Positions 1-64,000 of a DNA stretch of 64,000 bases are shown one piece after another. The notes beneath the pieces are model-generated. The model did no database searches. It saw only the letters and a program-made list of their open reading frames with translations, and was not told the origin of the DNA. The stretch comes from Tenacibaculum sp. 190524A02b. GTDB lineage: Bacteria > Bacteroidota > Bacteroidia > Flavobacteriales > Flavobacteriaceae. Location: the NCBI RefSeq assembly GCF_964036645.1, contig NZ_OZ038525.1, positions 124,001 to 188,000 of the forward strand. The letters are read 5' to 3'. The position numbers and the translations under genes are program-made. The first letter of the stretch is position 1. The number at the start of each line of letters is the position of its first letter.

Positions 1-374
1 GATTTGGTTACCCATATTTCACTTTTATCAAAGTCAATCCACTCATAAAATCTTTCAAAGTTCTTTTTGTCAAATTTTAAATAGTTGTATTTATATTTTT
101 TTGTAGTTGGAATTATATTAAATAACTTTTCTTTTCTCTTTACTGAAGCTGATAAAATAGAGTACTTCGGTAAGTTTAATTCTTTGAAAATATTTAGAGC
201 TTTATTATTTAAAACATATCCATTAAAATGTGTAGAAAAAAGGATGTCATTCAAATTATTAAACTTATCTCCATCATACATTTCACATACTAATATTTTA
301 GTATTTCCTTTTTCAACTTCTATTTCGTATTCTAAAGCTCCAGAATCATTAAGATGAAAAGTATAGTAGGTCAT
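1..374 (-). CDS. hypothetical protein, partial (C-terminus beyond the left edge)
   Basis: A minus-strand reading frame begins with ATG at 374 and stays open to the left edge (about 124 codons visible). It starts MTYYTFHLNDSGALEYEIEV and contains a short LVCEMYDGDKFN stretch. There is no signal peptide or membrane segment. I do not recognise the family. The size, the acidic beta-rich look and the setting among single-gene units recall immunity-type proteins of polymorphic toxin systems (such as Imm11/DUF1629), but this is only an impression. It is followed upstream by the structured spacer at 389-581, so it looks like one unit of the left cassette island. Confidence 0.6.
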   Translation of the reverse strand, partial: MTYYTFHLNDSGALEYEIEVEKGNTKILVCEMYDGDKFNNLNDILFSTHFNGYVLNNKALNIFKELNLPKYSILSASVKRKEKLFNIIPTTKKYKYNYLKFDKKNFERFYEWIDFDKSEIWVTK

Positions 375-388
375 TTTTGCCTTGTTGC

Positions 389-581
389 CAACGGCTTCGG
401 CTATGATTAGTGCGGAAATAGGGAAGCGGAGGCTTTCAGATTCAGCACTAAGACGAAGCATTTTGTTTGCTTTTATTTTTTTCTATTCAAAAGTCAAATC
501 AAAATGATTTTACGACTTTATAAAAATACACTAAACTTTGGATTAAAAACTAAAACCCGTATTAATCATAGCCAATGTTAC
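389..581. repeat. structured spacer with imperfect inverted repeat (cassette-end element A)
   Basis: The left arm at 399-415 (GGCTATGATTAGTGCGG) pairs with the right arm at 557-573 (CCGTATTAATCATAGCC) with two mismatches, about 140 bases apart. The right half (about 465-581) is clearly related to the right half of the spacer at 1800-1916: both run through poly-T, TATTcAAAAGtCAAAT, an AT-rich stretch, then TACACtAAaCTTT and a GCTATG/CATAGC core. The stop codon of the next gene lies about 9 bases beyond the right arm. Confidence 0.6.
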
Positions 582-1706
582 TTATTGTTTCTCTATTATT
601 TCTGTAATTCTTATTGGGAATTCATTCTTTCTATCGAGTGTGTAGTTTCGTATAGCTTCTTTATCTTTATCATTTTTTCCTTGGTAATTCATTATTTCTG
701 TTAATTCAACGTGAACAAAATTAATTTCGTCAATTAATCTTAAATATGTTTCAAATGTTGTTCTTTGAGGAATCAAAAATTCAATTTGAGTATTTAACCT
801 TGATTTTCTGTCTTTACCTAAATGTCTTACTATTCTGTTTCTTGTTTGAAATAAGTCAACAGTGTCTCCTTGAATAAAATATTTTTCAGGTCCTATTATT
901 TCAACTTTCAGGGTTGATTCTATTTGTTTAACTTTATGATTATCACAGAACTCACATATATCAACTTTATATTTATTATTCAAGTTATTTATTGATTCAA
1001 TATTTCTTGTCAATAATTGAATTTGTTCATTATTTTCTCTTTTTGATAACGCTGAAAAATATAATTTATATTCTTTGATTTTAAGCTCTTGTATTATTGG
1101 TATTACTTTATTTAAATGTATTCTTTTGTCTATATGCAACCATATTGATTTATTGTTTGATTTTGGAATTTCTTTTAAGTTTGTAATTTTATTTCCATTA
1201 AATAACAAAACTGAATTCTCATTTTCTTTTTCGAAAATAACTATTAACTCATTTTCTCTTTTTGAAGGTAAGATAGACTTACCTGTCATCGTTTCCTCTA
1301 TTAATTGAAATGATTTTGTATATTCTTTAGTTTTTTCAGAAAAATAATTTTGATTTGTTTGACAATTAGAATGTGGAGTTAATTTTAGTACACCATTATG
1401 AGATTCCATTAATATTACACCATCCTTATCAATTGAATAGTTGGTCTCAAAAGTGAAATCTACCCAAGGGTCAACAATTATTCTATTTCTTGTCAATTCA
1501 ATATGAGAACTAAAACAGTTATTATCATTGTCGGAACAATTCTCTTTATTGATAACCATTTTGTTATCTTTTATATTCCATATTTGAAAAGAACTATTGT
1601 TGTAATCCCATTCCAAATGATAATGACCATTTAGTTTTTTATTCGAACAAGATTCTAATATTATGAATATAATTATAAAAGCAATAAATTTTATTTTTTC
1701 TTTCAT
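582..1706 (-). CDS. lipoprotein of unknown function, possibly with ExbD/TolR-like segments
   Basis: 374 residues. The N-terminus MKEKIKFIAFIIIFIILESC is a lipoprotein signal peptide with a lipobox ending at Cys20, so the protein is probably anchored in the envelope. The middle (around residues 190-215, IWLHIDKRIHLNKVIPIIQE) and the C-terminus (around 320-370, TTFETYLRLIDEINFVHVEL and FPIRITEIIEKQ) faintly resemble the periplasmic ExbD/TolR fold, with its buried Asp-Lys strand followed by a helix. That likeness is my inference and the family is not established. The gene stands alone between two related structured spacers (389-581 and 1718-1921), the arrangement expected of a mobile single-gene cassette. 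Confidence 0.65.
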   Translation of the reverse strand: MKEKIKFIAFIIIFIILESCSNKKLNGHYHLEWDYNNSSFQIWNIKDNKMVINKENCSDNDNNCFSSHIELTRNRIIVDPWVDFTFETNYSIDKDGVILMESHNGVLKLTPHSNCQTNQNYFSEKTKEYTKSFQLIEETMTGKSILPSKRENELIVIFEKENENSVLLFNGNKITNLKEIPKSNNKSIWLHIDKRIHLNKVIPIIQELKIKEYKLYFSALSKRENNEQIQLLTRNIESINNLNNKYKVDICEFCDNHKVKQIESTLKVEIIGPEKYFIQGDTVDLFQTRNRIVRHLGKDRKSRLNTQIEFLIPQRTTFETYLRLIDEINFVHVELTEIMNYQGKNDKDKEAIRNYTLDRKNEFPIRITEIIEKQ

Positions 1707-1717
1707 TTTTTAAGTAA

Positions 1718-1921
1718 CAAGTAACAGACTTGTGTATGGAACGTAGCGTACAAAAAGACACTAACTTTTCGGATTAACACAGAGCCGAATTTTTATATTT
1801 TGTTTTTAATTTTCTCTATTTAAAAGCCAAATTAAAAATTTGGCGAACTTTTTAAATATACACAAACCTTTCGGTTAAGCACTTATTAGCTATGTTTTAT
1901 ACACCGTGTTGGCGTGTCGTT
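1718..1921. repeat. structured spacer, second copy of cassette-end element (B)
   Basis: It lies between the start of the 582-1706 lipoprotein gene and the end of the next minus-strand unit. The left part GTGTATGGAACGTAGC (about 1733-1748) pairs imperfectly with GCTATGTTTTATACAC near 1890-1905. An inner palindromic stretch, AAATTAAAAATTT, lies near 1830. The right 110 bases are homologous to 465-581. The gene 1922-2106 ends at its right border. Confidence 0.6.
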
Positions 1922-2106
1922 TTATTTTCGTAACTCTTTTTCCGTCATTTCAGAGTTATATATTTTTCCATCTTTATCAAAGCTCCAAACATTAGAAATT
2001 TCACGTAATTCAGGCAATTCAGTTTTTCCAGAGTCAACTTTTTGCTTTATAATTCTCCGAAACTTTCGGTTTGCGTCCCGCTTATTTTCTTTTTTGACCT
2101 ACTCAT
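1922..2106 (-). pseudogene. remnant of a small basic protein, frameshifted or internally deleted
   Basis: An ATG at 2106 gives MSRSKKK and then a stop after 19 codons. One frame over, the sequence reads KRDANRKFRR, then ELREISNVWSFDKDGK, then EKELRK and a stop at 1922. Together the pieces look like one small Bacteroidota protein that starts MSRSKKK, has an ANRKFRR middle and a V-W-FDKDGK end. The spacing between the two parts is shorter than expected, so an internal deletion with a frameshift is likely. The function is unknown. I am fairly confident of the two coding pieces and less so of the family. Confidence 0.45.
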
Positions 2107-2108
2107 AC

Positions 2109-2411
2109 TTATCCACCAACATATTTATCCATCAATTCATATACTTTATCAGATATTAAATCCATATTTTTTGATTCAAAAACTTCTTTTGGGTCTTCCC
2201 AATTTTCATTGTAGATTACAAATATTTTATATAACTCTCCATAGAATCCGACATCAATTACTGGTCCGTCTGCGTAAACGTGAGATAGTTGAAGCATATC
2301 CTCAGTTTTTTCGGCATTATTTAACCAATTTTCACTATCAATAAATCCATTAGGGTCATATTCAATATGCCATTGATTTATAGAGCTTGATATTTTTAGG
2401 TTTTTAATCAT
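2109..2411 (-). CDS. hypothetical protein (100 aa)
   Basis: A complete acidic cytoplasmic protein of 100 residues starting MIKNLKISSSINQW. It has no signal peptide and no membrane segment. Its middle, YADGPVIDVGFYGELYKIF, is beta-rich. I do not recognise the family; small acidic proteins of this sort are often immunity proteins. Its stop lies only two bases before the start of the 1922-2106 remnant. It is the first unit after the palindromic site at 2450-2476, so it holds the position of a first cassette next to the recombinase remnant. Confidence 0.6.
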   Translation of the reverse strand: MIKNLKISSSINQWHIEYDPNGFIDSENWLNNAEKTEDMLQLSHVYADGPVIDVGFYGELYKIFVIYNENWEDPKEVFESKNMDLISDKVYELMDKYVGG

Positions 2412-2449
2412 TTTTTAAGGTCTATTGGTAATGCACGCCAACGAAGGAA

Positions 2450-2476
2450 TAAACACAATGGTGTTTATCCCCATTA
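2450..2476. other. palindromic site shared with 60445-60471 (candidate recombination site)
   Basis: The core AAACACAATGGTGTTT has perfect 6-bp arms around AATG. The 27-base stretch from T2450 to A2476 matches 60445-60471 at 26 positions; the single difference is C or T in ATCCCCATTA/ATTCCCATTA. Both copies sit just upstream of the first minus-strand gene of an accessory island, and this one lies just beyond the 3' end of the recombinase remnant. That is the position of an attI-like site. A terminator is less likely because no T-run follows. Confidence 0.55.
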
Positions 2477-2503
2477 TATTAAAGGATAAAATTACAAAAA
2501 TTT

Positions 2504-3158
2504 TCATACATCTAACGGGTTTTTAATAGCAGTAAAGTTATTTGTAGCTACATGAGTATATTTTTCAGTTGTTTTAGTTGAATTATGACCTAATAAAATT
2601 TGTATATATCTAATGTCTGTTCCGTTTTCTAAAAGATGAGTAGCAAAACTATGTCTTAAAGTATGTGGGGTAACGTGTTTTTGTATTTTTGCTTTTAGAG
2701 TAGCTTTCTTTAAAATGTTTGCAATACTTGTAGGGCTGTATTGCTTACCGTCTAGTCCTTCAAACAGAAAAGTTTTTGGTTTGTATTTTGTATAATACTT
2801 TCTAAGATCTATTAAAATAGTGTGTGCTAAAATTGTATATCGATCCTTATTTCCTTTGGCATCATTTATTTTAATTACCATTCTTTTGCTATCAATATCC
2901 TTAATCTTAAGATTTATAAGTTCACTACGTCGTAAACCTCCAGAATATAATAAGGCTAAAATGCATTTGTGTTTTAAGTTATTAGTTACTTGTATAAGCC
3001 TTTTAGCTTCTTCTTTAGATAAAACAATAGGGAGCTTCTGGTGTTTTCGAGATCTTTACTATAGTATAAAATCTGTTAGGTAGTCCTAAAACTATTTCAT
3101 AATAAAACTTAATCGCAAGGGCGATAGCCAAGTGTTTAATTCCTTGTATATCTGGTGT
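2504..3158 (-). pseudogene. tyrosine recombinase (XerD-like integrase), N-terminally truncated and frameshifted
   Basis: The catalytic half is intact: Arg in LLYSGGLRRSELINL, Lys in NDAKGNKDRY, HTLRHSFATHLLENG (H-x-x-R), LLGHNSTKTT and the nucleophile Tyr in EKYTHV. The frame is open from about 3056 to the stop at 2504. Upstream, in another frame, the sequence continues as IKFYYEIVLGLPNRFYTI, the usual end of the core-binding domain, so a frameshift lies near 3045-3060. Nothing recognisable precedes about 3158. A 24-bp dispersed repeat (3109-3132) sits exactly where the N-terminal homology fades. The recombinase is probably inactive. Confidence 0.8.
3109..3132. repeat. 24-bp dispersed repeat, copy 1
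   Basis: TTAATCGCAAGGGCGATAGCCAAG, identical to 4540-4563 and 22/24 identical to 62646-62669. All three are followed by a related tail (nGTTTAATT, then about 8 bases). Here it overlaps the recombinase remnant at the codons for AIKFYYE. It contains GGC-GATA-GCC, a small inverted repeat. Confidence 0.75.
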
Positions 3159-3192
3159 CTAATGGTTTTTTGAAAATTCATATCCCTTATAT

Positions 3193-3741
3193 TTGCATCG
3201 GGGTAGTTCATTATTAAATATTTTACTTATTATTGAAAAAATAGTAAAGGTGAGCTATATTTATTTTGTTGTATGCAATTCCCCAAAAAAAACTGTAATT
3301 GAATTGAACCTAATTGAAAAAATATCAAATTGGATAAAGCCAAAATCACCAAAAGCCGAATACGATAATAGAGAATTTGAATGGTGCATTGTTGGAAATA
3401 TTGTTGATGAGCACCATTGGGGGGAAAATAAAGAAATAAAAAGAGGGAATAAACAATTTAGACCAGGAGCAAAAGTTTATTGTATGCCTGAATTTGGAGG
3501 AATGGCTTATGAATCTATAAGAGTTCTAGGAAAACCTAGAAGGCAAAATCGCTTGATTAATATTATTATCAGAACAAGAGCGATTAAAAATTTTAGAATT
3601 CAAAAAGTTTACAACCCTTATATTCAAAATCAAATAGGAAGTCACTTTTTTTATTGGAATAACAGACGTTCTGAAAATGAACTAAAAAACTTAAAAGAGA
3701 TGATTAATTATTTGAATACATTGACTGAAGAAATAAATTAA
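3193..3741 (+). CDS. hypothetical protein, possible immunity-type family
   Basis: The frame from 3193 codes for up to 182 residues, but the first 37 look unlike the rest. A TTG at 3304 would give a protein starting at NLIEKISNWIKPKSP, which better fits small Bacteroidota proteins with an FEWCIVGNIV motif near the N-terminus and RRGNK-like and GKPR segments further on. The conserved-looking part is EFEWCIVGNIVDEHHWGE, then KRGNKQFRPGAKVYCMPE and VLGKPRRQNRLI. There are no membrane segments past residue 38. The role is unknown; an association with toxin/immunity loci is inference. A structured spacer follows at 3742. Confidence 0.55.
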   Translation: MHRGSSLLNILLIIEKIVKVSYIYFVVCNSPKKTVIELNLIEKISNWIKPKSPKAEYDNREFEWCIVGNIVDEHHWGENKEIKRGNKQFRPGAKVYCMPEFGGMAYESIRVLGKPRRQNRLINIIIRTRAIKNFRIQKVYNPYIQNQIGSHFFYWNNRRSENELKNLKEMINYLNTLTEEIN

Positions 3742-4002
3742 AAAATTGCCTACAACATTAGCTGAAAAATATTACTCACGGATTTTCCCGATGGGAAAAT
3801 ACCGAAGCAAATCAAATGTTAAAGTATATTTATAAACTAAATCGCTAAACTAACGCAATATAACTTAGATGATACCGTCATGAATATGGCTTTTTAGTGG
3901 TAAAAGAAAAGCACGTATTGGTTGTTTGGCAAGAGTATATGAAGTAAAGAGTAATTATAAAAAGTAAGAAAAAAGGATAAGAATTTTTACGAGTTCAGTT
4001 TT
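3742..4002. repeat. structured spacer with hairpin and a small coding remnant
   Basis: After the 3193-3741 stop comes TGCCTACAACATTAGCTG and a hairpin, ATTTTCCC-GAT-GGGAAAAT (about 3782-3800), then ACCGAAGCAAATC. The same plan (a complementary AATTCC hairpin followed by AAAGCAA) occurs at 57258-57300. Around 3869-3943, plus frame, a fragment ends YGFLVVKEKHVLVVWQEYMK and a stop, with a stop also just upstream; it is probably a gene scrap. No other feature is seen. Confidence 0.45.
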
Positions 4003-4506
4003 TTAAACCATTCTCCCCAAACTATCTACTTTTTTAAGAAGATCAGGAATTCTGTATTTGCCAAACATACTTGTAATATTAGTTGCAGCAATATCTAAAT
4101 CTACACCTTTAGCGTTAATGTATAAAGGCTTTTTACTTTCGCCTCTTAATATAGCACGTTTAAGATTGTTAAGATTTGCAAAATTATTTTTAGCAACACC
4201 AATAATAGGAATTTCTTTGTGTAACTTCTCATATAAATAACCACCCAAACCTAATTTATCAGTATCATCTAGTACTACAAAACCGTCTATTATAATAGCT
4301 TGACAGTTGGTTAGGTCAATTTTGTTTAGAAGACTCATAATACAAGGTAATTCTCTTTTGTAAAACTCCCCAGATACATAAGGAGCAATATCACTAAGGG
4401 TTTCCTCATATATAGTTGTTTCTACTTCATCTTGCCAATGGTTAAATGCTATGCCAACTGTTTTAGCCTTGTCTTCATAGTAATAAGTGTCAAATGCTAA
4501 TATCAA
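4003..4506 (-). CDS. endonuclease V-like protein
   Basis: 167 residues, shorter than typical endonuclease V (about 220). The motifs follow the family order: FDTYYYED with Asp6, YVSGEFYKRELPCI with Glu52, IIIDGFVVLD with Asp74, LGLGGYL, and IPIIGVAKNNF. Endonuclease V nicks DNA or RNA next to deoxyinosine/inosine using a metal-bound Asp/Glu/Asp set. The usual DGHG motif reads DGFV here, and I do not find the C-terminal His that assists catalysis in classical enzymes, so activity may be altered. It stands alone; the dispersed repeat at 4540-4563 is just upstream. The family call is fairly secure. Confidence 0.75.
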   Translation of the reverse strand: MILAFDTYYYEDKAKTVGIAFNHWQDEVETTIYEETLSDIAPYVSGEFYKRELPCIMSLLNKIDLTNCQAIIIDGFVVLDDTDKLGLGGYLYEKLHKEIPIIGVAKNNFANLNNLKRAILRGESKKPLYINAKGVDLDIAATNITSMFGKYRIPDLLKKVDSLGRMV

Positions 4507-4539
4507 TTTTTAAAGTATTTTTTGGTAAAAATAGAAAAT

Positions 4540-4563
4540 TTAATCGCAAGGGCGATAGCCAAG
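4540..4563. repeat. 24-bp dispersed repeat, copy 2
   Basis: Identical to 3109-3132 over 24 bases and followed by AGTTAATTCATCGATGTCTTACATTA, which matches the tail of copy 3 (62670 onwards) at ATGnCTTACATTA. It lies 34 bases upstream of the endonuclease V-like gene. Confidence 0.75.
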
Positions 4564-4843
4564 AGTTAATTCATCGATGTCTTACATTAAATAATTTTTT
4601 TTAAACTTTTTAGATTAGATACTCGTATGCTTGCATCCAGAAAGTTCATTTGAAGAAGTGTTCTCTAATCGTTTATTTATCTCAATGTATTGTATATAGA
4701 GCGTTTATTTAAAACATGTATAGCTTTTTAGAAAAACATATATACTTTATTATAAAAACCTAATAAATAGTTGAGGTATATAGTAGTAATTATTAATGGA
4801 ATGCTTTTATGTTACTTAGTAATTAGGTATTGTGTTAAAAATA

Positions 4844-4874
4844 AAATCCTCCGATTATTTACATCGAAGGATTT
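4844..4874 (-). terminator. rho-independent terminator of the PspA/ATPase gene block
   Basis: Read on the minus strand, AAATCCTTCGAT and ATCGGAGGATTT form a 12-bp stem with one mismatch around a short loop, followed by TATTTTT. It starts 66 bases after the stop of the last gene of the block. Confidence 0.75.
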
Positions 4875-4939
4875 AAGTGATTTTATGATAGTCTGTAGAG
4901 AATTAACCTTAAAACTATTGTGCTACAAGTATAATTCAG

Positions 4940-5707
4940 TTAATGAATTAGGTAGATAAATGAGCAAAGTACAGAAAGAGTAAAGATTAATAATACTTTA
5001 AATGGAAGTTGGGTAAGCCTAAAAGTAGAAATCATTATATGTTCTAAACCATTAGAGGTATTGGTAATTGCTTGTATGTATTTGTTTAATACTTTAGTTT
5101 CGTTTTCTTCTTCCTTTAAAGCTTCTGATAATTTAACTTCTTCAAATTTAATTTTGTTAGATAATGCGGTTAATAGTTTATTGATAAACTTAGTTAAAAC
5201 TCTGCCTATTAATGGGATTTTTTCTGAAATAATACGAGAAATAAGTGGAATGGTTAGTAAATGGATAATCCCCTTAAATACTAAAAGTAATAGGTCTTTT
5301 TGGTTATCTTCATTCATTTTTCCTTTAACAATGTTTAGGTCTTCTACTACAGATTTGGTAATGTTTAAAGAATAGTCAATGACACCCCAAATATCTTTTT
5401 TTATTTTCCAGAATAGAAATAATAAGCCAATTAAACCTCCTGTAAGTAAAAATAAAACAAGCCCAACAACAGTATAAATAACATATTCAACATGGACTAA
5501 GTTTAAAAAGGCAAAACCAGCTATAAAAGCAAGAAAGGATAATAGAATAGGTCTAATTCCCCAATTAATAACATACTTAGGAAATAGTAAAAGTTCTACA
5601 AAATTTTCAACTACTTCTTCATTCTTATATTCTGAAATATCAATACCAAGTTCGTTTTTTAGTTTAGCATCTAGTGCTTCAATATCTCGTTTGTTTTTTA
5701 TTTGCAT
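4940..5707 (-). CDS. membrane protein of unknown function, last gene of the block
   Basis: 255 residues. Two adjacent membrane segments lie around residues 55-75 and 78-100 (FLAFIAGFAFLNLVH, YVIYTVVGLVLFLLTGGLIG). More hydrophobic helices follow at about 145-185 and at the very C-terminus (FKVLLIFTLSVLCSFIYLIH). The middle is Lys/Glu-rich and probably helical. I do not recognise the family. It follows the 356-residue protein by 48 bases on the same strand and is followed by a strong terminator, so it is probably cotranscribed with the membrane-stress block; a role there is inference. Confidence 0.65.
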   Translation of the reverse strand: MQIKNKRDIEALDAKLKNELGIDISEYKNEEVVENFVELLLFPKYVINWGIRPILLSFLAFIAGFAFLNLVHVEYVIYTVVGLVLFLLTGGLIGLLFLFWKIKKDIWGVIDYSLNITKSVVEDLNIVKGKMNEDNQKDLLLLVFKGIIHLLTIPLISRIISEKIPLIGRVLTKFINKLLTALSNKIKFEEVKLSEALKEEENETKVLNKYIQAITNTSNGLEHIMISTFRLTQLPFKVLLIFTLSVLCSFIYLIH

Positions 5708-5755
5708 TTAATAAATGTACTATGTGTAAGTATTGTATTTTTAGGTTGCTGTAAA

Positions 5756-6826
5756 TTAATCTCCACCACAAGAGGCGCAACTTGAACAAGAAGAGCAACT
5801 AGAGCAAGAACTACAGCTAGAATCAAACCAACTAGAATCTGAATCGCTATCCCAAGAGTCAAAGTCAAACCAACTACTGCTGTCTTCGGTTTGAGGCTCA
5901 TTAATAGGAGTAGGGTCATCTTCAAAGGTATTTGTATTACTTAAATCTGTATCAGAATCGCTATTAAATACCTCGTTAGAAGCTTCTAATTCTTTAGCGT
6001 AGCCTAAATCTTCTCCAGCATCATTTTCGTAATACGCATTGTTAATGGTTATACTGTCATGATGATGCATGATGTCTGCCCAAATAAAACTATAAAATAA
6101 ATAATCTTCAAAACCATAATAACCGCCATAAACACCACCACGGTTGGTATTGTATGTAATATCTTTTTTATGATTTATCTTTTGTTTAGGTAATATGTAT
6201 TTGTTTTTAATATACGTCTGTATATCGTCTGTAGCTATTTGTTTTTTTAATTCAAGTTGTATTCTATTTAAAAAGAAATCAAAACTCGCTGTTTTTTTCT
6301 CTCTAAATTGATCAAAATTCGCTTGAGAGTTTACTATTTGGTTAATAGCTTCGTTAGGGTTACTTGTATTAAATTCTTTAAATAACCCGGATACTTTAAT
6401 AATAATAGGATACACACCTATTTTATGATCTCTGTTAATTTCAATTTCTATCAAGTATTTAAAATCGTAATCTTCATGCTCTAAAACAAGTTTTAATTGT
6501 TTAAAGTGAATAGACATTGCTTCGTTTACCTCAATTTCATACTTGTCTAATGCTAATTTTAAATCGTTTTCTTTTCCATCTTTATCATGATAAAAATCAA
6601 TATCATCATGAGAAATTTTAATAATGTTGTTTATTTTTAAACTTCTAAAAGTAGCATTTAGTTGTTGTAGTATAGCTACAGCGGTAAACGTTTCACGTTC
6701 TTCTTTATCAGAAATAACACCAAGTGTTAAATGATGGAAAAACTTTTTAAAAGCTTTGGTAGGTTTCACTTTCTTTATCTCTGTTAATTGAGATGGATCA
6801 ATAGTAATAATTCCTTCTAAATACAT
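5756..6826 (-). CDS. uncharacterised protein with acidic region and Cys/Ser repeat tail
   Basis: 356 residues. The first 230 residues form a mixed alpha/beta cytoplasmic-looking domain with no clear family motif. After an aromatic and His-rich bridge (YGFEDYLFYSFIWADIMHHHD) comes an Asp/Ser-rich segment, then a tail with repeated SSC triplets ending CASCGGD (last 20 residues). Cys tails of this type also occur in TIGR04222-type proteins, where the role is unclear; metal binding or membrane-surface modification is a guess. The stop lies 48 bases from the next gene, and the start is 11 bases after the GRDP-like gene, which also ends in a Cys motif (CGACHN). Confidence 0.65.
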   Translation of the reverse strand: MYLEGIITIDPSQLTEIKKVKPTKAFKKFFHHLTLGVISDKEERETFTAVAILQQLNATFRSLKINNIIKISHDDIDFYHDKDGKENDLKLALDKYEIEVNEAMSIHFKQLKLVLEHEDYDFKYLIEIEINRDHKIGVYPIIIKVSGLFKEFNTSNPNEAINQIVNSQANFDQFREKKTASFDFFLNRIQLELKKQIATDDIQTYIKNKYILPKQKINHKKDITYNTNRGGVYGGYYGFEDYLFYSFIWADIMHHHDSITINNAYYENDAGEDLGYAKELEASNEVFNSDSDTDLSNTNTFEDDPTPINEPQTEDSSSWFDFDSWDSDSDSSWFDSSCSSCSSCSSCSSCASCGGD

Positions 6827-6837
6827 ATAGTCTTTTT

Positions 6838-7239
6838 TTAATTATGGCAAGCGCCGCAGTTGCTAGCTTCCCATTGGTTAGTGGCATAGGTTCCCCAAAT
6901 AGCTTCTGGGGGCTGGTTGTAATGTTTTATATAATGTGTGATAGTGTTTTGATAAATAGTTGGATTTTCATTTTCACTAGGGGTATGGTGAATAAAACGT
7001 TGGTAATGTTTTAAACAAAACTCTTGATAATATCTAGTAAACAAAATGAACTCATGCCAAGCTAAGTCTACTAATAATGACGGACTCAGTTTTTCATTAG
7101 TTAGGTGGATAAGGTTTAAAAACTTTACCATTTCTAATAAAAGAGTTTCTGGTTCAATGTTATTTTTAGTACTTATTTCAGCTATTTTTTTAGTAAGTAA
7201 GGGAATGTTGGTTAAAATATCTTTTAATTGATGTTCCAT
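6838..7239 (-). CDS. glycine-rich domain-containing (GRDP/DUF1399-like) protein
   Basis: 133 residues. The core LVDLAWHEFILFTRYYQEFC followed by FIHHTPSE matches the DUF1399/GRDP hallmark (VDxxWHxFILxTxxYxxFC...xHxP). The conserved His, Cys and His residues could bind a metal. The C-terminus ends SNCGACHN. The protein is small, single-domain and cytoplasmic. Its start is 2 bases after the stop of the potassium channel gene, so the two are almost certainly cotranslated. A specific function is not known for this family. Confidence 0.75.
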   Translation of the reverse strand: MEHQLKDILTNIPLLTKKIAEISTKNNIEPETLLLEMVKFLNLIHLTNEKLSPSLLVDLAWHEFILFTRYYQEFCLKHYQRFIHHTPSENENPTIYQNTITHYIKHYNQPPEAIWGTYATNQWEASNCGACHN

Positions 7240-7241
7240 AG

Positions 7242-8249
7242 CTAGTTTAATACCTGTTTGTTTTCTCCATTAGCAATATAAACCAATATATCATTTTCTT
7301 GAAGCGTTAAGTCGTTTTCAGGGTTTTTTATAAGCTCATCATTTCTACTCAGCGCAACTAGTGTAATTCCGTGCTTTTCTTTTAAATTAATAAAGGTATC
7401 TAAATAGTTGGTATTTACATATTGGTGTTGTGTTGTAAGCTTTGTTTCACAAATATCTAAATTACTTTTATCATTAGAAGTTGAAATTAAATCTTCAGTA
7501 AGTAAAGCTACATTGGGTTCAAAAATATAACTAGCAATAAATTTAGATACAATTTCTTTTTTAGGGATAATAAACTGAACACCTAGATAATTAAAAGAAG
7601 CCTTTAGTTCAATGTTTTCGATAGCTACAACACAGTGAATACGTTCAAATCGTTTTTTTAGACTAATGGTGTAAACCAGTGTGTCGGTATCATTTTCAAA
7701 ACTAATATAAACCCTTCTGGAGTTTTTGATATTTACTTTTTCTAGGTTTTTATAATCGTTGAGGCTTGTTAAGAGTACAAAACAATTATCATCAGAATAC
7801 AATTGTTTAATAGATTTAAGATCAATTTCATTATCTACTACAATAGCCAAATTTTCCTTAGCTTTAATAATTTGCTCTGCTACTTGTTTGGAGAACGTAT
7901 TCCATCCAATAATTATACAATGATTGTTCATGTCTGTTCCAAAGTATCCCATTTCTCTTTTTTTTAAGTATTCTGATATTTTTAAGCTTAGTTCTGTAAC
8001 AATATAACCTAGTACACCTAGGCTTCCTAGTACAAATAAAATTCCAATAAATCTACCCCAAAAAGTAACAGGGAAGAAGTCTCCGTAACCAACAGTGGTT
8101 AATGTTACTATAGAATACCAATAAGCATCCGGAAGATTATGGATATTGGTATCTGCATGATTGGACTCAATATGAAATAAACTATAGACTAATACATTAT
8201 AGATAGCAATAATTATAATGAAAAATACTAGTTTTTGCTTAGTATTCAT
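7242..8249 (-). CDS. potassium channel with RCK (TrkA-N/TrkA-C) domains
   Basis: 335 residues. The N-terminus has one membrane helix, a pore helix with the K+ selectivity filter TVGYGD (in LTTVGYGDFFPVT) and a second helix (IGILFVLGSLGVLGYIV). An RCK domain follows: NNHCIIIGWNTFSKQVAEQI is a Rossmann nucleotide-binding strand, though the usual GxGxxG is degenerate (GWNTFS). The C-terminal part (about 255-335) looks like a TrkA-C domain. It should act as a ligand-gated K+ channel. It overlaps the start of speD by 4 bases (ATGA), showing translational coupling with polyamine synthesis; polyamines are known blockers of K+ channels, which makes the pairing suggestive. Confidence 0.85.
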   Translation of the reverse strand: MNTKQKLVFFIIIIAIYNVLVYSLFHIESNHADTNIHNLPDAYWYSIVTLTTVGYGDFFPVTFWGRFIGILFVLGSLGVLGYIVTELSLKISEYLKKREMGYFGTDMNNHCIIIGWNTFSKQVAEQIIKAKENLAIVVDNEIDLKSIKQLYSDDNCFVLLTSLNDYKNLEKVNIKNSRRVYISFENDTDTLVYTISLKKRFERIHCVVAIENIELKASFNYLGVQFIIPKKEIVSKFIASYIFEPNVALLTEDLISTSNDKSNLDICETKLTTQHQYVNTNYLDTFINLKEKHGITLVALSRNDELIKNPENDLTLQENDILVYIANGENKQVLN

Positions 8250-8542
8250 GCTTGCATCAAGTTTTTAAAAATTTGCAATTTTTCTTGATTACAGCTACTT
8301 AGTTCTATATATGTTTTCTTACTTTCTGGAAAGGTGTGGATAGCTAAATGACTTTCGCCCAATAACCAAAAACAAGTATAACCTTGTTGTTCAAAGTAAT
8401 GTTCATTAAAAGCTAAAATGGTAAACTTACTTTGTTTTAAAATCTTTTCAAAAGTAGTTTTTAAAACTTCAGGATTGGTTTCTGAAATCCATTCTTGTAA
8501 ATTATATATATTAGGCTGTATATGTTTGTAGGTAGTATTCAT
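8246..8542 (-). CDS. speD: S-adenosylmethionine decarboxylase proenzyme
   Basis: 98 residues, a compact prokaryotic form. The self-cleavage site is Glu63-Ser64 in LLGESHLAIHTFPE; the Ser becomes the pyruvoyl group after cleavage, and the nearby His and Cys (SSCN, near residue 83) are the processing and acid residues. It makes decarboxylated SAM, the aminopropyl donor for the spermidine synthase encoded just upstream. The start is 10 bases after the synthase stop, and the end overlaps the K+ channel gene. It is shorter than stand-alone bacterial SpeD (about 120-130 residues) but has the catalytic core. Confidence 0.85.
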   Translation of the reverse strand: MNTTYKHIQPNIYNLQEWISETNPEVLKTTFEKILKQSKFTILAFNEHYFEQQGYTCFWLLGESHLAIHTFPESKKTYIELSSCNQEKLQIFKNLMQA

Positions 8543-8552
8543 TTTTCATTTT

Positions 8553-10115
8553 TTAGTATAAATCCCAATTCCCTTTTAAGTAGTACTGATACAAAACTGG
8601 ATTTTGAATTTTGTTAACTTCTATTTCATTCATGTCAATTTTAAAAAAATCTTTTTTACCAAAAGAGGTCACTAACAACATGGCTTCCTTACTAATCCAT
8701 TTAGTACTAATATTACTAAAGTCTATATTTTGTAAACGTTGTTTTAGTTGTTCTTTTGAGATGTTTTTATTCTTAGTACCGATAATCCATCCCCATTCTC
8801 CCATAGATATTATTTGATTGTGCATTGGAACAGTAGTAAAACCAGCAGATTGCAATGTTTTATCAATACAATGAAAAGCTTTTGTGGCAAAGTAAGGGCT
8901 GCCAGATTGGGTAATAATAAGTCCGTTAGGGCGTAACTTACGTTTACAAAGTGTATAAAACTCATGTGAATACAGTCTGCCTAACTCTACACTTCTTGGG
9001 TCGGGAAGGTCAATAATAATCACATCATAAAAAGAACGATTGTCTTGTTCTAAATGGACATAAGCATCTTTATTATAAATGGTAAGTTTTTCACTATTCA
9101 TAGAGCCTTCATTAATATTGATAAGTATAGGGTTATTTTTTCCTAAATCCGTCATGTTTGGATCTAAATCTACCATGTCAATCTTGTCAACAGAAGGATA
9201 TTTTAGTAACTCCCTTACTGCGCACCCATCACCGCCTCCTAGAATTAATACTTTTTGTGGGTTAGGATGTACTTGCATAATAGGGTGTACCAAAGGCTCG
9301 TGATACATTTCTTCATCAATAGAACAAAACTGTAAATTACCATTTAAATACAACCAATTTTCATTTTTCCACTCTGTTAGTACTATTTTTTGGTATTTGC
9401 TTTGGGCAGAATAGACTACTTTGTCTTTGTATTTCTTTTGTTCGCCCCAAGTAATAATAGTATCCGTAAAACGCATTCCCATAGTAAGGGTAACTAAAAC
9501 AGCGCCTATCATTACCAACATTGCCTTGGTTTGTGCAGGTAGCATTTTACCTTTAAAACGATAATAGACCAAACAGGCTACTAAAAAGTTAATAAAACCT
9601 AAAATAAATGGTGTATAGGTAAGTCCAAGTATAGGAAGCCCGATAAAAGCAAAAAATACACCACCTAATAAACTACCGTAATAGTCTTTTTCTAAAATAG
9701 AGGAGATGTTGGTTTTTAAATCTTCATACTCTTTATTAATTCTAACTACCAAGGGTATTTCTAGTCCTATAAGTAAACCTACTAGCATACTTAAAAAATA
9801 AATAACCACATCGTAATAAGAAGATACGGCGGCTAGGGTATATACTAAAACAGAAGAGAAAGCCACGATTAAGGATAGGGCTAGTTCTAATAGTAGAAAG
9901 TTTCTAATAAGGTTTTTGTTAAAATACTGACTAAGCCTACTGCCTAATCCCATGCAAAAAAGCATAAGAGAAACAATCATAGTCCATTGAAAAACCGAGT
10001 TTCCAATAAAGTAAGTGGCTAAGGTAGAGAGTACATATTCTGCTACAATACCAGCAAAACCCGTAGCAAATATTGCCGATTTTAATACAAATGAATTGTT
10101 TTTTATATACTCCAT
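8553..10115 (-). CDS. membrane-bound spermidine/polyamine aminopropyltransferase
   Basis: 520 residues. The first 200 residues hold about seven membrane helices. The C-terminal 300 form a spermidine synthase fold: the SAM-binding motif LILGGGDGCAVREL (about residue 292), the acidic VDLDPNM, and DLPDPRS in place of the usual DSSDP. Fusions of a multi-helix membrane domain to SpeE occur in many bacteria, so this is a known architecture. Expected reaction: decarboxylated SAM plus putrescine gives spermidine, here at the membrane. Its first 13 bases overlap the end of the DUF350 gene, and speD follows after 10 bases. Confidence 0.88.
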   Translation of the reverse strand: MEYIKNNSFVLKSAIFATGFAGIVAEYVLSTLATYFIGNSVFQWTMIVSLMLFCMGLGSRLSQYFNKNLIRNFLLLELALSLIVAFSSVLVYTLAAVSSYYDVVIYFLSMLVGLLIGLEIPLVVRINKEYEDLKTNISSILEKDYYGSLLGGVFFAFIGLPILGLTYTPFILGFINFLVACLVYYRFKGKMLPAQTKAMLVMIGAVLVTLTMGMRFTDTIITWGEQKKYKDKVVYSAQSKYQKIVLTEWKNENWLYLNGNLQFCSIDEEMYHEPLVHPIMQVHPNPQKVLILGGGDGCAVRELLKYPSVDKIDMVDLDPNMTDLGKNNPILININEGSMNSEKLTIYNKDAYVHLEQDNRSFYDVIIIDLPDPRSVELGRLYSHEFYTLCKRKLRPNGLIITQSGSPYFATKAFHCIDKTLQSAGFTTVPMHNQIISMGEWGWIIGTKNKNISKEQLKQRLQNIDFSNISTKWISKEAMLLVTSFGKKDFFKIDMNEIEVNKIQNPVLYQYYLKGNWDLY

Positions 10116-10981
10116 GTAATCAAAATAGCAGAACCAACATAGGCAAAGGCTTCTATTAATCCAGCACCAATGTTTGGTTTTTCTTGATTGATAATTTCAT
10201 CTGTTAAGCTTCTACCCGGTAATAGTATTTTGTCTGTTAAAAAGCGCATAATAGGAAGTAGTATAATTCCTAAAATAGTTTGCAGGGTAACATCAATAAG
10301 CGTGGTAGTCCAATCTATAAAAGGATCTATTAAAGCATTCATAATTACAATACCAATAGCAAGTATAGCACCGCCAAAGCTTACACCAACGGCAATATTA
10401 TCCTTTTCAATATGATCGTGAACATCAAAACGAATCCAAAGCGTGAATATTTTTGCTGCTATAACAAGCATTATATTTCCAATAGCCCAATAGCTAATAA
10501 AAGTAAGAATGCCTTCTTGTAAACTGGTAGCTTCGCCAATAAGTGCACCATGAAGCAATAAAGCATTGGCTATATAAATACAAGCTTCTATAACGCCAGT
10601 ACCTTCATTTTGATCTTTAATAATTTCTTTTTTTATATCGAAATTAGGTAAGATTAGTTTATTACTAATAATAATGGAAACTTGTAGTAACACAACGCCT
10701 ATAATTCCATATAAACCAATGTGAAATAAATCGGTATAAAAACCAGCACTTTCTCCTACAATAGCACCGCCAAGTACTATGATTAAACCAACAAAATAGC
10801 CAACATACGAAAGGATAAAAGCAAAATTGTCTTTATGAACAAGCTCATTAACGATGTTGATTTTGGGGTTTAGTAGTTTGTAAATTAGTTTGCCTACATA
10901 AAAAATAAGAAAAGCGGTAAGTACATAACCTAAGGAATGTGCAAAGCTGTTAATATCTATATATTCGGTTAGATTTTTCAT
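10103..10981 (-). CDS. DUF350 family membrane protein (YjfL-like, duplicated)
   Basis: 292 residues with about eight hydrophobic helices in two similar halves (residues 10-140 and 145-290), each with the DUF350 pattern of a four-helix unit; YKLLNPKINIVNEL in the first half corresponds to LPGRSLTDEIINQE near the end of the second. Enterobacterial YjfL is a single unit of about 130 residues, so this is a tandem double form. The function is unknown; the family regularly sits with PspA-like and DUF4178 genes. It overlaps the spermidine synthase gene by 13 bases. Confidence 0.82.
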   Translation of the reverse strand: MKNLTEYIDINSFAHSLGYVLTAFLIFYVGKLIYKLLNPKINIVNELVHKDNFAFILSYVGYFVGLIIVLGGAIVGESAGFYTDLFHIGLYGIIGVVLLQVSIIISNKLILPNFDIKKEIIKDQNEGTGVIEACIYIANALLLHGALIGEATSLQEGILTFISYWAIGNIMLVIAAKIFTLWIRFDVHDHIEKDNIAVGVSFGGAILAIGIVIMNALIDPFIDWTTTLIDVTLQTILGIILLPIMRFLTDKILLPGRSLTDEIINQEKPNIGAGLIEAFAYVGSAILITWSI

Positions 10982-11008
10982 CTATATTTAAGTCTTAATA
11001 GTTAGTTG

Positions 11009-11836
11009 TTATTTTCCAAATCCGCCACTTCTAGAACGAGAAGATGATCTGCTGTATCTTGAGCTACTTCTACTAGTTTTACTATAGCTTTTACTGGAAG
11101 TATATCCTCTTGATCTAAGGTTTGAAGCGCTTCTACTAACTTTTGAATTTACCTTACTTTTAAAAGATTGTGGCTTTTTTGCCCAAGAGGTATTGGTGTT
11201 TCGGTTAGATTTAGTTCCGTATTTACTAGTACCTCCATAATAAGATTTTTTATTACGGTAGTTTCTGTTATAATCATTCCAGTCACGTCTAGGATATCCA
11301 TAGCCATAGCCGTAATAACGAGGACCAAAAAATAAATCAGAAAAGAAACGGTAACGACCATAAAATGCCCAAAAAGAACTACCGTCTGAGTGTGTTCTCC
11401 ATTCACCATATCTTGGGTTTCCTACATAATTATTTACACCAGCAGGAGCAGAGTTTTTATCTAGTTTGCCATCTTTTTTACTTAAAATAGTCATTCCTAA
11501 ATCGTTTTGGTATTCTTCAAAAGTGATAGGAGAAACTTCTTTCCAGTCAGTATTGACTATTTTTATTTCTGATGGTTTGTTAATAGAATCATTTAACTGC
11601 TCTTTGGTTAAGCGTGGTTTTGACTCTTCAATTAAAATTCTGTACTTATGGAAGTATTTATCAGTATCTTCCTTGTAATCCATATCTGCTAAAATGACAC
11701 TGTAATTGTTTTTGTCAATGTATTTTGTGATAATATGGTCTATAGGAGATTTTACAAATTTTGGTTTTCTGCTAGTACCACATGCGTTTATTAAAAAACA
11801 AATGACTACCAGTAAACAATAGTTTAGAATGCGCAT
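11009..11836 (-). CDS. lipoprotein with Ser/Arg/Tyr-rich tail (YjfM/DUF1190-like)
   Basis: 275 residues. The signal peptide MRILNYCLLVVICFLINAC ends in a lipobox. The middle carries a WRTHSDGSSFWAFYGRYRFF segment followed by a Gly/Tyr/Arg-rich stretch (YYGYGYGYPRRDW), and the last 70 residues are repeats of Ser, Arg, Lys and Tyr ending in SGGFGK. The RGGFG-type end and the place in the operon match DUF1190 lipoproteins (YjfM, YgiB) of the yjf cluster; overall sequence similarity cannot be measured here. The very basic tail could interact with phospholipids or polyanions. The stop is 27 bases before the DUF350 start. Confidence 0.72.
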   Translation of the reverse strand: MRILNYCLLVVICFLINACGTSRKPKFVKSPIDHIITKYIDKNNYSVILADMDYKEDTDKYFHKYRILIEESKPRLTKEQLNDSINKPSEIKIVNTDWKEVSPITFEEYQNDLGMTILSKKDGKLDKNSAPAGVNNYVGNPRYGEWRTHSDGSSFWAFYGRYRFFSDLFFGPRYYGYGYGYPRRDWNDYNRNYRNKKSYYGGTSKYGTKSNRNTNTSWAKKPQSFKSKVNSKVSRSASNLRSRGYTSSKSYSKTSRSSSRYSRSSSRSRSGGFGK

Positions 11837-11839
11837 AGT

Positions 11840-12394
11840 TTATTCGTTGTATGAAGGTAAAATATTGCTAATTTCAAAAGGTTTGATAATGTTACCAAAA
11901 GTAACTTCAAAATCATTATCTCCCCATTGTTCTATGGTTAAACATTTTTCTTCATTATCATCTAAATAGTCAAAAGAAATAAGCTCTTCCCAATTTTCAT
12001 TTTCTACATTTCTGTAATACCCAGGAGATTCTTCGTCTAAATAATAAGTAATATTTTGATGGGTAATTTGCTTAGGTGGTTTTCCATTATGCTCAATGTA
12101 TTCAATAACCGTAGGATTTAACTTTCTGTATTTTAGTTCTTCTGAAAGCGTAATAATTAACTCATTATCATCTTCAATATGTAGAAACCGTATCTTTCCT
12201 TTAGATTCTATTGTGAATTCTCTTGTAAAGAAATTATTGCCCCAATCATATTCAGACATTTTTTTTACAGTCCAAGTTTCTAGGTCATAATCTAGTAAAT
12301 ACCCTTTTTCAAGATCGGTTACTTTAATATTTGTAGGGTCGTAGTGCTTCTCTTCTTTATTTTTATTGCTTTTAAAAAGGTCAAAAAATCCCAT
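11840..12394 (-). CDS. DUF4178 family protein (YjfK-like)
   Basis: 184 residues, no signal peptide. It starts MGFFDLFKSNKNKEEKHYDP and contains the aromatic DUF4178 pattern (DLETWTVKKMSEYDWGNNFF, then FLHIEDDNELIITLSEELKY and a later LTIEQWGDNDFEVTFG). DUF4178 proteins are beta-rich and occur next to PspA, DUF350 and polyamine genes in many bacteria. The stop is 3 bases before the lipoprotein start, indicating tight coupling. The biochemical role is not known. Confidence 0.78.
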   Translation of the reverse strand: MGFFDLFKSNKNKEEKHYDPTNIKVTDLEKGYLLDYDLETWTVKKMSEYDWGNNFFTREFTIESKGKIRFLHIEDDNELIITLSEELKYRKLNPTVIEYIEHNGKPPKQITHQNITYYLDEESPGYYRNVENENWEELISFDYLDDNEEKCLTIEQWGDNDFEVTFGNIIKPFEISNILPSYNE

Positions 12395-12447
12395 AGTAGT
12401 TTATTGTTAGTGTTTATTTATTAATTTTCTAGTTTTTAGTTTGGTAT

Positions 12448-15400
12448 TTACTTTTCTAATCCTTTTTGTAAAACTGCTTTAATACCTTCTAAATTCTCCG
12501 TAAAAGCCATCATTTGACTTAATATTTGTGCCATTTCATTTTTATTACCCAAACCTTTTAGTTTGTTGTTTTTTATAAAAATCTCTTTAATGGTATTCCA
12601 ACGCTCAGTTTCTTCTGTGTTTAATTGATTAATGAGTTCTTTGTACTTTAATAAATTAGCTTCAGCTGCCGAGGTTAAGGTTTGTGATTCACTTTCATAA
12701 TGAGATAATAATAAACGTTGCAATTCTTCATCATTCATAATAGGAACAATTTTAGCCACCAGTTTATTCATATCACGATACGAACCTTGTAATTTAAAAG
12801 AAGGTTCTGTTCTGTAAGAATCATCCATAGCCGCAGATTGAATGTATGCTTGATTCACTTTTAAAATAGTATCTCTAACGGTAATTACCTTTTCTAAAAC
12901 AGCAGTGTAGTCTTGTACTTCTTGTTTGGTATGATTTCCTTTTAAATTAACTTCTTGTGTATTGTTTTCAACTTTATCAATTAAGGCATATACGTCATCA
13001 AAGTACTTGCTACTTAATTGGTGAAGAGCAGGGTTGGAGGTAAGTGCATTTTCAATTAAACTCAATTTGAATAAATGTTCCGTATCTCCAATAATATCAC
13101 CTAAATTATAAATGTCTGCTCTGTTGGCTAACATGTCTGGAATTTGGAATTTATCACCACTTTCGGTATATGGATTTCCAGCCATAATTACACAAAACTT
13201 TTTACCACGTAAATCATAAGTTTTAGGTTTACCATTATAAACCCCTTCAATTTTACGAGTTCCATCCGATAAAGAAATAAACTTTTGTAAAAACTCAGGA
13301 TTACAATGTTGAATATCGTCTAGATATAACATTACATTGTCGCCCATCTCAAAAGCAAGATTTAACTTCTTCAGTTCTTCTCTTGTAGCAGAATTGTTTG
13401 CACTCATTGGATCAACGGAAGTAACTTCATGTCCAATTGCAGGACCGTTAATTTTCATAAATACCAAGCCTAATCGGTTTGATATGTATTCCATTAAGGT
13501 AGTTTTACCATATCCAGGTGGAGAAATTAATAATAACATTCCCATTCTATCGGTACGCTTATTATCACCAACCGTACCTAACTGTTTGGCAAGGTTATCT
13601 CCAATAATAGGAAAATATACCTGATCTATTAATTTATTTCTAACAAAAGAAGATAAGACTCTAGGTTTAAATTCTTCAAGCTTTAAGTTTTCTTTTAATT
13701 CTTCGGTTATATCGTGTTTTGCTTCTCTGTAGGTGTTAAAATTACTAACTTCAGTAATAGAGAAATGATTAAGAGTTTCAATAAATTCATGGTAATTGAA
13801 TTCTAACTTACCATCTGTTATTGAAGTATGATTCCCTTTTAAATCTTTGATAGTTGTTGTTGGATGCACACTTACTGTAGAAGAAATAGAAAGATCTTCA
13901 AATAAAAGTGAGCAAACAACCTCATGTATATATTGTTGTAACGTAGGTTGTTTTTCTAAAATAAAAGAAGTAACCCATTGGGTAGCCAATTGAATCTTGT
14001 CTGTATATTTTTCAAGCTTTTGAATGCCGGATTTAAACTTATGTAAAGCGTTTTGTTTATCTAAGGTCTTAACAAAATGTTCTTTAATAGAAACTGCATC
14101 GGTACTCACCTGAAAAGTATCATTAAGTTGTAATTCATTAAATAAATAGGTAGCTATTAATGTTGTTTTTTCCTCAGAAAAAAGTTGTGACTCTTTAGCA
14201 AATGCAGTCAAAGCATCTTTTAAATCTGTAATAATAAAATCATAAGCAGTACTATTAGGAAAAACACGTAGTACTTCTCCAGAGGCTTTAATAGTTTCGT
14301 TATAGTTTTTCTGTATTTCTTCAGTTAAAGAGTACCAAAAATACTGAGCATATGCTCTGTTATTTGGTTTAAAAGTAAGTAAGCCTAACTCATGATGTTT
14401 GTGAGTTAATACATGTAAAATTTTAGCAGCATCAACATCGTGTACACCTTTTACATACCCTTCAGCATATAAATTACTACTTTCTTTTTGTATTAAACTC
14501 AGTAACTCTTTTTCAGAAAGATTGATTAATTGCTCTTCAGGAAATTTTTTAAATAATTTATAAGCCAAGTAAGAAGAACGATACACAACGTTATTTTCTG
14601 AAACTAATTCTTGATTCCAATACTTTTTAGAATTAAGTAAAGTATCGTTTTTAATTTCTTCGTAAAAGTCAGTACCAGTTAAATGGTAAAAAAGCTGCTC
14701 GTTTTTATATACAATCGTTAAGTCTAAAACCTGTTTATTAACTCCAAACTTATGCTTGCCTAATTTTATAACACTATCACCATCTTCATACAGTTCTTGT
14801 TTATCTTTTAATTTTCGTAAAGCATCTTCTTTAGCAACTTTTAATTGGGTTTCAATGGCTTCTGCTTTTCCAATATCGTCAAGCTCTTTTAATTGATTAA
14901 TAATGTCTCTTACTTTATTAATCATTAAGTCGGCAGCAAAATATCCATTAATATCTTCAACGGTTGTAAACGATAACGCTTTTTTGTTAACACCTTTTAT
15001 AATACGTTCAGAGGCTGTTTGTAAAGCAGTGGTTCTTTTATTTCGTTGCTCAATTAAGCTGTTTTTTCTTCCGTCAAAAGCATTGTGAATTTCTTCACGT
15101 TTTTCTATTATTTGGGTAATAAATTCTTCAAAATCGGCAAACTTACCTTCTAACTCTTCTAATTGAATAGAGGTTTTAGTTAGGAATTCGTCACACTTTT
15201 CAGGTGTGTTTGCCATGTCTATATAGTTAATAATGCTTTGATCTATTAACTTTAGTTGGGCTATAAAGTCGGCTTTTGCTTCTTTACTCCCTAAGCTTTT
15301 TATAGTGTTTTTGATTCCCGATTTTAACTGATTTAAACTAGCGAAAATCAAAGAAATATTATCTATTATTTTGGTTGATTGTGAAGTGTCTTCAATTTCT

Positions 15401-17304
15401 AAATTAGAAACAATATCAATTAACATTTCTAAATCACCAGTAATTTGATTGACTTCTTTTTCTAAAGCCTTTGCATCAATTACTTTTTTTATCGAATTTA
15501 AAGCTTCTTGTTTCTCTTCAACACGAATATGGTATGGGGTTAATGCTTTATCATCTAATAAAAACTGAACGCATCGTTTAGAAATAAGTGTATTTTGTTC
15601 AGCTACTTGCTCTTCTAAGCTTTGTAAATGTTGGGTGTTTATATAACGAATGTCATGCAAACTAATCACTTCGCCTCGCAAAGAACGTAGTTGACTTAAT
15701 AATTGTACAAAATCATCTATCGATTTAAATGAAGTACTTTTTATTTTACTAAATAATTCATCAGATTTGATGTTGATGGTATTTGTTTCCTTCTCAGCTT
15801 GCTTTTTCAGTTGAACTACTTTCTCAAATTCATCAATAGCGGCATTAGCGGCATTGTTAATTTCAGAAATAGGAATATTAAGTTCATGTGTTTCTTTTTC
15901 AGGAAGCCAATAATAAGTATCATTAATATCTTTAGATATCTTAGCAATATCGTTATATAAACCTGTGTAATTATCTTCTTTATTAAGTAATACAATAAGT
16001 TCATGACATTCCGCCATAGCACGAACAATGTCTTTGTTTCCTATTTTATATAATAAGGTATCTTGATGTTGTGAAGGCATTAAATCACCTTTTAAATAAG
16101 GAGTTTGCCAAATTTGAACTACATGGTGTTTGGTCTGTTCATTTTCTGTACGGAAATAACAAAGTTCTCCATTTTCTAATACGGTAAAACCATTACAAAT
16201 AATAGGCGTTTTTACTTCTTGTTCTATAATGTTGTAGGACATTAAAATGTATAGTCCACGGATAGTTGCGTAGAAAACGTATAAAAAATCTTCACCATTA
16301 GGAGAAATTATTTTTTCTTGAAACTTAACTTCTTTAGCATCATTTTCAAATAATTTATATTCTCCAGTTTGTAGGTAATAACCATTAGGGAAAATAATAC
16401 CTTGATCATCTGGTAATTGAACAGCTGTATCTTTTATACTGTCAATTTTTTGTACTTCTTGAAGTTTGTGGTTGTAAACAAAATAACGAGGAGTTTCTTG
16501 AAAAGGTTTTACTTCCAGTGTAATTAAGTTTCCTAAATCACCAAAACGAAACTGTCCATCATCTAAAGTTTGATCAACATGTTCTACAGGTTCTGATAAA
16601 ATACCTCTACCATCATCAGTATTGTCTTCAATTTTAATAGTTAAATCACCACCAATGGTTTCAACAAAAATCTTGTCTAAGATTGAAATATGAGAATGCG
16701 TTCCATAACGGTGCATATCACGCGTTACCTCTTGCCATTTAAACTCATGTTGAGTAGGGAACTTATATTCATGCTCACTTCTATTATCAATATATTGAAG
16801 TGTATTTTCATTGATTAACCATTTAAAAGCTTTAATGTCGTTTTTATTTTCACTTAATTGGAAAATCATATATAAATAATTCCCAATAATAGCGAACTTA
16901 GAAAAAATAGTGTTTCTGTAGTATTTATAAAGATTGGTAAAGTCATCCAAGAAAATAGCATCATTAAGCAAGCCTAAGGATTGAACTTGAAAATGACCTT
17001 CTTTGAATTCATAAATACTAAATACATCTGACAGCTTAATGTCGGTTCTAAGCCCAAAGTGTACGTTGTATCCAAAAATTGAAGTATTACCTAAAGAAAC
17101 AATATCTCTAGCAATACAATTGTTTTCGGTATTAATTCTATCATTAGCAATTAATTTGGTTTCTATGGTACCAAAAACGTGTTTTCTTGCGTCATTTAAC
17201 TCATGCAATCGTTCTTGTAGATTTTGCTTTTGTTTTTGCAATCTACCTTGAATAATTTCATAAGTACCACCGTCTAATTGTTGAGATGTATGTTGGTTTT
17301 CCAT
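12448..17304 (-). CDS. giant AAA+ ATPase ('DNA repair ATPase' family)
   Basis: 1618 residues. The N-terminal 400 residues are beta-rich with many aromatic strands, the middle (about 450-900) is long coiled coil, and the AAA+ module is near the C-terminus: Walker A in ISPPGYGKTTLME (about 1260), Walker B in NVMLYLDDIQHCNPEFLQ (about 1325), and a sensor-like CVIMAGNPYTESGDKFQIPD followed by an ANRADIYNLGD arginine-finger region. This resembles MoxR/Vps4-type ATPases. The 'DNA repair' name is inherited from database annotation and not supported by domains I see. In PspA clusters such ATPases are thought to remodel the ESCRT-III-like PspA polymer. It lies 131 bases downstream of the flotillin gene, past a terminator, so it probably has its own promoter. 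Confidence 0.82.
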   Translation of the reverse strand: MENQHTSQQLDGGTYEIIQGRLQKQKQNLQERLHELNDARKHVFGTIETKLIANDRINTENNCIARDIVSLGNTSIFGYNVHFGLRTDIKLSDVFSIYEFKEGHFQVQSLGLLNDAIFLDDFTNLYKYYRNTIFSKFAIIGNYLYMIFQLSENKNDIKAFKWLINENTLQYIDNRSEHEYKFPTQHEFKWQEVTRDMHRYGTHSHISILDKIFVETIGGDLTIKIEDNTDDGRGILSEPVEHVDQTLDDGQFRFGDLGNLITLEVKPFQETPRYFVYNHKLQEVQKIDSIKDTAVQLPDDQGIIFPNGYYLQTGEYKLFENDAKEVKFQEKIISPNGEDFLYVFYATIRGLYILMSYNIIEQEVKTPIICNGFTVLENGELCYFRTENEQTKHHVVQIWQTPYLKGDLMPSQHQDTLLYKIGNKDIVRAMAECHELIVLLNKEDNYTGLYNDIAKISKDINDTYYWLPEKETHELNIPISEINNAANAAIDEFEKVVQLKKQAEKETNTINIKSDELFSKIKSTSFKSIDDFVQLLSQLRSLRGEVISLHDIRYINTQHLQSLEEQVAEQNTLISKRCVQFLLDDKALTPYHIRVEEKQEALNSIKKVIDAKALEKEVNQITGDLEMLIDIVSNLEIEDTSQSTKIIDNISLIFASLNQLKSGIKNTIKSLGSKEAKADFIAQLKLIDQSIINYIDMANTPEKCDEFLTKTSIQLEELEGKFADFEEFITQIIEKREEIHNAFDGRKNSLIEQRNKRTTALQTASERIIKGVNKKALSFTTVEDINGYFAADLMINKVRDIINQLKELDDIGKAEAIETQLKVAKEDALRKLKDKQELYEDGDSVIKLGKHKFGVNKQVLDLTIVYKNEQLFYHLTGTDFYEEIKNDTLLNSKKYWNQELVSENNVVYRSSYLAYKLFKKFPEEQLINLSEKELLSLIQKESSNLYAEGYVKGVHDVDAAKILHVLTHKHHELGLLTFKPNNRAYAQYFWYSLTEEIQKNYNETIKASGEVLRVFPNSTAYDFIITDLKDALTAFAKESQLFSEEKTTLIATYLFNELQLNDTFQVSTDAVSIKEHFVKTLDKQNALHKFKSGIQKLEKYTDKIQLATQWVTSFILEKQPTLQQYIHEVVCSLLFEDLSISSTVSVHPTTTIKDLKGNHTSITDGKLEFNYHEFIETLNHFSITEVSNFNTYREAKHDITEELKENLKLEEFKPRVLSSFVRNKLIDQVYFPIIGDNLAKQLGTVGDNKRTDRMGMLLLISPPGYGKTTLMEYISNRLGLVFMKINGPAIGHEVTSVDPMSANNSATREELKKLNLAFEMGDNVMLYLDDIQHCNPEFLQKFISLSDGTRKIEGVYNGKPKTYDLRGKKFCVIMAGNPYTESGDKFQIPDMLANRADIYNLGDIIGDTEHLFKLSLIENALTSNPALHQLSSKYFDDVYALIDKVENNTQEVNLKGNHTKQEVQDYTAVLEKVITVRDTILKVNQAYIQSAAMDDSYRTEPSFKLQGSYRDMNKLVAKIVPIMNDEELQRLLLSHYESESQTLTSAAEANLLKYKELINQLNTEETERWNTIKEIFIKNNKLKGLGNKNEMAQILSQMMAFTENLEGIKAVLQKGLEK

Positions 17305-17392
17305 ATATATTTTTTAGCATCAAGATTTTTAGAAAAAGAAACAAGACTTTTTTAAGAAAGTAACATGTTTTATCAATTGTATTGAAAAAACA

Positions 17393-17423
17393 AAGAGTCT
17401 AGTTTCTGGAAATCTAGACTCTT
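17393..17423 (-). terminator. internal terminator between flotillin and ATPase genes
   Basis: Minus strand: AAGAGTCTAG and CTAGACTCTT form a 10-bp perfect stem around an 11-base loop, followed by TGTTTTTTC. It lies 12 bases after the flotillin stop, so the block splits into at least two transcripts, or this is an attenuating partial terminator. Confidence 0.78.
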
Positions 17424-17434
17424 GTGTCTAAGTT

Positions 17435-19534
17435 TTATGATAACTTTTTGTCAGATAACCCTAAACCTTTAGCTAGGTTAAAAAGATTACTGAATAAGTT
17501 TTCATCATCTGTATTAGTAGCTTTTCCTTTTAAGTCCATTAAAAGATTAGCAACGGTTAAGTTTTTGATGTCTTCAGTAGAGATTCCGTACTTAGTAGCA
17601 AAACCTTTTACTTTATCAAGTAAATTCCCTTTTACATCATCGCTTCCTAAAATAGCATCTTTTACATCTTGAATATTGTCACTATGTTGAACTAATCTGT
17701 CAAATCCTTTCGCTTTAGTAATTTGTCCAATAATCTGATCAAAGAACATGGTTTCACCACCTACAATATCAATGTTAGCCGCTTTTAAAGCATCACCAAT
17801 AACCTGCGCTTGTGCATCTGCAATGTCTTTTTGAACGTTGATGTGTGCTAAATCTACTTTTAATTCTTTCTCTAAACGTAACTTGAATTCTTCGTGCTCT
17901 TTACCAACACCGTCAAGTTTCTTCATAGCTTCAGCTTTTTCTTCAATACCAGCAGCTTCTGCTAATGCAATCTCTTTATCACCTGTTGCTTTAGCTAAGG
18001 CTTTTTCTTTAATAACTTCTGCTTCAGCAATACCTTCTTCTTTTAAAGCTTGTGCTTTAGCTAAAGTTCCAGCAGCTTCCGCTTTTGCTTTTTTCTCTAT
18101 AATAGTAGCTTCTACCAATCCTTGGCGTTCATGTGCATCAGCTTTAGCGTGCATTACTTGTGCTTCAGACATCCCAATAGTAGCTTCTTCTTTAGCTTGT
18201 GCTTCTGCTAATGTTTTTCTAGCTTCAGCTTCTTTTTCACTAGCTTCTTTTTGAGCTTGTGCCTCAATATTAATTTCTTCTGCTTTTTGTTTTGCGGCTT
18301 CTTTTTGAGCTTCAGCTTCTTTAATAGTTTTAATTAAAGCTTCTTCTGCATTTGCTTCTGCAATGGTAATTTTAACTTGTTTTTCACGATCCGCAGTTTT
18401 AAAAGCTTCAATATCTTTCATGTTTTCTTGCTCTTCAACTACGCCTTTTTCTAGCATAACACGATCACGAATTACATCTTGAATGTTTTTCTTTTCAACT
18501 TCTACTACTTTTTCCTTTTCTATTTGTGCCAATGTAACAATACGTTCTCTTTCAGTAGCTTCTAGCATTCTGTCTTTTTCAACACGTTCAGCCTCTACAG
18601 CTTCTGTACGAATTTTGTTTTTCTCAGCAACAATAACTTGACGTTGTTTGTTTTCTTCCGCAACTTGTACTTTTTCTTCCGTAGCAATTCTAGCACTTTC
18701 AGATTTTAATCGCTCTTCTTCAGCAACTTTTAATGTTTCCGCTTCTTCACGTGCTTTAATGTTGGCTATTTCACGTTTTTGCTGTTCTTCTTTTTCAGCT
18801 AATTGTTTGTCTAATTCTAAAATAGCTTCACGAGCTTCTACATCTTGCTTACGGATAACTTTTTCCTCATCACGCTTTATTAAGTTAGCCTTGATATTTT
18901 GAGCAGCAGTTAGCTCAGTAATTTTCTTAATACCTTCTGAATCTAAAATATTATCAGCTTTTAAATAAGAAACTGGTGTTTGTTCTAAGTAGTCAATAGC
19001 ACAGTCATCTAGTACATATCCGTTAAGATCAACAAGAATAATATCTTTTATTTCATCACGGAACTTTCTTCTTGCTTCATATAATTCTGTGAAATTAAAT
19101 TTTTTTCCAACAGTTTTTAAAGCTTCAGAAAATTTAGCTTCAAATAAATCTTTTAAAGTGTCAATGTGAGAAGCTCTTTCACAGCCAATAGTTTCAGCTA
19201 CTTTTTTAATGTCTTTAACATCTTCATTTATACGAATAAAAAAAGCTACTTTAATATCAGCTCTAAGATTATCTTTACAAACTAGTCCATCAGATCCCAG
19301 TCGTTCAATTTCAATTTTTTTAACAGAAATATCCATTGTTTCAACGCGATGGAAAACAGGAACAACGTAAAGGCCTTTGTCAGTAGCAATTTTTGCTCCC
19401 TTAAAACCAGTACGAACTAGAGCTTTTCCTTGAGGTACTTTTTTGTAAAACATTGCAACAAGTGCAAAATAAAGAATGATAAGGAAAAGGATTAAACCTA
19501 AGCCGATTCCTGCAATTTGAAATATTAAATCCAT
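17435..19534 (-). CDS. flotillin-like SPFH/Band 7 protein (YqiK-like)
   Basis: 699 residues. One N-terminal membrane helix (about 6-30, IAGIGLGLILFLIILYFALV), an SPFH/Band-7 domain (about 35-210), then a very long Ala/Glu/Lys-rich coiled coil (about 220-540) with repeated AEA and KAEA units, and a globular C-terminal end (about 560-699). Flotillins organise membrane microdomains and bind NfeD-like partners; the NfeD/YqiJ-like gene is directly upstream, 20 bases away. It has the usual length of bacterial YqiK proteins. It is probably in one transcript with the YbjN-like, PspA and NfeD-like genes, ending at the terminator at 17393. Confidence 0.88.
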   Translation of the reverse strand: MDLIFQIAGIGLGLILFLIILYFALVAMFYKKVPQGKALVRTGFKGAKIATDKGLYVVPVFHRVETMDISVKKIEIERLGSDGLVCKDNLRADIKVAFFIRINEDVKDIKKVAETIGCERASHIDTLKDLFEAKFSEALKTVGKKFNFTELYEARRKFRDEIKDIILVDLNGYVLDDCAIDYLEQTPVSYLKADNILDSEGIKKITELTAAQNIKANLIKRDEEKVIRKQDVEAREAILELDKQLAEKEEQQKREIANIKAREEAETLKVAEEERLKSESARIATEEKVQVAEENKQRQVIVAEKNKIRTEAVEAERVEKDRMLEATERERIVTLAQIEKEKVVEVEKKNIQDVIRDRVMLEKGVVEEQENMKDIEAFKTADREKQVKITIAEANAEEALIKTIKEAEAQKEAAKQKAEEINIEAQAQKEASEKEAEARKTLAEAQAKEEATIGMSEAQVMHAKADAHERQGLVEATIIEKKAKAEAAGTLAKAQALKEEGIAEAEVIKEKALAKATGDKEIALAEAAGIEEKAEAMKKLDGVGKEHEEFKLRLEKELKVDLAHINVQKDIADAQAQVIGDALKAANIDIVGGETMFFDQIIGQITKAKGFDRLVQHSDNIQDVKDAILGSDDVKGNLLDKVKGFATKYGISTEDIKNLTVANLLMDLKGKATNTDDENLFSNLFNLAKGLGLSDKKLS

Positions 19535-19554
19535 AGTAATTATATAATTAATTT

Positions 19555-20277
19555 TTAGTTGATATATTTTTGAACTAAGTAGAAAGTTTTGTCGCTACTT
19601 TCTTTAATGACTAGTATTGTTTCTTGATAATTTATGGTTTCACCATTTAGAGATTTTATATTAATAGTAAGATGCTTATTTTGAGCTATAACTTCCGCTG
19701 TTCCCATTTTGTTCTTTGATATATTCGATAAAGAAACACCTGTTCGTCCTACTAAGTCTATTGGACGGTCTCCATCTTGATTAAAGTTCTTAAAAAAACT
19801 TTTAAAAGGAGATGTAAAAATCTTAGTTATAAATAATGAAGGCAAAATACCTGCAAGCATTAATACAAAACCAAAACTGTTTTCATAGCTATGAGTTAAA
19901 GTTGTACTAATAGTGGTACAAATCCACCAAATGAATATCCAAGAGGTAAACGTAAACATGAAAGGTAGCCCAACAAAGTTGAAGTATATCAATATTATTT
20001 GCCACCATTTTAAAGGTTTTCTTCTTTTACCTACTACATCTTCTTTATTTACTTCGGTATTTGCTACATCATGGAAATCAATATTTCCTCCTTCAATTCC
20101 AGTGTCAACATCTATATCAGCATCTATGTCTACATCTACATCAATATCCACATCAACATCTAAGTCAAAATCGATACCTGAAAACATAGTGATTAACCAA
20201 TAGATAATTAATATAATTACTAAAATAGTAAGTGTAATGTTAACACTAGAAAATAATATGTCAGTTAGTGAATTCAA
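19555..20277 (-). CDS. NfeD/YqiJ-like membrane protein with OB-fold C-terminus
   Basis: 240 residues. An N-terminal membrane helix (about 13-32) is followed by a run of alternating Asp and small hydrophobic residues (about 37-58: Asp-x repeated about eleven times), then two or three membrane helices (about 97-160) and a small beta domain (about 180-235, PIDLVGRTGVSLSNI ... GTAEVIAQN) of the OB type found in NfeD/YqiJ proteins, the partners of flotillins. The alternating Asp run comes from a near-repeat of GATGTA/GATATA codons and may bind cations. The gene is 14 bases downstream of pspA and 20 upstream of the flotillin gene. Confidence 0.8.
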   Translation of the reverse strand: MNSLTDILFSSVNITLTILVIILIIYWLITMFSGIDFDLDVDVDIDVDVDIDADIDVDTGIEGGNIDFHDVANTEVNKEDVVGKRRKPLKWWQIILIYFNFVGLPFMFTFTSWIFIWWICTTISTTLTHSYENSFGFVLMLAGILPSLFITKIFTSPFKSFFKNFNQDGDRPIDLVGRTGVSLSNISKNKMGTAEVIAQNKHLTINIKSLNGETINYQETILVIKESSDKTFYLVQKYIN

Positions 20278-20291
20278 TTATAGTTAAGTTT

Positions 20292-20996
20292 TTATCCGTT
20301 TAATCCTAATTGGTCTTTAAGTTTTGCTAAATCATCTTCAGCATTACTTTCTTTAGCGTCAATAGCTTTGTCTAATTCATCGTCTATACTTTTAGATTCG
20401 TTAGCAATATCACCATAAGCCTCCGCTAAAGCTTCTTCTTGTTGCACTTTTTCTTTCATTCTTTCTAACATAGAAACTGTACTAGAGTTATCTATTTCAG
20501 CCATCTGCTTATTTAAGTTTTTAGTAGCGTTACTTACTTTAACTCTAGCTTTTAAAGTTCTTAGCTCATTTTCCCACTTACTAATGTTCGATTTAATTTC
20601 CGAAACATTTTTCTCTAGTTGAGCTACAGATTTGTTAAACTTATCAGCTTCTTCCGTAGCTCTAGCAATGTGCTTAGTAGACTCTTCTTTTTTAATCAAA
20701 GCCTGCTTCGCTAATCGGTCTGCTTCAGAAGTATCTAAGTCTCCATTTTGCGCTTTTTTCAAAATAAGCATGGCTTTATTTTGGTAATCTTCTGCTTTAG
20801 AAGTGTATTCTTCTTTTTCATTATTAGCTCTAATAGCCATTGCTTTTACTTGTGCTAAAGCTTCTAAACTTTTATCTAAGTCTTGTTTTAAGTCTCTAAT
20901 CCCTTGTTCTGTCATTTTAATGGGATCTTCCATTTTGTCTATAGCAGAATTAGCTTCCGCTTTACCTATTTTAAATAATCGTCTAAAAATGTTCAT
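20292..20996 (-). CDS. PspA/IM30 family protein
   Basis: 234 residues from the ATG at 20996, chosen because MNIFRRLFKIGKAEANSAID is the classic PspA start with its amphipathic helix; a longer frame begins upstream and overlaps the previous gene. Almost all of the rest is coiled coil with the PspA pattern (KMEDPIKMTEQGIRDLKQDL, KALIKKEESTKHI and so on), ending LAKLKDQLGLNG. PspA/Vipp1 proteins belong to the ESCRT-III superfamily and form helical or ring polymers on stressed membranes. It follows the YbjN-like gene by 10 bases and corresponds to YjfJ of the enterobacterial yjf cluster. Confidence 0.9.
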   Translation of the reverse strand: MNIFRRLFKIGKAEANSAIDKMEDPIKMTEQGIRDLKQDLDKSLEALAQVKAMAIRANNEKEEYTSKAEDYQNKAMLILKKAQNGDLDTSEADRLAKQALIKKEESTKHIARATEEADKFNKSVAQLEKNVSEIKSNISKWENELRTLKARVKVSNATKNLNKQMAEIDNSSTVSMLERMKEKVQQEEALAEAYGDIANESKSIDDELDKAIDAKESNAEDDLAKLKDQLGLNG

Positions 20997-21006
20997 GATA
21001 ATTTTT

Positions 21007-21408
21007 TTAATATTTTGAATATGTAATAATTTGCTCTGAATATTCACTTAATAGTAAACTAAGCGAATTTAAACTGCCTTCTAGCTCATTTAGGTCTAGA
21101 TTTTCTAATTGTAAAGTATCCCTAAAGATTACTCTTTCGCCACTATCATCTAAAACAAAAGCACCGTGAATAATGTCTCTATTCTTTTTAAGAAGACTTT
21201 TGTAAATCTCCTCATTAGGTTGGTTTACTTTAAAAATAAATTGTTCAATAATTACTATAGGGTAGGCCACTCCTATAATTAAGTTTTTAATACCAAAACT
21301 TTCTTTTTCAATAACAAAAATTCCGTCTGCTTCGTTTTCTTTTAAGATGTTGAAATTAAGTTCTTGTAAAAAGTTTCTAGTTTTTGAAAAATGATTGGTC
21401 ATTAGCAA
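21007..21408 (-). CDS. YbjN/DUF2170-like protein, first gene of the PspA block
   Basis: 133 residues, no signal peptide. It alternates helices and strands (FGIKNLIIGVAYPIVIIEQF, then GAFVLDDSGERVIFRDTLQL, then a C-terminal helix NELEGSLNSLSLLLSEYSEQ) like the secretion-chaperone/YbjN fold. Its length and position directly before pspA match YjfI (DUF2170). The start is MLMTNHF at 21408; MTNHF, two codons on, is equally possible. It faces the XRE regulator gene across a 233-bp intergenic region. Confidence 0.7.
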   Translation of the reverse strand: MLMTNHFSKTRNFLQELNFNILKENEADGIFVIEKESFGIKNLIIGVAYPIVIIEQFIFKVNQPNEEIYKSLLKKNRDIIHGAFVLDDSGERVIFRDTLQLENLDLNELEGSLNSLSLLLSEYSEQIITYSKY

Positions 21409-21641
21409 TTGTGTTAGTTATTTATAATAGTTTTTTATAGCTGTGCAATATTACAAAAAAGTTCTGATAATCATACTTGTAATGTAAAGAGTTGTTAGTA
21501 TCATATTGTTTTTTTAAGGTTAAAATTTTCTGTTTTCTTGAGAATTATCTAAAATAATTAGCAAAACTCAAATCTATTAGCTAATATTGTTGGCGTAAAG
21601 ATACGCGAATTTTTAATATTTGCAAATAAAATTAGCATAAA
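21409..21641. promoter_or_regulatory. divergent promoter region of the PspA block and XRE regulator
   Basis: A 233-bp AT-rich gap between divergent genes. A near-consensus promoter for the regulator is AATATTTGC at about 21615-21623 with TTG at 21587-21589 or 21590-21592 upstream. TTAGC words recur at 21558, 21577 and 21632 (AATTAGCAAAAC, ATTAGCTAATA, AATTAGCATA), and ATTAGCTAAT is a 10-bp palindrome; these are candidate operators for the HTH protein encoded at 21642. Confidence 0.45.
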
Positions 21642-22397
21642 ATGTCTTTTTTTGGAAAAAATATAAAAAAAATTAGAGGAGTAAAAGGGTTAAGTCAACA
21701 AGCATTTGCTGAGGTTTTTGACTTAAAACGTGCAACTTTAGGGGCTTATGAAGAAGGTAGGAGTGAACCTAAAATAGATACAATTATTAAAATTGCTAAT
21801 TATTTTAGCATTCCTATAGACGAGTTGCTAACTTCTGAACTTACAGTTAACAAATTGTTACAATTTAAAGACGATTTAACCTTAAATGCGGAAAAAGTAG
21901 AAAAAGAACTGTTAGCAAGTATTCCTTTAATAACGGACAAAAATGTCAATGAATATATTAGCTACTTTAATAAAGAGAATTTTATTAAAGATATGCCTAG
22001 TGTGCAGTTGCCTTTAAATACTGATAAAAATTTTAGAGGGTATACGGTAACGAATTTAGAAATGACAAATCATGATAAAGGTTTGTATCCTAAAGATATT
22101 GTAATAGGAGAGCAGGTGCCTTTAGAAATAATCCCTAAATTAAATAATGGAGACTTGGCATTGGTGTTAGTGGAAGATCAGCTTATTTTAAGAAGATTGT
22201 ATGTAACTAAAAAAGATATTGTATTACGGGCAGATCATAAAAATATTGAAGATAAATGTTATAAGCTATCTGATGTAAAAGAACTATGGAGAATTCGTTA
22301 TGTATTTTTTAAACGTTTACCTGAATTTGGGGATCCAATAGAAGAAAAGTTATTGTTGTTAGAGAGAGAATTTGCAAAGTTAAAAGGTAAAATGTAG
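21642..22397 (+). CDS. XRE-family regulator with LexA/S24-like C-terminal domain
   Basis: 251 residues. The N-terminal helix-turn-helix spans about 5-65 (IRGVKGLSQQAFAEVFDLKR, LGAYEEGRSEPKIDTIIKIA). The C-terminal half (about 120-215) has the beta pattern of S24/LexA-type repressors (GDLALVLVEDQLILRRLYVT, VLRADHKN), but I find no serine at the usual nucleophile place (the segment reads KGLYPKDIVIG), so it may sense a ligand rather than self-cleave. It is divergent from the PspA block and is the best candidate for its regulator, though that link is inferred from position only. Confidence 0.78.
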   Translation: MSFFGKNIKKIRGVKGLSQQAFAEVFDLKRATLGAYEEGRSEPKIDTIIKIANYFSIPIDELLTSELTVNKLLQFKDDLTLNAEKVEKELLASIPLITDKNVNEYISYFNKENFIKDMPSVQLPLNTDKNFRGYTVTNLEMTNHDKGLYPKDIVIGEQVPLEIIPKLNNGDLALVLVEDQLILRRLYVTKKDIVLRADHKNIEDKCYKLSDVKELWRIRYVFFKRLPEFGDPIEEKLLLLEREFAKLKGKM

Positions 22398-22434
22398 GAA
22401 CTTTTGTAAATTAGCAACCCTAAATATTAGATAC

Positions 22435-23739
22435 ATGAATATACCTCAAACCAGTTTTCCACGAGTTGTTATTGTGGGTGGAGGTTTTGCAGGATTAGCA
22501 GTTGCCAGAGGATTAGAAAATCAAGAACTTCAAGTTGTTTTAATAGATAAACATAATTATCATACGTTTCAGCCGCTTTTGTATCAGGTTGCCACGGGAG
22601 GTTTGGAACCTGATAGTATTGCTTTTCCATTAAGAAAACGATTTAATGATATTGAAAACTTTTATTTTCGTTTAGCTGAAGTACATGCTGTTAATACTGA
22701 AAAGAATGAGATAGAAACTTCAATTGGTTGTTTAGATTATGATACATTAATAATTGCAACGGGTTCAACAACTAATTTTTTTGGAAATACTAATATAGAA
22801 AAATATGCTATGGAGATGAAGTCTGTACCACAGGCTTTAAATATCCGTAGTTTGGTACTGGAAAATTTTGAAGAAGCTTTGTTAGAAACAAACCTAGAAA
22901 AACGTTTGGCTTTAATGAACTTTGTAATTGTTGGTGGAGGTCCTACAGGAGTAGAGTTAGCTGGAGCTTTGGCAGAAATGAAAAAAGGTATTTTGCCTAA
23001 AGATTACCCTGATTTAGATATTCGCCAAATGAAAATAAACCTAATACAAAGCTCAGGAAATATTTTAAAAGGGATGAGTGATGGGGCTTCTAAAAAGGCT
23101 GAAGATTTTCTTGTAAAACTAGGTGTAGATGTATGGAAAAATTTACGAGTTTTAGATTATGATGGAGAAACAGTTACTACTAATGGAGAAGATCATTTTA
23201 AAGCGCAAACGGTAATTTGGGCTGCAGGTGTAAAAGGAGATACAATAAATGGGTTAACAACTGAATGTGTTGTAGAACGAGCTAATAGAATTAAGGTAGA
23301 TAGATATAGTAAGGTTTTAGGGTATGAAAATGTATATGCAGTAGGAGATGTAGCTTGTATGAAAACAGAAACTTATGAGTATGGGCATCCTATGATGGCA
23401 CAACCAGCTATTCAACAAGGAAAATTATTAGCAAAAAATATTTTGGCAGTATACAAAGGAAAACAGCAGGTTTCTTTTGAGTATAATAACAAAGGTTCTA
23501 TGGCAACCATTGGTCGTAATAAGGCAGTGGTAGATTTACCAAAGTGGAAGTTTCAAGGAGTCTTTGCGTGGTTTGTATGGATGTTTGTGCATCTATTCTC
23601 ATTAATAGGTTTTAGAAATAAAGTTATTGTTTTTATGAATTGGGTGTATAACTATATTCGTTTTGATAGAGAAACACGTTTAATTATAAGACCTTATAAG
23701 AATAAAAATAAGTATTCATTTAAAGAAGAGCATGTCTAA
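22435..23739 (+). CDS. ndh: type II NADH:quinone oxidoreductase (NDH-2)
   Basis: 434 residues. The FAD-binding GxGxxG is in VVIVGGGFAGLAVARGLE (about 10-27), the NADH-binding GxGxxG in FVIVGGGPTGVELAGALAEM (about 163-182), and the second FAD contact in VYAVGDVACM (about 301-310) followed by AQPAIQQGK, which faces the quinone site. The C-terminus has a hydrophobic amphipathic segment (WFVWMFVHLFSLIGF) for membrane association. It passes electrons from NADH to menaquinone without pumping protons. The next gene overlaps its end by 8 bases, so a short operon with 23732 and 24043 is likely. Confidence 0.9.
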   Translation: MNIPQTSFPRVVIVGGGFAGLAVARGLENQELQVVLIDKHNYHTFQPLLYQVATGGLEPDSIAFPLRKRFNDIENFYFRLAEVHAVNTEKNEIETSIGCLDYDTLIIATGSTTNFFGNTNIEKYAMEMKSVPQALNIRSLVLENFEEALLETNLEKRLALMNFVIVGGGPTGVELAGALAEMKKGILPKDYPDLDIRQMKINLIQSSGNILKGMSDGASKKAEDFLVKLGVDVWKNLRVLDYDGETVTTNGEDHFKAQTVIWAAGVKGDTINGLTTECVVERANRIKVDRYSKVLGYENVYAVGDVACMKTETYEYGHPMMAQPAIQQGKLLAKNILAVYKGKQQVSFEYNNKGSMATIGRNKAVVDLPKWKFQGVFAWFVWMFVHLFSLIGFRNKVIVFMNWVYNYIRFDRETRLIIRPYKNKNKYSFKEEHV

Positions 23740-24043
23740 AACAAGTGCTAATATTAAGTGCAAAGATTGTGGGGTATTTACCGAAAATGCAGATTACTGT
23801 AAAAATTGTGGTGCATTAATATCATATAAAAAACAACAAGAACTACGTGAAGAGGCTTTTAAGCAAGCACAGATTGAAGAGGTGAAAAGAGAGCTTGAAA
23901 ATCCAAACTTATCAAAACATTTAATGAATCACTCGTTTTTACCCTATAAGATTTTAGGATGGATATTGCATTCTGTTTTTTTAATAATTAGCGCTATTGG
24001 AGCTTTTTTGGCTTGGTTTATAGCTATGGTAGCAGCTGGGTAA
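23732..24043 (+). CDS. small zinc-ribbon membrane protein
   Basis: 103 residues. Two CxxC pairs at the N-terminus (IKCKDCGVFTENADYCKNCG) form a zinc ribbon. A charged helix follows, then one C-terminal membrane segment of about 28 residues (ILGWILHSVFLIISAIGAFL). The start overlaps ndh by 8 bases, and the stop TAA shares its last A with the next ATG (TAATG). The role is unknown. Translational coupling with ndh suggests a respiratory or membrane accessory role, but this is inference. Confidence 0.72.
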   Translation: MSKTSANIKCKDCGVFTENADYCKNCGALISYKKQQELREEAFKQAQIEEVKRELENPNLSKHLMNHSFLPYKILGWILHSVFLIISAIGAFLAWFIAMVAAG

Positions 24044-24417
24044 TGAATAAGCTACTGAATTATTACTTTTATATTTCATGTAGTACAGGGTTACTTGTTT
24101 ACTTAATGTCAAAAACTACCATTTATATGCCTAAAATTGTTCGTTTTTATGTGAATGATTTTTTGATAATTCCTATTGTTTTAACTATTTGCTTATTTGT
24201 TATAAGAGGTATAAAAGGAGAAAAGACTTATAAAATACCGATTGCTTTTATCTTATATGTATGTATAATGTATTCCATATTTTTTGAGTATTATCTACCT
24301 ACCTTTCACTCAAGGTACACAAGGGATTATGTTGATGTAACTTTATACTTCATAGGTGGAGTAGTATTTTACTTACTTCAAAAATATTCTGTAAAAAAGA
24401 CTAAAACTAGCACATGA
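24043..24417 (+). CDS. four-helix membrane protein, 'magnesium citrate secondary transporter'-like
   Basis: 124 residues from the ATG at 24043, which overlaps the previous stop (TAATG); an earlier in-frame start at 24013 would lie inside the zinc-ribbon gene. Four membrane helices are evident (about 6-24, 40-58, 65-83, 98-116) with little soluble sequence. Similar flavobacterial proteins carry the database name magnesium citrate secondary transporter without experimental support that I know of; a VanZ-like fold is another possibility. The end overlaps the AraC-type gene by 4 bases (ATGA). Confidence 0.6.
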   Translation: MNKLLNYYFYISCSTGLLVYLMSKTTIYMPKIVRFYVNDFLIIPIVLTICLFVIRGIKGEKTYKIPIAFILYVCIMYSIFFEYYLPTFHSRYTRDYVDVTLYFIGGVVFYLLQKYSVKKTKTST

Positions 24418-25328
24418 AAATATCTAACGACATTATAGGAAGAATAAACAAAGCCTTGTTATTTATTGATGAAAATTTGCAGACTAAGTTATTGTTAGAT
24501 AATGTTGCTAAAGAAGCCTGTTATTCGCCCTATCATTTTCATCGATTATTTACAGCAGTTGTTGGTGAAACATTTACTAACTATATTCAAAGAAAAAGAA
24601 TAGAAAGAGCTGCCATTTTTTTGCTTAAAAATAAGCCAGTAACTATTTCTGAAATAGCGGAAGTAGTAGGTTTTACAAATGTATCTTCTTTTTCAAGAAG
24701 TTTTAAAAAGTATTATGGTGTAAGTCCAAAAGAATTAAAAGAAAGCACGGAAGATAAATTTAGCAAGATTTGTATAACTGAAAGCAAGAAGGGACAAATT
24801 ACAATAACATTGGAGAAATACATTAGCAACATAGATAATCATTTAAACTTTATAACTATGAATGCAAGTGTGAAGATAGAAACCATAAATGCAATAGAAG
24901 TAGCTTATATAAGTCATATTGGGAATCCAGAAAAACTGGGAGATACTTTTGATAAGTTAATTAAATGGGCATATCCAAAAGGTTTAATGACAGATACTAC
25001 CAAAATGGCTACAATTTATCATGATAGCCCCAAAATAACCACCTTAGATAAAATGAGAATGAGCGCTTGTATAGTGTTAGAGAAAGCATTGAAAACTGAT
25101 GGAGAAGTTGGTTTACGTACTATTCCTGCAGTTAAATATGCAATTGCTAGTTATGAAATAACCATAGATAAGTTTGAGAAAGCTTGGGAAGCTGTATTTG
25201 TTTGGCTATCGCAAAAAGGGTTTAAGGTAAGAGTAGCGGAACCTTTTGAAATTTACCATAATGATTTCAATATGCATCCAGAGAAAAAATGCATTGTAGA
25301 TTTCTATGTTCCAGTAGAGAATAGTTAA
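24414..25328 (+). CDS. AraC-family regulator with GyrI-like effector domain
   Basis: 304 residues. The double helix-turn-helix of the AraC type is at the N-terminus (about 8-105: YSPYHFHRLFTAVVGETFTN, IAEVVGFTNVSSFSRSFKKY, YGVSPKELK). Residues about 150-300 form a GyrI/SOUL-like effector-binding domain (IEVAYISHIGNPEKLGDTFD, ending VDFYVPVE). This is the Rob/MarA-relative architecture that binds small hydrophobic ligands. It is coupled to the membrane protein gene upstream by a 4-base overlap. Confidence 0.85.
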   Translation: MKISNDIIGRINKALLFIDENLQTKLLLDNVAKEACYSPYHFHRLFTAVVGETFTNYIQRKRIERAAIFLLKNKPVTISEIAEVVGFTNVSSFSRSFKKYYGVSPKELKESTEDKFSKICITESKKGQITITLEKYISNIDNHLNFITMNASVKIETINAIEVAYISHIGNPEKLGDTFDKLIKWAYPKGLMTDTTKMATIYHDSPKITTLDKMRMSACIVLEKALKTDGEVGLRTIPAVKYAIASYEITIDKFEKAWEAVFVWLSQKGFKVRVAEPFEIYHNDFNMHPEKKCIVDFYVPVENS

Positions 25329-25475
25329 AAACCTTATTTAAAAAGGAGGTAAATCTTTGTAAATAAGGGTGATATTTAGTTTTTTGTTTTTTGATTAGAT
25401 AGTAAGTTTGATACGTTGAATAATAGAAGTATCTATTTTCAAAAATTAAAAACGAATCAAACTAATAAATATATC

Positions 25476-26033
25476 ATGGGGGAAACAAGAGAATCATATA
25501 TACTTTTAAAAAATGATGGAAAAAAAGTCTGGGTAGATTGTAGGTTAATAGGTGTAAGAGAAGAAGACAGAAACGTTGTTAAAAAGGAATTTATACGCCG
25601 TGAAGCCCAAGATAATCAAGGGCAAGAAAGGTTTAAGTGTCAAAAATATAAGCTAAAGCAACGGCAGAAAAGAAATTGCAAGCGGTTTGAATGTACTTCG
25701 TATCAAGCTCTTAAAAAAACATCTGTTTGGTATTATATAGGAGCTGTAGTAGCAGCGGCTGGATTTATTGTTTTTACAGGAGGAGCAGGAGCTTTTGCCT
25801 TAGGTTCATTAGGAATGACGGGAAAAACAATAGCAGCTTTGTTAACTGTTGGAGGAGGTATGATGTCGGCAGGAAGCGTAATAATTGGAGTACTAAAAGT
25901 AGATGGAGATTCTCATGATGATTATGAAAGAGGAGATTATATTTCTGGACCTACAGGTAAAGATCAGTGTGATGAATGGTATCAAGACGGTAAAGACTAC
26001 GAAGAAAAAGTAGGTGAACCATATGATTGTTAG
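25476..26033 (+). CDS. hypothetical protein with Gly/Ala-rich hydrophobic hairpin
   Basis: 185 residues from the ATG at 25476 (a TTG at 25416 would add 20). The N-terminal 85 residues are charged, basic and Cys-containing. Two close hydrophobic helices follow, full of Gly and Ala (YYIGAVVAAAGFIVFTGGAG, TIAALLTVGGGMMSAGSVII), then a short acidic tail ending EPYDC. No family recognised. Gly-rich hydrophobic hairpins occur in holins, small pore proteins and glycine-zipper proteins; I cannot choose among these. It is followed 40 bases later by another small membrane protein. Confidence 0.6.
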   Translation: MGETRESYILLKNDGKKVWVDCRLIGVREEDRNVVKKEFIRREAQDNQGQERFKCQKYKLKQRQKRNCKRFECTSYQALKKTSVWYYIGAVVAAAGFIVFTGGAGAFALGSLGMTGKTIAALLTVGGGMMSAGSVIIGVLKVDGDSHDDYERGDYISGPTGKDQCDEWYQDGKDYEEKVGEPYDC

Positions 26034-26073
26034 AGATGAAAGTATTAAATACTAAAAACCTAAAAGAGAACAG

Positions 26074-26367
26074 ATGAAAAATAGATATTATGATGAAATA
26101 GAGATTTCAGAATTTGGAAATACATATAAGGTAAGCTATTCTCAAAAAAGAAATCCATTATTAAAGGTATGGGACATTGTATACGTAGTACTAAGTTTGT
26201 ATGCGTATGTATTTGCTTTTTTAGTAGAATATCCATTAAGTAGCATTGCTTTTATATACTTTTTTACTGGTATTTGGTTATTATTTAGAGGGTATTTTAA
26301 AAACCTTTGGTTACCAGCTAAAGAAGTTGGAAGGGAAGAGTTGTTTTTTAATGATGTAGAGTATTAA
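26074..26367 (+). CDS. small membrane protein (97 aa)
   Basis: It starts MKNRYYDEIEISEFGNTYKV. Two membrane helices lie at about 30-48 and 52-70 (VWDIVYVVLSLYAYVFAFLV, SIAFIYFFTGIWLLFRGYF), with a charged C-terminus. I do not recognise the family. It is on the same strand as the 25476 gene, 40 bases apart, so the two may be cotranscribed. Confidence 0.6.
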   Translation: MKNRYYDEIEISEFGNTYKVSYSQKRNPLLKVWDIVYVVLSLYAYVFAFLVEYPLSSIAFIYFFTGIWLLFRGYFKNLWLPAKEVGREELFFNDVEY

Positions 26368-26855
26368 TCATTATACGGGCTATTTATTAAGGGATATTTT
26401 TTGTAACTGTTATGCTTGTGTTTTGTAAAGTGTTTGTTTTGAGTATAATAAATTGATGAGTTACTTTTTTGTTTATTGTAAAATGCTTAAATTTAAAGGT
26501 TTACAATTATAGTGAGAAAAACTGTAGTTGTGATAGTTGAAAAAAACTACCGAAACATTTTAATTTAGATTGTGGAAAACTAAAAATTAGAATCATGTTT
26601 CGATAGCATTATATTAAGGGGAAAGATATTCTATTCTAAGGGGAAATAATATCTTATAAACTTTATACAAACATATGGTAAGAGGTTTGTTTAAAAAAGT
26701 TAAGTAGTGTTTTTGAGGTAATTTTTAATAGGGGTTTTAAGGTGAAAAAACTACTACAAAAGTACTACAAGCTATATATTGCTTCAACATCTAATAAAAT
26801 GATTTCATGAGAACTATATTATCTATAGTTGGTTACTGTATTCTAATGTAATAAT
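26368..26855. other. gene-free stretch upstream of the TPR/LuxR regulator
   Basis: 488 bases, very AT-rich. A short direct repeat around AAGGGGAAA occurs twice (about 26618 and 26639, TTAAGGGGAAAGATATTCTA and CTAAGGGGAAATAATATCTT), and ACTACTACAAAAGTACTACAAG lies near 26751. No open frame of note. It probably carries the promoter of 26856, but I cannot assign one. Confidence 0.4.
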
Positions 26856-28511
26856 ATGTTTTCGGTTGTAAACTCTAGAGTTTCTGTGTATTCAATGCAG
26901 TGGCTTCAACAAATACAAGGGGGCATTAATCAGTTTATATTAAGTAATATGTTAGGTTTAGTTTATGGTTATTTAATACTACTTCTAAATAATTTTCCTG
27001 TTCAGGAAACAAAAGTCATAATAAATGAGGCTACTATTAAGAAAGTTATTGTTAAAGAGTTTTACGGTTTTAGAGAAACAGAAAATACTTCTTCATTTAC
27101 ACCGATTTTTAAATTTTTAAGAACTAATAATGAGGTAAAGATAGAGGATACTATAAGGAGTAAGCTATTGTACTTAAGAGGCGTAAATAGTTATATTTCT
27201 TTAAATAAATTAGAGGAAGCTGAACAGTATTACCAACAATCTTTTTTATTAGCAGAAAAAAGCAACGATTATTATTTGAAAGGGATAATTAATCTAGATA
27301 GAGGAGTGATACTCTATAGGTATAAAAATGCATTACTAAAAGGAGAGAAGTCAATAAATAAAGCTATAAAAGATTTAAAAAAAATTAAAAACATACCAAA
27401 GTTGGTAGAAGCTTATTATCATTTAACCATTATATCAAGTCATAAAAAAGATTGGAAACAAACTATTCAGTATGCGAAAGAGTGTATCAATATTGTAAAT
27501 GATGAGAAACTAATTTTATATTACAATAGGCTCTACTATTATATTGCAAAAGGTAATATTGGATTGGGAAATTATGAAGAAGCCTTGAAAAACTTAAAAA
27601 CGTTAGATTATTATATAATAAAAAGTAAAGGCAATAATAATAATGTTAGAACAATTGGGCTAGCAAATGAAGCCTATGCTGTAATTTATGAAGCTAAAGA
27701 AGAATATAAATTAGCTATTGAAAAATACAAAGAATTAAACCAAAACTTAAGAGATTTAAATAAGCAAAATAGAAAAGAAATTAAGGGAGCTTATGATAGA
27801 ACATTAAATCTGGAAAGTCAATTACAATCAGAGAAAGATTTTATAATAACGAAACAAAGAAAAACGTTAGGCTTAAGTTTTTTAGTACTACTATTATTGT
27901 CATTACTAATAATTGGGTTGATTTATTTCCTAAAAAGAGATAAAAAGAAGAGTAAAGAAATAAAAAAACTGAACAAATCGTTAAAAAAATATATTTCCAA
28001 TTTAAAAGAAAAGAATGAAGAAGTATTAGCAAGTAAAAAAGAAGTAGAAAGCTTATTGAATTTAAATGAAAGAGCATTGTTTTCAAGTGTATTAAAAGTA
28101 TCTACTTATTCAGACACAATTCGAAAAATTAATGATGAGTTAGAAAAACATATTGATACTAACCCTAATTCAGTAAGCTACTTAATAACTTTAAATAAAA
28201 AATTACGTACACTCATTACTAAAGATGAAATTTGGGAAGATTTTAAAATACAGTTTGAAAAAATTAGACCCGATTTTTTTAATAAATTAAAAGAAATAGC
28301 GCCAGATTTGTCTGTAAATGATTTAAAGCATTGTACCTATATAGTTTCTAATTTAAAAAGTAAAGAAGTAGCTAAATTGATTAACATTTCACCAAGAAGT
28401 GTAGAAACAGTTAGGTATAGAATTAAAAAGAAAATGGGATTAAATAGAGAAGATAACTTGCATGAATACTTAATTAATATTCAAAAAAATAAAAATACTG
28501 GTAAATCATAA
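26856..28511 (+). CDS. TPR-domain membrane regulator with C-terminal LuxR-type HTH
   Basis: 551 residues. After a hydrophobic N-terminus come TPR repeats (about 95-320: LEEAEQYYQQSFLLAEKSND, IGLGNYEEALKNLKTLDYYI), one membrane helix (about 335-358, LGLSFLVLLLLSLLIIGLIY), a coiled coil, and a C-terminal helix-turn-helix (about 490-540, SNLKSKEVAKLINISPRSVE, TVRYRIKKKMGL). This is the common flavobacterial one-protein sensor layout: sensor outside, DNA-binding domain in the cytoplasm. It ends inside a terminator shared with the convergent arsenic genes. Confidence 0.8.
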   Translation: MFSVVNSRVSVYSMQWLQQIQGGINQFILSNMLGLVYGYLILLLNNFPVQETKVIINEATIKKVIVKEFYGFRETENTSSFTPIFKFLRTNNEVKIEDTIRSKLLYLRGVNSYISLNKLEEAEQYYQQSFLLAEKSNDYYLKGIINLDRGVILYRYKNALLKGEKSINKAIKDLKKIKNIPKLVEAYYHLTIISSHKKDWKQTIQYAKECINIVNDEKLILYYNRLYYYIAKGNIGLGNYEEALKNLKTLDYYIIKSKGNNNNVRTIGLANEAYAVIYEAKEEYKLAIEKYKELNQNLRDLNKQNRKEIKGAYDRTLNLESQLQSEKDFIITKQRKTLGLSFLVLLLLSLLIIGLIYFLKRDKKKSKEIKKLNKSLKKYISNLKEKNEEVLASKKEVESLLNLNERALFSSVLKVSTYSDTIRKINDELEKHIDTNPNSVSYLITLNKKLRTLITKDEIWEDFKIQFEKIRPDFFNKLKEIAPDLSVNDLKHCTYIVSNLKSKEVAKLINISPRSVETVRYRIKKKMGLNREDNLHEYLINIQKNKNTGKS

Positions 28512-28533
28512 ATGGTATATATAATTTACCAGT
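28497..28533. terminator. bidirectional terminator between 26856 and 28542 genes
   Basis: ACTGGTAAAT (28497-28506) and ATTTACCAGT (28524-28533) form a perfect 10-bp stem. The left arm overlaps the last codons of the TPR/LuxR gene, and the convergent gene stops at 28542. T-runs are weak on both sides. Confidence 0.6.
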
Positions 28534-28541
28534 TGTGTTTA

Positions 28542-29015
28542 TTAACAACAGCCTGAGTTAGGTGTGCAAGCGTTGGATTGATTTTGTATATCTGATAATT
28601 TAACACGAGGTTTCTGTTTTGGAGATACTCCACAAGCATCTTCAGCTAAACAAGCAGTAGCCTTGTTAACTAATAAAAAATTGGTGCCATTAAAATCTAA
28701 AGAATACTTTCCAATAGTGTCACCTTGGTATTCTACTTCTATTTCTAAATCCTCTAAACCAAGTGTTTTTTCTGAAAGCTCTATAATATGAGTCAGTTTT
28801 TCAGGATGTAAACGATGGTTATAATCGTTAGCATTCCATAGTTGAAAATTAATAACTTCTTCTTTTCTAACTGTGCCTCCACAATCAATAAAATGTTTAC
28901 TAACCTTTCCTACTTCTGTAACATGAAAGTGGGCAGGTACTAAGGCTCCATTAGGGAGTTCAAAAGCTATAGTTTCTAAATTTTGTAAGTGTTTTTTTAT
29001 TTCTGAAAGTCTCAT
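28542..29015 (-). CDS. DUF6428 family protein of the arsenic cluster
   Basis: 157 residues. It starts MRLSEIKKHLQNLETIAFEL, contains VPAHFHVTEVGKVSKHFIDC and LQLWNANDYNHRLHP-like segments, and ends ACTPNSGCC. Proteins of this type (DUF6428) accompany arsR and arsC in many Bacteroidota. The His/Cys-rich core and the CC tail suggest thiol or metalloid binding, which I infer. The start is 3 bases from the stop of the phosphatase-like gene, so the two are cotranscribed on the minus strand. Confidence 0.78.
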   Translation of the reverse strand: MRLSEIKKHLQNLETIAFELPNGALVPAHFHVTEVGKVSKHFIDCGGTVRKEEVINFQLWNANDYNHRLHPEKLTHIIELSEKTLGLEDLEIEVEYQGDTIGKYSLDFNGTNFLLVNKATACLAEDACGVSPKQKPRVKLSDIQNQSNACTPNSGCC

Positions 29016-29018
29016 AGG

Positions 29019-29627
29019 TTATGTAATTGCGTTTAATATATAATATAATTCAGTAGCAATTTGAATACTACGTTCTAAATATTTCTCAGCTTCTAGTTCA
29101 GTATTATCAAAAGCTTTAGGATCTTCATAAGTTATTGGAATCCTTTTTTCAGCACCAGCAACAAAAGGACATCCATCATCAGCCTGAGAACATGTCATAA
29201 TAGCAATGAAATTAGAGGAAGGATTAAAATCGTGAAAATATTCTTTAGAAAAACCAATAATATGTATGCTATTCTCTGCATATTTTATGGCATATACAGG
29301 ATTACTATTTTCGCTTAATGTATGAATAGAAAACCCCTGTTTAGTTAATGTTTTTATTACCTGTGGAGCAACAGCAGTTGCTTCAGTGCCTCCAGAATAA
29401 CAAGAAATGGTAGAAACCTTAAAATAAGAAGCTAAGGTTTGCATCCAAATTTGAGATAAATGACTCCTTCTAGAGTTATGAGTACAAATGAAATTGAATT
29501 GAATAGGCTGGTTGTCTTTTAGTTTAATTTGTAAAGTATTAATTAAAGGACTAAGCACTAGCTTTCTTTCTTCTGATATAGAAGAAGTGTCTAAATTTTT
29601 AATGGTTTGTAATAAAGTTGTATTCAT
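29019..29627 (-). CDS. arsenate reductase/low-molecular-weight phosphatase family protein
   Basis: 202 residues. The phosphatase loop Cys48-x5-Arg54 is in FICTHNSRRSHLSQIWMQ; a DDGCPFVAGAEKRIPITYEDP segment near residue 145-165 carries the Cys and Asp-Pro typical of thioredoxin-coupled ArsC. Arsenate reductases of this class reduce As(V) to As(III) using a cysteine relay. It is longer than B. subtilis ArsC (139 residues), with an N-terminal helical extension as in other flavobacterial copies. It sits between arsR and the DUF6428 gene. Confidence 0.83.
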   Translation of the reverse strand: MNTTLLQTIKNLDTSSISEERKLVLSPLINTLQIKLKDNQPIQFNFICTHNSRRSHLSQIWMQTLASYFKVSTISCYSGGTEATAVAPQVIKTLTKQGFSIHTLSENSNPVYAIKYAENSIHIIGFSKEYFHDFNPSSNFIAIMTCSQADDGCPFVAGAEKRIPITYEDPKAFDNTELEAEKYLERSIQIATELYYILNAIT

Positions 29628-29633
29628 TTTATT

Positions 29634-29655
29634 ATTGCAATATTACGATTAATGA
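29634..29655. promoter_or_regulatory. candidate ArsR operator between arsR and arsC, with a second copy upstream of arsR
   Basis: ATTGCAATATTACGATTAAT occurs at 29634-29653 and again at about 30032-30051 (ATTGCAATATTACGATTAAT), in the arsR-arsC gap and in the arsR upstream region. ArsR proteins usually bind such AT-rich imperfect palindromes. Two copies 400 bases apart suggest that both promoters are controlled. Confidence 0.55.
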
Positions 29656-29668
29656 TGCTATATTTTTT

Positions 29669-29998
29669 TTAACAACAAGTATTATCTGTTGATTTTTGGC
29701 TAAAAAAAGCTAATAAAGTATTTTGAATCATTTGCCAGTTATTTTCATCAATACAATAACAAACGCTAGTTCCTTCAATATTACCTTTAATAATGCCAAC
29801 ATTTTTAAGTTCTTTTAAATGTTGTGAAATAGTAGGTTGCGCTAAACCAATAACACTTACTAGATCGCCACAAATGCAAGACTCAATTTTAAGTAGGTGC
29901 TGAAGAATAGCAATACGTGCAGGATGGCCTAGTACTTTAGCTATTTTAGCAATCTCATTTTGTTCTTTAGTAAATATTTCCGATTTAGTTACTCCCAT
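29669..29998 (-). CDS. arsR: ArsR/SmtB-family metalloregulator
   Basis: 109 residues. A winged helix-turn-helix with VLGHPARIAILQHLLKIESC, then CICGDLV, then GLAQPTISQHLKELKNVGII and GTSVCYCIDE. The cysteines at CICGDLV are in the alpha-3 position that binds As(III) in classical ArsR (ELCVCDL). The C-terminus is TDNTCC, matching the CC end of the DUF6428 partner. It probably represses its own operon, read from about 30030. Just upstream is ATATTGCAATATTACG-type palindromic sequence (also repeated at 29634-29650), a candidate operator. Confidence 0.88.
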   Translation of the reverse strand: MGVTKSEIFTKEQNEIAKIAKVLGHPARIAILQHLLKIESCICGDLVSVIGLAQPTISQHLKELKNVGIIKGNIEGTSVCYCIDENNWQMIQNTLLAFFSQKSTDNTCC

Positions 29999-30325
29999 TA
30001 TTAGACTATAGCATTGTAATTAAATTATTATATTGCAATATTACGATTAATAATTGTTTTCTACAATATTTTTATCAGAAACTAAGAGTCATTTTTTAGA
30101 AGTTAAAGAAGTCAAGTAGTTAAAAGTAGTTAAGTATTTACTAGTTCAGAGTTCAGATTTCTTCAAACTGAAACCTTCAACCTTTTATTCAATAAGCTGA
30201 ACTAACAACTAAATATTAAAAAATGAATAATTAAAAAACATTAATCTGATAATATTTTTGAACATTAAGCCAAGAGCCAAGAGCCAAGAGCCAAGAGCCA
30301 AGAGCCAAGAGCCAAGAGCCAAGAG
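29999..30325. other. gene-free stretch with heptamer tandem repeat
   Basis: It holds the arsR upstream region (operator-like copy at about 30032-30051), an AT-rich stretch and eight perfect copies of AGCCAAG at 30268-30323. No gene seen. Confidence 0.6.
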
Positions 30326-30326
30326 C
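30268..30326. repeat. 7-bp tandem repeat, 8 copies of AGCCAAG
   Basis: Eight perfect units plus a partial one (AGC). The array runs up to the stop codon of the next minus-strand gene. Heptamer arrays in intergenic gaps change length easily by slippage. No coding role. Confidence 0.9.
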
Positions 30327-30991
30327 TATTCCTTGGCAATATCTTTAAACTCTTGATATAGTTTTTCTTTCTTATCAATAGGTGTGTGGAGTAGAGCAGA
30401 TTTAGAAACTAAAAACAACTTCCTTTTTAACTGAGCGATAGTATCTTTTCGGTACTGAGTAATTAAGTATACCGCAAGAGTAACTATAAAAGCAGACGCA
30501 AAAGTCATAAAATAATAAGTGATTTTACTAACATCTTGAAACTGCTGAAAAATCCAATAGAAATAGAAAAAACAAACAGAAATAATAAAACTGTGTACTA
30601 TTTTGGCTCCTGTGTTTTTGGGTTCATTTCTAAATGAAGTGTATAAATTATATAAGGTATAAACAAAAATACAGAGCATCAAACCGAATCTTTCTAAAAA
30701 TAAATTCAAGGAACTAAAGCCAAATACAGTTTCTTCTTTTTTAGCTTTCTTAAAATTATTTAAAGCAATACGTGTTTTAGTTTTTTCTAGAATATAGTTT
30801 TTATAAGCTAATGTCCCTTTCGATAGTTTTTTAATTTTATTGAGAGCTATAGTTCTTTTGCTTCTAGCTATTTCGTATTGTTCTAAAGTTTTTAAATAAT
30901 CATTACTAAAGTTGGGAATAAATTTATGTACGTAAAAAAGAATAGCACAGATTATAGTTACTGAATAGGTCAAGATGTTTTTATTCTTCAT
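30326..30991 (-). CDS. membrane protein of unknown function
   Basis: 221 residues from the ATG at 30991 (MKNKNILTYSVTIICAILFY). An upstream in-frame ATG at 31072 would overlap most of the lipoprotein gene and is less likely. Membrane helices at about 10-25, then a coiled-coil loop (about 30-95, rich in Lys, Arg and Glu), then three helices (about 100-180: LMLCIFVYTLYNLYTSF, FIISVCFFYFYWIFQQF, FMTFASAFIVTLAVYLI) and a basic C-terminus. The start overlaps the lipoprotein stop by 11 bases. I do not recognise the family. Confidence 0.65.
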   Translation of the reverse strand: MKNKNILTYSVTIICAILFYVHKFIPNFSNDYLKTLEQYEIARSKRTIALNKIKKLSKGTLAYKNYILEKTKTRIALNNFKKAKKEETVFGFSSLNLFLERFGLMLCIFVYTLYNLYTSFRNEPKNTGAKIVHSFIISVCFFYFYWIFQQFQDVSKITYYFMTFASAFIVTLAVYLITQYRKDTIAQLKRKLFLVSKSALLHTPIDKKEKLYQEFKDIAKE

Positions 30992-31154
30992 TATCATCTG
31001 GGTCGTGTCCTCCACTATTTGTGGGGTGTGTACTGTTTGATTTATCAATGGCTTGTGTTTCTGGTCTTTCATTTTCTGGTGGTGTTTCTATAGCATCAGT
31101 ACAAGCGGTAAAAATTAAAGTAAACACAAGTATGGTTAGTATGTTTTTCATCAT
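30981..31154 (-). CDS. small lipoprotein
   Basis: 57 residues from ATG 31154 (MMKNILTILVFTLIFTACTD); the frame also has an ATG at 31172. A lipobox FTAC gives a mature peptide of about 40 residues, rich in Pro, Glu, Asp and Asn with no predicted fold. It overlaps the following membrane protein gene by 11 bases, so the two are translationally coupled and may act together. Function unknown. Confidence 0.6.
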   Translation of the reverse strand: MMKNILTILVFTLIFTACTDAIETPPENERPETQAIDKSNSTHPTNSGGHDPDDNEE

Positions 31155-31245
31155 TAAAGGTTTAAAATTCACCTTTAAAGATACAAACTGTGTGTTTTAT
31201 GTACGGATGTTTATAAGGATTAAAAATTATAATTATTAAGCTTCT

Positions 31246-31869
31246 TTATTTTTTACTATTTAAAAATAATTTAACCAAACCTATATTACTTTTAACATCC
31301 AGTTTTTCACGCATACGCATGGTATAAGTTCGTATGGTGCTCAAGCTCACATTTAAAGTCTGGCTAATTTCCTTGTTGGTTTTTTCATCAGTAATTAATT
31401 CTAAAATACCACGCTCACGTTTAGAAAGGGTGGCACGTAACTTTTGTTCTTTTTTCAGTTCTTCTTGGGCTTGTATAATGGCATCTAATATAGATTCAGA
31501 GTAATAGGTGTTGCCTGCCTGTACTTCACGTAAACCATTAATAATGTGAATGGGTAAATCAGTTTTAAGTACATAGCCTTGTGCACCAAACCGTATACTT
31601 TGTTTTACAATACATAAATCATCATAAGCAGAAAGCATCAATACTTTTTGCTTATTATTTTCTTTATATAACTTTTTAAGTACATCAATACCATTGCATA
31701 AAGGCATAGACACATCTAAAATTAATACATCACACGTATGGTATTTTAACCATTGTAAGGTTTCAAACCCGTTATTAGAAGTCCCTACAACCGGAATTTT
31801 GTATTGTTTTAATATTTTAGAAATTCCTTGAATTATAATCTCATGATTATCTGCTATATGTACGTTCAT
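31246..31869 (-). CDS. NarL/FixJ-type response regulator (receiver + LuxR HTH)
   Basis: 207 residues from the ATG at 31869 (MNVHIADNHEIIIQGI); a longer frame upstream has no domain. The receiver domain has the phospho-acceptor Asp in DVLILDVSMPLCNG and the conserved Lys in YVLKTDLP. The C-terminal LuxR helix-turn-helix (about 145-207) reads LSKRERGILELITDEKTNKE, ISQTLNVSLSTIRTYTMRMR. No histidine kinase gene is next to it, so its partner is elsewhere or it responds to another donor. Confidence 0.85.
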   Translation of the reverse strand: MNVHIADNHEIIIQGISKILKQYKIPVVGTSNNGFETLQWLKYHTCDVLILDVSMPLCNGIDVLKKLYKENNKQKVLMLSAYDDLCIVKQSIRFGAQGYVLKTDLPIHIINGLREVQAGNTYYSESILDAIIQAQEELKKEQKLRATLSKRERGILELITDEKTNKEISQTLNVSLSTIRTYTMRMREKLDVKSNIGLVKLFLNSKK

Positions 31870-32159
31870 TAGTGGTTGTTTAGTTTGTTGATGTTCAAAG
31901 CTATGACATATCACAAAAACTATTTGTAGACGTTTTGAGTAAATTAAAAAAAAGTTTTTACGGAATTTATAGGCAGTTTGTTTTACCTTTTGGGTAGGCA
32001 CTATTAAAAACTAAACAATAAAATTAGGTTCATTATTATGCTTGTTAGTTTTAGTTGTAATTTTTAAATTCCTAATTCCTAATTCCTAATTCCTAATTCC
32101 TAATTATTTACGTACATTTGCGCCCGAATTAAAGTTAAGATAAACAAATTTAAATTATT
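31870..32159. promoter_or_regulatory. promoter of the fibre-like gene with a heptamer repeat
   Basis: Five perfect TTCCTAA heptamers fill 32069-32103. TACATTTG at 32113-32120 fits the flavobacterial -7 element (TAnnTTTG) and the gene starts at 32160. The -33 element, expected about 19 bases upstream of TACATTTG, would fall inside the heptamer array, so promoter spacing could vary with repeat number. Confidence 0.5.
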
Positions 32160-33731
32160 ATGAAAACAAAAATCAAAATTGCGGTTATTGCAATGATGGG
32201 AATTGGTTTGACAGCTAAGGCACAATGGAGTCCAAATGGAAGTAATACAACAAAAGGTGTATTAACTTTAGATGGAAGTTATATTAACCTGAATGTACCA
32301 GTTACTACTGGAGGATGGGCAAGAGGATTTAATAATGTTGCTACAGATAAATCCACAAGATTAGGAGGGATTGGTTTATTTGGATCTAAAGAGAATGCTA
32401 TTTACTATTACTTAGCACATGGTACTAGTCCTTGGAGTTCAGGTTTAGGACTTTATGTTAAAACAAATGGTAATGTAGGTATTGGAACAACAAGTCCATC
32501 TGAAAAATTAGATGTTAATGGTAATTTAACCATTAAAGGAGATTTGAAAATGTCTGGTTCAGATAGTTATATATGGACCAATGGAACAGGTACAGGTTAT
32601 ACAGGTATATGGGATCAAAAAAATAGTAGGGTATTATTATATACTTCGGAAAGAGATGGTAATGTAGGTATTGGAACAAGAAGTCCATCTGAAAAATTAG
32701 AAGTTAATGGTAATTTATTGGTAAATGTTTTTGATAAAGGAAGCGAGTCTGGAATATTTTTTAGAAGAGGTTTCAGTGCAACTAATAAATACAATATGTC
32801 AATATTGTCTTATGATCATAATAATAGTGGACATTCAGATGGTTTAAGTATTAATGCTTATGATGGAGTTAGTTTTACAACAGGATCAGGTAGCCGTAAT
32901 GAAAGAATGAGAATTACCCAAGAAGGTAATGTAGGTATTGGAACAGATAATCCTTCATCTGAATTGGAGATAAAATCAAAATTAAATAATAATGCAGAAA
33001 TTCATATTAATTCTTCAACAGATGGAACCCCATCAATTATACGATTTCAAGACGCTGATATAAATACTTGGGGGCTTCTTTCAAATTATCCTAAAGTTGA
33101 CAAATTTAGTATATACAATTATCAAAAGAGGGAGAATGCAATTGTTATAGATAAGGAAAGTAATGTAGGTATTGGAACCTATGACCCAAAAGAAAAATTA
33201 GAGATTGATGGAAGTGTAATTATAAAAAACGGACATAATTTATCTTGGGGGAATAAATACGGAGAAGGAATCCCTACAATAGCAGCTAATGTAACTTCAG
33301 GAATTCATTTTTATCCTAATGGAAGTACATTGGGTGCTACTATGCAAATTTATAAAGATGGTAAAACGAGGTTTACAAATAATGTTGCTGTATTAGGTAA
33401 ATTAGAATCAAAAGAAATAAAAGTAACCAAAACACCTACGGCAGATTTTGTTTTTGAAGCAGATTATAAGTTACCTTCATTAGAAGCTATTGAAAAACAC
33501 ATCAAAGAGAAAAAGCATTTACCAGAAATAGCATCAGCTAAAGAAATGGAAAAGAATGGAGTAAACGTTGGTAACTTTCAAATACAATTACTACAAAAGA
33601 TAGAAGAATTAACGCTATACACTATTGATCAAGACAAAGAAATTAAAGCATTAAAGAATGAAAATAAGCTTTTAAAATCTTTACTAGAGAGAGTTTCCAA
33701 GTTAGAAAAAGAAATAAAACAACTAAAATAG
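32160..33731 (+). CDS. secreted fibre-like protein with GNVGIGT repeats
   Basis: 523 residues. Signal peptide MKTKIKIAVIAMMGIGLTAKA, then five repeats of the (S/G)NVGIGT...P motif, at about 102, 168, 257 and 337 among others, each followed by a beta-rich segment. This is the pattern of flavobacterial phage-tail-fibre-like extracellular proteins. The C-terminal 100 residues (KLPSLEAIEKHIKEKKHLPE, then a coiled coil ending KLEKEIKQLK) resemble the conserved end of this family, which may trimerise. It has no T9SS sorting domain, so export is by the signal peptide. A paralogue follows after 56 bases. Confidence 0.78.
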   Translation: MKTKIKIAVIAMMGIGLTAKAQWSPNGSNTTKGVLTLDGSYINLNVPVTTGGWARGFNNVATDKSTRLGGIGLFGSKENAIYYYLAHGTSPWSSGLGLYVKTNGNVGIGTTSPSEKLDVNGNLTIKGDLKMSGSDSYIWTNGTGTGYTGIWDQKNSRVLLYTSERDGNVGIGTRSPSEKLEVNGNLLVNVFDKGSESGIFFRRGFSATNKYNMSILSYDHNNSGHSDGLSINAYDGVSFTTGSGSRNERMRITQEGNVGIGTDNPSSELEIKSKLNNNAEIHINSSTDGTPSIIRFQDADINTWGLLSNYPKVDKFSIYNYQKRENAIVIDKESNVGIGTYDPKEKLEIDGSVIIKNGHNLSWGNKYGEGIPTIAANVTSGIHFYPNGSTLGATMQIYKDGKTRFTNNVAVLGKLESKEIKVTKTPTADFVFEADYKLPSLEAIEKHIKEKKHLPEIASAKEMEKNGVNVGNFQIQLLQKIEELTLYTIDQDKEIKALKNENKLLKSLLERVSKLEKEIKQLK

Positions 33732-33787
33732 CTTGTTTCAAACTGTAGAAGTCGTATAAAACATACAAGAAAATAAATATAAAAGAA

Positions 33788-35131
33788 ATGAAAACAAAAA
33801 TCAAAATTGCGGTTATTGCAATGATGGGAATTAGTTTTGGGATGAATGCACAAACTGAATATCCAGTAATACAATCAACACAAAAAGTAAATAATAGTCC
33901 TTGGTATGGATTGGGTAGAAGTAATGTTATTTTTCCAAGCAGTACTCATGAAGCCATACAACTAGGTGGATTTTATGGTATTTTGTTAAAAACCGGTAAA
34001 GGGGATTTTAGATTTGATTACAATGGAAACTTAGGTATTGGAACTGCTAACCCAAGACAAAAATTAGAACTATATAATTCTAATGTATTTAATAGTAATA
34101 TGGAATATCAATCGCAAGACCATATTTTATTAAGTTCTTCATATAAAAATGTAGGAGAGTTTTTTGGTGGTATAACTTGGGATTCAGGTGGGAGAAGAAG
34201 AGCTTCTATAGCAGCCACAAGAGAACATAGTGATGCAGATTTTGTTGGATTGGCATTTTTTACACAAGGAAAGGATGGGGCAGGCCCGTATAAAGAAAGT
34301 ATGAGGATTTCTCATAGTGGTAATGTAGGTATTGGGATTCCAGAACCTTTTACGAATTTACAAATACATAGTGCTAGTTCTGACTCTAGAATTGCTTTAA
34401 CAAACAATCATTCAGGTAGTAATGTTAGTGATGGGTTTGTCCTTATTAATGAATCAGATAGTGAAGTACATTTTTTAAATAGAGAAAATACATCTCTTAA
34501 ATTTTCAACAAACGGGAAAGAAAGAGTAAGAGTAGCAGCTGATGGTAATTTAGGTGTTGGAACAGATAATCCAGGAGCTAGGTTAGAAATTAAAAGTGAT
34601 GAAAGTAAATTTATAAAACTTCACAGACCTCAAGTAGCAAAAAAAGGACATATAGGGTATGGTACAGCTAATGATGGAGGTGTATATATAGGTACAGATG
34701 ATAGTCAATACTCTTTATGGGTACAACAAAATGGTCATGTTGGTATTGGAACATATCATCCAGGAGCATGGAAATTGGCGGTAAATGGAAAAATAAGAGC
34801 AAAAGAAATAAAAGTAGAAACAGGTTGGTCAGATTTTGTTTTTTATGATGATTATAAACTACCAACATTAGAAGAGGTAGAAAGTCACATTAAAGAAAAA
34901 GGACATTTAAAAGATATTCCTAGCGCTAAAGAAGTAGAAGAAAATGGTGTTTTCTTAGGTGAAATGGATTCTAAACTGTTACAAAAAATAGAAGAATTAA
35001 CGCTATACACTATTGATCAAGACAAAGAAATTAAAGCATTAAAAAAACAAAATGCTAAAATAGAACAACAGCAAAAAGAAATAAACGAGTTAAAAACATT
35101 AGTAAACAGGTTACTAAAAGCTAAAAACTAA
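33788..35131 (+). CDS. secreted fibre-like protein, tandem paralogue
   Basis: 447 residues. The first 45 coding bases match the upstream paralogue exactly (MKTKIKIAVIAMMGI); the signal peptide continues SFGMNA. Internal (N)xGIGT-type repeats occur at about 80, 180, 250 and 320. The C-terminus has the same KLPTLEEVESHIKEKGHLKD block, and KIEELTLYTIDQDKEIKALK is also shared at the DNA level. The middle is different. This suggests recombination between copies, with constant ends and a variable body. A strong terminator follows. Confidence 0.78.
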   Translation: MKTKIKIAVIAMMGISFGMNAQTEYPVIQSTQKVNNSPWYGLGRSNVIFPSSTHEAIQLGGFYGILLKTGKGDFRFDYNGNLGIGTANPRQKLELYNSNVFNSNMEYQSQDHILLSSSYKNVGEFFGGITWDSGGRRRASIAATREHSDADFVGLAFFTQGKDGAGPYKESMRISHSGNVGIGIPEPFTNLQIHSASSDSRIALTNNHSGSNVSDGFVLINESDSEVHFLNRENTSLKFSTNGKERVRVAADGNLGVGTDNPGARLEIKSDESKFIKLHRPQVAKKGHIGYGTANDGGVYIGTDDSQYSLWVQQNGHVGIGTYHPGAWKLAVNGKIRAKEIKVETGWSDFVFYDDYKLPTLEEVESHIKEKGHLKDIPSAKEVEENGVFLGEMDSKLLQKIEELTLYTIDQDKEIKALKKQNAKIEQQQKEINELKTLVNRLLKAKN

Positions 35132-35150
35132 AAGTTGTTTATTATAAATA

Positions 35151-35192
35151 AAAAAAAGCGTAAACTATTATACAATGGTTTACGCTTTTTTT
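35151..35192 (+). terminator. rho-independent terminator after the fibre-like genes
   Basis: AAAAAGCGTAAAC (35153-35165) and GTTTACGCTTTTT (35178-35190) form a 13-bp perfect stem followed by TT. It lies 20 bases after the stop codon. Confidence 0.85.
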
Positions 35193-35222
35193 ATGTCATC
35201 ATTATTTTAAGGCAGTGTATGA

Positions 35223-35760
35223 AGTGTTTTGTTATGAGATATTGGGATTGCTTCTTCCGTTATCACTCCATCGCAAAGACAAGCATGGAAATTAGCCAGT
35301 TACCGTCATTCCGAACGCAGTTTACGGAGTGAAGGAATCTATTTAGTATTTAGGGAGTTACTAGATAAGTAGCAGTATAAAGATTTAGGTTTGAGTAAGT
35401 AATGTAGAGACTGCTTCGATTCCTTGCAGTGACGTTAAGTTGTGTCATTCCGAACGCAGTTTACGGAGTGAAGGAATCTATTTAGTATTTAGGGAGTTAC
35501 TAGATAAGCAGCAGTATAAAGATTTAGATTTTAGTAAGTAATGTAGAGACTGCTTCGATCCCTCGCAGTGACGTTAAGTTGTGTCATTCCGAACGCAGTT
35601 TACGGAGTGAAGGAATCTATTTAGTATTTAGGGAGTTACTAGATAAGCAGCAGTATAAAGATTTAGATTTTAGTAAGTAATGTAGAGACTGCTTCGATCC
35701 CTCGCAGTGACGTTAAGTTGTGTCATTCCGAACGTAGTTTACGGAGTGAAGGAATCTCTA
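35223..35760. repeat. tandem array of 139-bp repeats, preceded by an ~80-bp repeat
   Basis: The head motif GTCATTCCGAACGCAGTTTA, followed by CGGAGTGAAGGAATCT, begins at 35305, 35444, 35583 and 35722, exactly 139 bases apart; the last copy has GTAG for GCAG and is cut after the head. A different repeat, ATTGCTTCTTCCGTTATCAC with flanks (about 35237-35300), leads the array and recurs at about 36197 and 36439. Similar GTCATTCC-type repeats are dispersed in many Bacteroidota genomes. Confidence 0.85.
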
Positions 35761-35828
35761 AGTTTTTAGTTAGTAATTTACAACATGCTTTTATTGTTTC
35801 TTCACTCAAGAAACAATATATTTAAAAC

Positions 35829-36125
35829 ATGAAAAAAAGCTATGTATATTTCCTAACTAATAAAAACAATACAGTAATTTATATTGGAGTAACTAGTAAT
35901 TTACTACTACGGATATACCAACATAAGACAAAAGTATATAAAAGTTTTACAGCTAAATATAATTGTGATAAGTTGGTTTACTTTGAAGAATTTGATTCTA
36001 TAAATGATGCTATTGTAAGAGAAAAACAATTGAAGGCAGGGAATAGAAAAAGGAAAGAGTCTTTAATAAATAAAAATAATCCTGAATGGAATGATTTGTC
36101 TGAAGGATGGTTGTTTAATATATAA
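35829..36125 (+). CDS. GIY-YIG nuclease family protein
   Basis: 98 residues. The family motifs are YVYFLTNKNNT, IYIGVTSNLLLRIYQHK (Arg catalytic) and the metal-binding Glu in IVREKQLKAGNRKRKE. It is a single-domain protein of the UhpC-like/UPF0213 type, common in Bacteroidota, with no linked DNA-binding domain. It sits inside the repeat field: the 139-bp array ends about 70 bases before it, and repeat copies resume about 70 bases after it. No promoter stands out. A link between nuclease and repeats is inference. Confidence 0.85.
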   Translation: MKKSYVYFLTNKNNTVIYIGVTSNLLLRIYQHKTKVYKSFTAKYNCDKLVYFEEFDSINDAIVREKQLKAGNRKRKESLINKNNPEWNDLSEGWLFNI

Positions 36126-36733
36126 ATCTATTGTCATCATTAGGAGTGTATTTTGGAAAGATAGATGAATTATAGGGATTAGAGTATACGATATTGGGAT
36201 TGCTTCTTCCGTTATCACTCCATTGCAAAGACAAGTATGGAATTTTGTTAGTTACCGTCATTCCGAACGCAGTTTACGGAGTGAAGGAATCTGTTTAGTA
36301 TTTAGGGAGTTACTAGATAAGAAGCAGTATAAAAATTTAGGTTTGAGTAAGTAATGTAAAGACTGCTTCGATCCCTCGCAGTGACGTTCATTTACGTCAT
36401 TCCGAACACAGTTTACTTAGTGTTTTGTTATGAGATATTTGGATTGCTTCTTCCGTTATCACTCCATCGCAAAGACAAGCATGGAACTTTGCTGGTTATC
36501 GTCATTCCGAACGCAGTTTACCCTTAGTGAAGGAATCTGTTTGTGGATTAGTTGGTGTTTAATATTTAGGAGTTAAGAAGTTAGTAGTTATGAGTTTTTT
36601 AACTTCTACCTATCCCATAACTTCAACTAGCTAATCGCCAACGGCCAAGGGCTAACAGCTAAAATAACTAGATTCCTTCTACCTCCAACTATCTACCTTT
36701 TACCAAAAGACTATAAATATTCGTAATCAAAGA
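36126..36733. repeat. continuation of the repeat field, then AT-rich spacer
   Basis: Three more head motifs start at 36257, 36396 and 36501 (the first two again 139 bases apart; the second is interrupted by TTAGTGTTTTGTTATGAG, the third has CCCTTAG in place of CGG). Two more copies of the ATTGCTTCTTCCGTTATCAC element lie at about 36197 and 36439. The last 190 bases before the HU gene hold nothing I can identify. Confidence 0.75.
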
Positions 36734-37114
36734 TTACTTCCTTTTAAAAGTAGCCAATTTCAAAGCATTTTTAATCAGTTTACCAGGCTTAAAAATAGTA
36801 CGGACAGTTTTAATATTTTTACCACTAACATCTTCAGGGTGTTCACTTCCTATACTACTACCACTAGCTCGTAATGAAAAATAGTCACCTACATATACGC
36901 TTTTACCATCCGCAACATCTATGGCTATTTTGGTAAAAACCGATTCTAAAACAGCTAGCACATCCGCTTTACTAACCGATGAAGTTTCTGTGGCATATTT
37001 AGCCAAATCATCCAATTGTGTTTTTCCATCACTAACAATGGTAGCATAATACTTTTTAGGAGCTTTTGGATTTAGGGAGTTTCCTTTTTTGATTACTGTA
37101 AATTTTATAGACAT
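36734..37114 (-). CDS. HU family DNA-binding protein (Bacteroidota type)
   Basis: 126 residues from the second ATG (MSIKFTVIKKGN). The long HU form of Bacteroidota: ITVSDGKTQLDDLAKYATE-like core, SVSKADVLAVLESVFTKIAI helix pair, YVGDYFSLRASGSSIGSEHP arm region, and TVRTIFKPGKLIKNALKLAT end. These proteins bend and compact DNA. It is divergent from recQ across the gap at 37115-37433 that contains 22-bp repeats. Confidence 0.85.
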   Translation of the reverse strand: MSIKFTVIKKGNSLNPKAPKKYYATIVSDGKTQLDDLAKYATETSSVSKADVLAVLESVFTKIAIDVADGKSVYVGDYFSLRASGSSIGSEHPEDVSGKNIKTVRTIFKPGKLIKNALKLATFKRK

Positions 37115-37433
37115 CACAAAACAATTTTTAAAGTTAATTTCTTTCTTATTAGGTAAATATAGATTATTTAAGTAATAAGTAAAAGTTAAAAGATAAGTGT
37201 CTTTTAACTAAAAGGTATATATGTTTTCCTTAAAAGGTATGTATGTTTTCTTCAAACGGTATATATGTTTTCCTCAAAAGGTATATATGTTTTCTTCAAA
37301 AGATATATATGTTTTTCTCAAAAAGTATATATGTTTTCTTAAAATGAGTTATAGATTCTAACCAAAATAACTTAGTGTTTTCAGGAGTATTTTATATTAT
37401 ACAGCTTCATTTTTTTAAGTTATTTTTGCTGTT
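37115..37433. other. divergent intergenic region between HU and recQ
   Basis: 319 bases, AT-rich; it contains the six 22-bp repeats at 37214-37345. The rest, before the recQ start, has TATATTATACAGC near 37391 and TTATTTTTGC (about 37420-37429), a -7-like TAnnTTTG match that may serve recQ. Confidence 0.45.
37214..37345. repeat. 22-bp tandem repeat, 6 copies
   Basis: The unit GGTATATATGTTTTCCTCAAAA is repeated six times without gaps; differences are at a few positions (GGTATG, GATATA, AGTATA, TTCCTT/TTCTTC). 22 bp is about two helical turns, so the TATATATG words fall on one face of the helix. This suits protein binding or static curvature. Confidence 0.9.
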
Positions 37434-39548
37434 ATGGAGCAACTACAGGAAAAAGAACTACTAGAAAAATTAAAAAACAATTTTGGATACGATAGTTTTC
37501 GGTTAGAGCAACAAAGTATTATAGAAAACATATTAGCTAAAAAAGATACCTTAGTTATTATGCCTACTGGTGGAGGAAAATCAATTTGTTATCAATTACC
37601 AGCGTTGTTTTTTGAAGGAATTACTTTAGTTATTTCGCCATTAATTGCCTTGATGAAGGATCAGGTAGATAGTTTAAAAGCTAATGGAATTCCTGCTTCC
37701 GTTTTTAATAGTAGTCAATCTACTGATGAACAACAGGCTGTTTTTAATGCGATAGCCAACAAAAGCATAAAATTAGTATATGTAGCACCAGAAAGTCTAC
37801 CATTTTTACAAAATGTATTAAATCAAACCTATGTAAGTTGTATTGCTATTGATGAGGCGCATTGTATTTCTGCTTGGGGACATGATTTTAGACCGTCATA
37901 TAAACAACTAGCTTTCTTAAAAAAATCATTGCCAGAAGTACCTATTGTGGCTTTAACTGCTACAGCAGACAGGGCAACACAAGAAGATATTTTAGAGCAA
38001 TTAGCCATACCGCATGCTCAAAAATTTATCAGTTCATTTAATAGAGAAAATATAAGTCTTAAAGTAAGACCTGCTAATGATAGAGTAAAACAAATTGTTC
38101 AGTTTATTGAAGAGAGACCTAACCAAGCAGGAATTATTTATTGTTTAAGTAGAAAAGCCACGCAACAACTAGCTAATAAACTACAACAGCAAAAAATAAG
38201 AGCCAAGGCGTACCATGCTGGACTTTCTTTTGAAGAGCGTTCTAAAACACAAGAAGATTTTATTAAAGACGATTGTGATGTGGTGTGTGCTACCGTTGCC
38301 TTTGGAATGGGTATTGACAAATCTAATGTGCGTTGGGTAATACATTACAATATGCCTAAAAACATTGAAGGTTACTATCAAGAAATTGGGCGTTCTGGGC
38401 GTGATGGTTTACCTGCGGAGGCTTTGTTATTTCATAGTTATGCAGATGTAGTACAGTTACGTCAGTTTATTGAAAATACAGGAAATAAAGAAGTGCAAAA
38501 TGCCAAGTTAGATAGAATGAAGCAGTTTGCAGAAGCTACGGTTTGTAGAAGAAAAATACTGTTAAGTTACTTTGGTGAATTGATAGAAGAAAACTGTGGG
38601 AATTGTGATGTTTGTGAAAACCCACCTAAATTTTTTGATGGCACTGTAATTGCACAAAAAGCCTTATCAGCAATTTACCGTTTGCAAGGAAAAGAGGCCA
38701 TGGGAATGGTGATTGATGTATTGAGAGGTGCTAAAAATGCAGCGGTGTTAGATAAGAATTACCAAACATTAAAAACCTACGGCGTAGGGAATGGAATCGC
38801 TTGGAGAGATTGGCAACATTATTTAGTACAACTTACCAATCAAGGCTATTGCCAAATTGCATTTCATTTAAATAATGCTTTACAACTAACAGACTTTTCT
38901 AAGAAAGTATTATTTGAAGGTGAAAAAGTAGAACTAACAACTCCTGTTGAATTTAAGAAAGAAGAAAAAGTAACACCAACAACCAAAACTAAAAAGAAAA
39001 AAGCAGCAAAAGATACTTTATTTGAACGTTTACGTAAATTACGTTATCGTATAGCACAAGAAGAAAACATAGCCGCTTACCTAGTGTTTAATGATGCTAC
39101 TTTACGAGAGATAGAAAAAGATAGACCGCAAACAGATGAAGAGTTTTTAGCCATTAGTGGAGTAGGGCAACGAAAACTAGAAGTATATGGAGGTGAGTTT
39201 ATGGAGGAAATCCGAACGTTTTTACAAGAGAAACGAAAAAATAAAAAAGACACTACGTTAGAAACCTTTAAATTGTATCAAGAAGGATTTACGGTTGATG
39301 AAATAGCAGATAAAAGAGGTTTAAAGGCAACTACTATTTTTTCTCATTTATCAAAACTATTTTTAGAAGGAAAAGATATTAGTTTAGATAAGTTTACCAC
39401 TCCAGAAACTTTAAAAGAAGTAGCTAATGCTAAAAAGGTATTAGGAAATGAAACCGCTTTAAAACCCTATTTTGAGTTTTTGGGAGAAAAAATTCCGTAT
39501 GAACAAATACGAATAAGTTTAACTATTTTACAAAAGAAGAGGATATAA
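37434..39548 (+). CDS. recQ: ATP-dependent DNA helicase RecQ
   Basis: 704 residues. Helicase motifs: MPTGGGKSICYQLP (Walker A, about 45-56), IDEAHCISAWGHDFRPSY (DEAH-like, motif II), LTATADRATQEDI (motif III), QEIGRSGRDGLPAEALLF (motif VI). A RQC zinc domain with Cys in VCRRKILLSYFGE ... NCGNCDVCENP, an HRDC domain (about 520-600: RIAQEENIAAYLVFNDATLR, ISGVGQRKLEVYGGE) and a C-terminal HTH_40-type domain (YQEGFTVDEIADKRGL). Standard length for a bacterial RecQ. It unwinds recombination and replication intermediates. A terminator shared with htpG follows. Confidence 0.93.
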   Translation: MEQLQEKELLEKLKNNFGYDSFRLEQQSIIENILAKKDTLVIMPTGGGKSICYQLPALFFEGITLVISPLIALMKDQVDSLKANGIPASVFNSSQSTDEQQAVFNAIANKSIKLVYVAPESLPFLQNVLNQTYVSCIAIDEAHCISAWGHDFRPSYKQLAFLKKSLPEVPIVALTATADRATQEDILEQLAIPHAQKFISSFNRENISLKVRPANDRVKQIVQFIEERPNQAGIIYCLSRKATQQLANKLQQQKIRAKAYHAGLSFEERSKTQEDFIKDDCDVVCATVAFGMGIDKSNVRWVIHYNMPKNIEGYYQEIGRSGRDGLPAEALLFHSYADVVQLRQFIENTGNKEVQNAKLDRMKQFAEATVCRRKILLSYFGELIEENCGNCDVCENPPKFFDGTVIAQKALSAIYRLQGKEAMGMVIDVLRGAKNAAVLDKNYQTLKTYGVGNGIAWRDWQHYLVQLTNQGYCQIAFHLNNALQLTDFSKKVLFEGEKVELTTPVEFKKEEKVTPTTKTKKKKAAKDTLFERLRKLRYRIAQEENIAAYLVFNDATLREIEKDRPQTDEEFLAISGVGQRKLEVYGGEFMEEIRTFLQEKRKNKKDTTLETFKLYQEGFTVDEIADKRGLKATTIFSHLSKLFLEGKDISLDKFTTPETLKEVANAKKVLGNETALKPYFEFLGEKIPYEQIRISLTILQKKRI

Positions 39549-39580
39549 AAAAAGAGGCAGTTTAATTGCCTCTTTTTGTT
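39547..39580. terminator. bidirectional terminator between recQ and htpG
   Basis: AAAAAAAGAGGCA and TGCCTCTTTTTGTT form a stem of about 11 bp around GTTTAAT. Both strands have a T-run, so it can stop both convergent genes. Confidence 0.85.
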
Positions 39581-39597
39581 ATGTATAATGAAGATGA

Positions 39598-41514
39598 TTA
39601 TTTAATCAAATCGTAACTACGCTTAATAAAGTTAGTTAAATCTTCACCATGTAATAAGTTTTGAGATAACTTAGCTAAGTCAAAAGCCTGAGAAATTAAA
39701 CGTTGTTGCTTGTCTTCATCAGCACTTAAAATTTCAGAAACTAACTCATGGTTTGTATTTACTACTAAGTTGTACATTTCAGGTAAATTACCCATTCCCA
39801 TCATCATACCACCGCCGCCAGAAGCGTTCATTTCTTTCATTCTACGCATGAATTCAGGAACTGTAATTAAGAAAGGAGAAGCTTTAGAATCCATGGCTTC
39901 TAATTGAACTGTATAACTTTGTTTAGGTACAGCACCTTCAATAATTGGCTTTAATTTCTCTTTTTCTTCATCAGAAAGTTTAGAAATTACTGCATCATCT
40001 TTTTTAATTAAATTATCAACATGGTCAGCATCTACACGCGTAAATTGTACTTTAGTATCACCACCTGAAGTTTCTAACTTTTGCATTAAATGCGAAACAA
40101 TAGGAGAATCTAACAACACAACTTCATAACCTTTGTCTTTTGCAGCTTCAATATAACTATGTTGCGCATCTTTGTTAGAAGCATATAAAATAACATGGTT
40201 ACCGTCTTTGTCAGTTTGCGCGTCTTTTGTTTTTTCAATTAACTCATCAAACGTAAAGTAAGCATCATTTACCGTTGGATATAAAGCAAACTTTTTAGCC
40301 TTATCAAAGAATTTATCTTCTGATAACATTCCGTATTCAATGATAACTTTAATATCATTCCATTTTTGCTCAAAATCTTCACGATCTTTCTTAAACAAAG
40401 AGCTTAATTTATCGGCTACTTTTTTAGTAATGTAACCAGATATCTTTTTTACTGCACCATCAGCTTGTAAATAAGAACGAGAAACATTTAATGGAATATC
40501 TGGAGAGTCAATAACACCTTTAAGCATTTGTAAGAAATCAGGAACAATTCCTTCTACGTTATCAGTAACAAATACTTGGTTTTGGTATAATTGAATTCTA
40601 TCTTTTTGTAAGTCTAAATTCTTACCTAATTTAGGGAAGAATAAAATTCCAGTTAAATTAAACGGATAATCTACGTTTAAGTGAATGTGGAATAATGATT
40701 CTTCAAATTGCATTGGATATAACTCTCTGTAGAATTTAGAGTAATCCTCAGCCTCTAAGTCTGCTGGCTTTTTTGTCCATGCAGGTTCCGTGTTATTAAT
40801 AATGTTATCTACATCAATTTGTTTGTGTGGCTCAGTAGTTTCTTTACCATCGGCATCAGTAGTAGTTTGAGGAGTAAAGTCAGGATCGTTTACTTTTTTA
40901 GTTCCAAATTTAATAGGTACTTGGTTAAAACGATTGTATTTGGTTAATAAACCTTTAATTTTCCCGTCTTCTAAAAATTCAATAGAATCTTCAGCAATGT
41001 GTAAAATAATTTCCGTACCTCTGTCAGACTTATCATGCTCAACTAAAGTGTACTCAGGAGAACCGTCACAAGTCCAGTGCGCTGCTTTTTCATCTTTAAA
41101 AGATTTTGTAATTATTTCTACTTTGTCAGCAACCATAAAAGCTGAGTAAAAACCTAAACCAAAGTGTCCAATAACACCCGTTTCGTTTTTATCATCTTTA
41201 TATTTTTCTAAAAACTCCTCAGCACCAGAAAAAGCAATTTGATTGATGTACTTTTCTACTTCTTCAGCAGTCATACCTAAACCTTGATCTTTAATAGTTA
41301 AGGTTTTTTCATCCTTATTAATACTAATTTCAATTTTAGCATCACCTAATTCGGTTTTAGCTTCACCAATTGAAATTAAGTGTTTTAATTTAGTAGTAGC
41401 ATCAGTAGCATTAGAAATAAGTTCACGTAAAAATATTTCGTGATCTGAATACAAAAACTTTTTAATTAACGGAAAAATATTTTCTACCGATACATTAATG
41501 TTTCCTTTACTCAT
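39598..41514 (-). CDS. htpG: molecular chaperone HtpG (Hsp90)
   Basis: 638 residues. The GHKL ATPase domain carries FLRELISNATDATTKLKH, LTIKDQGLGMTAEEVEKYIN and GHFGLGFYSAFMVADKVEI; the middle domain follows with YPMQFEESLFHIHLNVDYPF and FVTDNVEGIVPDFLQMLKG. It has the expected length. It folds client proteins with Hsp70 and acts in stress. Start MSKGNINVSVENIFPLIKK. Transcription is monocistronic; the upstream gap (41515-41802) also holds the promoter of the KAS III gene. Confidence 0.95.
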   Translation of the reverse strand: MSKGNINVSVENIFPLIKKFLYSDHEIFLRELISNATDATTKLKHLISIGEAKTELGDAKIEISINKDEKTLTIKDQGLGMTAEEVEKYINQIAFSGAEEFLEKYKDDKNETGVIGHFGLGFYSAFMVADKVEIITKSFKDEKAAHWTCDGSPEYTLVEHDKSDRGTEIILHIAEDSIEFLEDGKIKGLLTKYNRFNQVPIKFGTKKVNDPDFTPQTTTDADGKETTEPHKQIDVDNIINNTEPAWTKKPADLEAEDYSKFYRELYPMQFEESLFHIHLNVDYPFNLTGILFFPKLGKNLDLQKDRIQLYQNQVFVTDNVEGIVPDFLQMLKGVIDSPDIPLNVSRSYLQADGAVKKISGYITKKVADKLSSLFKKDREDFEQKWNDIKVIIEYGMLSEDKFFDKAKKFALYPTVNDAYFTFDELIEKTKDAQTDKDGNHVILYASNKDAQHSYIEAAKDKGYEVVLLDSPIVSHLMQKLETSGGDTKVQFTRVDADHVDNLIKKDDAVISKLSDEEKEKLKPIIEGAVPKQSYTVQLEAMDSKASPFLITVPEFMRRMKEMNASGGGGMMMGMGNLPEMYNLVVNTNHELVSEILSADEDKQQRLISQAFDLAKLSQNLLHGEDLTNFIKRSYDLIK

Positions 41515-41802
41515 TTTATGTAGATTTTTTATTTTAATATTTATGTGAATAGCTTAGTCAAAAAAAATACCAATACAAGTTGAAATGACAAGATGACATA
41601 ATTGCGACATGTTTTGGAGTATAATCTCTATAACTAATTTTTTATTAAGATTAGCTTATAAGCGTGTAAAAAAAATACGTACCTTTTTGGTTTAAACAAA
41701 TAGTAACTAAGCTAGATAGAGTTGCATTGTATAAAAAGTTTAAAATTAATACCTTTGGAGGCTATAAATTTGCATTCAAGTAAAAAAATAACATAAAAAA
41801 TT
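41515..41802. promoter_or_regulatory. divergent promoter region of htpG and the KAS III gene
   Basis: 288 bases without a gene. TAAATTTG at 41765-41772 fits the -7 consensus TAnnTTTG for the plus-strand KAS III gene, which starts 30 bases on. I see no clear -33 TTG at the expected spacing. No htpG promoter or CIRCE element was identified. Confidence 0.45.
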
Positions 41803-42810
41803 ATGTATAGTTCAAAAATAACAGGTTTAGGCTATTACGTGCCTGATAACGTGGTGACTAATGATGATTTAACCCAGTGGATGGAAACAAGTGATGAATG
41901 GATTCAAGAGAGAACTGGGATTAAAGAACGTCGTTGGATTGACCCTAAAACAGGAGATACTACTTCTACTATGGGAGCAAAAGCTGCTAAAATAGCTATA
42001 GAAAGAGCAGGTTTAACAAAAGATGATATTGACTTTATTGTTTTTGCAACATTAAGTCCTGATATGTATTTCCCAGGAGGAGGAGTTCGTGTACAAGATA
42101 TGTTAGATATGCCTACTATTGGAGCATTGGATGTACGTAATCAATGTTCTGGGTTTATATATTCTTTGTCAGTTGCAGATCAGTTTATAAAAACAGGAAT
42201 GTATAAAAACATTTTAGTAATTGGATCTGAAAACCATTCTGGAGGTTTGGAGCGTTCAACAAGAGGAAGAGGTGTAACTGTTATTTTTGGAGATGGAGCA
42301 GGAGCAGCTGTTTTGTCTAGATGTGAAGAAGAAGGAAAAGGTATTTTATCTTCTCATTTACATTCAGAAGGACAACATGCCAAAGAATTAGCTTTAGAAG
42401 GGCCTTCTACTGGACGTTGGGTTCCTGAAATTCTAGATGCCAATGATCCTGAAGATGTTTCTTATTTTCCGTATATGAATGGACAATTTGTATTTAAACA
42501 TGCAGTGGTTCGTTTTTCGGAAGCAATAGTTGAAGGGTTACAAGCTAACAACTTACAAAAGGAAGATATTGATATGTTAATTCCGCATCAAGCTAACTTA
42601 CGTATTGCACAGTTTATTCAAAAGAAATTTCAGTTAGCAGATGATAAAGTGTACAATAATATTCAGAAATATGGAAATACAACTGCTGCATCTGTAATCA
42701 TAGCATTAACAGAAGCATGGGAAAAAGGGAAAATTAATGATGGTGATTTAGTTGTATTAGCTGCTTTTGGTAGTGGATTTACTTGGGGATCAGTAGTGAT
42801 TCGTTGGTAA
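41803..42810 (+). CDS. 3-oxoacyl-ACP synthase III family protein
   Basis: 335 residues. The catalytic Cys115 lies in DVRNQCSGFIYSLSVAD, His in LIPHQANLRIAQFIQKKF and Asn in IQKYGNTTAASVIIALTE, the KAS III triad. It starts SKITGLGYYVPDNVVTNDDL and ends FGSGFTWGSVVIRW, like FabH. The active-site sequence QCSG rather than ACAG, and the single-gene setting far from fab and rpmF-plsX genes, suggest a second, possibly specialised KAS III (branched-chain, DarB-like or secondary lipid synthesis) rather than the main FabH; this is inference. Confidence 0.82.
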   Translation: MYSSKITGLGYYVPDNVVTNDDLTQWMETSDEWIQERTGIKERRWIDPKTGDTTSTMGAKAAKIAIERAGLTKDDIDFIVFATLSPDMYFPGGGVRVQDMLDMPTIGALDVRNQCSGFIYSLSVADQFIKTGMYKNILVIGSENHSGGLERSTRGRGVTVIFGDGAGAAVLSRCEEEGKGILSSHLHSEGQHAKELALEGPSTGRWVPEILDANDPEDVSYFPYMNGQFVFKHAVVRFSEAIVEGLQANNLQKEDIDMLIPHQANLRIAQFIQKKFQLADDKVYNNIQKYGNTTAASVIIALTEAWEKGKINDGDLVVLAAFGSGFTWGSVVIRW

Positions 42811-42846
42811 TGCCAATTAAACAATAAAATTTATTTATTTGAAATT

Positions 42847-42886
42847 TTAAAAAAGCCAAAACATTTAAATGTTTTGGCTTTTTTAA
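42847..42886. terminator. bidirectional terminator, 42847-42886
   Basis: A long near-perfect palindrome, AAAAAAGCCAAAACAT then TTAA then ATGTTTTGGCTTTTTT, with T-runs on both strands. It stops the KAS III gene and the convergent beta-barrel gene. Confidence 0.9.
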
Positions 42887-42926
42887 TTGGTACTATCAAA
42901 AAGGATGTTACTAAAGAGGAGTTTAT

Positions 42927-45332
42927 CTAGAATAAACCACCTTGGGTTTCGTTAGTTTCTCTATATTTTCTAGATCTTTTATTGGTTTTACCTCCTCCAA
43001 AATTATAAGCAAAACCTATGTAAACGGAATTATATTCAAGGTTGTATTTACCATTTTGTAAATAAGGACTATCATCTGATGAAAACTCATAGTTAATTTT
43101 ATTAAAAATATCTGTACCTCTTAATGTTAACGTCCCTTTGTCGTTGAATAAATTCATGCTAGCTCCTATATTAACAGAAGCATAAGGTTTAATTGTAAAT
43201 TGAACGTTTTTAGATTCTCCCCTATATATTGAAGTTAACTGTAAACGAATAGTTTTACTAATTTTAAAATTAGTATTAAAGCTAGATTTGAATAAGGTGT
43301 TTTTGACTTGTTTTTCAGTGCCGTTAACCACACCGTATGAGTCTTGAACGTATGCTTCTATTCTAGGACTAATAGTCCACCATTTAAAAGGTTTATGATT
43401 AGCAAAAATTTCTGCACCATAACTATTGGCGGTGCTATAGTTACCATAAGACAAAGTTTGCTTATCAGGATTAACATCATCTCTGAAAATTATTCGTCCA
43501 ATTCTATTAGAAATACGTCTATAAAAAGTTCCAAATGTTATAGTTCCTCTTTGTATTGCTTTTGAATAGTTTAATTCAATTGAATTTGTAAATTGAGGTA
43601 CTAAAAATTGATTACCTTCAGAAGTAGTATATGGAGATACCCATTCTTGAATAGGAGATACTTGATGAATTGCTGGTCTATCTACTCGTCTGCTATACGC
43701 TAATTGAATGTCATCTTTGTTAGGTAAATGATATGTGATGTATGCAGACGGATAAACACTAAATATTTTATCTGAATATTTAGGGATATTATTCTGTTGC
43801 GTATTAGAAAATATACCATTAGCAGTATATTGTTCCAATCTTACACCAGCTTGAATTGATAATTTTTCAAAGCTATTGCTGAAAGAACAATAGGCAGAGT
43901 ACATTTTTCGATCATAATTAAATTGAGTATTTCCTTTTGGAGTTAATACTGGTGGAGTTCCGGTTTCAACATGTTCAGTTGTAATTATGCTATTATAACT
44001 CTGTTGGTCTCTATACTCTAAACCTAGCTCTAGTTCACCATCTTTAAAAATAGGCGTTGTATAGTCCAAATTTATTAACCAAGATTTTCTTGTATCTGTA
44101 ATATTATTAGTGTAGTTAAATAGTTTACTTGTAGGAGATTCTATAAGTTTATTAATAGATGTTTCTGGGTTTTTATGAATACTGTAATTGGCTTCTAATT
44201 CTATACTCTTATTATTATTCAAGTCAATTTTATAATCCATATTATAAATTTGTTCTGATTCTTCATATATAGAAAGGTTAGGCGTGTTAAGTTTAGCATT
44301 GCCTACTTGAATGAAAGAAGTGGTATTTAAATCTGAATTACTAGAATTTTGATAGGTATAAAAAGATAGAGTGTTATTTTTATTTAGATAAATATCAGCT
44401 CCTATTTTATAGGCATTGTCTACATAGTCATGCAAAAAATCAAAATATTGTGATAGGATTTTGTCTGTACGTTCCATATTCAATATTGTGTTGTTTTTAC
44501 CAGAACTATAACTGTAACTCGCATAAAAATTGGCTTTGCCTATATTGTAATTTAAATTAAGATTGGCATCTGGTCTTGTGTTTTTGCTGTGTTCAATTCC
44601 TGCTGAAACCGTACCATTAAACCCTGACTGTGTATTTTTTTTAAGAATGAAATTAATAATACCACTCATTCCTTCTGGATTATACTTAGAAGAAGGAGAG
44701 GTGATAATCTCTATTTGTTTTATTAAAAAAGAAGGAGTTTGTTTTAATAGTTGAGCGGTATTCATGTTAGATGGTTTTCCATTTATTTGAACTCTAACAT
44801 TTTCATTACCTCTTAAACTAATAGATCCATTTTGTAAGTTGACATCTATATAAGGAATGTTTTGTAGCATTTGTAAAGAGTTGGTTCCTGTAGCTACAAG
44901 ATCTTTACCTACATTTATAATTTTCTTATCAATTTTTTGAATAATACTAGTTTCTTCCGCCCGAACTTCTATAGTATTTAAAAGGGTTGAAGTTTCCTTC
45001 AAGAAAATTGTTTTTAAGTTTAATTTAGGTGTTTTACTACTTAATATTATTTTTTGTGATACAGATGAGTATCCCATAATTTGAAATTCAACATTATATT
45101 CGCCATAAGCTATATTTTGGAGAGTAAAACTTCCATCTTCAAGTGTAGTAGTACCATTAATTATTTGTTGCTCATTATTTTTTAATATAACAGAAGCATA
45201 GGGTATAGGGGTTTCTTTTTCGTTATGTTTAACTTGACCATATAATAAACCAAAATTATTTCTTTGAGAAAAGCAATGGTATGAATGTATATGTAATAGT
45301 ATTAATAGTACTCGTTTGATTAACTTTTGCAT
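42927..45332 (-). CDS. TonB-dependent receptor-like outer membrane beta-barrel protein
   Basis: 801 residues from the ATG at 45332 (MQKLIKRVLLILLHIHSYHC), chosen because this is a signal peptide, ending CFSQ; an in-frame ATG at 45440 gives a long non-secretory lead. A carboxypeptidase-like regulatory domain (ETPIPYASVILKNNEQQIIN, DGSFTLQNIAYGEYNVEFQI) is followed by a plug-like region (MLQNIPYIDVNLQNGSISLR, NPEGMSGIINFILKK) and about 600 residues of beta barrel (OMP_b-brl_3). It should reside in the outer membrane for uptake of an unknown substrate. Its nearest neighbour is a paralogue; the terminator at 45453 separates the two. Confidence 0.85.
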   Translation of the reverse strand: MQKLIKRVLLILLHIHSYHCFSQRNNFGLLYGQVKHNEKETPIPYASVILKNNEQQIINGTTTLEDGSFTLQNIAYGEYNVEFQIMGYSSVSQKIILSSKTPKLNLKTIFLKETSTLLNTIEVRAEETSIIQKIDKKIINVGKDLVATGTNSLQMLQNIPYIDVNLQNGSISLRGNENVRVQINGKPSNMNTAQLLKQTPSFLIKQIEIITSPSSKYNPEGMSGIINFILKKNTQSGFNGTVSAGIEHSKNTRPDANLNLNYNIGKANFYASYSYSSGKNNTILNMERTDKILSQYFDFLHDYVDNAYKIGADIYLNKNNTLSFYTYQNSSNSDLNTTSFIQVGNAKLNTPNLSIYEESEQIYNMDYKIDLNNNKSIELEANYSIHKNPETSINKLIESPTSKLFNYTNNITDTRKSWLINLDYTTPIFKDGELELGLEYRDQQSYNSIITTEHVETGTPPVLTPKGNTQFNYDRKMYSAYCSFSNSFEKLSIQAGVRLEQYTANGIFSNTQQNNIPKYSDKIFSVYPSAYITYHLPNKDDIQLAYSRRVDRPAIHQVSPIQEWVSPYTTSEGNQFLVPQFTNSIELNYSKAIQRGTITFGTFYRRISNRIGRIIFRDDVNPDKQTLSYGNYSTANSYGAEIFANHKPFKWWTISPRIEAYVQDSYGVVNGTEKQVKNTLFKSSFNTNFKISKTIRLQLTSIYRGESKNVQFTIKPYASVNIGASMNLFNDKGTLTLRGTDIFNKINYEFSSDDSPYLQNGKYNLEYNSVYIGFAYNFGGGKTNKRSRKYRETNETQGGLF

Positions 45333-45452
45333 ATTAATATTTAAAAAGGGTGTAAAGGGTATGGTAAAAAAACTAAATGTTTTTATTTGGTAAGATGTAT
45401 AGCCAATTCTTTTATCAGAAGGGATAAAAACTGTATGCAAGTATATAAAAAA

Positions 45453-45480
45453 AACTCTAGATAAATGAATATCTAGAGTT
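45453..45480 (-). terminator. terminator of the upstream beta-barrel gene
   Basis: On the minus strand AACTCTAGATA and TATCTAGAGTT form an 11-bp stem around TTCATT, followed by TTTTTT. It lies between the two barrel genes, so they are separate transcripts. Confidence 0.85.
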
Positions 45481-45506
45481 ATAAAAAATGTTAAAAAATG
45501 TATTTC

Positions 45507-47999
45507 TTACATGAAACCGCCTCCACCTTGCTTTTCATTACTATCACGACGTCTTCTAGATTTAGCTCTGTTTTTACCTCCTCCAAATCTGTAATTGAAT
45601 CCAATATAAGTAGTTCTACTTTCCCACTTAAAGCGTCCATTTTGAGTGAATGGATTGGTAGAATTAAATTGAAATTTCATCGTATTAAATATGTCATTTA
45701 CGCGGAAAGTTATATTACCTTTTCCTTTAAATACACTATAATTTGCACCTAAATTAACCATTGCCATCGGGTCAACTTCCCATTGAATATCTTTGTTAGC
45801 CCCTCTATACATAGCAAAAAGTTGTAAACGAAGCCTTTTTGAAAGTGTAAAACTATTATTAATACGAGCGTTAAAAACTTCATTTTGTACTTCAATTCTA
45901 GGAGCCTTAGGGTTACTTAAGTCTGTAGTACCAATTTGTTTTTGAGAATAAAAATCCATGCTTGCGTTTGCTCTCCACCATTTAGCAATTCTATAATTGG
46001 CAGATAATTCAAGACCATAAGAATCAGTATCATCAAAATTCTTAAAAGTTAATATTTGACTTCTGTTAGAAACATCTGTAGGGTCTTTATAGGTTACTCT
46101 AGAGATAACATCGCTTATGTTTCTGTAAAAAGTACCAAAAGTAAGTGATCCTCCTTTTATTTTTCTTGTATAATTAAGTTCAATTGAATTTGTAAATTGA
46201 GGAACTAATTGAGCGTTTCCTATAGAAGTAATTAAAGGAGTACTCCATTCTCTTATAGGATTTACTTGTTGAATATTTGGTCTATCAACTCTTTTACTAT
46301 AGCTTACCTGAAATTGATTTTTCTCAGTTGGATTATAGGTGAAAAAAGCTGATGGGTATACAGTGAAAATATCATCAGTAACGGGCTGTGTTGGTTCGTT
46401 AACTTGATTAAAAATACCTTTTACTTTATACTGCTCTAATCTGGCTCCAAGTTGCATGGTTAGCTTTCCAAATTTATGCCCGTAATTAACATATCCAGAG
46501 TAAATATCTCTATCATAAGTAAAGTCTGAATTAGGTATTTTCTCTGTAGTTTTAATTACAGGATTTCCATTAACAAACAATATGTTACCGTTAGTATCTT
46601 TTTCGTATTCTAAAATCCTATTTTGATCAGTTATATTAGTGTTTTCAGTTTTATCTGTTCTGTACTCCAATCCTATTTCTAGTTTTCCATTTTTAGATAT
46701 TGGATTGGTATAATCTAAGTTCAATAATACATTTTCCCTTTTATTATTAATATCATTAAAATAGTTTAATAGTTTAAAACCTTTATCTAATGGAGTTAAA
46801 ACTAAATCTGCATTATTTAAAATATTAGGAGAATCATTAAGTGTATACGTAGATTCAAACTCAATATTATGACCTTCTTTATCAAAATCATGTTTATAAT
46901 TTACATTATATGTTTGGTTTTTACTGTCTGAAACTTGAGTATTAGGAGCATTACTTGTAATTGTACCATTACTAGTAATAAGTGCTCTTCCGTTCGCATT
47001 ACTATCAAACCAGTTTTGAGTAGTATAAAAAGAAAGCGTGTTTTTATCGTCTAAGTACACATCTGCACCAAATTTAAATAAATGAGAAGTATTATCATTT
47101 ACAAAAATAAAATCTTGATAATTTACAGTTGGTCTTTCAACAAAACCAAAATTATATCGTTCTCCACCGTTAAATCCATAATTACCAAAGAAGTTAACTT
47201 TCCCTGTTTTATAGTTCATGTTAGTAGAAGCATTGTATCTAACATAATGTCCTGCTTCAACACCAGTATTAATTGAGCCGTTAAAGCCCATGTTTGCATT
47301 TTTATTTAAAATGATATTAATAATACCACTCATCCCTTCAGGATTGTATTTAGCAGAAGGATTGGTAATTAACTCAATACTTTTAATAGAAGATGATGGA
47401 ATTTGTTTTAATAATTGAGAAGCAGGAACATTAGTAGGTTTACCATCTACTAATACACGTACATTTTCATTACCACGTAAGCTGATATTTCCAGTTTGGC
47501 TATCTACACTTACAGACTGCACATTGTTTAGTAACTCAGAGGCAGTTGCCCCAGCTGAAGTTAAATCTTTTCCAACATTAATCACTTTTCTATCTACCTT
47601 TTGAGTAACAGAAGATGTTTCTGCTCTTACTTCAACTTCATCTAATGTAGTTGCATCTTCTAGCAAAGAGATAGTTCCTAAGTTAACTTTTCTATTTTTT
47701 CTATTGATAGTTATTGGCTTGTTTATTGTTTTGTAACCTATAAATTGAACTTCAACAATACTATTACCTTCAGGAATATTTTTAATATTAAATATTCCTT
47801 TTTCATTGGTGATTCCCCCGGTTATTATTTTTTTGGCAGTGTCTTTGATTACAATATTTACATAAGGCAAAGGTTCTTTGGTATTTTGATCTATTACCTT
47901 TCCAGAAACTGTACCTGGCTTAGGTAAATTACTTTTTGGCATTTGAGCATAGCTATAAAAACTCATAATGGTTAAAAGTATAAGTAATATTTTTTTCAT
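45507..47999 (-). CDS. TonB-dependent receptor-like outer membrane beta-barrel protein, paralogue
   Basis: 830 residues. Signal peptide MKKILLILLTIMSFYSYAQ; regulatory domain DQNTKEPLPYVNIVIKDTAK, NEKGIFNIKNIPEGNSIVEV; plug-like SVSVDSQTGNISLRGNENVR and KYNPEGMSGIINIILNKN; then the OMP_b-brl_3 barrel. It ends with an unusual basic Gly-rich tail, RAKSRRRRDSNEKQGGGGFM. Its relative at 42927 shares the tail form (KRSRKYRETNETQGGLF), so the C-terminal basic extension is a feature of the pair. Confidence 0.87.
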   Translation of the reverse strand: MKKILLILLTIMSFYSYAQMPKSNLPKPGTVSGKVIDQNTKEPLPYVNIVIKDTAKKIITGGITNEKGIFNIKNIPEGNSIVEVQFIGYKTINKPITINRKNRKVNLGTISLLEDATTLDEVEVRAETSSVTQKVDRKVINVGKDLTSAGATASELLNNVQSVSVDSQTGNISLRGNENVRVLVDGKPTNVPASQLLKQIPSSSIKSIELITNPSAKYNPEGMSGIINIILNKNANMGFNGSINTGVEAGHYVRYNASTNMNYKTGKVNFFGNYGFNGGERYNFGFVERPTVNYQDFIFVNDNTSHLFKFGADVYLDDKNTLSFYTTQNWFDSNANGRALITSNGTITSNAPNTQVSDSKNQTYNVNYKHDFDKEGHNIEFESTYTLNDSPNILNNADLVLTPLDKGFKLLNYFNDINNKRENVLLNLDYTNPISKNGKLEIGLEYRTDKTENTNITDQNRILEYEKDTNGNILFVNGNPVIKTTEKIPNSDFTYDRDIYSGYVNYGHKFGKLTMQLGARLEQYKVKGIFNQVNEPTQPVTDDIFTVYPSAFFTYNPTEKNQFQVSYSKRVDRPNIQQVNPIREWSTPLITSIGNAQLVPQFTNSIELNYTRKIKGGSLTFGTFYRNISDVISRVTYKDPTDVSNRSQILTFKNFDDTDSYGLELSANYRIAKWWRANASMDFYSQKQIGTTDLSNPKAPRIEVQNEVFNARINNSFTLSKRLRLQLFAMYRGANKDIQWEVDPMAMVNLGANYSVFKGKGNITFRVNDIFNTMKFQFNSTNPFTQNGRFKWESRTTYIGFNYRFGGGKNRAKSRRRRDSNEKQGGGGFM

Positions 48000-48093
48000 T
48001 TTGTTAATTTTGAATTGTCCTAATGCCTAATAGACTTTGTTGCGTTATATTTGTTACCAACGTTAATAGTTTTTAACTTATAATTAACAGAAA

Positions 48094-48456
48094 ATGAAAG
48101 ACACAACATTAGTACTAGGAGCTTCTTTAAAAGAAGAGAGGTATTCAAATAAAGCTATAAAAAGATTAGTAAATAAAGGGTACAAAGTGAAAGCTATTGG
48201 AGTAAGAGAAGGTGAGGTTTCAGGTATACAAATTGAGACAGAAAAGGAGGTTGTTAATTCGGTAGATACAGTAACGATGTATTTAAGTGCTAAACATCAA
48301 CCCGACTATTATAATTATATTTTACAATTAGAGCCGGGTAGAGTTATTTTTAATCCAGGTACAGAAAACCCGGAATTAATAGCATTACTAAAAAATAATA
48401 ATATACATGTAGAATTAGCTTGTACCTTAGTATTGTTAACTACAGAACAATATTAG
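48094..48456 (+). CDS. CoA-binding domain protein (YccU-like)
   Basis: 120 residues. A single Rossmann CoA-binding domain: TLVLGASLKEERYSNKAIKR, LVNKGYKVKAIGVREGEVSG, TVTMYLSAKHQPDYYNYILQ, RVIFNPGTENPELIALLKNN. Proteins of this family bind CoA but have no fixed cellular role. The last 4 bases overlap the end of the convergent rnz gene. It is divergent from the barrel gene at 47999. Confidence 0.85.
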   Translation: MKDTTLVLGASLKEERYSNKAIKRLVNKGYKVKAIGVREGEVSGIQIETEKEVVNSVDTVTMYLSAKHQPDYYNYILQLEPGRVIFNPGTENPELIALLKNNNIHVELACTLVLLTTEQY

Positions 48457-49394
48457 TTGAGTACTCCAACAGGGAACGTATCAATAGAATACTTTTTACC
48501 TACTTCAGCTAATTCAACATTGTTAAAAATAGTTTCTGCTTCTTTTTTGAAATCCTGAATATTATCATACCTGCTAGAGTAATGACCAATAATTAGTTTA
48601 CCAGCATTAGCTTGGCTAGCTATAGAGGCAGCTTGCTCAGCAGTTGAATGTTTTGTCCTATCACATAAATCTTCCCTGTCTTTAAGAAAGGTAGCTTCAT
48701 GGTATAAAACATCTACATTTTCAATAATAGGAACAATATCTGGTTTATAAGCTGTATCACTACAAAAAGCAAAGCTTTTAGGTTTTTCTGGTTCAATAGT
48801 TAATTCGCTATTAGGAACTATTTCACCAGTAGAAAGAATAAAATCTTTACCAGCTTTTATGTTATGATAATCACAAGTTTCTATCTCATCATATTGTCTG
48901 ATATTATCAATATGAAGTTTTTTAGATTTTGGCTTTTCAGTAAATAAAAAGCCATTAGTATACACCCTATGATTAAGAGGGATTGTGTGTACAGAAACTT
49001 TATCGTCTTCAAATATTAATTCACTGTTTTTAGAAGATAATTCATGAAAAATAATAGGAAACTTAACAAACGACTTTGAAACTTTTAGTTGCAAAGTTGT
49101 TATTTCTTTAATGCCTTCAGGGCCATAAACATGTAACTCTCGTTCTCTGTTTAAAATTCCAAAAGTTGAAATTAAACCAATTAGGCCAAAGAAATGATCT
49201 CCGTGCAAATGGGAAATAAAAATGTTGTTTATTTTAGAAAAACCAACTTTATATTTTCTCATTTGACGCTGGGTTCCTTCTCCACAATCTATTAGAAAAT
49301 GCCTATTGTTCATTTCTAGATACTGTGAAGTTGGATGTGCATTTACTCTTGGGGTGGCTGAATGGCACCCTAAAATAGTAAGATTCATACTCAT
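48453..49394 (-). CDS. rnz: ribonuclease Z
   Basis: 313 residues. A metallo-beta-lactamase fold with the zinc motif FISHLHGDHFFGLIGLISTF, and further ligands in LNHRVYTNGFLF, FCSDTAYKPD, YHEATFLKD and KLIIGHYSSRY. RNase Z cleaves pre-tRNA 3' ends. MSMNLTILGC is the start; MNLTIL two codons on is equally likely. The upstream T9SS-domain mini-gene ends exactly where it begins, so the two may be cotranscribed. Confidence 0.9.
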   Translation of the reverse strand: MSMNLTILGCHSATPRVNAHPTSQYLEMNNRHFLIDCGEGTQRQMRKYKVGFSKINNIFISHLHGDHFFGLIGLISTFGILNRERELHVYGPEGIKEITTLQLKVSKSFVKFPIIFHELSSKNSELIFEDDKVSVHTIPLNHRVYTNGFLFTEKPKSKKLHIDNIRQYDEIETCDYHNIKAGKDFILSTGEIVPNSELTIEPEKPKSFAFCSDTAYKPDIVPIIENVDVLYHEATFLKDREDLCDRTKHSTAEQAASIASQANAGKLIIGHYSSRYDNIQDFKKEAETIFNNVELAEVGKKYSIDTFPVGVLN

Positions 49395-49715
49395 TTACTT
49401 AATAACAAAACGTTTTGATACTACTTCATTGTTTGTTTGGATAGCGTAAATGTACATGCCCGCTTGTAAATTATTCCTCTTAAATTGAATTGTGTTTTTG
49501 CCTTTTGTAATTTTTAGTTGTTCTCTGTAAATGGTTTTACCTAAAACATTTCTAACCATTAAAATGGCAGGTTGCTCAGTTTGAGCATTAAAAAAAATCT
49601 TTGTTGAGTTTGTGAATGGGTTCGGGGATGCTCCAAGCTTATCTATTTTTATTTCCTGAGAGAAAGTGGAAATAGAAGCTGCAAAAAGCATTGTTAACAG
49701 TAATTTTCGTGTCAT
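49395..49715 (-). CDS. T9SS sorting-domain protein without a passenger
   Basis: 106 residues. Signal peptide MTRKLLLTMLFAASISTFSQ (cleavage near 20), then directly a type A type IX secretion C-terminal domain: LGASPNPFTNSTKIFFNAQT, LMVRNVLGKTIYREQLKITK, GMYIYAIQTNNEVVSKRFVI. The domain normally sits at the end of a large exported protein; here there is no cargo between signal peptide and sorting domain. The stop abuts the rnz start. It may be the end of a degraded larger gene or a real mini-protein. Confidence 0.75.
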   Translation of the reverse strand: MTRKLLLTMLFAASISTFSQEIKIDKLGASPNPFTNSTKIFFNAQTEQPAILMVRNVLGKTIYREQLKITKGKNTIQFKRNNLQAGMYIYAIQTNNEVVSKRFVIK

Positions 49716-49746
49716 ATAATATTATTAAGGGGTTAAGGGGTATAGG

Positions 49747-50079
49747 TTAAAAACCTAAATCACGTTGAATATCTTCCATTTCTATAACATCTTTAGCCTC
49801 AACTATTGTGGGGACAATGTTAAAGCTTTCTGGAAAATTATCTACGTTAACGTCATTACAAACAACAATAAACGATTTGTTGTTTTGTTGTTGTAAATCA
49901 GCATACTTCAAAAATACTAAAATATTTTCTTCATCAAAATTATTTTCTGAAGAAATTTGTATAACTACATGATTTTCTTTTAATTCGGTGTATTTTTTTT
50001 CAAATTCATTAAAGAAAGTTTCAAAAGAAGACTCTTTAGAAGTAATCAGAAAAAATGTGTCTTTCTTTATAATTTCCAT
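49747..50079 (-). CDS. small STAS-like or uncharacterised protein
   Basis: 110 residues, no signal peptide. It alternates strands and helices (FFLITSKESSFETFFNEFEK, HVVIQISSENNFDEENILVF, NKSFIVVCNDVNVDNFPESF, IVPTIVEAKDVIEMEDIQRD), a pattern compatible with a STAS fold. Homologues are often labelled ribonuclease Z by proximity, which is a propagated annotation error, since no metal ligands are present. It lies between pyrB and the T9SS mini-gene, 7 bases after the pyrB stop, so it is cotranscribed with pyrimidine genes. Confidence 0.65.
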   Translation of the reverse strand: MEIIKKDTFFLITSKESSFETFFNEFEKKYTELKENHVVIQISSENNFDEENILVFLKYADLQQQNNKSFIVVCNDVNVDNFPESFNIVPTIVEAKDVIEMEDIQRDLGF

Positions 50080-50086
50080 ATTTATA

Positions 50087-51019
50087 TTATCTATTAATTT
50101 GTTGTGCTAACAAATATATAACAGCCATCCTTACAGCTACCCCATTTTCAACCTGATTTAAAATAATAGATTGATCACTATCTGCAACATCACTGGTAAG
50201 CTCCACACCTCTGTTTATAGGTCCTGGATGCATTATCACAATTTTCTTGCCAAGACTGTCTAAAATTTCTTTATTAATGCCAAATAATTGGGTGTACTCT
50301 CTGGTTGAAGGGAAGTATTTTATAGCCATTCTTTCATGTTGTACACGCAATACATTAGCTACATCACACCATTCTAAAGCTTTTTTTAAGTTGGTTTCAA
50401 CTTCAACACCTAAACTAGTAATATATCTTGGAATTAAAGTGGTAGGGCCGCATACTTTTACTTTAGCTCCTTGTAACTGCAAAGCAAAAATGTTAGAAAG
50501 GGCAACACGAGAATGTAAAACATCTCCAACAATAACTATTTTCTTTCCTTTTAAGTTACTGTTTAGTGCTTCACGCATTGAGTAACTATCCAATAACGCT
50601 TGCGTTGGGTGCTCATGAGTTCCATCACCAGCATTAATTATTTTGGCATCTACGTGCTTAGAAAGGAAAATACCTGCTCCAACACTTGCATGTCTCATAA
50701 CCACAACATCAACTTTCATTGAAAGGATATTGTTTACTGTATCAATAAGTGTTTCTCCTTTTTTTACCGAAGATTGCCCTGCTGAAAAGTTGATAACGTC
50801 AGCAGATAACCTTTTTTCAGCTAATTCGAAAGATAGTTTGGTACGTGTACTATTTTCAAAAAATAAGTTGGCAATGGTAATATCTCTAAGAGAAGGTACT
50901 TTTTTAATAGGTCTGTTAATGACTTCTTTAAAATGAGAGGCAGTTTCAAAAATAAGTTCTAAGTCTGTTTTATTCAGATATTTTATGCCTAATAAATGTT
51001 CAACACTTAACTGCTTCAT
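50087..51019 (-). CDS. pyrB: aspartate carbamoyltransferase catalytic subunit
   Basis: 310 residues. Carbamoyl phosphate binding in FFENSTRTKLSFELAEKRLS, then VMRHASVGAGIFLSKHVDAK and AGDGTHEHPTQALLDSYSMR; aspartate binding in MHPGPINRGVELTSDVADSD. It makes N-carbamoyl-L-aspartate, the first committed step of pyrimidine synthesis. No regulatory pyrI is adjacent, so regulation is probably through PyrR, encoded 37 bases upstream. Confidence 0.95.
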   Translation of the reverse strand: MKQLSVEHLLGIKYLNKTDLELIFETASHFKEVINRPIKKVPSLRDITIANLFFENSTRTKLSFELAEKRLSADVINFSAGQSSVKKGETLIDTVNNILSMKVDVVVMRHASVGAGIFLSKHVDAKIINAGDGTHEHPTQALLDSYSMREALNSNLKGKKIVIVGDVLHSRVALSNIFALQLQGAKVKVCGPTTLIPRYITSLGVEVETNLKKALEWCDVANVLRVQHERMAIKYFPSTREYTQLFGINKEILDSLGKKIVIMHPGPINRGVELTSDVADSDQSIILNQVENGVAVRMAVIYLLAQQINR

Positions 51020-51056
51020 TATATGGTAACCTTTTTTGTCATAATTCTAGCAATAA

Positions 51057-51599
51057 TCATTGCTGTGTTTCTAGATAAATAGTGTCTTTTTTATGAGTTT
51101 CTTTCCAATGAACAACCACTCTTTCTTCGTTTATTGCATCTACTTGTCTTCCTCTATAATCTGGTTGAATAGGTAAATGACGACTAAATCTTCGGTCTAT
51201 TAGTACTAATAATTCAATATTATCAGGTCTACCATAAGACTGTATTGCTGTTAAAGCAGAACGAATACTTCTACCTGAGAATAATACATCATCAATAAAA
51301 ACCACCTTTTTTCCCTCAATTAAAAAATCTATTTGGGTAGAAGTAGCCTCTAAAGGTTCATCTCTTCTACGAAAATCATCTCTGTAAAAAGTAATATCAA
51401 GTAACCCTAGTTCTAGGTTGTTAATTCCGTAATCATTCTTTAATAGTTTAGCTAATCTTTGAGCTAAGTATGTTCCTCTAGGTTGAATACCTATGAGTAC
51501 TGTATTAGAAAAATCGCTGTGATTTTCGATAAGCTGACAGGCTAATCGATGCAGAATGATTTCAATTTCTTTAGAAGTAAGTAGTGTTTTTCTGCTCAT
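51057..51599 (-). CDS. pyrR: bifunctional pyr operon regulator/uracil phosphoribosyltransferase
   Basis: 180 residues from the ATG at 51599 (MSRKTLLTSKEIEIILHRLA). The PRPP-binding loop is VVFIDDVLFSGRSIRSALTA; the substrate part is IGIQPRGTYLAQRLAKLL. PyrR senses UMP and PRPP and attenuates pyrimidine genes in Gram-positive bacteria; whether it does so here is unknown. It lies directly before pyrB in one operon and has a well-formed promoter upstream (51635-51664). Confidence 0.9.
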   Translation of the reverse strand: MSRKTLLTSKEIEIILHRLACQLIENHSDFSNTVLIGIQPRGTYLAQRLAKLLKNDYGINNLELGLLDITFYRDDFRRRDEPLEATSTQIDFLIEGKKVVFIDDVLFSGRSIRSALTAIQSYGRPDNIELLVLIDRRFSRHLPIQPDYRGRQVDAINEERVVVHWKETHKKDTIYLETQQ

Positions 51600-51634
51600 T
51601 GTTGCTACCAAATTTGTTTGATAGTTTCAATATT

Positions 51635-51664
51635 CAAAATTAATACAAAAAAATACGTTGGCAA
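51635..51664 (-). promoter_or_regulatory. pyrR promoter
   Basis: On the minus strand TTG (51664-51662), 19 bases, then TAATTTTG (51642-51635): an exact fit to the Bacteroidota TTG-N19-TAnnTTTG pattern, with the pyrR ATG 35 bases on. For the divergent SulP gene, TACATTTG at 51710-51717 is a second -7 match. Confidence 0.65.
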
Positions 51665-51748
51665 AATTAAAGTTAATGAAACATAAAACTATATCAATAA
51701 AATTATTTTTACATTTGCCAACTTTTACAATAGTCTCGAAATATTATG

Positions 51749-53638
51749 ATGAAATACATTAAGAGTAAGAAGATTAACATCAAAGATGATACACTTGCAG
51801 GTATTACTGTTTCCTTAGCAATGATACCTGAAGTGGTAGCATTTGCCTTTGTAGCACAAATAAGTCCTATTGTTGCATTATTTGGTGCTTTTGTAGTAGG
51901 AATAATATCGGCAATTTTTGGTGGAAGACCAGGGTTAATCTCAGGTGCAGCAGGAGCAGTAGCGGTTATTTTTGTAAATATGATTCAAGAAGGACACGCC
52001 AAAGGTCTTTTATTTGATACACCTGTTGAAAATATGGGATACTTTTATTTATTAGCTGCCGTAGTGTTAATGGGAATTATTCAAGTATTAGCAGGCGTTT
52101 TTAAATTGGGGAAATTTGTAAGATTAATTCCGCATCCAGTAATGATGGGGTTTGTAAATGGTTTGGCTATTGTTATTTTCTTAGCTCAATTAGGGATGTT
52201 TAAAGAGAATAAAAAAGATGTTTTTGGGCAGAATATGCGTGAAACTACTTCTAAAGAGTTAGTGTATACTGTTACTAATAATGAAGTAAAAGATGTTACT
52301 TCTGGTACTACATTATATACGATAAAAGATAAAACAGTTGTAAATACACAAACGAATACAGAAGCATTTGTAATTTTTGAAGGACAAGTTTTTGACCTTT
52401 CTACTAAAAAAGTAGTTTTTAATGTTGGGGATGAAGGTTTTTATGCAGTAAAAGATAGTGGTGTTGTAAAATCTGTAATGCAAGGTGAAAAGTTGTATGC
52501 TATGATTGGATTGGTATTATTGACCATGCTTATTGTTTGGGGACTTCCAAAACTAACTACAAAATTACCAGCGGCGTTAACGGCTATATTAATTGTTACC
52601 ATGGTGGCAATTTTTGGAGGTATTAATGCTATTAATGTTGGAGATTTTATTAGAGACGGTGGAGGAGCTGGATTGAATGGTTTTGATGAAATCTCAAAAA
52701 AATTAAACTTGATTGAATTATGGGGAAATCTTCCTTTTAATTTAGATACCTTAAAGTTTATTGCACCATACGCTTTTTTAGCGGCCTCTGTTGGATTGAT
52801 TGAAACATTAATGACGATGAATTTAGTGGATGAATTGACTGACTCAAGAGGGAATGGAAACAAAGAATGTGTGGCGCAAGGAGCAGGGAATATTGTTAGC
52901 GGAATGTTTGGTGGTACCGGAGGTTGTGGTATGATTGGACAAACCGTTATTAATATCAATGCAGGAGGTAGAGGAAGATTGTCTGGTGTAATGATGGCAG
53001 TAACACTATTGATTTTTATTTTGTTTGCAGATAAATATATTGAGCAAGTACCTATTGCTGCTTTAGTAGGGGTAATGTTTATGATGGTTATTGAAACATT
53101 TGCTTGGTCTAGTTTTAGAATTATGAAGAAAATTCCAGTTTCTGATGCTTTTGTATTGGTAATTGTATCGGCTGTAACAGTATTTTTTGATTTAGCCATT
53201 GCGGTATTTGTAGGGGTTATTATTTCTGCTTTATCATTTGCTTGGTCAAATGCTAAAAAGATTAGAGCAAGAAAACGTATGAAAGATGATGGTACAAAAG
53301 TGTATGAAATATGGGGACCTTTATTCTTTGGAAGTATTACTGCTTTTAATGAGAAGTTTGATGTAAAGAATGATCCAGATAAAATAGAAATCGATTTTAT
53401 AGAGAGTCGTATTTCCGATCATTCAGCCTTGGAGGCATTGTTTGTTTTAGTGGAGAAGTACCAAGCAGCTGGTAAATCAATTAAGTTAAAACATTTAAGT
53501 GAAGATTGTAAGGTATTAATGTATAAGGCTAGTGATGTGTTTCATGAGGTAATTGTGGAAGATATTGATGATCCTCGTTATCATTTAGCAGCTAATCCAG
53601 AGGCGTTTCCAAAACCTCTGTCTGAATATAAATTCTAA
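51749..53638 (+). CDS. SulP family anion transporter with STAS domain
   Basis: 629 residues from the second ATG. A SulP membrane domain of about 10-12 helices with the family signature (TLAGITVSLAMIPEVVAFAF, AFVVGIISAIFGGRPGLISG, FGGTGGCGMIGQTVININAG) and a C-terminal STAS domain (about 530-600: IDFIESRISDHSALEALFVL, VEKYQAAGKSIKLKHLSEDC). Between helices (residues about 155-245) lies an extra 85-residue Thr/Val-rich beta insertion (YTVTNNEVKDVTSGTTLYTI, NTEAFVIFEGQVFDLSTKKV), not typical of SulP proteins. The substrate (sulfate, bicarbonate or other anion) is not evident. Confidence 0.88.
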   Translation: MKYIKSKKINIKDDTLAGITVSLAMIPEVVAFAFVAQISPIVALFGAFVVGIISAIFGGRPGLISGAAGAVAVIFVNMIQEGHAKGLLFDTPVENMGYFYLLAAVVLMGIIQVLAGVFKLGKFVRLIPHPVMMGFVNGLAIVIFLAQLGMFKENKKDVFGQNMRETTSKELVYTVTNNEVKDVTSGTTLYTIKDKTVVNTQTNTEAFVIFEGQVFDLSTKKVVFNVGDEGFYAVKDSGVVKSVMQGEKLYAMIGLVLLTMLIVWGLPKLTTKLPAALTAILIVTMVAIFGGINAINVGDFIRDGGGAGLNGFDEISKKLNLIELWGNLPFNLDTLKFIAPYAFLAASVGLIETLMTMNLVDELTDSRGNGNKECVAQGAGNIVSGMFGGTGGCGMIGQTVININAGGRGRLSGVMMAVTLLIFILFADKYIEQVPIAALVGVMFMMVIETFAWSSFRIMKKIPVSDAFVLVIVSAVTVFFDLAIAVFVGVIISALSFAWSNAKKIRARKRMKDDGTKVYEIWGPLFFGSITAFNEKFDVKNDPDKIEIDFIESRISDHSALEALFVLVEKYQAAGKSIKLKHLSEDCKVLMYKASDVFHEVIVEDIDDPRYHLAANPEAFPKPLSEYKF

Positions 53639-53641
53639 AGT

Positions 53642-53675
53642 AAAAGGTTCAAAAAAATATTTTTTGAACCTTTTT
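53642..53675 (+). terminator. terminator after the SulP gene
   Basis: AAAAGGTTCAAAAAA and TTTTTTGAACCTTTT form a near-perfect stem with a TAT loop, followed by TT. It also faces the convergent GNAT gene. Confidence 0.85.
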
Positions 53676-53733
53676 TATGATTTAACATTGTTTTTATCAG
53701 TACTAATCTAAGTAAAAACAAGAGTTGTTTGCA

Positions 53734-54258
53734 TTATTTTATGGTGTTACTATTAAATTTATAAAGCAATAATTCTTCATTATCATTAGGAAGTGTGGTT
53801 GTGCCAACTACTTTTAATCCTAATTTTTCTAAAAGACGTTGAGAAGCAATATTTTCTTTTGATGTTATTCCTTGAATTTCTTCAATTTTAAACTCTTCTA
53901 TAGCGGCTTTCATTAATTTAGAGGCAGCTTCATAAGCATATCCTAAGCCTTCATATTCAGGTAAAAGACCAAAACCGATATCTATTCCATCTAAACCATC
54001 ACGATCATACAATCCACATGAGCCAACTTTTGTACCGTCGGATTTTGTTATTAAGGAGTAATTTGAATATCCATGTGTATTAAGTTGAGGAAGCATCTTA
54101 TCTGTAATATACTTTTTAGCATCTTCAACTGAGTTAAGGTTTCTACCTCCAACATATTTGATAAATTTTGGCGTATTCATCAATTTATAGATTAACTCGG
54201 CATCTTGTTCTGAAGTAGGTCTTATCAACAATCTTTCTGATTCAAATTCTTTGTGCAT
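53734..54258 (-). CDS. GNAT family N-acetyltransferase
   Basis: 174 residues of the RimJ/RimL type: FESERLLIRPTSEQDAELIY, KFIKYVGGRNLNSVEDAKKY, then the acetyl-CoA motif DIGFGLLPEYEGLGYAYEAA and ENIASQRLLEKLGLKVVGTT. The acceptor is unknown (ribosomal proteins or small molecules are usual). The pair ENIASQRLLEKLGL is the classical motif B. Transcribed alone, convergent to SulP. Confidence 0.88.
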   Translation of the reverse strand: MHKEFESERLLIRPTSEQDAELIYKLMNTPKFIKYVGGRNLNSVEDAKKYITDKMLPQLNTHGYSNYSLITKSDGTKVGSCGLYDRDGLDGIDIGFGLLPEYEGLGYAYEAASKLMKAAIEEFKIEEIQGITSKENIASQRLLEKLGLKVVGTTTLPNDNEELLLYKFNSNTIK

Positions 54259-54421
54259 TTAGTGTTGTTTTTTAACTTGAATGAATGTAAATATAGTTAA
54301 AAAGAAAGATTCGGTTTAATTTAGTATGCTTATGTTATAAAAGGTATTATTGATATATAAAATGGAAAGTATTTAGATGTTGTTACTACTTTTTTTTCAA
54401 CTATTTATTTTCATTTCAAGA

Positions 54422-55657
54422 TTAACTTTGTAATAGGTTCTCAAAGAATTTACTACTCTCTTTATTGGTTAGTTTTTCAAGCTCTTGTAAAAAATCTTCA
54501 GTTGTTTTTAGTCGCTTTTCTACACAAATAGATAAGAGTTGCTGCATTAGTTTAGTGCCAATTTTAGTTTCTAATTCAATTAAATGTATTGAGCCTTTAT
54601 GGTAAATAGACATATAGGAACCTGTTGCAAAAAGATGAGCATTAACTACGGGGATTGCATTTTTAGATAACTCTCTATTCTTGGTTAATAATGCTTCGTA
54701 TTTTTCGATATTAAATTTTTTGAGAACTTGGTACATACTATAGTTGGCAAATGATTCATTCATCCACGGCTCTTTAATAAAGTTTGCTTTATTCCACCAA
54801 TAATGGGCAATTTCATGAGATAAACTTTCGTAATCATTATAATCAGTTCCAGTTACAATCATGTTGTTACGATTAAACATAAAACCTAATTCTTTTCGAC
54901 TCGTATTTCTGATTACTACTTTAAAAGAAGTTATGGGATCCGACATTCCAAAATATCCATTAAGTAAGTCGATACTGTTTTTAACTTTTGCACCAATTGA
55001 ATGAAAGGTTGAATCTGGAATTTTTGTATGTCCTAAAAGAGTAATGTTTTTAATTTGTTTCCATTCCTTCATATCCTTTCCAGCTAAGATAAGTACCTCG
55101 TATGAAGGTTTGTTCTTTTTTATGGTTATGGTGTGCTGCTTTTGGGTTATAAAAGCATCAGTATGTGTAATTAAATGATAAGATTTTGGGAAATTAGAAA
55201 TGCTTACCTTATAAGTAAACTTATTATTAAGCGCTTCAAGATTAGGGAACCATAATTTATCAAGACTTAATTCAATCCAATTGGACTTCATATGATTCTG
55301 TTTACTTAAATTAATCTTGTATCTGAATTCTACAGTTAATTTTTCAGAGGCATCTCGATTTTTATCAAACTCTAAAAGATAAAAAGGAAGAGGCTCTCCT
55401 TTTTTTTGAGTGATTTTATAAGATGTCAAGTCTTTTGATAGTATAGTATCTAGTTCAAATTCTGGATTTAAAATAAAGTAAGCTGAATCATTATTTAATT
55501 TAGAAGTTCTTTGATATTTTGCCTTAATAAAGACTGTTGAATCTTTAAAATGCATATCCATGGATAAATGATCAGGCTTTTGAGCCCATAATTTTGAACT
55601 GCTTATTATTATAAGGAATACAGTAAGTGAAAATAAATTAGTAAAAGTTTGATTCAT
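54422..55657 (-). CDS. secreted M1-like zinc metallopeptidase
   Basis: 411 residues. Signal peptide MNQTFTNLFSLTVFLIIISS ending in WAQ. An N-terminal beta domain and a catalytic domain with HEIAHYWW followed by WMNESFANYSMYQ. The zinc ligand Glu is 15 residues after HExxH, shorter than the 18 of classical M1 aminopeptidases but like shorter bacterial variants. The catalytic Glu is in HEIAH. It is probably periplasmic or outer-membrane associated; the substrate is unknown. No GxMEN exopeptidase motif is evident (the region reads ELGFMFNRNNM), so it may not be a true aminopeptidase. Confidence 0.78.
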   Translation of the reverse strand: MNQTFTNLFSLTVFLIIISSSKLWAQKPDHLSMDMHFKDSTVFIKAKYQRTSKLNNDSAYFILNPEFELDTILSKDLTSYKITQKKGEPLPFYLLEFDKNRDASEKLTVEFRYKINLSKQNHMKSNWIELSLDKLWFPNLEALNNKFTYKVSISNFPKSYHLITHTDAFITQKQHTITIKKNKPSYEVLILAGKDMKEWKQIKNITLLGHTKIPDSTFHSIGAKVKNSIDLLNGYFGMSDPITSFKVVIRNTSRKELGFMFNRNNMIVTGTDYNDYESLSHEIAHYWWNKANFIKEPWMNESFANYSMYQVLKKFNIEKYEALLTKNRELSKNAIPVVNAHLFATGSYMSIYHKGSIHLIELETKIGTKLMQQLLSICVEKRLKTTEDFLQELEKLTNKESSKFFENLLQS

Positions 55658-56284
55658 AATATTTATACTTCGGTTTATGCCTAGCTATTTAGGATCTCTT
55701 TAAGTTTTAAAAACTAGTAAATGCTGAGGTAATGTTTTTTAGGTTCTATTATGACGATTCAAAGTTGTTTATGTTACTAAGTTTAGTACCAGATTAACAA
55801 TCGTTATTTGATGTACATTCAAAATGTTGAATTATACTTTCTATAGAGTTAGAGTCCGATAATTCGCAATTTAATTTAAAATCGAACCCTAAATTTTCCT
55901 GTAATCCACTCTGATATCTATAAGTATTACTTTGTTGACTTTTGATAATAAAGGACCTCCAAAGGATTATAAAGAAATTGCAAAACGAAAAATAAAAAGA
56001 ATAAATATGGTTTTTAAAACAGGCACAAAAGTGCCTTGGATTTGTAGTCTTTGTTTTTAAGTGGCTTAAAATAAAGGATATAAAAAACTAGTTTGTAGTT
56101 ACATAAAACTCATGAAAATTCATGAGTAAATCTGAAAAATTGACACAAAATAACTAAAAATAAAATAGCTAAAAAAGTCGTTTTACTCCTTACTATATTC
56201 CGGATCAGTCAACAAGGCATATAGCGTTAGCCTATCGGCACGCCATACGCTTAGTTATTATGTGCTGGCTATTTATACAATTTC
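55658..56284. other. gene-free stretch with possible remnant and cassette-end spacer
   Basis: The minus strand is open from 55794 back to about 56050 without an ATG; the tail reads YRYQSGLQENLGFDFKLNCE and so on to SNNDC and a stop, possibly the end of a degraded gene. AGGCAC-AAAA-GTGCCT (56023-56038) is a hairpin. From about 56200 the spacer CATATAGCGTTAGCC ... CTTAGTTATTATGTGCTGGC resembles the cassette-end spacers of the left island and ends just before the next stop. Confidence 0.4.
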
Positions 56285-57163
56285 TCAATTCAAACCAATA
56301 GATTTTATAAATTCAAATGGTATGTCTATTGTTGTAAAATTATCTAATTCTCCATTAGGCTTTGTTCTTACGTCATAAGCAATAAAAGGAATTCCATTAT
56401 CATCTTTAAGGTGTTCTATCATTTTCTTTAATTCCACAGTTTTTTCAATCAACGGTTTTTCAAATAAGTCTTTCACACATTTTCCAATTTCCTTAATATT
56501 GTGTGTCATTTCATAGAGTTCCGTTGATAAATCTATTTCTGATGCTTTATTTTCAAAGTCTTTTTTTACTATACTCCAGCTGTCATACTTTTTTACCAAT
56601 TCAGATGACTCGAAATATGCACTCAACGTTCTTTTCATTAAATTAACTTCTCTGTTATCTTCTGTAGTAAATCCAATGTTTGTAAGTGGCAAACCAATAT
56701 GTTGAGCATAGTTTCTTAATTTATAAAAGAAACGATAAGCAAAACTATTATCATAAAAAAAAGAAGTTACATTTTTGAACTGATTTAGTTCCTCCGAATT
56801 TTTTCCAAATTTCCTGTTTAGTTTGGTTTCTGAATGGTCTAAAAAAGTTTTTACTGAAGTTAAATAGTTTAGCAAAAGTCTATTTGTTGTATAATACACT
56901 TTTTCAACATCAGCTTTTCTTACACTATTCCAAGATTTTGAATTTCTTAATAATTCAGTTGAAGATTGTCTTAAGAAGTTAATGATTTGACTATCATTTT
57001 CAATAACAAATTGTTGAAGTTTACCTATGCTGTTAAATTCCTCAATTTCTTTAATTATTATGTCAATCTTTTCAAATTCCTCAACATTTATTTCATCCAA
57101 GAACTCAATTCGGATTTCTTCAGTAGGAAAATTGTCATATATTTTTGCTAATCTGATTTCCAA
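56285..57163 (-). CDS. hypothetical protein with HEPN-like RX4H motif
   Basis: 292 residues, mostly alpha-helical, no signal peptide or membrane segment. Residues 141-158, FAYRFFYKLRNYAQHIGL, contain R150-x4-H155, the RNase motif of HEPN toxins (R-x4-6-H), set in a helical region. The N-terminal half has long helices and the C-terminus a YDVRTKPNGELDNF strand pair. If HEPN-like, it might cleave RNA as an abortive infection or toxin protein, but one motif match is weak evidence. It is a single-gene unit flanked by structured spacers on both sides. Confidence 0.5.
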   Translation of the reverse strand: MEIRLAKIYDNFPTEEIRIEFLDEINVEEFEKIDIIIKEIEEFNSIGKLQQFVIENDSQIINFLRQSSTELLRNSKSWNSVRKADVEKVYYTTNRLLLNYLTSVKTFLDHSETKLNRKFGKNSEELNQFKNVTSFFYDNSFAYRFFYKLRNYAQHIGLPLTNIGFTTEDNREVNLMKRTLSAYFESSELVKKYDSWSIVKKDFENKASEIDLSTELYEMTHNIKEIGKCVKDLFEKPLIEKTVELKKMIEHLKDDNGIPFIAYDVRTKPNGELDNFTTIDIPFEFIKSIGLN

Positions 57164-57900
57164 TTTTAGTTCTGTTTTTTTGCTTGCACATAATGGTCTT
57201 GTGTATGGTTAGTTGCGTGTTTAAGCAACTAATTTAGTAAACAATCACGAGCCAGAGAAAATTCCGAAGGAATTTTCCAAGTAGGCACTTACCAAAGCAA
57301 TTAATTATAAACGGTATTTGCAACTGTTATTTTATTCTCATAAATGTTATTTCGGTCGTTTCTAACATCTTTTTATCCTTAGCTAGACGAGAATCAATTT
57401 TTACCTTCTTTCGTTCAATCGGTTTTATTTTCATCATTAAACTTCCATTTTGAAAGATGGAAATAATTAATGTTTATACCAAATCTATTCTTTCAAGGTT
57501 AATTAGTAAATAATGAATGAGTGAATGAACCATTTTAGATTAGGGAATGAGTTTTTCGATAATTGTTGCTAACAATTGGGTATATTTCTCTTATGTCACT
57601 TATAAATCTAACGGATTTTTGATTAGTAAAAATTATGTACTGCTACTTGATTATAAATGTCATCAGTTGTTTTGTAGGAATTGTGTCCTAATAGAACTTA
57701 AATGTATCGTACATCTATTCTTTCTTCTAATAAATGGTATTACGTCTCAAAAGGACGGCGTCGCTGTCCTCGATTCTCCAGCCCAGATTACGAAACCTAT
57801 AGAAACAAACGTAAGCAGAACGCAGGCTTAGCCAACTAGACATTCATATTTGGTCTTACAAGTCATACGACCTAGTTGTTACTTGCTTGCTGTTTTAACT
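57164..57900. other. gene-free stretch with spacer, recombinase remnant and foreign-looking patch
   Basis: It contains in order: a spacer (57170-57345) with the hairpin GAAAATTCC-GAA-GGAATTTTC at 57259-57279; an AT-rich stretch; the recombinase remnant at 57598-57740; a GC-richer patch at about 57741-57835 (plus frame GVAVLDSPAQITKPIETNVS, ending TQA and a stop); then the spacer before the DUF6326 gene. Confidence 0.55.
57598..57740 (-). pseudogene. remnant of a second tyrosine recombinase (C-terminal end)
   Basis: Minus strand: HLLEERIDVRYI, a stop codon (TAA where the relative has CAA), then VLLGHNSYKTTDDIYNQVAV, then HNF followed by further stops. It aligns directly with HLLENGTDIRYIQILLGHNS in the left recombinase remnant, including LGHNS and the Tyr of the catalytic end (YNQVA for YTHVA). 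Upstream of about 57740 the similarity ends abruptly in the GC-richer patch. Confidence 0.8.
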
Positions 57901-58356
57901 TTATAGTCCCTCTTCTTTTGGCCACTTTAAAGATGTTCTAATAATTATAATAAATATAACTATCTCTACTAGCTGATAAAGGTCGTAAAAGGCTGACCAG
58001 GGAAGACTACCATCAAATAAATCTGAAATAAGAATGAGAAACGACATAGAAGACCATACTATAGCGACTACAATGTTTAACCATTTATTAATAATTGGTC
58101 TCAAAACAAGTGATAAAAAAATCATTAAAGAAGGAACAATTAAAATTAATGCAAAAATCACCAATATAAATGGGGTGATTTTAAAAATACCTAAATCTTG
58201 ACTCATATATGCCTCTATTTTTCCTGGCATCATCAATGTGAAATAATCTGTATAGATATAAAGAAATATCATTACTGTCCATAAAGAAGCCAATTTAAGT
58301 TTGATATTAATCTTATAATCTACTAGTTTGGTTGAGTTTTTGTTGCTCTTTTTCAT
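57901..58356 (-). CDS. DUF6326 family membrane protein
   Basis: 151 residues. Four membrane helices: LKLASLWTVMIFLYIYTDYF, FVLVIFALILIVPSLMIFLS (approximate), NIVVAIVWSSMSFLILISD, LYQLVEIVIFIIIIRTSLKW. The start MKKSNKNSTKLVDYKINIKL and the pattern YTDYFTLMMPGKIEAY followed by SLVLRPIINKWLNI fit DUF6326, small membrane proteins often found as single accessory genes in Bacteroidota. No function is known. Confidence 0.75.
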   Translation of the reverse strand: MKKSNKNSTKLVDYKINIKLKLASLWTVMIFLYIYTDYFTLMMPGKIEAYMSQDLGIFKITPFILVIFALILIVPSLMIFLSLVLRPIINKWLNIVVAIVWSSMSFLILISDLFDGSLPWSAFYDLYQLVEIVIFIIIIRTSLKWPKEEGL

Positions 58357-58494
58357 ATTTGAACTTTTGAGTTAATAAGCATGAGTAATTTTTTTAAATT
58401 CTCTTTTGTATTAGTATAGACGCAAAAAATTAAAGATTGGTTGCCTTGAGCTTGTTTTAATTGTCACGTCATAAAATATGACTACAGGATTTCG

Positions 58495-58569
58495 TTCAGA
58501 TATTGTTGCCAACGTTCTGGCTATGCGCAGTGTCCCGAAGGGCATTGTGTATAGGTTTTGTTAGCGATT
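58495..58569. repeat. short cassette-end spacer with hairpin
   Basis: GTTGCCAACGTTCTGGCTAT, then a hairpin in which GGCTATGCGCAGTGTCCC folds on GGGCATTGTGTATAGG around GAA (about 58519-58553), then TTTTGTTAGCGA, and the stop of the next gene. The same outer words (TTGCCAACG, TTAGC) occur in the spacer at 381-398. Confidence 0.6.
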
Positions 58570-60417
58570 TTATATTTTTTCAAATAGTAAGAATCTTTTA
58601 TTTTCAAGCACATAATTCACATCTTCACCAATCATCTTTTCTCGTATCATATCTATAACTTCAACATCTGTTAGTGGAATAATCAATTTGCCATCCTCTA
58701 ATAATTTTCTTTGCAATTTAGATGCAGAATCATCCACTCCTTTTCTAGTAAAAAGCAGGATGAAGTTGCCTGATTTTATATTGAGATATTTTGTTGGAAG
58801 ATACATCTCATTTTGATCTAAAGGCTCCCCATAATTTTTGAAATCTATGACTATGATATTCGAATTAAAGTCACTCTTTATTTGAGACCAAAATGAAGTG
58901 GCATCAGTAAAATTATTATTAACGATTAAATCGCGTCTGAATATGCCGTCATGCTCGTAAGATTGAGTTTTATGTGTAAGTTTTCTGAATGAATTACTAA
59001 ATAAAAATTCAAATATTTCCGTACAAATCAGTTCATAATCCCTCCAACCTTCTAGTCCTAATTTACAATCTTCTAATTTTTTAATTAATATATCACCTTG
59101 CTTGACGCTGTCAGTATTCTGAATAGTTAAATCCTTTAGTTTTGACTTGATGTACCAATGAATGAGGATACCATTCTCATTGTTAAAATGTTCGAATGCT
59201 AATCCATGCAGCGATTTTAGTTTAATGTTTTCCTTCTCAAGTTGCTTAGAGATTGAATGAAAGACCCTATAAGCAGAAACAAAAATCAAATTTTCTACTT
59301 CTTTATTTTTAATTAGTTCTTTCAGTTTATTTATATTTTTCAATTCTTGAGTTAGAACTTGGAAATGGAAAATTTCATCTTCCCTTACTGCTGCATAATC
59401 AAATCCTTTCTTATCAATTTCCTTAAATGGATTAAAGTTATAACCTGCCGTCTTTAACAGAAAAATAATGAATCTATTTAGTTCTTCTTTGCTTGCATTT
59501 CGAATAAATATATCAAGTAATTCGTGATGTATATCTCGGATACTTAAGAAACGATCATATCTATTTCCAAAGTCTTCATCTAGTCTGACATAAGTTTCCA
59601 GACCACCAACAATCGGGGTGTCCAGCTCTTCTATATTTTCAAATTCAGAACCATAAAAATCTACGTCATAAGGATAAACAACAACTTGAGAGTTATAATT
59701 TGTATTGGGATAAATATATATTCTCATAGTGCCTCCACTATCTCTAAAACGAGAAAAATATATTCTAATTTGATTGTTGTAATACTTAAACTCAGAAATT
59801 AATGATGGATAGTTTTCGAAAATATAAGCTTTGTACTCCTTGATTTTAGTTTCAAAGTAGTTCTTTACTATGTCTATATATTCGCCTTCAAGCTTCTTTA
59901 ATGTTGATTTATTTCGGATTGGTTGTTTGTCAGATGTCAGTTCATTTTTGTACGATTTGAATCCATCGGCTTCTGTTACCTGTTTAAATGAAGGGAATCG
60001 ACTTGAATGCAACTGAAATGTTTGACTGTCAATTAAATTAGAATGTACTTCTTCGTGAATTTTACAATAATCATCAAATCCGAGATTAACTAAATTGATT
60101 TCAACTGATTTAAGGTAATTTGGCTCATCTGGATTAAAATAATTTCTTTGAATTGATGTGTTTAAAAGACGAGTATATAACTCGATAATGAGATTGTTTT
60201 TTTCTGAGATAATATTCTCTTCACTTTTGGATAAAAGGGTAGAGTAAAATTCTTCTGATAGATTTATTTTTAGGAGATGATAGCGATTAATTTTATCGAG
60301 TAGGTCATACATTCGCTTTTTTATATCAAAATACTGAAGTACCCCTTCTTGTCCAGCTTCAATAAGCTCTGCAAAAATGTCAAGAAGTTCTTCGTAATAT
60401 TTTCGAGTAACTGTCAT
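58570..60417 (-). CDS. PD-(D/E)xK nuclease-like protein, candidate defence gene
   Basis: 615 residues. The C-terminal 170 residues carry a restriction-endonuclease-like fold: Glu in YELICTEIFEFLFSN (about 462), Asp in IFRRDLIVNNN (about 494) and D-x-K in IIVIDFKNYGEPLDQNE (about 519), followed by YLNIKSGNFILLFTRKG and KLIIPLTDVEVIDMI. The middle (about 300-410, FIIFLLKTAGYNFNPFKEID, KGFDYAAV, FHFQVLTQEL) may be a second, degenerate nuclease-like domain without the lysine. The N-terminal 250 residues are unknown. Such nucleases occur in anti-phage systems; here it is the first unit after the palindromic site at 60445-60471. Confidence 0.65.
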   Translation of the reverse strand: MTVTRKYYEELLDIFAELIEAGQEGVLQYFDIKKRMYDLLDKINRYHLLKINLSEEFYSTLLSKSEENIISEKNNLIIELYTRLLNTSIQRNYFNPDEPNYLKSVEINLVNLGFDDYCKIHEEVHSNLIDSQTFQLHSSRFPSFKQVTEADGFKSYKNELTSDKQPIRNKSTLKKLEGEYIDIVKNYFETKIKEYKAYIFENYPSLISEFKYYNNQIRIYFSRFRDSGGTMRIYIYPNTNYNSQVVVYPYDVDFYGSEFENIEELDTPIVGGLETYVRLDEDFGNRYDRFLSIRDIHHELLDIFIRNASKEELNRFIIFLLKTAGYNFNPFKEIDKKGFDYAAVREDEIFHFQVLTQELKNINKLKELIKNKEVENLIFVSAYRVFHSISKQLEKENIKLKSLHGLAFEHFNNENGILIHWYIKSKLKDLTIQNTDSVKQGDILIKKLEDCKLGLEGWRDYELICTEIFEFLFSNSFRKLTHKTQSYEHDGIFRRDLIVNNNFTDATSFWSQIKSDFNSNIIVIDFKNYGEPLDQNEMYLPTKYLNIKSGNFILLFTRKGVDDSASKLQRKLLEDGKLIIPLTDVEVIDMIREKMIGEDVNYVLENKRFLLFEKI

Positions 60418-60660
60418 TGTTTACTATTATCGCTAAAGTAGGTGTAAACACAATGGTGTTTATTCCCATTACATCTACAAATCTACTAGATTTTAATTAA
60501 TTAAAAACCATAAAATAGTTTAATAACAATCCAAAATCATAAGTAGTTTATTAAAAGCGTTTTAGGTTTAGTTTGTTTTAGTAGCAAGTCAATAAAAACA
60601 GCTATGATAAACGAATATTATTCGAATAATATTCGTTTAGAAAAAACTATTTAAAAAACT
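60418..60660. other. palindromic site and probable recombinase tail remnant
   Basis: Contains the 27-bp site (60445-60471). Immediately beyond, minus strand, LKSSRFVDVMG may be the worn C-terminus of a recombinase (the left one ends AIKNPLDV at the same distance from its site). CGAATATTATTCGAATAATATTCG at about 60614-60637 is a perfect palindrome-rich stretch. Confidence 0.4.
60445..60471. other. palindromic site, second copy (candidate recombination site)
   Basis: AAACACAATGGTGTTT at 60446-60461 with flanks, 26/27 identical to 2450-2476. It lies 28 bases upstream of the 58570-60417 gene start. Confidence 0.6.
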
Positions 60661-60669
60661 AAAAGCTTG

Positions 60670-61330
60670 TTGCACTAGAGTATAGCGGTTTTATATGTTT
60701 TACAAAGTCAATACCGACTGCATGGCGATTCTGTATGGTCAACAGAAGTCAATACCGATTGCATGACGGTTCTGTATGGTCAACAGAAGTCAATACCGAT
60801 TGCATGACGGTTCTGTATGGTTAACAAAAACCAATACCAGCTGCATGGCGATTATGTATGTCAACAGAAGTCAATACCGACTGCATGGCGATTCTGTATG
60901 GTCAACAGAAGTCAATACCGATTGCATGACGGTTCTGTATGGTCAACAGAAGTCAATACCGATTGCATGACGGTTCTGTATGGTTAACAAAAGCCAATAC
61001 CAGCTGCATGATGGTTCTGTATGGTTAACAAAAGTCAATACAAGCTGCATGGCGGTTCTGTAAGGTTAACAGAAGTCAATACCGACTGCATGGCGGCTCT
61101 GTAAGGTCAACAGAAGTCAATACCGATTGCATGGCGGTTCTGTAAGGTTAACAAAAGTCAATACCGATTGCATGGTAGTTCTGTAAGGTTACAATCCGTT
61201 GCTGCACTATGTATGGTGATTCTGTAGGGTTACAATTTCATCTAGCAGCTTGCATAAGGGGTTTGTATGTTTATAATTTGGTGTTGCCCTATGCAGGAAG
61301 CTTTTGTAAGCTTACATTTTGATGCAGCGC
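60670..61330. repeat. 41-bp tandem repeat array with higher-order duplication
   Basis: The unit, about 41 bp, runs TCAACAGAAGTCAATACCGA then TTGCATGACGGTTCTGTATGG. About 12 well-kept copies span 60700-61190; worn copies extend to 60670 and 61330. ACCG...TGCAT...CGGT makes each unit a potential short hairpin. A block of four units (60708-60870) is repeated at 60871-61033, offset 163 bases (4 x 41 minus 1). A short open plus frame inside is a by-product. Confidence 0.9.
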
Positions 61331-62055
61331 AGCGGATAACAATCCTGTTAATTCAATTATCAATTTAGGTTTGTTAAAAAAACAAAATTTTCTAATTGAA
61401 TATTTTCATGTTTTAGGGTTTAGTTGAACATGGAAATAAATGTAGATTTTTGTGTCCATATTTTACATTTTACCGTTTTCTAGAGTTTTAAAAAAAAAAT
61501 CGAATTTCTTAGAGTAATCTTTGTGAAAAAAACTAAGTGTTTGGTTATCTATTTGCAATACTAAACAAGGAATAAATGACTACTGTTTTTTACCGTAAAA
61601 ACATTTTTGTTTTTTTACAATTACTGTTAAAAAATAACCTTTAATCCCCTTTTATTTAAGGAATGTTTAACAATTTTAACAGGTTTAAGATACTTGGGAT
61701 TTAGTTCTTTTGTGCCCGCCAAAAAATACACCTAAACACGGGTTGATTTGGTGAAAGAATTCAAAAATTAAAATGGTTAAAAAAGCGCATAAACCTAGGT
61801 TGAAAAATCATTTTGATGCTAAATATTCAAAAACAATAAAAGTCATAATTGGGTTGACTGCCCGAGTATCGGATAACTGAAAAACGATATTAAAAAAGAA
61901 AGTAAGATGAAAGATTAATCCCCCAAAGAATTAATCAATTTTAATAAATAGTATTCAATATAAATACCCCCGATAAAAGCGATTTTTTAAATAAACAAGC
62001 TTTCCTAAATACTAGATTGTTTAGGAGTTTTAAAACCAAAAATATTATTAAAATA
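61331..62055. other. gene-free stretch upstream of the lipoprotein
   Basis: 725 bases, AT-rich. A 35-codon frame at about 61772-61879 (MVKKAHKPRLKNHFDAKYSK and on to VSDN) is basic and may be a leader or nothing. TTTCCTAAA...TTTAGGAGTTT near 62003-62029 is an inverted repeat close to the gene start. CCCCCGATAAAAGCGA near 61967 is unassigned. No promoter could be fixed. Confidence 0.35.
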
Positions 62056-62571
62056 ATGAAATCAATATTTAAAATAACATGTGCAACAGTATTATCATTA
62101 ATCTCATTTTCTTGTAATAATGATAATGAATTAGAAACATTAAGTAATCTTCAAAAAGAAGAAAAGAAGGTTAATCAGCATAAAATAGGAGTTATTGATC
62201 CTATAGTAGAAACACTAGTATTAAATTTAGAAAGTACTGAAGCAATAACTATTAAGCAAGCTCCTTTTGAAATAGTAATTTATGCATATGATGATATGTT
62301 AGCTGACGCAGCTGCTGTAGAAGTATATAGAGGAACTAATTTTGCAACTGCTTTACCATTATCTGTAAATATACCAAAGGAAGATATTCAGTTACACAAA
62401 GTAGCGAACTTTAGAAAAGTTGGGTATTATGTACACATTGCTTGGGATAATAACCAAAATAAAGTTATTGGTGATGCTGGAGATATTGGAATTGACTGGA
62501 ATAAAGCTTTTCCTACTATTGATTTAGATGCTCCTTTTACACAAACTTTATATGTAAAAAGTATCCAATAA
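62056..62571 (+). CDS. lipoprotein of unknown function
   Basis: 171 residues from the ATG at 62056 (MKSIFKITCATVLSLISFSC); an in-frame ATG at 62017 adds 13 non-signal residues. The lipobox Cys ends the signal peptide, followed by a short Asn/Asp linker (NNDNELETLSNL). The mature part alternates strands (ITIKQAPFEIVIYAYDDML, VGYYVHIAWDNNQNKVIGD, APFTQTLYVKSIQ) and looks like one beta-sandwich domain. Family not recognised. A good terminator follows. Confidence 0.7.
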   Translation: MKSIFKITCATVLSLISFSCNNDNELETLSNLQKEEKKVNQHKIGVIDPIVETLVLNLESTEAITIKQAPFEIVIYAYDDMLADAAAVEVYRGTNFATALPLSVNIPKEDIQLHKVANFRKVGYYVHIAWDNNQNKVIGDAGDIGIDWNKAFPTIDLDAPFTQTLYVKSIQ

Positions 62572-62603
62572 TTTGAGTTTATTATAAAATTTTTTTTATT
62601 ACA

Positions 62604-62642
62604 AAACATCCCTTCATTCTATTATAAAATGAAGGGATGTTT
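62604..62642 (+). terminator. terminator after the lipoprotein gene
   Basis: AAACATCCCTTCATT (62604-62618) and AATGAAGGGATGTTT (62628-62642) form a 15-bp perfect stem followed by ATTTTAATT. It is preceded by an A-rich run and could serve both directions. Confidence 0.85.
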
Positions 62643-62645
62643 ATT

Positions 62646-62669
62646 TTAATTGCAAGGGCGATAGTCAAG
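62646..62669. repeat. 24-bp dispersed repeat, copy 3
   Basis: TTAATTGCAAGGGCGATAGTCAAG, 22/24 identical to copies 1 and 2 and about 58 kb away. The tail GGTTTAATTTCCCAATGCCTTACATTAG resembles that of copy 2. It lies directly after the terminator and 38 bases from the oxyR end. Confidence 0.75.
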
Positions 62670-62707
62670 GGTTTAATTTCCCAATGCCTTACATTAGTAT
62701 AGTTCAT

Positions 62708-63649
62708 TTAATTTTTTTGTAACGGACTAATAATTTCTACGTCACTAAAAGCAATTGCGCCTCTGACTACACCATCAATAGTGCTTTTTAAAGCTTCTAT
62801 CAATTGCATTTTTAATTGAGATTTATGATAAATTAAACTCACTTCACGAGCAGGTGGAGGCGTTTCAAATTCACGTAAATGCCTTTTATCATCTTCATTT
62901 AAATCCAAAGTATTTAAATATGGAAGTAAAGTCATACCTAAACCATCTTTTGAAAGTTTTATAAGTGTATCAAAACTACCACTTTCTAATTGGAAATGAT
63001 TGTTTTTACTTTTTTTGTTGGTTCTACATAAGTTAATAACACTATCTTTAAAACAGTGTCCGTCTTCTAACAGTAATAAATCATCGACATCTAATTCCTC
63101 TACAGTTATTTTGTTATTCTCAAAAAGCTTATGTGCTTCAGGAATTAACCCAACAAAAGGTTCGTAATATAACACACGCTCTTTAATTGCTTCATTTTCT
63201 AAAGGCGTAGCAGCTATAGCCGCATCAATATGTCCGTCCATTAGCTTACGTACAATTTCTTCGGTAGTAAGCTCTTCAATAATTAGTTGAACCTTAGGGT
63301 AGTTTCTGTTAAATGTTTTTAAGAACATAGGTAATAAAGTAGGCATAATGGTTGGAATAATTCCTAACTTAAATTCACCACCTACATACCCTTTTTGTTG
63401 GTGTACAATATCAACAATTCGGTTACTTTCGTCAACAATAACCTTAGCTTGTTCTACGATTCGTTTCCCAACTTCGGTTAATTCAATAGGTTTTTTAGAA
63501 CGATTAAAGATTTTAGCATCTAACTCTTCCTCTAGCTTTTGTATTTGCATGCTTAATGTTGGCTGCGTAACAAAACAATGCTCAGCGGCAATTGTAAAGT
63601 TTTTATACTCAGCAACTGCCAGCGTATATTTTAATTGTGTTATGGTCAT
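62708..63649 (-). CDS. oxyR: LysR-family hydrogen peroxide regulator OxyR
   Basis: 313 residues from ATG 63649 (MTITQLKYTLAVAEYKNFTI), the normal OxyR start; a longer frame begins at 63694. The LysR helix-turn-helix is in FTIAAEHCFVTQPTLSMQIQ, KLEEELDAKIFNRSKKPIEL. The regulatory domain has two cysteines in LLEDGHCFKDSVINLCRTN with C-x8-C spacing, the redox switch of OxyR (C199 and C208 in E. coli). It is divergent from dps, a typical OxyR target, with 116 bases between. Confidence 0.9.
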   Translation of the reverse strand: MTITQLKYTLAVAEYKNFTIAAEHCFVTQPTLSMQIQKLEEELDAKIFNRSKKPIELTEVGKRIVEQAKVIVDESNRIVDIVHQQKGYVGGEFKLGIIPTIMPTLLPMFLKTFNRNYPKVQLIIEELTTEEIVRKLMDGHIDAAIAATPLENEAIKERVLYYEPFVGLIPEAHKLFENNKITVEELDVDDLLLLEDGHCFKDSVINLCRTNKKSKNNHFQLESGSFDTLIKLSKDGLGMTLLPYLNTLDLNEDDKRHLREFETPPPAREVSLIYHKSQLKMQLIEALKSTIDGVVRGAIAFSDVEIISPLQKN

Positions 63650-63721
63650 TACAATAATATTTTTTGATAAAGATATTAAAACAATCAATATCATTTATAG
63701 TTTTACTGCTTAAAATTGCAA

Positions 63722-63729
63722 TAATTTTG
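63722..63729 (+). promoter_or_regulatory. probable dps promoter (-7)
   Basis: TAATTTTG fits TAnnTTTG; the dps ATG lies 36 bases further. The expected -33 region is near 63700, inside the oxyR-dps gap, and reads TTTTACTG; this is a weak match. An OxyR site should lie in 63650-63721. Confidence 0.45.
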
Positions 63730-63765
63730 ACATCAGAATAACAAGAGACACAAAATCAAATTCAT

Positions 63766-64000
63766 ATGGAAACTACAATTTTAGGGTTAGATATAGAAAA
63801 AACAGAAAGGTTAAAAAAAGAACTAAATGTATTGCTTGCAAACTTTCAAGTATATTATCAAAATGTAAGAGGTTTACATTGGAATATTAAAGGAAAGAAT
63901 TTTTTTGAGTTACATACCAAGTTTGAAGAATTTTACACAGATGCTCAAGAAAAAGTAGACATGATAGCGGAAAGAATTTTGACGTTACAAGGAACGCCTT
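63766..64000 (+). CDS. dps: Dps-family ferritin-like protein, partial
   Basis: 78 complete codons, running off the right edge. It starts METTILGLDIEKTERLKKEL and contains the Dps ferroxidase pattern NVRGLHWNIKGKNFFELHTK, FEEFYTDAQEKVDMIAERIL, with His, Asp and Glu in place. Dps oxidises and stores iron with hydrogen peroxide and shields DNA. Its divergent partner is oxyR, so induction by peroxide is likely. Confidence 0.9.
   Translation, partial: METTILGLDIEKTERLKKELNVLLANFQVYYQNVRGLHWNIKGKNFFELHTKFEEFYTDAQEKVDMIAERILTLQGTP

Follow-up and report, generated by a model that had tools for sequence, protein, structure and literature searches.

A probable decayed integron-type cassette array in Tenacibaculum and its counterparts in related genomes, with a recombinase distinct from IntI

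The closest described systems are integrons, including the large sedentary chromosomal ones, which comprise the integrase IntI and the attI and attC sites. The enzyme of the reversed-intI integrons of Treponema is taken as a classical IntI, and pdif modules consist of short XerC/XerD core sites in alternating orientation. The additional domain of IntI is called essential for integron function in the available text of PMC8138268 and is treated as the mark of an integron integrase in excerpts of PMC9668308 and PMC2426708. In the Treponema integrons, according to the accessible part of PMC3607928, intI is reversed and read toward attI, the same way as the cassettes, and integron parts on phages have already been described (PMC9892861, in excerpt). 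Integrons are listed for Bacteroidota in the available sections of PMC8618304 and PMC9668308; the accessible text on IntegronFinder 2.0 (PMC9024848) names as cases In0 elements and a single complete integron, that of Salinibacter ruber, alongside those of Chlorobi and Ignavibacteriae. IntegronFinder returned no integrons on a Tenacibaculum genome, from a species that may or may not carry the present system, in the available portion of PMC10013915. Among the matches listed from open-licence PMC titles and the starts of abstracts, no description of the present system was found. Here, we analyzed a 64,000-nucleotide stretch of the Tenacibaculum sp. 190524A02b genome (the window), one end of which very probably holds the decayed terminal part of an integron-type cassette array.

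The locus in the window

The original prediction read this end of the window as a XerD-type recombinase (2504-3158), followed by a palindrome and at least 4 small single genes divided by related folded spacers. The recombinase stands as a minus-strand catalytic domain (PF00589, 141 bits), but the gene is decayed: its open frame spans 183 aa, compared with 371-416 in full-length relatives, and tblastn with 4 relatives as queries recovered only residues 174-376, at 3116-2507, with a frameshift and without the N-terminal half (Table 1). No intact recombinase of the same type was found in the window's own genome, which holds 2 recombinase fragments and 6 sites (covariance model, E up to 0.05). In this genome, the system is a fossil; what the window carries is the decayed form of a system that looks intact in related genomes. 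The proposed palindrome, AAACACAATGGTGTTT, is present as an exact match on the plus strand and, read along the minus strand, is followed 8 nt later by a GTT. Like palindromes occur behind the recombinases of Seonamhaeicola and isolate S0862, a few nucleotides ahead of the insertion-point GTT; Winogradskyella also has a palindrome at this place, but a less similar one.

Table 1. Positions in the window of the recombinase remnants, candidate recombination sites and cassettes.
Feature	Position	Strand	Description
Recombinase remnant	2504..3116	-	Catalytic domain (174-376 in the numbering of relatives), frameshifted near 3055-3030 and lacking the N-terminal half
attI-like site	2440..2470	-	Palindrome 2451-2466, then GTT 2442-2440 as insertion point
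Cassette 1	1723..2439	-	100-aa gene 2109-2411 and decayed frame near 1921-2105; ends in site 1
Site 1, attC-like, long type (188 nt)	1723..1910	-	Model (bottom) strand is the plus strand
Cassette 2	390..1722	-	374-aa gene 582-1706, no Pfam match; ends in site 2
Site 2, attC-like, divergent	390..579	-	29.8 bits
Cassette 3, start only	1..389	-	Ends beyond the window, site at L008:19505-19687 (G000:C1:123505-123687)
Second recombinase fragment	57629..57760	-	Residues 327-367, interrupted by stops
Possible attI-like end	57571..57580	-	CCCAATTGTT ahead of AGCAACAA; direct reading
Lone attC-like site	57192..57318	-	Best model match of the genome, 89.8 bits

The spacers flanking the 582-1706 gene are indeed related and foldable, both matching a covariance model built from other genomes only (site 1, 59.3 bits, E 4.7e-10; site 2, 29.8 bits, E 7e-4), and the same model scores site 3, just beyond the window, at 46.9 bits. 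Closure, the complementarity of consecutive sites defined below, reaches 6/7 from the attI-like site to site 1 and from site 1 to site 2, and a weak 4/7 from site 2 to site 3. The 4 predicted genes fared unequally. The 582-1706 and 2109-2411 genes are open minus-strand frames; frame 3-461 is also open, and since direct reading places its opening within a site, its start is likely near 374. By contrast, the gene at 1922 is not intact: no minus-strand open frame is listed there (minimum 40 aa), and by direct reading of the sequence it is a frameshifted remnant. A tblastn search of the other 20 arrays with the proteins of 582-1706 and 2109-2411 gave no match. A repeat search of the window picked up site 2 through its inner stem (I18); no family of spacers emerged, because the window sites are too divergent.

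Arrays, cassette boundaries and folding in related genomes

In relatives, full-length recombinases precede the arrays, the largest of which holds 120 sites in 108 kb, and repeats of this kind begin directly behind the recombinase. Across 21 arrays, 365 sites lie on the array strand versus 13 on the opposite strand (11 of the 13 in one contig); the units are compact, and in 163/168 coding units the gene runs along the array strand. Most sites are 122-190 nt long, and the median distance from GTT to ATG is 31 nt. No site was found by pattern in 6 of the 20 loci chosen for their recombinase match. The promoter pattern searched, a Bacteroidota-type one, occurred in 7/294 sites, slightly above the mean of 1.2 obtained after shuffling, and its -7 box alone showed no enrichment (18 sites versus 18.0 shuffled). 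At gathering scores, no Rfam family matched the sites of L031, L036 and L039; the only Rfam match was Flavo-1 RNA, directly ahead of the L039 recombinase.

Closure means that, in two consecutive sites, the bases following GTT in the first are reverse-complementary to those preceding AAC in the second. In G012a, G015, G001a, G001b, G009, G004 and Winogradskyella, the first cassette shows 7/7 closure with a GTT located 30-50 nt past the recombinase. In total, attI was placed by closure at most 170 nt from the recombinase stop in 10 of 18 loci (7 at 7/7 and 3 at 6/7) and by sequence similarity in 5 more, with 3/18 unplaced; 2 arrays in one genome have identical attI and different first cassettes. 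Among unique pairs, 120/165 neighbors matched at 6/7 or better, compared with 78/4374 non-neighbors, and the summed matches of this set were 932 versus at most 473 in 2000 permutations. In the first set, 54/71 consecutive pairs reached at least 6/7 (summed match 414; the highest value among 2000 within-locus permutations was 276), and several of the 17 non-closing pairs span 1.5-7 kb, within which other site types were probably missed. The larger set, including repeated cassettes, contains 299/344 closing and 45/344 non-closing pairs, and with the plain pattern finder alone 213/288 pairs close. The GTT is conserved (the finders require it), whereas RRRY occurs in only 15/122 distinct R flanks, in line with the expectation that the sites are not of the classical GTTRRRY type.

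Two single cassettes are approximately 92% identical between genera, compared with 52-65% outside, and the unit exchanged is a gene plus one site. The location of breakpoints had been set beforehand as a test capable of refuting the proposal, and single-unit exchange between genera ends at the site cores (GTT), leaving it unrefuted.

In the site structure, 98.1% of cells are paired, versus at most 53.5% in slid registers, and the covariation score is 0.342 versus 0.106 shuffled, with 0/500 shuffles reaching 0.342; every finder demands part of the L stem, so the L-stem pairs are partly selected. By folding energy, the bottom strand is more stable in 53/53 sites and in 183/185 closed sites from the plain pattern, where top-strand mismatches comprise 838 A.C or C.A, 16 G.T or T.G and 333 A.A. 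The finder behind the 344 pairs gave 244/246, but it scores A.C as pairing, so that its sites are biased for asymmetry; the strand test was repeated on the plain-pattern set, which is the one to trust. As a control for asymmetry, classical attC were sought in the fetched flanks of 8 IntI loci and none was found; hence, we make no claim that classical sites are without the T.G pattern.

Closure of neighbors, single-unit identity between genera and bottom-strand folding lead us to regard the units as cassettes. Alternatively, the spacers might be MITE-/REP-like mobile repeats or terminators among ordinary genes, with the recombinase a neighbor by chance, as could be argued from their hairpins, from the sites that stand alone in the genome and from the degenerate array of the window. 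We consider this very unlikely, because closure ties consecutive sites together end to start, a link that target-duplicating insertion does not predict, and because the sites share a single orientation, the units are compact with genes on the array strand and what is exchanged is a gene with one site. Less likely still, to the point of being extremely improbable, are pdif modules, that is, Xer dif-like flanks moved by host XerC/XerD. The recombinase is Xer-like, with XerA as its best sequence match among solved structures, but the sites are asymmetric hairpins of 122-190 nt in one orientation rather than short alternating cores, and they are preceded by a dedicated recombinase distinct from the other Xer-type proteins of the genome. 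The cassette reading has the layout of recombinase, attI and cassettes that was proposed for the window, and in other genomes attI-like insertion points, same-strand sites, closure and single-unit exchange bear out the notion of a flavobacterial cassette-capture system.

The array recombinase and its distribution

The spacing between KGxKxR and HxxRH, at the position of the additional domain, is 57-63 aa in the Bacteroidota rows (L054 and L060 gave no value) versus 100-101 in 8/8 IntI rows. The IntI rows were first defined by the domain gap, a circular criterion, and afterwards verified with TIGR02249 (cut-off 265 bits), which all 8 pass at 373-488 bits; the 4 full-length array recombinases tested score 203, 206, 213 and 197, all below the cut-off, which is exceeded in 0/30 relatives. 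In a quick tree, with an arbitrary root and the sister relation unresolved, the 8 IntI rows form one side of a branch with support 100, and the array recombinases fall outside. The IntI structure 2a3v aligns with the array recombinase in 2 stretches, around the missing part. At its N terminus, the enzyme has about 90 additional residues forming a domain with no credible Pfam match and barely covered by structure comparison. Judged by the domain test, the recombinase is not an IntI; the array enzymes may belong to the "integron-like" subgroup of simple tyrosine recombinases. We hold it to be highly improbable that the system is just a classical integron of odd sequence, with a normal IntI. This reading would account for the sub-threshold TIGR02249 matches (197-213 bits), for NF040815 ("site-specific tyrosine recombinase/integron integrase") being passed by 2/4, for the identical closure logic and for 2a3v ranking among the best folds, whereas the TIGR02249 cut-off, the shorter spacing, the separate IntI clade and the rarity of RRRY all speak against it.

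A search with the covariance model for the spacer elsewhere, as the original prediction had proposed, yielded matches in 22/30 relatives, including 18/18 of the genus, and in 80/394 genomes of the phylum, with none in the control genomes (0/14 and 0/149). Within the family, the recombinase is present in 22/23 site-bearing genomes versus 8/19 siteless ones. Among the sites listed, 44/150 lie at most 30 kb from such a recombinase and 0 near an IntI, and the remaining 106/150 lack one within that distance, in a count made on draft contigs with a ceiling of 8 scored sites in each genome. For the 44, the recombinase is co-directional in 29 cases, divergent in 14 and otherwise placed in 1; in the window, as in arrays of the same genus, it is co-directional with the cassettes. 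Across the wide phylum, IntI above the cut-off occurs in 105/394 genomes, although just one of these belongs to the class of the window. The recombinase also matches 314 plasmid records (E 1e-30 or less) and 58 phage records, all at <60% identity. The phage-like contigs noticed in this analysis carry recombinases without the additional domain and with inverted gene direction.

Proposed mechanism and relation to known systems

The architecture, closure, covariation, strand bias in folding, attI position and sharing of single units, all of which sequence comparison shows, are very probably explained by a system that works like an integron without the enzyme domain thought to define integrons; recombination itself we infer. 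The array recombinase, mostly of 371-416 open codons, would be the catalyst, placing circular single-gene cassettes into an attI-like target that lies 30-170 nt past the stop codon of the recombinase gene itself. Every circular intermediate would carry one foldable site of about 122-190 nt, whose single-stranded bottom strand, folded into a hairpin, would be the substrate. Strand exchange would occur within the conserved GTT, the exact cut falling most simply between G and TT, so that an integrated cassette would start with a variable box and end with the complement of that box, the site and GTT. Through repeated insertion, loss and shuffling, arrays could grow to more than 100 sites at the upper end, and single cassettes would cross genera.

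More broadly, we think it fairly probable, with some reserve, that Bacteroidota and phage-like contigs hold an integron-type branch in which hairpin-based single-strand cassette recombination evolved or was kept without the IntI additional domain, the strand being read via constant T.G wobbles and an asymmetric spacer, with co-directional (long recombinase) and divergent (short) forms, and invisible to searches that require IntI. If so, a large environmental group holds gene-capture arrays that such tools miss, and an enzyme without the supposed key domain offers a way to test how a tyrosine recombinase came to act on a folded single strand.

Among known systems, the "integron-like" simple tyrosine recombinases have no cassette arrays tied to members without the insertion in the available text of PMC8138268. 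Compared with the phage-borne integrons in the accessible portion of PMC9892861, the present phage-like contigs differ in the missing additional domain and inverted gene direction. The reversed-intI integrons of Treponema share with the present system a recombinase gene transcribed in the direction of the cassettes, but their R' box is given, in the part of the source available, as GTTAGGT and their enzyme is taken to be a classical IntI, neither of which holds here. Unlike integrons in general, the present system has no IntI additional domain, a recombinase outside the IntI clade with about 90 extra N-terminal residues, an R box that is rarely GTTRRRY and constant T.G wobbles on the bottom strand, and the recombinase usually reads into the array, in contrast to the usual divergent layout. 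Common to both are a tyrosine recombinase, attI, arrays of single-gene cassettes with genes on one strand, a foldable site with bottom-strand preference (judged here by folding energies only), the conserved GTT and complementary R boxes at both ends of one cassette, classical sites also occurring with 9-11 complementary nucleotides (PMC2727003, in excerpt).

Cassette arrays behind full-length recombinases

Among the matches listed, a close full-length recombinase (371–416 open codons) was found in 11 of the 17 other genomes of the window's genus, which were searched together with 12 of the order. In the 19 recombinase regions retrieved for inspection, each up to 20 kb, repeats of 122–190 nt follow many of the recombinases. 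These attC-like foldable sites, ending in GTT, were detected by pattern search in 14 of 20 loci (window region included) and not in the other 6, and matches to their covariance model are present in 18 of 18 genomes of the genus, with 1 to at least 117 per genome. When loci were extended by contiguous stretches, 21 arrays contained 365 sites on the array strand versus 13 opposite, 11 of the latter in one contig; the largest array comprises 120 sites over 108 kb.

In circular integron cassettes the two R boxes pair, and insertion places them at opposite cassette ends; therefore, each site's end is expected to complement the beginning of the site that follows. This complementarity is present in the arrays: when the bases after the GTT of one site were compared over 7 positions with the reverse complement of those before the AAC of the next, 54 of 71 neighbours matched at ≥6 positions. 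Beyond these, position 8 never matches in this set, and positions 9, 10 and 11 match again at 83, 80 and 63%. Such closure was seen for 299 of 344 neighbours in a larger set (repeated cassettes included), for 213 of 288 with a plain pattern finder and, among unique flank pairs, for 120 of 165 neighbours versus 78 of 4374 non-neighbours, with 932 summed matches versus 473 in the best of 2000 permutations. The R boxes vary freely, RRRY fitting 15 of 122. In 247 unique closed units (medians: 769 bp in length, 31 nt between GTT and ATG, and 12 nt between stop and AAC), the longest ATG frame of ≥60 aa lies on the array strand in 163 and on the other strand in 5, with no such frame in 79. Judged from their sequences, the array units thus appear to be cassettes. 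Cassette proteins from 43 of 49 non-redundant frames (6 short doubtful ones excluded) match 38 Pfam families, mostly with one member per family, including, among the matches listed, DNA methylases, GmrSD nuclease, Fic, Barstar, MerT, HAD hydrolase and TonB receptors; PADLOC reported methyltransferase and other candidate defence families.

The sites are conserved in fold. Over 43 sites, 98.1% of the 20 base pairs checked are paired, 10 pairs show changes on both sides (reached by 1 of 500 shuffles) and the covariation score is 0.342 versus 0.106 shuffled, attained by none of 500 shuffles. Three G.T wobbles on the bottom strand are invariant or almost so (present in 43, 37 and 42 of 43 sites). 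In two sets of sites picked without regard to wobbles, the bottom strand folds more stably in 53 of 53 sites and in 183 of 185 closed ones; mismatches on the top strand comprise 838 of A.C or C.A, 333 of A.A and 16 of G.T or T.G. This asymmetry probably selects the strand that recombines.

Several further features were observed. In genome G012, the stretch G012:C1:1800001-1860000 (L220-L222) is an array without its enzyme, with 45 sites within 60 kb and no recombinase within 30 kb among the matches listed. Many cassettes of the G012 arrays lack a frame of ≥60 aa, and several recur nearly unchanged within the array of this genome. Retrieved stretch L034 carries an approximately 554-bp segment in six copies (99–100% identity), one ending in a site-like GTT, and in L039 a Flavo-1 RNA (RF01705; 718-803) lies directly 5' of the recombinase gene.

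Putative insertion points and the decayed window copy

The first cassette closes at 7 of 7 positions to a GTT 30–50 nt behind the recombinase stop, the putative attI, in 7 of 18 loci, and at 6 of 7, at 64–170 nt, in 3 more (window, G007 and Algibacter). In G008, G002, Zunongwangia, S0862 and Seonamhaeicola, attI was assigned by sequence similarity instead of closure, and in G016, Sphingobacteriales and GWF2 it was not placed. One genome has two arrays with identical attI and differing first cassettes. A palindrome of the window's kind precedes the insertion point in S0862 and Seonamhaeicola (AAACACACTAGTGTGTTT in the latter), and a related one in Winogradskyella; the recombinases of all three belong to the same group as that of the window.

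Features of the system in the window
Feature	Window position	Strand	Remark
Recombinase remnant	3116-2504	minus	Catalytic half of tyrosine recombinase (PF00589)
Palindrome	2451-2466		Behind recombinase remnant; precedes GTT at 2442-2440
Cassette 1	2439-1723	minus	
Cassette 2	1722-390	minus	
Cassette 3, start only	389-1, continuing beyond window edge	minus	
Second remnant	57.2-57.8 kb		

The window recombinase gene is a remnant, because relatives align only from residue 174 onward and a frameshift lies near 3055-3030. The covariance model, built exclusively from other genomes, recognises the sites at 1723-1910 and 390-579 as well as a third one directly beyond the window edge, L008:19505-19687. 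The gene originally predicted at 1922 has no intact frame. The entire genome yielded 6 covariance model matches listed at E up to 0.05, and no full-length recombinase of the array type among 7 recombinase-query matches. A 33-bp direct repeat lies at the recombinase's broken end (3104-3136) and 1.4 kb further (4535-4567); the genome contains six copies of its 21-base core, allowing ≤1 mismatch, and the repeat may record how the gene was cut. An Endonuclease V-like gene (4003-4506) adjoins the remnant. A compact hairpin at 58511-58562, reading AACAAAACC...GAACGTT and then GGCAACAA, resembles a short site and is not among the covariance model matches listed.

Probable movement and distribution

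Two cassettes are shared between genera: a Seonamhaeicola cassette (L073:13120-13854) is 92.2% identical to one in G004 (L040:3643-4373) and 53–64.5% outside (downstream side limited to 100 nt), and a Winogradskyella cassette (L071:15094-15822) is 92.3% identical to one in G008 and 52–54% outside; both pairs have GTT at start and end. A G012/G015 pair (85.9% over 1459 columns) has its right end 18 nt beyond a GTT and its left end within the preceding site. The matches listed include 15 cross-genome ones of ≥300 bp at 85%, several being views of one pair.

Among 394 genomes of the phylum, sites (E ≤1e-6) occur in 80, the recombinase (E ≤1e-70) in 112 and IntI over cut-off in 105, one of which (G065) is in the window's class; control genomes had sites in 0 of 14 and 0 of 149. 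Within the family, 22 of 23 site-bearing genomes encode the recombinase versus 8 of 19 site-free ones. Among the matches listed, with ≤8 sites scored per genome, 44 of 150 sites (21 of 46 genomes) lie within 30 kb of an array-type recombinase, 29 co-directional, 14 divergent and 1 other, and IntI is near none of the 150. Named genomes in which an array follows the recombinase include Algibacter onchidii, Winogradskyella ursingii, Seonamhaeicola aphaedonensis and isolate S0862. The closest recombinases of named origin come from Flavobacteriaceae. In genomes G066, G074, G082, G187, G203 and G210, the recombinase points away from the array and the model's N-terminal part is missing from its match; this layout may represent a second form of the system.

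Comparison with known integrons

Arrays of related sites also occur on phage-like contigs, namely L145 (a 362-kb viral contig; 47-8452), L142 and L191, beside a short recombinase (267–268 aa) without the IntI domain. Closure holds at ≥6 of 7 positions for 11 of 11 neighbour pairs in L145 (10 at 7 of 7) and for 16 of 23 over the three contigs. Frames of ≥50 aa nearly all point toward the recombinase, opposite to the top strand of the site. L142 encodes a protein resembling phage nicotinamide phosphoribosyl transferases, and four L145 proteins had no match in PHROGs. These arrays are not the first of the phage-borne kind, because integrons carried by phages are described in PMC9892861.

We do not class the system as an integron, because its recombinases, tested for the defining IntI domain, lack it. 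Searches of the open-licence literature in PMC brought up, among the papers listed, no account of Bacteroidota cassette arrays with integrases lacking this additional domain. By its sequence organization, the flavobacterial cassette system nevertheless appears to operate like an integron, and reversed orientation is known in Treponema integrons, as described in PMC3607928.
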